Shown here: piece by piece, positions 1-22,309 of the stretch
Numbering within the stretch: the stretch's first letter is position 1
How the letters are laid out: every line of letters starts with the position of its first letter
Virus record (IMG/VR): IMGVR_UViG_3300035698_000176
Span: 1-22,309 of that record
Strand: one strand, 5' to 3'
From: a virus
DNA length: 22,309 nt
Notes under the pieces: generated by a model
What the model was told of the DNA's origin: nothing
The model's input: the letters and a program-made list of their open reading frames with translations, nothing else
Databases searched by the model: none
Position numbers and translations under genes: made by a program

Positions 1-3000
1 CTTTAAGTCTGCTCCGGCTTGTGCAGTAGCCGCGTTAATTAGTGCTTGTGTTGCTATTGCTTGTGCTGCACTAGCGTTAGCGACACCGGTATTAGCAGTA
101 TTTTGCGCTGCTACAATAGACGCATCCTGCGCTGCTACCCATTCTCCTGCGTTTACACTATTAGCACCCGCTGAGGCTGCTCTATACAGCTTATTACCGT
201 CATTAGTATCTACCCATAAATCACCTATACCGTCTGACACGGGTACACTACTTTGCAGGAATGTAAATACCTTCCCATCCGCAGTAGCTTGGGCATCTGC
301 AGCGTCGTCAATTGCTTTACCTATATCGTCGTCTTGGGAAGGAACCCAACTACCTGCTACTCTTATATGTAACTTTTTACCGTTATTAGTATCAATCCAG
401 TAGTCTCCATCATCTGAACTGGACGCCCCTGTCGTAGCTGGCGGTTCGTCTTGATAGAAAGATTTAATTTTTAAGTCTGCTCCGGCTTGTGCAGCAGCCG
501 CGTTAATTATTGCTTGTGCTGCTGTTGCTTCTACTGCAGCTATTGCGCCATCCCTTAGACTTACCCAATTACCTGTTCCTGTCGCAGAAGCTCTGTAGAG
601 TCTATTATCCGCATTAGTGTCTAGCCACAGGTCTCCTATAGAAGTAGCAAAAGGAGTAGAGTCTTGAGCAAAGGTAGTAGTGCCTCCGCCCTCTAGCGAT
701 ACTTCTGTCCAGTTGTCTGTCCCGATACCTGTTGATCTATACAGTTTATTATTGTCATTCGTATCAATCCATAGGTCCCCGATTGCAAGAGCTACAGGCT
801 CTTCTTCTTGGGCAAATGTAGTAGCTCCCCCTGTTGAGCCTAAACCTGTTGGGTCTACAATAAGTTCCAGAGGGAAAAACTCAAATACTCCATTATTGTT
901 TCTAACGGACCCTACCACAGTATCTCTAGCATTATCTTGGAAGAAAGTTACTAGAGCAGGAACGACCGAGTTTATAGCATCCGTAAAAACTCTATCAATA
1001 CTCATTTCAGTATTTGACCTAACATAAATTACTTCCGCTGCTTTAGTTGAAGAAAATCTAATTATTTCTCCAGCCCCAAACTCAGATAAGAAAGAAGTTC
1101 CTGACCCTAATACAGAAGTACTCTCAGCAGCAATAGATACAGTACCGGATTGATTAGTAAAAGCAGTACTAAAATCGTCAGACCCGTCCCCTGCGTCAAA
1201 TAGATATTCAACATCTAAAGAGTTAGTTGCCTTATTAGCTAAAAGGTCCTGATAATATACTAGTTTCCAAGGGTCTCCTGAGTCGCTTACATCAAAGAAA
1301 AGGTAGTGAGAAAAGAAAAGAGCTTCATTTTCATTAAAGCTAGCAAAATCCAAGCTTGGTATACCGCTAGCGTCTTGAGTATTTGTATCTTCTAGTCCAT
1401 TGCCAAAAGAGTATATAGTATTGGGAGAACCAGGAGACTTAAAGTTAAAAAACGATTCTGCTGTGGAAAGAATCCCTGCTTCCGATATTGTAATTGGAGA
1501 ACTTATAGTTCCTCCAATTATAAATCCTTTATTCTGTGTAGGAGCGAACCCACTAGTAGGTCCTACCTCAAAAGTAACTTTAACTAAGTCTGATTTAGTT
1601 CCGAAAACTGATATAGTACTTATACCTAGCTCAAAAGTACCTTCTGGTAGTGCCGCTTCTCCAGTTGTAGTGGTTCCTTTCTCTACGAATATAGGGCTAT
1701 CAAAATTGGGTATGTTGTGTCTAACCTCATACTTATCTACAAAATCATAGGGAGTTGAATCTACGTTTTTTGGCGCATTCCAACTTACCGAAACTAAGGT
1801 CTTGTCTGCACTTGTTTTAGTAACAATCAGATTACCTACGGTAGGAACTACAGGAGCTCTGTCTATAAAAGGGTCTACATATGGGGCGCTAAAATCTTTA
1901 TCTACCTTTCTGTATTTTTCGTTGAAGTGTTCTATGCCTACAATATCAAACTTATTGACAGAAGTTTCTGTTATTGTTAAAATCTTATATTCTTTGGCAG
2001 AACCTACTACAGTTGCACCATCTATACCTATTTCTTTTAAAGCCCACATAGTCTCAGCATTTACTTTATCTGAGAACGGTGTAGTAACACTTAAAGAAGT
2101 TACAGAACCAGGAGAAGTAGATACTTCTCTGCTCTCTACCCTACTATAAGGCTGCCACACTGTGTTTACTGCATCACCACTATCGTCGACCAAGTTGGAA
2201 GCTTGAGCTTCTGTAAACTCTCCTGCTATTAGGTCCCCTACTGCGTATGATACACTAGATATAGTAGCACTATCTTGTGATAGAAATACTCCGGGCTTTT
2301 CTATTAAAATACTAAGTTCGTAGGTATTAGTAGTTAAAGAAACAGCTCTGTCTAATGGTACGATGCTAGTGGTCCTATTGCCTGTATTAGACACTCTGCC
2401 ACTGTAGGAAATAAAGGTTCTATCTGCATCTTGTACGTTAATAATATTACCGGGACGCAGAAAGACCGCTCCCATAGACGTAGAGAAGCTAACGAGTTCT
2501 TTTTGGTTAATACTTGTAAATAGCTTCCATCTACCATATCTAGTAGCCTGCCCTAAAGAAGTTGCTCCAAAAGCCACCGCTTTTTCTTTTATTAATCTTC
2601 CTGTTTTTACTATATTTTCTCTATCTTCTACCAATAAGGCTTCAGGCTTATACTGGTTTTCAGGGTTATTCCAGGATACTATAAACTGATTAGGACGTAT
2701 CTTACCGCTCGTACCTTCATAGTTGAATGTACCTCCCACAATATTACCTTTTGAAAAAGTATACACAGGGTCTTGTGGTTGGTCAACAACAGGAAGTATA
2801 TTACCATCCGTCCAATAAAGCATAGCCCTAAAAGTAGTAGCCATATCTTTAAGTACTTTATATGCTTGAGTAGCTTTAGAGAAATAGTAGTTAGCAACAA
2901 ATCTAGGTTCTAACCCTTTGCTTCCATCAGGTACTAACTCATCACAATACCTAGCTATTCTGTATAGCGCAAACTTGTCTATGTCGTCAGTATCTAACCA

Positions 3001-4599
3001 CTCTCCTAGGCCATATCTGTTATTAATTATTATATCATAGAATATCCAGGCTGGATTGTTTGTATACACTTTGGAAGGTCTAAAAGCCCCGTCCCAATTT
3101 TGGTAAGAAGATTCCTGTGCTCCTGAAGTTACATTTCTATTATAGTTAGCCACGCCTGTGGGAGACTCCTCTCTAGTAATATAGTTACTAGGGACTTGTA
3201 TCAATAGACCTCTACATAAGTAGGACAAATCTGGTGGCGTGGTAAAATTCTTGGTACTAACTCTTGTGTTGATATAAGCTGTGTAAGGAAAAGATAGACG
3301 TTCTTTTATTGTACTTACTACAGTAGATAAAGACGACTCTAAAGATACTTGGTACTTTCCTATTGGTTCGTATGAATTATCGCGTCTAACCCCGACATCG
3401 TCTCGTGTTAGCTTAGAAACCTTTATCTTGAAGTTCTCAAAAGGTTTGTACATATTTAAATCTAGCACTTCTTCTATACTGAAGCTACTAGACTGTGTGC
3501 TACCATGTACAAAGTAGCTATCTCCACCTATAGAACAATTAGTCCATGCATTAGAGAATCCTTGCCCTTTGTCGAGGTCTATTTCGATCTTATACGCACA
3601 TAGCCCGATATTACGAGAGCCCGTAGATGAACTAGTAGAGATTAGCGAGGGGTATTGAAAAGATATACGTAGCAGATCTACTTCTCTAGCAGTACTAGTA
3701 GAAAGACCTAAAGCACTTGAAGTAAGTGTTTTAGAACCCCCTAAATTTAGGTCAGGCCATGTATCTCCTGTACTAGCTACTTCGAATTTATGGTTGGGTT
3801 GAGCCGTAAAAGAAGTAGCTCCACTGCCTCCGTAAACGTCTGAGATAGGTTGTTGAAATAAATGACCGTTTCTCATTTCGTACTGGAAGCCTTCATACTT
3901 AGTCTTATCGTTTAGACTGCTTCCAGCGCTTAAATCAGTAACAAAGTCTGAAGAGCCTATATCACATTTAAAACTTCCAGCAATAGGTGAGTTCACAGCT
4001 AGAGTTAGGGAAGTTGGTCCTTCATTAAAAGAGCTAATAAATACTTTACCATCTATAATAACTGTATAGTCCGAGTCATTACTAAATATAGCAGGAAGTG
4101 TAGTTCCTGCTATAGTGCTGCATGTAACTGCACTTGTACCTGTATATGTCTCTATATAGCCTCTAAAGAACTCAGTGTTATTTTTTAAAATACGTATTAA
4201 TACAGAAGCTTCAGGATTAGCATCCGTCTTTTCCATTATAGAAGCAAATATAGGAGAGCTAGAGCTTATAGATACATGTCGAGAGTCTACTCGTGTAACA
4301 GTAGAATTTGCAGCACTAGCTATTTCTCTGATAAACAGGTACCTAGTTGCACTAACATTAGAGTAATGAGAAAGATCTATCTCATTATCTGATATCTGTA
4401 CAGTAGGGCTGCCTACCGTAAAAGTAAAGTTTACAGAGGTTCTAGAGAGAAAAGTGGCTGCGTTTGCTTTACTTGTTGCAGAGTCTCCTGCGAAGTAAAT
4501 GGAACCCGCTGCGTTTACCAACCCATAAATAGGGCCCTCACATAAAATGTCTGTTCTAGAGATTATCTGTTCTTTAGTTATATTTCCGCGTACTAGCAT
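1..4599 (-). CDS. J: Tail tip attachment / host specificity protein (lambda J family), 3' end cut off by window
   Basis: The reading frame starts at ATG 4599 and stays open for 1533 codons to the left edge, so the C-terminus is missing. The start overlaps the stop of the I-like gene as TAATG. This is the central tail-tip protein that would contact the host receptor. The first ~900 residues read like the J-family hub and tail-tip domains, with a typical stretch around residues 620-720. A fibronectin type III-like domain lies at about residues 912-1000. The last ~260 residues hold four repeats of the form GDLWxDTNxxNxLYR followed by a tryptophan, alternating with alanine- and glutamine-rich segments that look like a trimeric stalk. 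Placement after M, L, K and I fits the lambda tail-tip order exactly. Family assignment is by content and order. The receptor cannot be inferred. Confidence 0.9.
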   Translation of the reverse strand, partial: MLVRGNITKEQIISRTDILCEGPIYGLVNAAGSIYFAGDSATSKANAATFLSRTSVNFTFTVGSPTVQISDNEIDLSHYSNVSATRYLFIREIASAANSTVTRVDSRHVSISSSSPIFASIMEKTDANPEASVLIRILKNNTEFFRGYIETYTGTSAVTCSTIAGTTLPAIFSNDSDYTVIIDGKVFISSFNEGPTSLTLAVNSPIAGSFKCDIGSSDFVTDLSAGSSLNDKTKYEGFQYEMRNGHLFQQPISDVYGGSGATSFTAQPNHKFEVASTGDTWPDLNLGGSKTLTSSALGLSTSTAREVDLLRISFQYPSLISTSSSTGSRNIGLCAYKIEIDLDKGQGFSNAWTNCSIGGDSYFVHGSTQSSSFSIEEVLDLNMYKPFENFKIKVSKLTRDDVGVRRDNSYEPIGKYQVSLESSLSTVVSTIKERLSFPYTAYINTRVSTKNFTTPPDLSYLCRGLLIQVPSNYITREESPTGVANYNRNVTSGAQESSYQNWDGAFRPSKVYTNNPAWIFYDIIINNRYGLGEWLDTDDIDKFALYRIARYCDELVPDGSKGLEPRFVANYYFSKATQAYKVLKDMATTFRAMLYWTDGNILPVVDQPQDPVYTFSKGNIVGGTFNYEGTSGKIRPNQFIVSWNNPENQYKPEALLVEDRENIVKTGRLIKEKAVAFGATSLGQATRYGRWKLFTSINQKELVSFSTSMGAVFLRPGNIINVQDADRTFISYSGRVSNTGNRTTSIVPLDRAVSLTTNTYELSILIEKPGVFLSQDSATISSVSYAVGDLIAGEFTEAQASNLVDDSGDAVNTVWQPYSRVESREVSTSPGSVTSLSVTTPFSDKVNAETMWALKEIGIDGATVVGSAKEYKILTITETSVNKFDIVGIEHFNEKYRKVDKDFSAPYVDPFIDRAPVVPTVGNLIVTKTSADKTLVSVSWNAPKNVDSTPYDFVDKYEVRHNIPNFDSPIFVEKGTTTTGEAALPEGTFELGISTISVFGTKSDLVKVTFEVGPTSGFAPTQNKGFIIGGTISSPITISEAGILSTAESFFNFKSPGSPNTIYSFGNGLEDTNTQDASGIPSLDFASFNENEALFFSHYLFFDVSDSGDPWKLVYYQDLLANKATNSLDVEYLFDAGDGSDDFSTAFTNQSGTVSIAAESTSVLGSGTSFLSEFGAGEIIRFSSTKAAEVIYVRSNTEMSIDRVFTDAINSVVPALVTFFQDNARDTVVGSVRNNNGVFEFFPLELIVDPTGLGSTGGATTFAQEEEPVALAIGDLWIDTNDNNKLYRSTGIGTDNWTEVSLEGGGTTTFAQDSTPFATSIGDLWLDTNADNRLYRASATGTGNWVSLRDGAIAAVEATAAQAIINAAAAQAGADLKIKSFYQDEPPATTGASSSDDGDYWIDTNNGKKLHIRVAGSWVPSQDDDIGKAIDDAADAQATADGKVFTFLQSSVPVSDGIGDLWVDTNDGNKLYRAASAGANSVNAGEWVAAQDASIVAAQNTANTGVANASAAQAIATQALINAATAQAGADLK
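2..513 (-). repeat. Near-identical DNA repeat within J, spacing 468 bp
   Basis: About 43 bases at 2-44 match 470-512 with one difference. The copies are 468 bp apart, a multiple of three, so the frame is kept. Both encode a segment ending AQAGADLK. Since the left copy touches the window edge, the duplicated unit probably continues beyond it. Confidence 0.75.
139..785 (-). repeat. Four stalk modules in J (GDLWxDTN repeats)
   Basis: Four protein repeats are encoded at about 704-785, 559-640, 341-410 and 139-226. Each starts GD(L/Y)W, continues with (I/L/V)DTN, then an (L)(Y/H)-R type segment, and ends at a tryptophan. They are separated by alanine-rich helical segments. Similar modules occur in other J-type host specificity proteins. 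They probably form a repetitive trimeric stalk. Confidence 0.75.
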
Positions 4600-5291
4600 T
4601 ACTCTAGTTCTCCATTTATATCGCTGTAAAAGTCATTTCTGTCTTCATTTACAGCTGTCTGTGATACTGACTTAATTGCAAAAGATATTGGCTGTCCCGG
4701 AATCAATAATTCCCCATAAAGAACAGGGACAGGATCTCCTTCTACTATACTACTAGAGTTACCTGAGTACAGATAGCCATTCTCTTCCTCGCGGTCTACT
4801 GAAGGGTCGGGTGCCATCAGTTGAGAGATACCTGTTAAAGCTAGGTTTGTCGCTATTGACATGGCTGTGGTTGCTGCTAAAGCGTATCCTCCTCCTGCGT
4901 TGGCTAGCGCCCCTCCTATTGTACTTGTGGCTTTTACCATATTACTACCCATACCTACTGCTGCCGCACCTCCAGGAATAAGTAGAACCGCAAAGATAGC
5001 AGCAGCTGCCAGTATCTTTGCTCCCCCACTCTTAGCTCCAGAAACTATAGGACTTATAGTGACGTCCCCTTCTTTTAGGTCTTCCAGTAAATTAGACTCT
5101 TCTGTGTATTGGTCATTAACTAAAAGGGAAAACTCAACTCCCTGTTCTACTGCTGTTGCCAGGTACTGTCTAATAGAAGGGAAGTTAGCTTCTAGGCACT
5201 TTAAAATATCAGAAGTATTTTTTGCATGTATTTCGTGGTGATCGCCATAGAGTGTGCCCATCTCTCCTTTTAAATATACATTACGTTTCAT
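4599..5291 (-). CDS. I: Tail assembly protein (lambda I family)
   Basis: This 230-aa protein belongs by content and position to the lambda tail assembly protein I family. It acts while the tail tip is built and lies between the K and J homologues. Residues 1-80 form a small polar domain of the ubiquitin-like type expected in this family. Residues about 88-165 are two long glycine/alanine-rich hydrophobic stretches. The C-terminal part has the motif VEGDPVPVLYGELLIPG, typical of the family. The start is ATG 5291, which overlaps the end of the K-like gene by about 11 bases. The stop overlaps the J start as TAATG, so translation of I and J is probably coupled. Confidence 0.88.
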   Translation of the reverse strand: MKRNVYLKGEMGTLYGDHHEIHAKNTSDILKCLEANFPSIRQYLATAVEQGVEFSLLVNDQYTEESNLLEDLKEGDVTISPIVSGAKSGGAKILAAAAIFAVLLIPGGAAAVGMGSNMVKATSTIGGALANAGGGYALAATTAMSIATNLALTGISQLMAPDPSVDREEENGYLYSGNSSSIVEGDPVPVLYGELLIPGQPISFAIKSVSQTAVNEDRNDFYSDINGELE

Positions 5292-5982
5292 ATCTATAAA
5301 CTCTTGTTATATGCTTAGCCCAAAAAGGGAATAGGTTTTCCCTGCATGATAGCCGGTTAACCGCGTGATGTAGAAAAGTATCATTATTACCCACTACTAC
5401 ACCTAAATGATTATTAATTTTATGATCTACAGCTAGTACTATTAGATCGTGTTTCTTGTAATTGTCTACGGGGTAGAAGCCCCAGCTCTTTAAACAAGCT
5501 TCTGTAATGTAGTCTTCGCCTTCTAGCCACCAATCGTCTTTGTATTCTATGCGAGGGCCAAAATCTGCGCCGAAAGTACTTTTAAAATATTCCATACAGA
5601 GAGACAGACAATCAGCTTTACCAAATTCGTATTCCCTGCCTATTAGAGTATAAGAAGTATTAGTAGGGCTTAACACTTCTTTTGCCATAGAAGGGTACGA
5701 GTATATGATATAAGGAATGCCTATAGCATTACAAGATATTATGTCTCTCGGGCTTGGAGTTGCGGGGCTGTTTACGTGACTATGTACTATAGCTAGAATA
5801 TCGTAAAGTTTTTCTATGGCTCTATACTCTTTAGGGCATATAGTAAAAGAATCTTGTTCTTTATCAATATTAGTACATTTAACCCAAATCCTCTTACCTT
5901 TATGCAAGGCTATAACTCCACAACCTTCTCGTGGGTACTCGTCTTCGAAATGCTGTTTTATCTGATTATCTAAATTTATCAC
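5281..5982 (-). CDS. K: Tail tip peptidase (lambda K family), JAMM plus NlpC/P60 domains
   Basis: Two catalytic domains are visible. Counting from the upstream TTG at 6000, the N-terminal JAMM/MPN metalloprotease domain has E25, H73, H75, S83 and D86 in the HxHx7SxxD pattern. The C-terminal NlpC/P60 cysteine peptidase domain has C131 in KADC, H198 in NNHLG and a later HH at 211-212. Proteins of this family help tail tip assembly, and the NlpC domain is thought to cut peptidoglycan stems during DNA entry. Start choice: the frame can begin at TTG 6000, with no Shine-Dalgarno and a 35-base overlap with L. It can also begin at GTG 5982, which has a GGAG about 12 bases upstream and gives an N-terminus VINLDNQIKQ that looks right for the family. 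I prefer GTG 5982 but the choice is uncertain. Confidence 0.87.
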   Translation of the reverse strand: MINLDNQIKQHFEDEYPREGCGVIALHKGKRIWVKCTNIDKEQDSFTICPKEYRAIEKLYDILAIVHSHVNSPATPSPRDIISCNAIGIPYIIYSYPSMAKEVLSPTNTSYTLIGREYEFGKADCLSLCMEYFKSTFGADFGPRIEYKDDWWLEGEDYITEACLKSWGFYPVDNYKKHDLIVLAVDHKINNHLGVVVGNNDTFLHHAVNRLSCRENLFPFWAKHITRVYRYET

Positions 5983-7060
5983 TGCCAGGAAAAGCTCCAA
6001 AAGGTAAAGTTCTTTGAGTATTTACAGTAACTCTAGGTAGCCTATTATCACCACTGCCGTCTACAGCTACATATTGAAATCTGTTCTTGCAAGACTGTAA
6101 GATTTTGCCACATAAATCGCCTCTAGACCAGAAAGTAGAATTGTTGCTCGGTGTTTCATCGCTATGTGACCTAGTACAGGTCCAAATAGTATTTGAGTAT
6201 TCTACATAGTCACTTTGTTCGGGATTATCCGAGTTTTTGTCATAGTCCGTTGAGTTATCCCATACGGTATAAGCACGTGCCTCTCTCCAGTCTGAACTTG
6301 AAGAGCTTGGAGATGTTGAAGTACTTTTTACACACTGCCAGTACCTTCCGCTATGTGACCTGTAATCATTAATAGTAGCACTACTACTAAAAGCAGTAAA
6401 ACTTCCTACAGGTACTATGGGTTCGTCGTTAATGCTAAAATAAGCTTTATGTGACTCGATACCTGTTTCTACAACACTATTTGTTCTCCAAGAACAACCT
6501 CCCTTACCTGCTTCAACTCCTTGATATATCCAACTGCAGTATTTACCAGTAATTACTCTTCCAGGTATACTTACCTTCTCTAGGTCATAGGATGCGGCTA
6601 GTTCAAAAGTTACAAAAAGATTATTAAGTGCTGTTACCCTATCTATAACAAATTTTTGGGAAGGAAATTCTACTGGAGGATTAGAGTCGGCAGGCTGCCC
6701 AACTAAGTATTTTAACAAAGTCTGTCTTCTAACAAGAATTTTACTAACTAAGTCGTCATTGGAGCTTATCCCTCCTGCGGAGAGAGCATCCCTGAACAAA
6801 GACAGTACATTTGCTATAGTTAATGTAGGTCTGGCTGCCGCACCGTCTCCGTTTGCCTCTATGCCGTCAACGTTTATAGGAATAGCTGCATATGTATTTA
6901 TTGTGCTAGGGTTTGTTTTGTCCCTAAATCTAATGTCAGAAAAATCTTCGTTGACCCCCTCGTGAAAGTATAGAGTGCTATTACCTAAGTTAATTTCATA
7001 TAAAGTTATAAGAGCATCTCCCACATCCTGTAACTGTACTACTTCTACTAATTCGCTCAT
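5966..7060 (-). CDS. L: Minor tail protein (lambda L family) with inserted carbohydrate-binding-like modules
   Basis: This 364-aa protein follows the M homologue and precedes K, as in lambda. Residues 1-190 read as the L fold, including the conserved RRQTLLKYL segment near 111-119. Lambda L binds an iron-sulfur cluster through four cysteines. Here C175 and C189 form a first pair, and C317 and C324 a second pair spaced by seven residues as in lambda. Between the pairs sit about 100 extra residues (~213-313) with two related modules, each containing a WxC near its middle, a P-S rich turn and a closing tryptophan (W241/C243...W258 and W293/C295...W311). These resemble CBM5/12-type chitin or carbohydrate-binding modules. 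The start is ATG 7060, overlapping the M stop by 4 bases. Confidence 0.87.
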   Translation of the reverse strand: MSELVEVVQLQDVGDALITLYEINLGNSTLYFHEGVNEDFSDIRFRDKTNPSTINTYAAIPINVDGIEANGDGAAARPTLTIANVLSLFRDALSAGGISSNDDLVSKILVRRQTLLKYLVGQPADSNPPVEFPSQKFVIDRVTALNNLFVTFELAASYDLEKVSIPGRVITGKYCSWIYQGVEAGKGGCSWRTNSVVETGIESHKAYFSINDEPIVPVGSFTAFSSSATINDYRSHSGRYWQCVKSTSTSPSSSSSDWREARAYTVWDNSTDYDKNSDNPEQSDYVEYSNTIWTCTRSHSDETPSNNSTFWSRGDLCGKILQSCKNRFQYVAVDGSGDNRLPRVTVNTQRTLPFGAFPGSDKFR

Positions 7061-7437
7061 GCTTCGTATACCCTTCTTAAAGTTGTGCTAGCGGAATAAA
7101 ATGCATCATATGAGTAAGACTGAGAAACTTCATCTGATACTACTTTAATCGTTGTTTCTCCTGCATTATTAGAGTCAGGTATAGTGAAATTAAAAGAAGT
7201 TATACCACGTAAGGACAGTAAGTACCCTGTTATATCATCAATCTCTTCCCTGGTTCTGTTTATAAAAGATATATTAAATATTTCCGCTCTATTATTAATA
7301 CCGTCTACGGTTCTTTGTTCGTATCCGTCACCAAAAGAGGCTAGCAAAACTTTGGGGGCGGATGCTCTAGCCATACCTTTGTCCGGACGAATATCTCTAC
7401 TACCAAAGGCAGGTGTTGTTGAAAATCCTAAGGCCAT
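7057..7437 (-). CDS. M: Minor tail protein (lambda M family)
   Basis: This 126-aa protein has the compact pattern of the phage minor tail (M) family. It has an N-terminal segment, then SFGDGYEQRTVDGIN and NISFINRTREEIDDI, then a hydrophobic core and a C-terminal arginine-rich strand (LRRVYEA). It is part of the tail tip between the tape measure and the L protein. The start at ATG 7437 overlaps the tape measure stop by one base. The gene order tape measure, M, L, K, I, J supports the call. Confidence 0.88.
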   Translation of the reverse strand: MALGFSTTPAFGSRDIRPDKGMARASAPKVLLASFGDGYEQRTVDGINNRAEIFNISFINRTREEIDDITGYLLSLRGITSFNFTIPDSNNAGETTIKVVSDEVSQSYSYDAFYSASTTLRRVYEA

Positions 7438-10400
7438 TATGAGGCTCCGTAAGGGCTTAAAATTCCGCCCGCTCTTTTTTGGTTTTGTAGCTCTTTCTGT
7501 ACTGCCAAAGCTACTTGTCTCCCTAAACTTTCTGCGTCAGGAGAGGAAGCGTTAGAGTTTGATTGAGCCCCTCCGTTCCCATCTATTGTTATATTAACTT
7601 CTACGCTGTTTTGTTGAGCTCCTCCGGACATTTCTACCGGTATAGACCTTCCGTTAGGTAGAGGAACAATCGCTTCTGTACCATGTAGCATAGTTGCAGA
7701 GCCTAATGGAGAAGATTTAGCTATGCCTCCATCTGCGAATCCCGGAATAGAGAAACCTCCTGCTATAGCGGAAAGTCCTGGCTTGATTATCTTGTTAAGA
7801 ACTCCCCCTACTCGTGCCCTACCCTCACCTTTATCTGTATGAGTAAAGGGCGTGTTCTGCCCTTCTAGACGAGTAAACGTGCCTTTCCATTCGCCGAGTA
7901 TAGCGTTACTAATAAGAGACGCTACTTTTACTCCTGCGGCAAGAAAAGAAGAAGATATAATTCCAGCTTGCTTCGTAGCGCTGGTAATTGCTGCTGTAAG
8001 GTTCATCTTACTCATCATCATTTGAACAATATTCTTCGCCAGTACGTCTGCCACAGTCTCCAACATGCTAGTGGCTATAGTACGTAGAGCCTCTTTCAAG
8101 CTACTTTCATTGCCTTTTATAAAGTCTGCAAGACTACCTATTGCAGAAGTCTCTAAAGATTGAGTAGCAGCGTCTTCTAGCTGGTTCATTAAATCAAGCT
8201 TTCTTTGTAGAGCTACTTCTTGCGCTTCTATAATTAATAACTCTTCTCTTAGTCTATCGCTAGCTTGTGCCTTCACAGAAGTCGACTGTTCACTTAGTCT
8301 TATAATCTCGAGTCTTTCTTCTGCGTACAACCTATCAAAGGCGAGTGAGGTTTCCTCTCTCTGTAAGGAGAGCAGGGCTTGTTGTCCTGAAGTCGTACCG
8401 GTTCCGTCAACTACGGCCCTTAAACTCAGCTTAGCTGTATTATCTAGTCTATCCGCCTCTAACTTATTCATCCTACCTAGCAGGTCTATTTGGTACTCTA
8501 AAGTATTTATCTGCTCTACGCTTGATTTATTAATAGAAGCTGCGGTATCTAGTGCAGCTTTTTCTAGTATTTCCAACTCAGCTCGAAGTCCTGTAACAGC
8601 TTGCTGCTCTCTAGTTTCTGGCATAAAGGCTGCCATTACTTGTCCTACGGCTTGTATATTATCTCTTGTAATCTTATATAAGCTACCGTATTCTAACCCT
8701 AGTTCTACAGCCGCAGATTTTAACTTTAACATATCTTCAATACGTTTTTCTATTAATGCAGTATCGTTTCTATCAGTGGCCCAAAGCTCATTTAAAGCAT
8801 TAGACCATTGCTCAAATACTTTACTTTTGCCTACTCCGAATATTCCATCTAAGTCAGATGCTTTTATTAGGTCATCATAGTACTCTTTTAATTCAACCCC
8901 CTTGAGTGAGTTTCCAAAAGTTTTCGCTATTGAAGCTTGAAATTCTCTGGCAGTTACAGGCCCTACTATAGAGTTGGGATCTGCAAACCAGCCTGCGAAG
9001 TACTTAACCCATCCTTGGTTGCCTCCATTTGCGGCTTCAGCAGCAGCAGCTTTAAGAATTGCACCTTCTGCTTCCACTCCTACGCTATTTAGTCTTTTAG
9101 CCAAACTGTCATAGAATTTTAAAGCGCCGTTACCATCCTCTATTACAATCTTTTGTACTTCATAGAAGTGTTGATACTCTTCTGTAAGTTCTGACATTTT
9201 TTCTGCTGTTAATTCTATACTAGACTGAGTGTGTTTAGACTCTCCCCTCCACCATTTCATAATAGCTGTTATCGCTGTAGTTGCAACAGTCCACGCAATA
9301 GCTACGTAACCCAGCCAGCCTAGTAGCTTACTTCCGAAAGACACAAAGCTAGCTAAGGCTACTTTCATTTTAGCCATAGCCCCTACAAAAGCTACTTTTA
9401 TTTTTGCAAACGATACTTGCGTTTTTGTAGCCATTACTTGCATAGATTGTGTTGTTCCTCCCGCAAAAGCTTTGCTAGCTGCCCCCATTTCTGTAAGAGC
9501 ACTTTTCCATTCAGCTTTTAAGGGATCAGCCATTTTAGTAGTACGGGTTATGGCTGTCTGCATTCCCTGAATTTGTCTACCGGTTAAGTCTGCCCCTAGC
9601 CCTGTCGTAGCCATTTTGAATCCTTTTCCTGTAAAAGTAGGGGGAAGACCGCCTAATCCTTGTAGCTTGTCAGACGCCGCGTTTACCTTCATCCTAGCTG
9701 CGTTTGTAGTCTGTGACATAGTAAGAGAGTCTAAAGCTGCTTGAGCGTTTCTATACCCATTTTCTGCATATGCGGCTGATTCAACAGACGCTGCGCCCCA
9801 GGACTCGGTATTAAGTATGTTAGATATTATACCTTTGGAGAATAGCGCCATGATAGCGATACCCGCTGAAGGAAACTGCGTTAATGCGTCTGCTATAGGC
9901 CCTAGAAAAAAATTAGCTACTCCTTTTACTTTGTTTAATAGATCATCAAAAGCTTTTCCAAGTTTTATAAAAGAGTTTGTTGTGGGAGACATAATAGCTA
10001 ATATACGCCCGTATTTTTCCTCTGACTGAGTAAGCACATCATTAGCAACGGCTTGAGTTCTTTCGAAAGGGGTTAACTGATCCGCAGTTTTACCTATAGC
10101 GATTCCATAAGCCTCTGTAGCGTCCTTTAGGCGTAAAATTATACCTAGTTCGTCTAAAAGTTCTGGTTCCGCTTTTGTTACACCACGTACTAGTCTGTTA
10201 AACGAGTCAGTTACATCTCTACCTAATATAAGTGAGGCGTCTTTTGCAGCCTTACCTAAGTCTTTTAGTTGTTGAGGGTTTAGACCACTGGCTATACCTA
10301 TAGCAGCCGCCTGAGATGCATCTGCGTACGTAATCTGAGCATCCGTAGCTGCTATAATATCGTTAGTTAAAGACCTTAGTGCGATACCTGTAGCCGCCGC

Positions 10401-10727
10401 ATAGACAAATTGTCCTTCCTGTAGTGTTTTTAGCTGTCCTGCGCTTTTTAAAAAGTTGAATGCGGCAGATACAGCAAATATATTAGCGGCCAGAACCGCG
10501 TAGGCAGGTATAAGCTGTCCACTCATGCCGGTAGCCATTTTAGAGAAGTTTTTAGTAGAGTTAGAAGACCATTGGCCCACACCTTTCAGCCCCTTCGAAG
10601 CTCCACCGCTGGCATCTTTTACCTTATTCAGGCCCGCACCCGCAGCTTTCGAACTTGCGGTTGTTTTTTTCAACCCCCCATTCTTGTCTACGATGTGCGT
10701 CTCTATGGTTACTGTATTCTTTGCCAT
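7437..10727 (-). CDS. Tail tape measure protein
   Basis: At 1096 aa this is the second-longest frame in the window. It sits right after the frameshifted tail chaperones, the standard tape measure position. Hydrophobic segments lie near residues 71-94, 285-305 and 455-492, as expected for a protein delivered into the cell envelope. Residues ~690-860 are rich in charged heptad-like helices. The C-terminus has the usual family ending with FADGGIAKSS and GTEAIVPLPNGRSIPVEMSG. I see no transglycosylase or peptidase domain inside, so wall cutting is probably done by the K-like protein. With the usual ~0.15 nm per residue, the tail would be roughly 160 nm, which is an inference. The start ATG 10727 overlaps the chaperone stop as TAATG. 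Confidence 0.93.
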   Translation of the reverse strand: MAKNTVTIETHIVDKNGGLKKTTASSKAAGAGLNKVKDASGGASKGLKGVGQWSSNSTKNFSKMATGMSGQLIPAYAVLAANIFAVSAAFNFLKSAGQLKTLQEGQFVYAAATGIALRSLTNDIIAATDAQITYADASQAAAIGIASGLNPQQLKDLGKAAKDASLILGRDVTDSFNRLVRGVTKAEPELLDELGIILRLKDATEAYGIAIGKTADQLTPFERTQAVANDVLTQSEEKYGRILAIMSPTTNSFIKLGKAFDDLLNKVKGVANFFLGPIADALTQFPSAGIAIMALFSKGIISNILNTESWGAASVESAAYAENGYRNAQAALDSLTMSQTTNAARMKVNAASDKLQGLGGLPPTFTGKGFKMATTGLGADLTGRQIQGMQTAITRTTKMADPLKAEWKSALTEMGAASKAFAGGTTQSMQVMATKTQVSFAKIKVAFVGAMAKMKVALASFVSFGSKLLGWLGYVAIAWTVATTAITAIMKWWRGESKHTQSSIELTAEKMSELTEEYQHFYEVQKIVIEDGNGALKFYDSLAKRLNSVGVEAEGAILKAAAAEAANGGNQGWVKYFAGWFADPNSIVGPVTAREFQASIAKTFGNSLKGVELKEYYDDLIKASDLDGIFGVGKSKVFEQWSNALNELWATDRNDTALIEKRIEDMLKLKSAAVELGLEYGSLYKITRDNIQAVGQVMAAFMPETREQQAVTGLRAELEILEKAALDTAASINKSSVEQINTLEYQIDLLGRMNKLEADRLDNTAKLSLRAVVDGTGTTSGQQALLSLQREETSLAFDRLYAEERLEIIRLSEQSTSVKAQASDRLREELLIIEAQEVALQRKLDLMNQLEDAATQSLETSAIGSLADFIKGNESSLKEALRTIATSMLETVADVLAKNIVQMMMSKMNLTAAITSATKQAGIISSSFLAAGVKVASLISNAILGEWKGTFTRLEGQNTPFTHTDKGEGRARVGGVLNKIIKPGLSAIAGGFSIPGFADGGIAKSSPLGSATMLHGTEAIVPLPNGRSIPVEMSGGAQQNSVEVNITIDGNGGAQSNSNASSPDAESLGRQVALAVQKELQNQKRAGGILSPYGAS

Positions 10728-11149
10728 TATCCTTGTACTTTATGGGTGAAATTCTTACCACCACTTGAAGGCTTTTTCTTTCCCTTCTTGTTTTCCTCTT
10801 TTTCAGCTCTATACATTATGAGGTTGTTTTCGTACATCTTCATAAAGAATACTACTATTTGTTTATTATCTACTTGGTATATATCTAAGAATGTGTCTAG
10901 AGCAGACCAATTCTTACCTTGGTAGGTCCCGCTCATGCCGTCCCACTGTTCTGACAGAAAGCTGAGTATAAAAAATGCCACTTGTACTTCAGCTGGAAAA
11001 TCCGACGTAGTAAGCGGCATCTTTTGGGGGTCTGGTTCTTGCCCTAACTGCTCACAAAGAGTTAAGTAGCGCGTTACCGTATGTTTTTGGTCTACCTCTC
11101 GTATGTGTTGAACAAGTAACCTATCTATCTCTATTACTTGTTCTTCGTA
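10727..11149 (-). CDS. Tail assembly chaperone extension (lambda T-like), made by -1 frameshift
   Basis: This frame is open from the slippery site at 11149 to the TAA at 10727-10729 and adds about 140 residues to the chaperone, giving a fusion of about 279 aa. In lambda the corresponding GT fusion binds the tape measure protein. The frame has no good start of its own: the first ATG is at 11020, without a Shine-Dalgarno, and the coding character extends upstream of it to the slippery site (a segment including EEQVIEIDRLL). The extension ends in a lysine-rich tail, with KKGKKKPSSGG-like composition. The position directly before the tape measure gene, and the frameshift signal, support the call more than sequence similarity does. 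Confidence 0.85.
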   Translation of the reverse strand, partial: YEEQVIEIDRLLVQHIREVDQKHTVTRYLTLCEQLGQEPDPQKMPLTTSDFPAEVQVAFFILSFLSEQWDGMSGTYQGKNWSALDTFLDIYQVDNKQIVVFFMKMYENNLIMYRAEKEENKKGKKKPSSGGKNFTHKVQG

Positions 11150-11155
11150 AAATTT
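11110..11155 (-). promoter_or_regulatory. Programmed -1 frameshift site: AAATTTT plus 10-bp stimulatory hairpin
   Basis: The heptamer A AAT TTT (11155-11149) fits the X XXY YYZ rule in the reading frame of the G-like gene (codons N138, F139). After slipping back one base, reading continues with TAC in the T-like frame. Five bases further on, GAACAAGTAA (11143-11134) pairs perfectly with TTACTTGTTC (11119-11110) around a 14-base loop. The zero-frame stop TAA at 11136-11134 lies inside the stem. Confidence 0.88.
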
Positions 11156-11565
11156 TCCAGAGTACCTACTGCGTCAGAAATCCATGAGTCAAAGTCTGAA
11201 GAATTCTTCATAAGAGTCTGCGCGTTGTCTGAGGTATGAGGCATTTCATCGTCAGAGTCCAAGTCATTCAAATCTACCAAAAGAAGCTCTTCTAGGTAAG
11301 AATATTTAAAACCCGACCATGTTTTGATAATAGCATCTGTATATAAAGCTAGGAATTTGTCTTCGTCAAACACATCTTCAGGCTTGTGAGTTTTTTTATC
11401 CCACTTAGATGTTACGCATTTCTTGCGCAGCTTCATAAGCTCTGATCTAGCTAAGTAAGTTACAGTAACTTTTAGACCTTCGTATCCAGGCATTTCCAGT
11501 TCTACTTCTTTACTTGGTATCATTAAAGACTGTAAAGATACTGGTGTGTTCGGTGAATCTGTCAT
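11134..11565 (-). CDS. Tail assembly chaperone (lambda G-like)
   Basis: This 143-aa protein lies between the tail tube and tape measure genes, where the G chaperone is found. It carries a motif-like N-terminal region (LQSLMIPSKEVELEMPGYEG) and a helical middle. It ends with FTKNK just after a -1 slippery heptamer at codons 138-139. The upstream signal AAGGGA lies about 9 bases before ATG 11565. The short form would be the abundant product, and a minority of ribosomes would read on into the T-like extension. Function is assigned by position and by the frameshift architecture, which is conserved in long-tailed phages. Confidence 0.85.
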   Translation of the reverse strand: MTDSPNTPVSLQSLMIPSKEVELEMPGYEGLKVTVTYLARSELMKLRKKCVTSKWDKKTHKPEDVFDEDKFLALYTDAIIKTWSGFKYSYLEELLLVDLNDLDSDDEMPHTSDNAQTLMKNSSDFDSWISDAVGTLENFTKNK

Positions 11566-11590
11566 GTTTCTAAATCCCTTATTAAAAATT

Positions 11591-11623
11591 GAATAAAATA
11601 AAGGAGCATTTCTACTCCTTTAT
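11591..11623 (-). terminator. Hairpin terminator or attenuator before the tail chaperone gene
   Basis: On the minus strand ATAAAGGAG (11623-11615) pairs with CTCCTTTAT (11606-11598), a 9-bp stem with an 8-base loop, followed by TTTATTC. This is a moderate rho-independent terminator. It lies between the tail tube gene and the chaperones and only ~10 bases after the predicted start site of the promoter at 11640-11668. Confidence 0.6.
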
Positions 11624-11639
11624 CTGATTTTGTACATAT

Positions 11640-11668
11640 AGTATAAGTTAAAAGACCTTAAAAGTCAA
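11640..11668 (-). promoter_or_regulatory. Sigma70-type promoter, TTGACT-N17-TATACT
   Basis: The -35 TTGACT lies at 11668-11663 and the -10 TATACT at 11645-11640, with a 17-bp spacer. A start site is expected near 11633. It sits in the gap just after the tail tube stop codon. Confidence 0.6.
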
Positions 11669-11676
11669 GAAGTATT

Positions 11677-12798
11677 TTACGATCCTACATATGTAATTAC
11701 TAGCTCGTCCGTAGCATCTATAGCTGTTCCTAAAGCACTAAAGTTGACTTCTAGAGCCACAACATCATCCAATGAGTGGGTAGGTATTTCAAGGTGAGCC
11801 TGCGCCATATTAAGCTCTATTCTAGGAACGGCTGTAGGGCCTCCTACTTTGAAATTTAGGCCAAATTGGTTTGTAATTGTTGTAGTACTCTCAATAAGGT
11901 CTTCAAATAAGTCAATACTGTGATCTGTTTCAGAAGTATCTGCATTTAAGTAACACGTAAAGCTTCCCATAATTGTACGAGATCCTGTAACATGACCTAA
12001 AGGCTGGTTTACAATACCAAGAGTTTCCGGAGTTAAGAACGTCATGTTATTACTTACAGTAACGTTTCCGCCTGTTAAAGTAATATCATATGTAGACTCA
12101 AAATTACCTGAACCAGTCCCTGTTATAACTAAAGTAGTTAAGCGATTTCTAATAAAGTTATTTGTAGCTGTTGTTGCCTCATATAAAGTAGCTGTAGGCG
12201 GCGTAGTCTCATCAGATATAAGCGAACCAAAGCCACTCCATGCTATCGTGGCAATTCCGTCAATATCGAACTCTATCGAAGCTTCATTTACTACAGCTTC
12301 TGATATACTGTAAGAGGCTTCGTTCTCCCCTGCAGTGGCTCCCAGAACAAACCAAATCTTACAAGTACCTAGAGTTGTTTTGTTAGAGTCATCAAAGTCA
12401 ATAACCATGTTGCTTAGAGTAGGTGTAACGCCAGGATATGTGTTACCCGCAGCAGAGATATCACTACGTACTCCTGTACCGACCATTAAAGCCCAAAGAG
12501 CTTCTTCTACTGCGTGATGGCTTAATACATCATCTGATGCCCCATCGCCTGTGCCTGTAGAAACAAAGGGTCTAATGTATGTGCTCATAGACCATTCGGC
12601 CGGCGCGTAGGAATCATTGAATTTCTTCATCCCACGGCGGCTTGTACCGTTTATATCCGACATCTCGTTTAGTGAGATTTCAGTACTGTTGGTAGCCTGC
12701 GAAAAAGAAAAACCATCTAAAATTGGTATTTCCCAAATGTTATCTCCTATCTCTATGTAGGCTTTAGTATCTCTACTAAAATATAAAACGTCTGCCAT
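11677..12798 (-). CDS. Major tail tube protein
   Basis: This 373-aa protein lies after the tail terminator gene and before the chaperones, the standard place for the tail tube subunit. Its N-terminus (YFSRDTKAYIEIGDNIWEI) and beta-rich, threonine/serine-rich composition fit a tail tube protein. It is longer than the lambda tube protein (246 aa), so an added surface domain is likely, probably in the second half. I do not recognise a specific immunoglobulin-like fold. The start is ATG 12798 with an AGGAG six bases upstream, a strong ribosome-binding site that fits an abundant protein. The gap after its stop holds a promoter and terminator. Confidence 0.85.
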   Translation of the reverse strand: MADVLYFSRDTKAYIEIGDNIWEIPILDGFSFSQATNSTEISLNEMSDINGTSRRGMKKFNDSYAPAEWSMSTYIRPFVSTGTGDGASDDVLSHHAVEEALWALMVGTGVRSDISAAGNTYPGVTPTLSNMVIDFDDSNKTTLGTCKIWFVLGATAGENEASYSISEAVVNEASIEFDIDGIATIAWSGFGSLISDETTPPTATLYEATTATNNFIRNRLTTLVITGTGSGNFESTYDITLTGGNVTVSNNMTFLTPETLGIVNQPLGHVTGSRTIMGSFTCYLNADTSETDHSIDLFEDLIESTTTITNQFGLNFKVGGPTAVPRIELNMAQAHLEIPTHSLDDVVALEVNFSALGTAIDATDELVITYVGS

Positions 12799-12861
12799 AA
12801 TGTTCTCCTATGGTATTCTTGAAAAGACTTGGACGTGAACTTTTGTTCTTGCCAGTATTTT

Positions 12862-13317
12862 CTAATAACGAACCTCTACCAGCATTTCTGCTACTCCAAT
12901 AGGGTCCAATACTCCTTCATCAGTATCTATACTGATAATAGTAATTTGTTGTGCAAACTCAGTCAGACCTAGTTTATCTGTATAGCTAAGCCTAGAGTTC
13001 TCTTCTAGTACCGTTTCTACATCTTCTATCAGGCTATCTAATGCATCCACAGAATCCTCTTCGTTTACGTATATTCGAACAGTTACAGATAAAAACCTAT
13101 TTTTAACTCCGCCTCCCAAGTATTCTCGGGTTTCTGAGCCTGCGTTAATATGTATGGCAGGAAACTCTTCTATCTCATCCCAAAATTTTAGGGTGGGGTG
13201 TACATTTGTACCCATATCTGTCATAAAACTGCCCGATCCGTCTATTTTATTTAGTTCTGAAACGAGGGCACTTACTATGCTTTGTCTTTTGCTGGAGTAC
13301 TTTCTTTCGTCCACCAT
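12862..13317 (-). CDS. Tail terminator / tail completion protein
   Basis: This 151-aa protein has the size and pattern of tail terminator proteins, which cap the tube and join it to the head. It has an N-terminal helix (KRQSIVSALVSELNKI), a segment with FWDEIEEFPAIHINAGSET, and an arginine-bearing strand with VRIYVNEEDSVDALDSLIED. The start ATG 13317 overlaps the previous stop by one base. It lies directly upstream of the tail tube gene. The family assignment is moderate because it rests on fold-like pattern and position. Confidence 0.75.
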   Translation of the reverse strand: MVDERKYSSKRQSIVSALVSELNKIDGSGSFMTDMGTNVHPTLKFWDEIEEFPAIHINAGSETREYLGGGVKNRFLSVTVRIYVNEEDSVDALDSLIEDVETVLEENSRLSYTDKLGLTEFAQQITIISIDTDEGVLDPIGVAEMLVEVRY

Positions 13318-14690
13318 TATGATCTCCTAGTGTGGAATTTGTTAAAGGCGACTGTGGTCGCTACTTCTCTTATAGACATATCTATTAAAGGCCTAGGATC
13401 TCTCTGTGTAGAGCCCCGTGCCCAGCCTACCTCAAAAGTTTGATAAGGATACAGCATATAGGTATAATCCACAATAGGAAAGCCTCTTGTAGGTGTAATT
13501 ATATTTGTAACCTCTACACTGTCTGAGAACCTAGAGCTTACATTGTTAAGACGGGGGCTGCCCATGTTGCCTCTTACTGCCTGATGTAAGCCTTTATTTA
13601 AAGCTACAATCAGTGCTAGAGGGGAGGCCGATACGCCTTTAGCCGTGCCTTTGGCTTTTTTTATGGCGGTAGGGGCAGCTCTCTTAATAAACTGGCCTTT
13701 TGCATTTCTAGGTTGAGCAGCTCTCTTAATAAACTGGCCTTTTGCATTTCTAGGTTGAGCAGCTCGGGATTTTCCTGAGCTGCTCTTAGATATATTCTTC
13801 TTGCGGCGAGTCACCTTCTTGCCTTTAGAAGGTTTTCCTGCTATGGCATCTACTAGTACCTTTTCTATTTTCTCTGTTAGACTACTAGAGCCGTGCGCGT
13901 TAACTATTTGGGGGGCTAAGTACTTTATATATTCCCTAAATACTTTTACCAAGGCTTTCTCTGCTGCGGAGTCAACACCTACATTTTCTTTTCCGTGTTG
14001 AAAATCTATTATCGAAAAGTATTGTACTTTTAAAGCGCCTTTAGTAGTAACTATTTGACTATAGTCTGTAGTTAAAGACCTTAGCTCATTAGCTTGCTCC
14101 AGGCTTATACTACCTTTCATCATATAAGCATCTAGGTTTTCTAGTAGGAGCTTTTGACTGGCTTGATTGCCAAAAGAACTACCCATTTTATTCATGCTCT
14201 TAGCTATACCAATCTGAGATACTGCAGTTCCCCGAACTCCGTGACCTCTGTGTATGTCACTTTGAACACCTGAAGCCTGCTCTCTTGTTACTTCTCCAGA
14301 TCGTGCTAAGGCGTTAAATATTTCTGTTTTTACTAAAGCTATCGAGCTTGCAAAAGATTGTACTATAAATATGTTTTCTCCTAGTCTTCCTTCTGGAAGT
14401 ACCTCGGGTAATCTTCGTACTATAGCATTAAATCTGTTTTTATCTCCCTTTTGAAACCTTAGTTGCAAGGATAAAGCTTTTTTTCTTCCAGCGGATAAAG
14501 CTTTCTGTTCTGCAGCACTACTAATATCTATACCAAGGCTAGAACTAATAATTTCCTTTAAGACTTTAATGTCCCTAAGTATTAAAAGCTGGCCTGTTTG
14601 GCCTTGCACTAGTTTTCTAGTACGATCTCTAGCTGCTTTTTCTAAAACCCGAAATAGAGGTTCAGTTATTTTTGTATCTATTTCACTCAT
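13317..14690 (-). CDS. Large basic head-tail region protein of unknown function
   Basis: I do not recognise this 457-aa protein. It lies between the head-tail connector and the tail terminator, where lambda- and HK97-like phages carry head closure and neck proteins of 100-200 aa, so its length is unusual. Residues 1-290 are mostly helical and charged. A lysine/arginine-rich linker follows (~292-350), containing two exact copies of the 14-residue unit AAQPRNAKGQFIKR. The last ~90 residues form a conserved-looking domain (GFPIVDYTYMLYPYQTFEVGW). The C-terminal part could be the neck protein, with the N-terminal part an added module. Its stop and start abut the neighbouring genes, so it is part of the same operon. 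Confidence 0.7.
   Translation of the reverse strand: MSEIDTKITEPLFRVLEKAARDRTRKLVQGQTGQLLILRDIKVLKEIISSSLGIDISSAAEQKALSAGRKKALSLQLRFQKGDKNRFNAIVRRLPEVLPEGRLGENIFIVQSFASSIALVKTEIFNALARSGEVTREQASGVQSDIHRGHGVRGTAVSQIGIAKSMNKMGSSFGNQASQKLLLENLDAYMMKGSISLEQANELRSLTTDYSQIVTTKGALKVQYFSIIDFQHGKENVGVDSAAEKALVKVFREYIKYLAPQIVNAHGSSSLTEKIEKVLVDAIAGKPSKGKKVTRRKKNISKSSSGKSRAAQPRNAKGQFIKRAAQPRNAKGQFIKRAAPTAIKKAKGTAKGVSASPLALIVALNKGLHQAVRGNMGSPRLNNVSSRFSDSVEVTNIITPTRGFPIVDYTYMLYPYQTFEVGWARGSTQRDPRPLIDMSIREVATTVAFNKFHTRRS
13675..13765 (-). repeat. Exact 42-bp tandem duplication in the basic linker
   Basis: The unit at 13675-13716 is repeated exactly at 13717-13758, with a partial third start at 13759-13765. 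The period of 42 bp keeps the frame and gives two copies of AAQPRNAKGQFIKR. Base-perfect identity implies a recent duplication. Confidence 0.9.
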
Positions 14691-15284
14691 CTATCTACGG
14701 TCTCTATATAAGTCTAACACTCTTTTAATATGGTCGGGGAAGGTAGCTTGGTTAACCTGGCTGGAAGTACCACTGTTGCTTATAGTGCTGCCCTGTAGCG
14801 TTTTCTGTTTCTTATGTTCATCTTTGTAGTAATAAGTGATAAGATCATATATAGCTAGTTTCAGGTCTTCAGGAGTTTCCGCATATCCAGCCTTGTATAC
14901 TATCTTAACAGACCCAGGTCCTCTAGACCAGTTTAAGTAGCCCGTGGATTTATTAGTCCTAAGAACACTATCAGTATTTAAGTCAACGTAATACTCGAAA
15001 GCTGCCGCAGTTCTAAGAACATAAGCCTCCGAGTAGGAACTTCTTTCTTCTATAGAAGTTATGGAAATTACAGGAAACTCGGACAAAGCGAGAGAGTCTG
15101 TATCCTCGTCGACACTAAAGTACTGTGTTTTGTCTGTGTCGTGGTTATCTATAAATGTTCTGTTGCAATAAGTCTTTACTAATTGACTCACTGACTTCAC
15201 CAATACGTCTAGACGAGCATCATCCTTGACATTTGTCATGCCTTGAGATTCTTTATATTCTTCTAGTGTTATTAAGTCAGTCAT
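14691..15284 (-). CDS. Head-tail connector / adaptor protein (gp6-like)
   Basis: This 197-aa protein follows the capsid gene, the usual place for the adaptor that binds the portal ring. It has the typical N-terminal helical start (LITLEEYKESQGM followed by DDARLDVLVKSVSQLVKTYCNR). A beta insertion with SEFPVISITSIE follows, then a proline/glycine-marked segment (AGYAETPEDLKLAIYDLITYYYK). This pattern is shared by the gp6-like connector families. A hairpin terminator precedes it, so its expression may be lower than that of the capsid gene. Start ATG 15284 has no clear Shine-Dalgarno. Confidence 0.8.
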   Translation of the reverse strand: MTDLITLEEYKESQGMTNVKDDARLDVLVKSVSQLVKTYCNRTFIDNHDTDKTQYFSVDEDTDSLALSEFPVISITSIEERSSYSEAYVLRTAAAFEYYVDLNTDSVLRTNKSTGYLNWSRGPGSVKIVYKAGYAETPEDLKLAIYDLITYYYKDEHKKQKTLQGSTISNSGTSSQVNQATFPDHIKRVLDLYRDRR

Positions 15285-15300
15285 ATTTAAGCCAATTAGT

Positions 15301-15326
15301 AAAAACTTGGGGGAGCGAACCCCCCC
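15301..15326 (-). terminator. GC-rich UUCG-loop terminator after the capsid gene
   Basis: On the minus strand seven G (15326-15320) pair with CTCCCCC (15315-15309), with one G-U pair, around a TTCG loop. The stem is followed by AAG and five T (15305-15301). It lies about 28 bases after the capsid stop and would reduce transcription into the tail genes. Confidence 0.8.
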
Positions 15327-15354
15327 TTGTTTGATATAAACTTATCCGTTAGGA

Positions 15355-17337
15355 TTAAGTAGCAAAGTCAATCTTTACAACGCCGTCATGTCCAGTAACA
15401 CCAGCAGTTAGTTCTTCAAAACCTAATGCCTGGCTACCAACAACAACTTTACGCTGTGCCATTACTTCGTAGTCTTGCTCGATCTTAATACCGCGTAGAC
15501 GAGGTATTACGTAGTTACGGATGTTTACAGCGAAGGCTGCTGGAGTTCCGTTGGCTTCGGCAGGGAAGGAGTCAGAAACAACTACCTGAGAACCGTATAC
15601 GGCACCAACTGTACCATTAACCTTCATGGCGATATCACTACCAACTTCGTTAATATCTTGGAAACCGGCATCGTCTAGTAGGTCATAGTAACCGTTCTGG
15701 CTTACGATGTAGGCGATATCACGAGGATTCATACCATATTTACCCATTACTTGACGAGCGTCTAGAAGACTGCCTGCTGTTAATAGCGCGCTGTTGCTTA
15801 AAGTTAGCTGGCTGTTTACGATAGAAGCATATCCGTCTAGGCCTGTAATTGAACCAGCACCGTTGATGATCATGCTATCAACTGCGCGTGCGTGTGCGCG
15901 GGCTACAGCGTCTACTAACATAGGTAGAAGCGCGATTAGAACCTGTTCGTCAGTATCGTTATCAATATACGTGCTAGAGATTAGACGGTACGCGTTCAGG
16001 ATTACTTGCTGTACGTCGAATGCATTGTCACTGGCACCAAGCTCTTCCAGGTTACCGGCAGTAGCACCACCAGTTTGGAATGTAGCAGGGTTAGAGTCTG
16101 GTTGCATAGGTAGAACTGTCGCACCGGCAATCACTGGGATTTCACGGAATAGGCCAGCTACTCGTAGTTCCTGCATGATTTGCTTTTCGATAGTACGTGC
16201 AACTGTCTGGTCAATATCAGCAGCAGATGTTGCGTAATCTACACCGGCTTTCTGCAAAATACCTTTAGCAAAGTCTGTATCAAATGACTTACCTGTGATA
16301 ACACCAAGTAAATGTGCTTCTAGGAAATCTTGTCCGAACTTAGTAACATCGCCAGCCTTACCACGATCTTGAAAGTTCATTTTAGATTCACGCATAGCTA
16401 TAATTTCAGCTGATTTCGCGTCTAAGTCTGCTTGGAATGCTTTAATAGTTTCTTCAACTGTTGCATCCTTAGCGGCTAGCTTAGCTTCGAAGTCTTTAAT
16501 TAAGTCTTCAGAGCCCATTCTTACGGCAACAGAAACTGCATCAGCAGTAGCTTTTTCGTTGGCGACAATTTTAGCGGCATCATCTGCTAAGGTCTTTGCA
16601 GCAGCTTCTTCTTCAACTTTCTTAGCCGCTGTTTTCATTGCAATAGCTACAGCAGTTTCTTCTGCTATTTGCTTTGCGTACGCTTTTAATTCTTCGGGTG
16701 TCATATCTATCTCCTGTGGAGAAACAGTAATTGTTTCTCCTTCCGGTGCATCACTAGCTACCTTAGAAGCATTAGCTTCTTCTTGAGCCAGGGATTGACC
16801 GGCTAGGTTTGCACTATGTTTAAAGGTTTGTTTATAGTCTTCGTATTCCTTCTCGGAATTAAACGACTTTGCTAAAGAAAACATGGCTGCTTGATTACAA
16901 GGAATCGATACTACGGATACCTCATACAATTCAGCTTCTTTAATTAGCAGTCCATTAGTTTCTTCTATATAGTCAGCATCCTTAATTCTAAAACCTACGG
17001 AGAAAGCTCCAAGGATACCTTCTTTAATTAGGTCACAGATACCACCGGCAGCTGATTTACTAATTCTTACTTCTAACTCTAATCCGTCAGAGCTAGTTAT
17101 TACTTCTGTGGCCTTACCTATCGGTCTGTCATAGTCGTGATTAAATAGGATAATAGGATTAGCCTTGAAGTTAGCTAAACCTCCTTTGTCCCAGGCTCCT
17201 GTCTGTATAACGTCTCCAGCTCGGTCAAAATCAGGTGTGCTAGCATACCCTCTTATCACTACACTACCGTCGTCAGCAGCCTTTATTTTATCAAAGCTAG
17301 AGATCAGACTAAAAACTTTTTTTGTATACGCTGCCAT
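15355..17337 (-). CDS. Fused prohead protease, scaffold and major capsid protein (HK97 type)
   Basis: One 660-codon gene holds three functions usually split. Residues ~1-160 are a prohead protease of the HK97/U35 type with H67 in ILFNHDYDRPIG, S113 in GAFSVGF and E139 in AELYEVSVVSIP. Residues ~212-320 are a lysine/glutamate/alanine-rich coiled coil that looks like the scaffold (delta) domain. Residues ~325-660 are the HK97-fold capsid protein, with GIKIEQDYE and a C-terminal region of the expected type. The protease should cut the scaffold away after assembly. The start is ATG 17337 with only a weak Shine-Dalgarno. A much stronger signal lies at the internal ATG 16704 (M212). Arginine codons change sharply there (AGA/CGA before, CGT/CGC after). 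The protein may thus be made in two forms. Confidence 0.93.
   Translation of the reverse strand: MAAYTKKVFSLISSFDKIKAADDGSVVIRGYASTPDFDRAGDVIQTGAWDKGGLANFKANPIILFNHDYDRPIGKATEVITSSDGLELEVRISKSAAGGICDLIKEGILGAFSVGFRIKDADYIEETNGLLIKEAELYEVSVVSIPCNQAAMFSLAKSFNSEKEYEDYKQTFKHSANLAGQSLAQEEANASKVASDAPEGETITVSPQEIDMTPEELKAYAKQIAEETAVAIAMKTAAKKVEEEAAAKTLADDAAKIVANEKATADAVSVAVRMGSEDLIKDFEAKLAAKDATVEETIKAFQADLDAKSAEIIAMRESKMNFQDRGKAGDVTKFGQDFLEAHLLGVITGKSFDTDFAKGILQKAGVDYATSAADIDQTVARTIEKQIMQELRVAGLFREIPVIAGATVLPMQPDSNPATFQTGGATAGNLEELGASDNAFDVQQVILNAYRLISSTYIDNDTDEQVLIALLPMLVDAVARAHARAVDSMIINGAGSITGLDGYASIVNSQLTLSNSALLTAGSLLDARQVMGKYGMNPRDIAYIVSQNGYYDLLDDAGFQDINEVGSDIAMKVNGTVGAVYGSQVVVSDSFPAEANGTPAAFAVNIRNYVIPRLRGIKIEQDYEVMAQRKVVVGSQALGFEELTAGVTGHDGVVKIDFAT
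16702..16715 (-). promoter_or_regulatory. Internal ribosome-binding site and start for a scaffold-capsid product
   Basis: AGGAG at 16715-16711 lies six bases before an in-frame ATG (16704-16702, M212). It would start a 449-aa scaffold plus capsid protein without the protease domain. The spacing is ideal and the site lies just at the protease-scaffold boundary. Confidence 0.65.
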
Positions 17338-17342
17338 TAGTT

Positions 17343-17696
17343 TTACTCTTTGCTCTTTGGTTTAGAGTCTTGCCCTACTTTAACGTTCTTTGCTTTGATT
17401 ACTAAAGCTGCTAAAGCATTGACTTTATCTGTATTAATCTGAGTAGAGTTAACTTTTACTACTGGTTTATAAGCTTTGCCTTCCTCAGTACCTATTATAG
17501 CCCAAAGTTCAGGCTCTAAAGTTTTGACCCTTTTTAGCATTCTGTTCCAGCTGCCAAGGTGTGATCGTATAGTTGCTACTGTAAACGGCTTATTTTCTAA
17601 GTCTGCCCACTCTAGCGGATTCAGTATCTTTCCTTCAGCTATAAATGTTTGTACAATTATTGTGCCTACTTTCTTTTTTGATCTTACAGTTGCCAT
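17343..17696 (-). CDS. Small protein of unknown function between portal and capsid genes
   Basis: I do not recognise this 117-aa protein. It is basic, with many lysines at both ends (ATVRSKKKVG near the N-terminus, SKPKSKE at the C-terminus). Its middle has a short helical segment with TVATIRSHLGSWNRMLKRV. No signal peptide or membrane segment is visible. It lies between the portal and the fused protease-capsid gene, where most HK97-type phages have the protease, so a role in the head is likely but unproven. ATG 17696 follows the portal stop by one base, with an AGGA about 10 bases upstream. Confidence 0.75.
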   Translation of the reverse strand: MATVRSKKKVGTIIVQTFIAEGKILNPLEWADLENKPFTVATIRSHLGSWNRMLKRVKTLEPELWAIIGTEEGKAYKPVVKVNSTQINTDKVNALAALVIKAKNVKVGQDSKPKSKE

Positions 17697-17697
17697 A

Positions 17698-18897
17698 TTA
17701 TTCAGTTCCTTCTTCGGGTCTTCCGCCTTCAGCGGGGTTAGCGGCGCTTCCGGCTATGTTAGCAGGAATACGTACTTTATCATTCTCTTCCCCGTCTAAA
17801 GCAGGTAGTCCAAGAGGCTCACGTGCTTCGTTTACTGCCATTATACCACCATTTACTAGGGTGGAATAGTATGCGGCTTGTTCACGCAGTTCAGGCTGTA
17901 GAGCCGGGATGCCTGTAATGTCTTCCGAAAGCTCGTATCCAAAAAATCTTTCCATCGAAAAATTAATTTTCTTTGCGATAGGAAGTACAGTCTCAAGATA
18001 ATATAATCGTAAATTTGGGCGAAGGTTAGCGTTGTTTCCGGAATCCAAAAGAATTGGAGGGACTCCTAACGCGCTTAAAATAATCTTTTCATTCGCAGTT
18101 ATAGAACTTTGAAAATCTAATTCTTTAAAATTTACGTTCGAAATACTATCTACCGTTAGTCCGCCGTCTAGGATTAGAGGGTTACGACCTCCTGCGTCTG
18201 GACGGAATTTTGTAGACCAGGATGCGGTCATACGGTCTTTAATTTTCTGGGATAAAGTATCAGGACTTCGTAACACTAGTCCTGGTATTGCTCCGTTCTT
18301 AAAGAAGTTTCGTTGAAACTTCTTCATCGACTTAACCAGCTCCATAGTAGACTGGGCCGGTTTTAATCTTGAGTCTCCTCTATATATAGACTTAAAGGAG
18401 TTTTCTTTTATGTGTATAATTTCGTGTGGCAAGAAAGGAGTACTATCATTGTAAGTATACTCTTTTATATAAGTCTTTTCGTCTGGTACTATAATCATCT
18501 TAGAGGCAGGTAGGTGGTAGAGGTAACTACCATCAAAGTATATAAAGATATTACCATCTATTAAATAATCAACTATCAGATTTCTTCTGAAACTGTTTAT
18601 ATCCTGATAAGGGTTAGGCTGTGAATTAAGCAACCTTTCTACAGTAACTTTTCTTGATCCCTTATGTACACTTATACCCCTAATTGGGTCTCCTACTCTA
18701 GTAGGAATCTCTGAAACATCATCAACGATCATGTTTACACCACGGTTAACAACTTCAATTTGTTCGTAACTTTGTTCGTAACTAAATGTAGGCTCTTCAG
18801 AACTAGAAGACCCGTATTGAGATGCTATCGTAGACTGGACCGGGTTAGCTTTAAACCTCAAGTTTACCCAAGTTTTTTCAATCCATGACTGCGCCAT
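17698..18897 (-). CDS. Portal protein (HK97 family)
   Basis: This 399-aa protein forms the dodecameric portal through which DNA is packaged. The N-terminal part has SYEQIEVVNRGVNMIVDDVSEIP-like content in which the segment VNRGVNMIVDDVSEIP is typical of the HK97 portal family. It is followed by RLLNSQPNPYQDINSFR and a central domain with HIKENSF. The C-terminal region includes GVPPILLD and NEAREPLGLPALDGE, again typical. The length matches the family. The start ATG 18897 overlaps the HNH gene by 20 bases. It is followed at once by the small unknown gene and the capsid gene. Confidence 0.93.
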   Translation of the reverse strand: MAQSWIEKTWVNLRFKANPVQSTIASQYGSSSSEEPTFSYEQSYEQIEVVNRGVNMIVDDVSEIPTRVGDPIRGISVHKGSRKVTVERLLNSQPNPYQDINSFRRNLIVDYLIDGNIFIYFDGSYLYHLPASKMIIVPDEKTYIKEYTYNDSTPFLPHEIIHIKENSFKSIYRGDSRLKPAQSTMELVKSMKKFQRNFFKNGAIPGLVLRSPDTLSQKIKDRMTASWSTKFRPDAGGRNPLILDGGLTVDSISNVNFKELDFQSSITANEKIILSALGVPPILLDSGNNANLRPNLRLYYLETVLPIAKKINFSMERFFGYELSEDITGIPALQPELREQAAYYSTLVNGGIMAVNEAREPLGLPALDGEENDKVRIPANIAGSAANPAEGGRPEEGTE

Positions 18898-19243
18898 ATT
18901 TATCCTTTTGTATGCCCACCCAGCGTTTTTGCTTAGGTGCGGTTCCTAATCCGGGGTTCTTCCCGTATATAGAGTGTAGTTTCAAGTGGTGAGCGTGGCA
19001 CAGTGTTGCGGTGTGTACGTATAGCTCTTCTTGGTGTTCTGCTATAAAGCGATCTCTATGCTCTACTACATCGTCTTCGTTCAAGTTATGCTTAGCACTC
19101 CATCTGTGGTACAATAAGCTTAGTCCGTGAAAATGGTGAAAGTCGAGGTCGGTAACTTCACCGCATATCTCACACTCCGTTCCTTTTTCATATCGGGCTT
19201 TAGCCTTGTCTCTAATGTACTTAACAGGGTCTCTCTTTAACAT
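18878..19243 (-). CDS. HNH endonuclease
   Basis: This 121-aa protein has an HNH nuclease core: zinc cysteines C24 and C27 in CEICG, the catalytic-region HH at 36-37 (LDFHHFHG), and a second metal-binding site with C82, H85/H86 and H90 in LCHAHHLKLH. HNH proteins next to terminase genes stimulate cos cleavage in phages such as HK97 (gp74). The gene lies between the large terminase and the portal and is read from a perfect promoter just upstream (19280-19308). The ATG at 19243 has no Shine-Dalgarno but an A-rich leader. It could be a homing-type nuclease, but the location favours packaging. Confidence 0.87.
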   Translation of the reverse strand: MLKRDPVKYIRDKAKARYEKGTECEICGEVTDLDFHHFHGLSLLYHRWSAKHNLNEDDVVEHRDRFIAEHQEELYVHTATLCHAHHLKLHSIYGKNPGLGTAPKQKRWVGIQKDKYGAVMD

Positions 19244-19279
19244 AGTTTTTTATTTTTATTCAATTATTTAATATCAAGA

Positions 19280-19308
19280 ATTATATCGTTGTTGGGGTGC
19301 TATGTCAA
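19280..19308 (-). promoter_or_regulatory. Perfect sigma70 promoter upstream of the head genes
   Basis: TTGACA (19308-19303), a 17-bp spacer and TATAAT (19285-19280) match the consensus fully. The expected start near 19273 gives a ~30-base A/T-rich leader before the HNH gene. Confidence 0.8.
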
Positions 19309-19337
19309 ACACTATTTTAACAAGCTCCTGAAGTTGA

Positions 19338-19359
19338 GGACCTGAAATGTAGCAGGTCC
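19338..19359 (-). other. 7-bp hairpin after the large terminase gene
   Basis: GGACCTG and CAGGTCC pair perfectly around an 8-base loop, six bases after the terminase stop. There is no T-tract, so it may stabilise or process the mRNA end rather than terminate. Confidence 0.45.
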
Positions 19360-19365
19360 GCTATT

Positions 19366-20670
19366 TTAGAAGCCTATTTGAGAATTTCTAAACGAATATA
19401 TAGCGTATCTCACAGCGTCGCCCATGTGACAAGCATCGTTGTGCTTTGGTTTTTCTTTTATAAGATTTGGATTTGGGTCCCATTGGTACGAGTCTAGCAT
19501 GTACAAAGAGTGCATACACTTCATATCTACTATCAGATTATCATTATCAATTACAGCGGCTACATGGCCTATGCCGTCATTAACAGACTTCTTAGCGTTT
19601 ATAGTGCTAATGTCGTAATTCTGAGCAAAATCGAAACGGGTCTGCTGCGCAGCGGAATCAATAAATATCATATCTATATCCCACTTATCAATCATCTTGC
19701 GTATTTCTTCGGCGTGCTTATCCGTAGTCTTTTCGTTGTCCATGTACTCGTCTAGTAGGAAGAACTTCTCTTGGTCCCAGTCATATCCCAATACACAGAA
19801 TGCAGTAGGGTCACGAAGACCAACATCGAGTCCGCCTATGATTTCCATTTTGGTAGTGTCCATTTCAGACAGGTCAGCAGTGCATTTTTCGTAGTTGAAG
19901 TTATAAATCTGTCCTTCAAACATATTGAAGTCAGCCTCATACTCTTGCTTAAATTCAGCCTCACTCATGGTCAGTCGAGCTTCACGTATGTCTTCTTCTG
20001 ACATTCTAGGGTTATCTCTGTATGTGGCTTTTATGCTACACCATTGAGGATATTGATCATTAAAGCCGCGATCAAAGAACTCAGAGAACCAATTATTTCG
20101 TCCACGAGGGGTTGATATAAATATAGCTTTAGAGTTAGGTTTGTCTAGTGTTGGTCTTAGGGCTACGTTAAAAGCCTCTCTACCGTTAGCAAGAGCCGCT
20201 TCGTCAAATATGATCAGGTCATATGATCTACCAACCGTGGAGTCAACCATGTTTACAGACCCCATACGTACAGTGGACCCGTTGCTGATTTCTATGATCT
20301 TGTCTTTTGCGTTGTCGCGTGTCACTTCTATATCAAAATGCTTGATTAGTTGACGCTGAAGGTCGAAGGAGATTTGAGAAAGGGAGTAGTTCGGGGACAT
20401 AACAAGTATGTTCGACCCAGGGACTAGGGATACTAGCTGTCCTATTATATTGGCTATGTACGTTTTACCTTGTCGTCTACTGAGAGCCGCACATATAAAA
20501 CGATACTTTGGATTGTTTACAGCATTAATGAGTGCGATCTGACTAGGTATTGGATCTACGTTCAAGAGCTCTAAATAGGGTTTTACAGGAAGCTTTAAAT
20601 ATCGAGTTTCTTTAGGGTATTCTAATAGCACTTCCGAGGAAACATCTGCCCTGCTTACTATGACTGCCAT
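19366..20670 (-). CDS. Terminase large subunit
   Basis: This 434-aa packaging motor has both expected domains. The ATPase has Walker A LSRRQGKT (63-70), Walker B LIIFDEA (152-158, E157) and the coupling motif FISTPRG (184-190). The RNase H-like nuclease has D282 in GGLDVG, D338 in IFIDSA and D418 in HMGDAVR, the usual three acidic residues. It cuts concatemeric DNA and pumps it into the prohead via the portal. Start ATG 20670 overlaps the tiny upstream ORF by 13 bases. The small terminase is upstream, separated by three small or unusual genes. A hairpin and a new promoter follow the stop. Confidence 0.96.
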   Translation of the reverse strand: MAVIVSRADVSSEVLLEYPKETRYLKLPVKPYLELLNVDPIPSQIALINAVNNPKYRFICAALSRRQGKTYIANIIGQLVSLVPGSNILVMSPNYSLSQISFDLQRQLIKHFDIEVTRDNAKDKIIEISNGSTVRMGSVNMVDSTVGRSYDLIIFDEAALANGREAFNVALRPTLDKPNSKAIFISTPRGRNNWFSEFFDRGFNDQYPQWCSIKATYRDNPRMSEEDIREARLTMSEAEFKQEYEADFNMFEGQIYNFNYEKCTADLSEMDTTKMEIIGGLDVGLRDPTAFCVLGYDWDQEKFFLLDEYMDNEKTTDKHAEEIRKMIDKWDIDMIFIDSAAQQTRFDFAQNYDISTINAKKSVNDGIGHVAAVIDNDNLIVDMKCMHSLYMLDSYQWDPNPNLIKEKPKHNDACHMGDAVRYAIYSFRNSQIGF

Positions 20671-20804
20671 AATTCTGCCTCTATTTCGTCTAGTAATCTA
20701 TTGACACGTTTACTGCGTGGGTCTGAACAGCATCCAGCCATAGCTACTCGTATCTTTTCAATGTTTTCTTGTACTTTATTCGATTTCGATTTCGAGATCA
20801 TCAT
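20658..20804 (-). CDS. Tiny ORF of unknown function overlapping terminase start
   Basis: A 48-codon frame starts at ATG 20804 (a second ATG is at 20801) after a purine-rich GAAGAAG. It ends in TAG 13 bases inside the terminase gene. The protein has a basic start (MISKSKSNK) and a helical C-terminal segment with GCCSDPRSKRVNRLLDEI. It overlaps the acidic tail of the upstream 55-aa ORF in a different frame. The gap it fills would otherwise be non-coding, in a genome where genes abut, and the overlaps on both sides suggest translational coupling. Function unknown. Confidence 0.5.
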   Translation of the reverse strand: MMISKSKSNKVQENIEKIRVAMAGCCSDPRSKRVNRLLDEIEAELWQS

Positions 20805-20943
20805 CTTCTTCTTCTACCTCAAACTCATAAACTGTTAGTTCACCAGCTTGTGAAGCTGCAATAGCCTCCGCCTCAGTTTTAAACTTATGCTTTAGGCCCG
20901 AAGCGTCTCTCCAACTCCATCCCCCTCTTTTTTGTTCTATCAT
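20776..20943 (-). CDS. Small acidic-tailed protein of unknown function
   Basis: This 55-aa frame starts at ATG 20943 with an AGGAG about seven bases upstream, a good ribosome-binding site. The N-terminal half is basic and aromatic (MIEQKRGGWSWRDASG) and the C-terminus is very acidic (EEEDDDLEIEIE). No family is recognised. It lies 10 bases after the stop of the membrane-anchored protein gene and within the terminase operon. A small regulator or a DNA mimic-like peptide can be imagined, but nothing in the sequence proves that. Confidence 0.65.
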   Translation of the reverse strand: MIEQKRGGWSWRDASGLKHKFKTEAEAIAASQAGELTVYEFEVEEEDDDLEIEIE

Positions 20944-20953
20944 AGTGTTTCTC

Positions 20954-21610
20954 CTAACATGCGCTGTAGCTGGTGTTACCCATCATTTTCTTGAGCTCAC
21001 CTACTATATTTCCAATTATATGTTCCGTTTCATCTGTAATTATTTCTTGACTAGTTGCAAAACTACAATATTTATAGGCAACTTGACCGGTCTCTTTGTT
21101 CTCCATAGTACCGATTAAGTACCAAATAGCATGAGTCACGCCTTCGTCTAAGTAGATTCCTCTAAGTAAGCTACTAGGTAATTCAGAAGTATCAACGAAT
21201 AAAATACCGTTGCGTTTTAGTTCTGCAAGTCGCGATACATAGTCGCGATCTAACTCTACACCAACGTATGAGTGAAAATCGGCAGTGTCTTCACGATATT
21301 GATAAATCGCAGTAGTCTCACGGGGGTCATTCAACCCATTAACTGCTACTAGTATCATAAACCTGTCTATAGAAGAAGTCTTACAAAACGTTTGTATCTT
21401 ACTGCTAATCGTATCCCACTGCTGTAGATTGACAAAAGTGTTAACCGCTTTTCTTTCAAAAGCGTGTTCAGTTCTTATCTGATTAATCTTTGAGTCCTTA
21501 CTAGAAACTTCAGCTTTCTGTTTTCGAGAGTGAGCTAGAAAATAGCCTACCGTACTTGTCCATATTAGTCCGCCTAAACTTATTAAGGCAATCCATATTT
21601 CTGTTTCCAT
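20954..21610 (-). CDS. Membrane-anchored protein with possible GAF-like domain, unknown role
   Basis: This 218-aa protein has an N-terminal membrane segment at residues ~5-25 (IWIALISLGGLIWTS), then a charged linker with coiled-coil character (~28-60). A soluble alpha/beta domain (~70-215) follows. That domain reads like a GAF-type sensor fold (helix, strands with DRFMILVAVNG, LDRDYVSRLAELKRNGILFVDTSEL, then a terminal helix). The resemblance is by pattern only and weak. ATG 21610 follows the small terminase stop by three bases, with a GAAGG nearby. Its place between the terminase genes is unusual for a membrane protein. A role in lysis control or membrane signalling is possible but unproven. 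Confidence 0.75.
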   Translation of the reverse strand: METEIWIALISLGGLIWTSTVGYFLAHSRKQKAEVSSKDSKINQIRTEHAFERKAVNTFVNLQQWDTISSKIQTFCKTSSIDRFMILVAVNGLNDPRETTAIYQYREDTADFHSYVGVELDRDYVSRLAELKRNGILFVDTSELPSSLLRGIYLDEGVTHAIWYLIGTMENKETGQVAYKYCSFATSQEIITDETEHIIGNIVGELKKMMGNTSYSAC

Positions 21611-21613
21611 TAT

Positions 21614-22072
21614 CTAGCCTTCCTTTAGTAACTTCTCCATAAGAGCGCCATAGTTACCCTGCCCAAAAGGCATTCCATCATTAATTTGTACATTGGTTTG
21701 ATTTCTTATATGGGTTTGGTCGGTTTTGGCCGAGTCGTTCTGAGCCTTTATCTCGTCCATTCTCATTTTATGGGCTATCTGTAGTAGTTCTAGTAAGTCT
21801 TTGCTAGAGTAAACTCCACTCTCTTCTGCTTCTTCAAGTTTAGAAGCTATCATAGTATCCATTAAACTACCAATAGCATCTCTGTTACGGTATCCTAGGT
21901 CTAGATATACAGTGTCTAGGTAACGCTTAACTTCACGATTACTTATATGCTCCACAACCTTCTGCTGAGATATGCTCATACTTTCCGCTACGGCCTTTAT
22001 ATTTCCATAGAGTAAGTATGCGTTGGCTATTTCTAGTCCTTCGGGGCTGATTAATGCGATTTCTTTTGACAT
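21614..22072 (-). CDS. Probable terminase small subunit
   Basis: This 152-aa protein heads the packaging operon. Residues ~9-50 read as a helix-turn-helix DNA-binding domain (GNIKAVAESMSISQQKVVEHI). A long helical region (~60-115) suits ring oligomerisation, and the C-terminal tail is flexible and asparagine-rich. It probably recognises the packaging site, expected close by. The ATG at 22072 has no Shine-Dalgarno and coincides with the predicted start of transcription, so the transcript is likely leaderless. A later start at M32 would remove part of the DNA-binding domain. Assignment rests on fold pattern and gene order. Confidence 0.75.
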   Translation of the reverse strand: MSKEIALISPEGLEIANAYLLYGNIKAVAESMSISQQKVVEHISNREVKRYLDTVYLDLGYRNRDAIGSLMDTMIASKLEEAEESGVYSSKDLLELLQIAHKMRMDEIKAQNDSAKTDQTHIRNQTNVQINDGMPFGQGNYGALMEKLLKEG

Positions 22073-22078
22073 TGTGTT

Positions 22079-22107
22079 ATTATACTGAGGGGGAGCTCAA
22101 ATGTCAA
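22079..22107 (-). promoter_or_regulatory. Perfect sigma70 promoter for the packaging operon
   Basis: TTGACA (22107-22102), 17-bp spacer, TATAAT (22084-22079). Six bases separate the -10 box from the ATG at 22072, so transcription should begin on or next to the start codon. Confidence 0.85.
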
Positions 22108-22139
22108 GAATTTTTTCGGGCTGGTGCTGGGGGCGTTGA

Positions 22140-22169
22140 ATTGGGATAAATTCTGATAGATTCTGATAA
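22140..22169 (-). promoter_or_regulatory. Three 10-bp iterons upstream of the promoter
   Basis: On the minus strand TTATCAGAAT, CTATCAGAAT and TTATCCCAAT follow each other without gaps, one per helical turn, about 32 bp upstream of the -35 box. This looks like a binding site for a regulator or for the small terminase. Confidence 0.5.
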
Positions 22170-22182
22170 GTCATATTGTTCC

Positions 22183-22309
22183 CGCTGCGATTTAGGCTCT
22201 GTTATTGCTTTTCAAAATAAGTTTACAGGGGAATATAAGCTGTACTGAGACCTCGCTGCGATTTAGGCTCTGTTATTGCTTTTCAAAATAAGTTTACAGG
22301 GGAATATAA
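22183..22309. repeat. 56-bp direct repeat, two copies, 71-bp period
   Basis: 22183-22238 and 22254-22309 are identical over 56 bases, with a 15-base spacer. The second copy ends on the last base of the window, so the array may go on. The period is not a multiple of three, so it is not a protein repeat. No gene is seen in it. Confidence 0.95.

Follow-up and report, generated by a model that had tools for sequence, protein, structure and literature searches.

The window, by which we mean the whole stretch of 22,309 nucleotides analysed here, carries on its minus strand an open reading frame (17337-15355; 660 codons plus stop) that joins prohead protease, scaffold and major capsid protein in an uncultivated marine phage, and comparison with its homologues strongly supports a nested start for the scaffold-capsid part at ATG 16704. 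The best explanation, to which we assign a probability of roughly 85%, is that two in-frame proteins are made from one mRNA, that the protease is carried into the head by co-assembly, and that the internal site is the ancestral start of the capsid gene. The fusion as such has already been published; the new part is the proposed nested start, whose product would include the shell protein itself.

Layout of the fused gene

The first-pass annotation had read the 660-codon gene as protease, scaffold and capsid in one, and the translation of the ORF agrees with this reading, as do its Pfam, PHROG and phmmer matches. The domain order in the 660-aa product is S78 prohead protease, variable linker, helical scaffold and T5-type HK97-fold capsid domain (Table 1), with the protease and capsid domains in a single uninterrupted ORF; the PHROG families matched are those of the head maturation protease and of the major head protein. 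His67 and Ser113 are the candidate catalytic residues and lie within the NHxY and FSVGF motifs, both invariant among 30 fused homologues. Residues 222-642 have phmmer matches to major capsid proteins of the T5 type (8zvi/8ho3) and to 5tjt, a chain of 299 aa; because residue 15 of 5tjt aligns with residue 375, the mature capsid domain was placed at about 361-660. An AlphaFold model, run on 30 aligned fused homologues, has a mean pLDDT of 54 and served for rough secondary structure only: at this low confidence, linker residues 173-211 have no regular secondary structure and the first long scaffold helix is predicted from residue 214 (helices 214-288 and 294-326). In the alignments, Glu209-x-x-Met212 forms a conserved island close to the end of the linker. 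The terminator-like hairpin at 15309-15326 is a strong one, and terminator-like matches in this region number 11, compared with 1.8 in shuffles.

Table 1. Positions of the fused gene, its domains and its putative signals in the window.
Feature	Position	Strand	Basis
Fused prohead protease-scaffold-major capsid gene	15355..17337	-	ORF, translation, domain matches
First start ATG 17337 with weak AAGAG (17350-17346)	17335..17350	-	sequence; SD energy -2.4
S78 prohead protease domain, residues 19-154	16876..17283	-	Pfam PF04586, E=3.6e-15
Poorly conserved linker with internal SD, residues 173-211	16705..16821	-	alignments
Internal Shine-Dalgarno (SD) AGGAG	16711..16715	-	sequence; GGAG kept in homologues
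Internal start codon ATG, codon 212, in frame	16702..16704	-	sequence; invariant in homologues
Scaffold or delta region, from residue 212 to about residue 360	16258..16704	-	alignment with the N-terminal part of the T5 capsid protein
Major capsid domain (HK97 fold), about residues 361-660	15358..16257	-	phmmer alignment to 5tjt
Intrinsic terminator-like stem-loop and T run, directly 3' of capsid gene	15309..15326	-	sequence

The internal and the first start

ATG 16704 is in frame and has a ribosome-binding site of its own: as first annotated, an AGGAG (16715-16711) stands exactly 6 nt 5' of it, the spacer being atagat. Codon 212 has an SD duplex energy of -7.4 kcal/mol versus -2.4 at the annotated first start, values that assume E. 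coli-type anti-SD pairing in the host. This SD is the strongest among the 14 internal ATGs of the gene, and one equally strong is found upstream of only 2.1% of its codon positions. As an alternative, an internal promoter is unsupported: no sigma-70-like match was found on the minus strand close upstream of codon 212, and promoter-like matches are at chance level.

The signal at the first start is indeed as weak in the window as the first-pass annotation had described it. The stop codon of the upstream gene (17345-17343) lies beside the AAGAG, and translational coupling of the first start to that gene is possible. In the window family the mean SD energy of the first start is moderate (-5.2), and the internal SD is the stronger of the two in 61/61 members. 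Several of the other fused lineages have strong SDs at the first start; a weak first start was therefore rejected as a general feature of fused genes, many relatives having moderate to strong ones. The internal start gains no advantage from local folding, the family mean being -10.1 kcal/mol around it versus -8.5 at the first start. The fused gene opens with GTG or TTG in 22/37 members of a second marine subfamily and with ATG in the window family.

Conservation of the internal site and selection on nucleotides

GGAG-N6-ATG is kept in 101/101 non-redundant close homologues, a set composed of the window and 60 IMG/VR relatives (61 sequences) plus 40 non-redundant sequences contributed by a further scan that used another query; in one of these 40 the regular expression overlooked the site, which was confirmed by hand. 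It is likewise kept in 38/38 sequences of the second marine fused subfamily, which has about 43% identity to the window, and all full-length homologues examined in both subfamilies are fused. The first-pass annotation had named the loss of the internal SD and ATG in close relatives as the observation that would speak against a nested start, and the alignments contain no such loss in either set.

The codon into which the front of the SD falls varies (CAG/AAG/GAG/TTG, encoding Q/K/E/L) with GGAG remaining fixed. The next Glu codon is GAG in 61/61 sequences and forms the sole invariant-Glu column that is all GAG, GAA being twice as frequent as GAG in the genes of the window family. Ten ATG columns are conserved in at least 80% of the members, and only the column of codon 212 combines 100% ATG with 100% strong SD. 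When SD pairing was compared with synonymous shuffles, z values of -4.5 for the window family (five diverse members) and -5.1 for the second subfamily were obtained, together with -5.3 for PAJU2-like, -4.4 for Circum-like and -2.2 for Gifsy-2-like sequences. The case rests on conservation, because the shuffle p for the window sequence alone is only 0.065. SD pairing in these families is stronger than the protein sequence requires, which indicates that the conserved internal start is under selection on its nucleotides as well as on its residues.

The same arrangement in other fused lineages

An ATG occupies the aligned column in 67/69 fused PAJU2-like prophage sequences with a residue there, and lies at most two codons from it in the two exceptions; these border ATGs usually follow AGGAGG-like SDs, and the surrounding residues vary. 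Among Circum-like phages the ATG is at the aligned column in 55/64, with a mean SD energy of -9.4. The Gifsy-2-like genes, whose protease is of the ClpP type, have the ATG with GAGGA upstream in 26/26; their first Glu codon is GAG in 26/26 and their second mostly GAA, and their shuffle signal is the weaker one given above. At the level of individual phages, the Arthrobacter phages Circum and Gordon and the Microbacterium phages Count and Camille possess a strong SD/ATG at the protease-scaffold border, and the border ATG is also present in Nocturne116, RRH1, Maggie and BurtonThePup, with weak SDs that are individually no better than chance.

Around its scaffold, Circum has a pair of strong in-frame SD/ATGs, at codons 165 and 242, and Count, Gordon and Camille are grouped with it for the same feature. 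One member of the pair is at the extended N-terminus of the scaffold and the other at the family-conserved M-x-x-NVF site, suggesting that some Circum-like phages may possibly make three products from the fused gene.

Origin of the fusion

In split PAJU2-like phages the capsid gene starts at the aligned Met. Three of them (L117, L142 and L153) have an upstream protease ORF that is in frame and whose stop codon is at the capsid SD: the protease ends before the capsid start in TAGGAGG, TAAGGA and TAAAGGA, respectively, the stop overlapping the SD in L117 and L142 and directly abutting it in L153. Fused relatives read CAG GAG or GAG GAG at this stop/SD site. Because the in-frame stop abuts or overlaps the SD, fusion needs only the loss of the stop by one base change, with the SD left intact. 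The capsid gene is out of frame with the protease in the remaining split PAJU2-like members inspected. A quick tree of PAJU2-like capsids gives 6 label changes, a count that is too high because the "split" rows L113 and L120 are contig-edge truncations. The CAGGAG of the window fits a stop-loss history, a step that we infer for its lineage since no member with split genes was found in its own subfamily.

Two products or one

According to our preferred reading, initiation at 17337 would give the 660-aa protease-scaffold-capsid chain, and initiation at the internal SD and ATG 16704 would give a 449-aa scaffold-capsid protein, which corresponds to the capsid precursor that T5 encodes separately. 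By co-assembling with the short chains through the scaffold-capsid part common to both, the full-length ones would bring the protease into the prohead, where it would remove the scaffold. The internal site would be the ancestral start of the capsid gene, retained after the protease lost the stop beside or over the capsid SD. Initiation at 16704, an excess of the short product and co-assembly are what we infer from the sequences; the first-pass annotation had expected little full-length and much scaffold-capsid protein, and the weak first start of the window, the stronger internal SD (61/61) and the GTG or TTG starts (22/37) point to less of the full-length chain. SD strength is not enough by itself to set the ratio, because the family mean at the first start is moderate and other lineages have strong first starts.

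Alternatively, only the 660-aa chain could be made, with a protease on every subunit that is then released by autocleavage. Autocatalytic cleavage has been proposed for the published fusions of Nocturne116 and PAJU2 (PMC8306868), and the actinophage genes are annotated as a single fusion protein; we nevertheless consider this unlikely, as it leaves unexplained why GGAG is fixed despite changing residues, why the ATG is invariant, and why the arrangement recurs across lineages. Less probable still is that QExxM is a motif at the protein level, such as a site of self-cleavage between protease and scaffold, and resembles an SD incidentally. Within the linker, Glu209 and Met212 show almost no variation, and a released protease would require a cleavage site somewhere in this stretch, but the residue that overlaps the SD changes among Q, K, E and L, the amino acids do not account for all of the constraint on codon choice, and the PAJU2-like and Circum-like sequences keep the SD with unrelated residues there. 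The least credible of the three is that the internal start no longer functions and is left over from the pre-fusion capsid gene. Such a relic would share the observed homology to the split-gene start, but it would decay, and 139/139 marine fused sequences, which span about 43% identity, have the site intact.

Comparison with known systems

The window contains a T5-like head/tail module (terminase, portal, fused gene, head completion protein, tail terminator and tail tube) with the gene order and homologous proteins of the T5-like phages (Demerecviridae), including a homologous protease and scaffold-capsid precursor. Cultured T5-like phages are its nearest named relatives, and their separate capsid gene begins near aligned residue 212. 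In contrast to the fused gene of the window, the T5-like records inspected have one gene for the protease and another for the capsid, 13-17 nt apart and out of frame. The head completion and tail terminator genes of the window flank a 457-aa ORF (13317-14690, minus strand) without Pfam or PHROG match. A tail protein of PQ773600.1, a record named Corynebacterium phage, scores identically to those of Salmonella T5-like phages, and the record may be mislabelled.

In phage lambda, the C/Nu3 pair has an in-frame nested start within a protease-containing gene, in which the full-length product bears the protease and the nested product is abundant; this nested product consists of scaffold alone, E, the capsid protein, being encoded by a gene of its own. 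Herpesvirus UL26/UL26.5 combines a protease-scaffold fusion with a more abundant nested in-frame scaffold product, with UL26.5 using an internal transcript and the shell protein being separate. Lambda C and UL26 both bring the protease into the prohead by co-assembly through the shared scaffold. The window shares with lambda the in-frame nested start inside a protease-containing gene and differs from both systems in that its predicted nested product includes the shell protein. Because the capsid domain is included, we regard it as a variant of the lambda C/Nu3-type nested pairs and not as a member; the comparison made by the first-pass annotation, a lambda-like nesting applied to the capsid protein itself, holds at the sequence level, the nested part having its own in-frame SD/ATG and containing the capsid domain.

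Gifsy-2 reportedly has a fused "tripartite capsid gene". Both Gifsy-2 and PAJU2 resemble the window in having protease, scaffold and capsid in one ORF with an SD and an ATG where protease and scaffold meet, and they differ from it in the ClpP-type protease of the former and the other capsid family of the latter. Actinophages of clusters AM, AU, EL, AN and EE and phage RRH1 also have a fused gene annotated as one product, and clusters with a "major capsid and protease fusion protein" have been published (PMC5513430, PMC7302621). For the EpicDab fusion an in-frame ATG was pointed out, located 5' of the protease domain (PMC9671378). We found no proposal of a nested capsid start in the open-access literature on these fusions; the GenBank records of fused genes that we examined list one product, those of Gifsy-2 and PAJU2 being without an annotated nested start.

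Significance

Protease-capsid fusions have repeatedly been reported as one protein, which leaves unexplained how one protease per shell subunit is avoided. With an internal ribosome start, the phage could produce shell protein of which not every copy bears a protease. A conserved nested start would answer this problem and put right the annotations of several phage groups, and it offers a simple way for the fusion to evolve, the loss of a stop codon at the capsid SD. It is probable, at a confidence somewhat below that given to the reading of the window itself, that the nested capsid start is the general answer to protease stoichiometry in fused phages and that several lineages became fused through loss of the protease stop. 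If this is true, stop loss at the capsid SD would be a cheap and reversible change after which selection kept the SD, and fused head genes annotated as a single product would be two-product genes.
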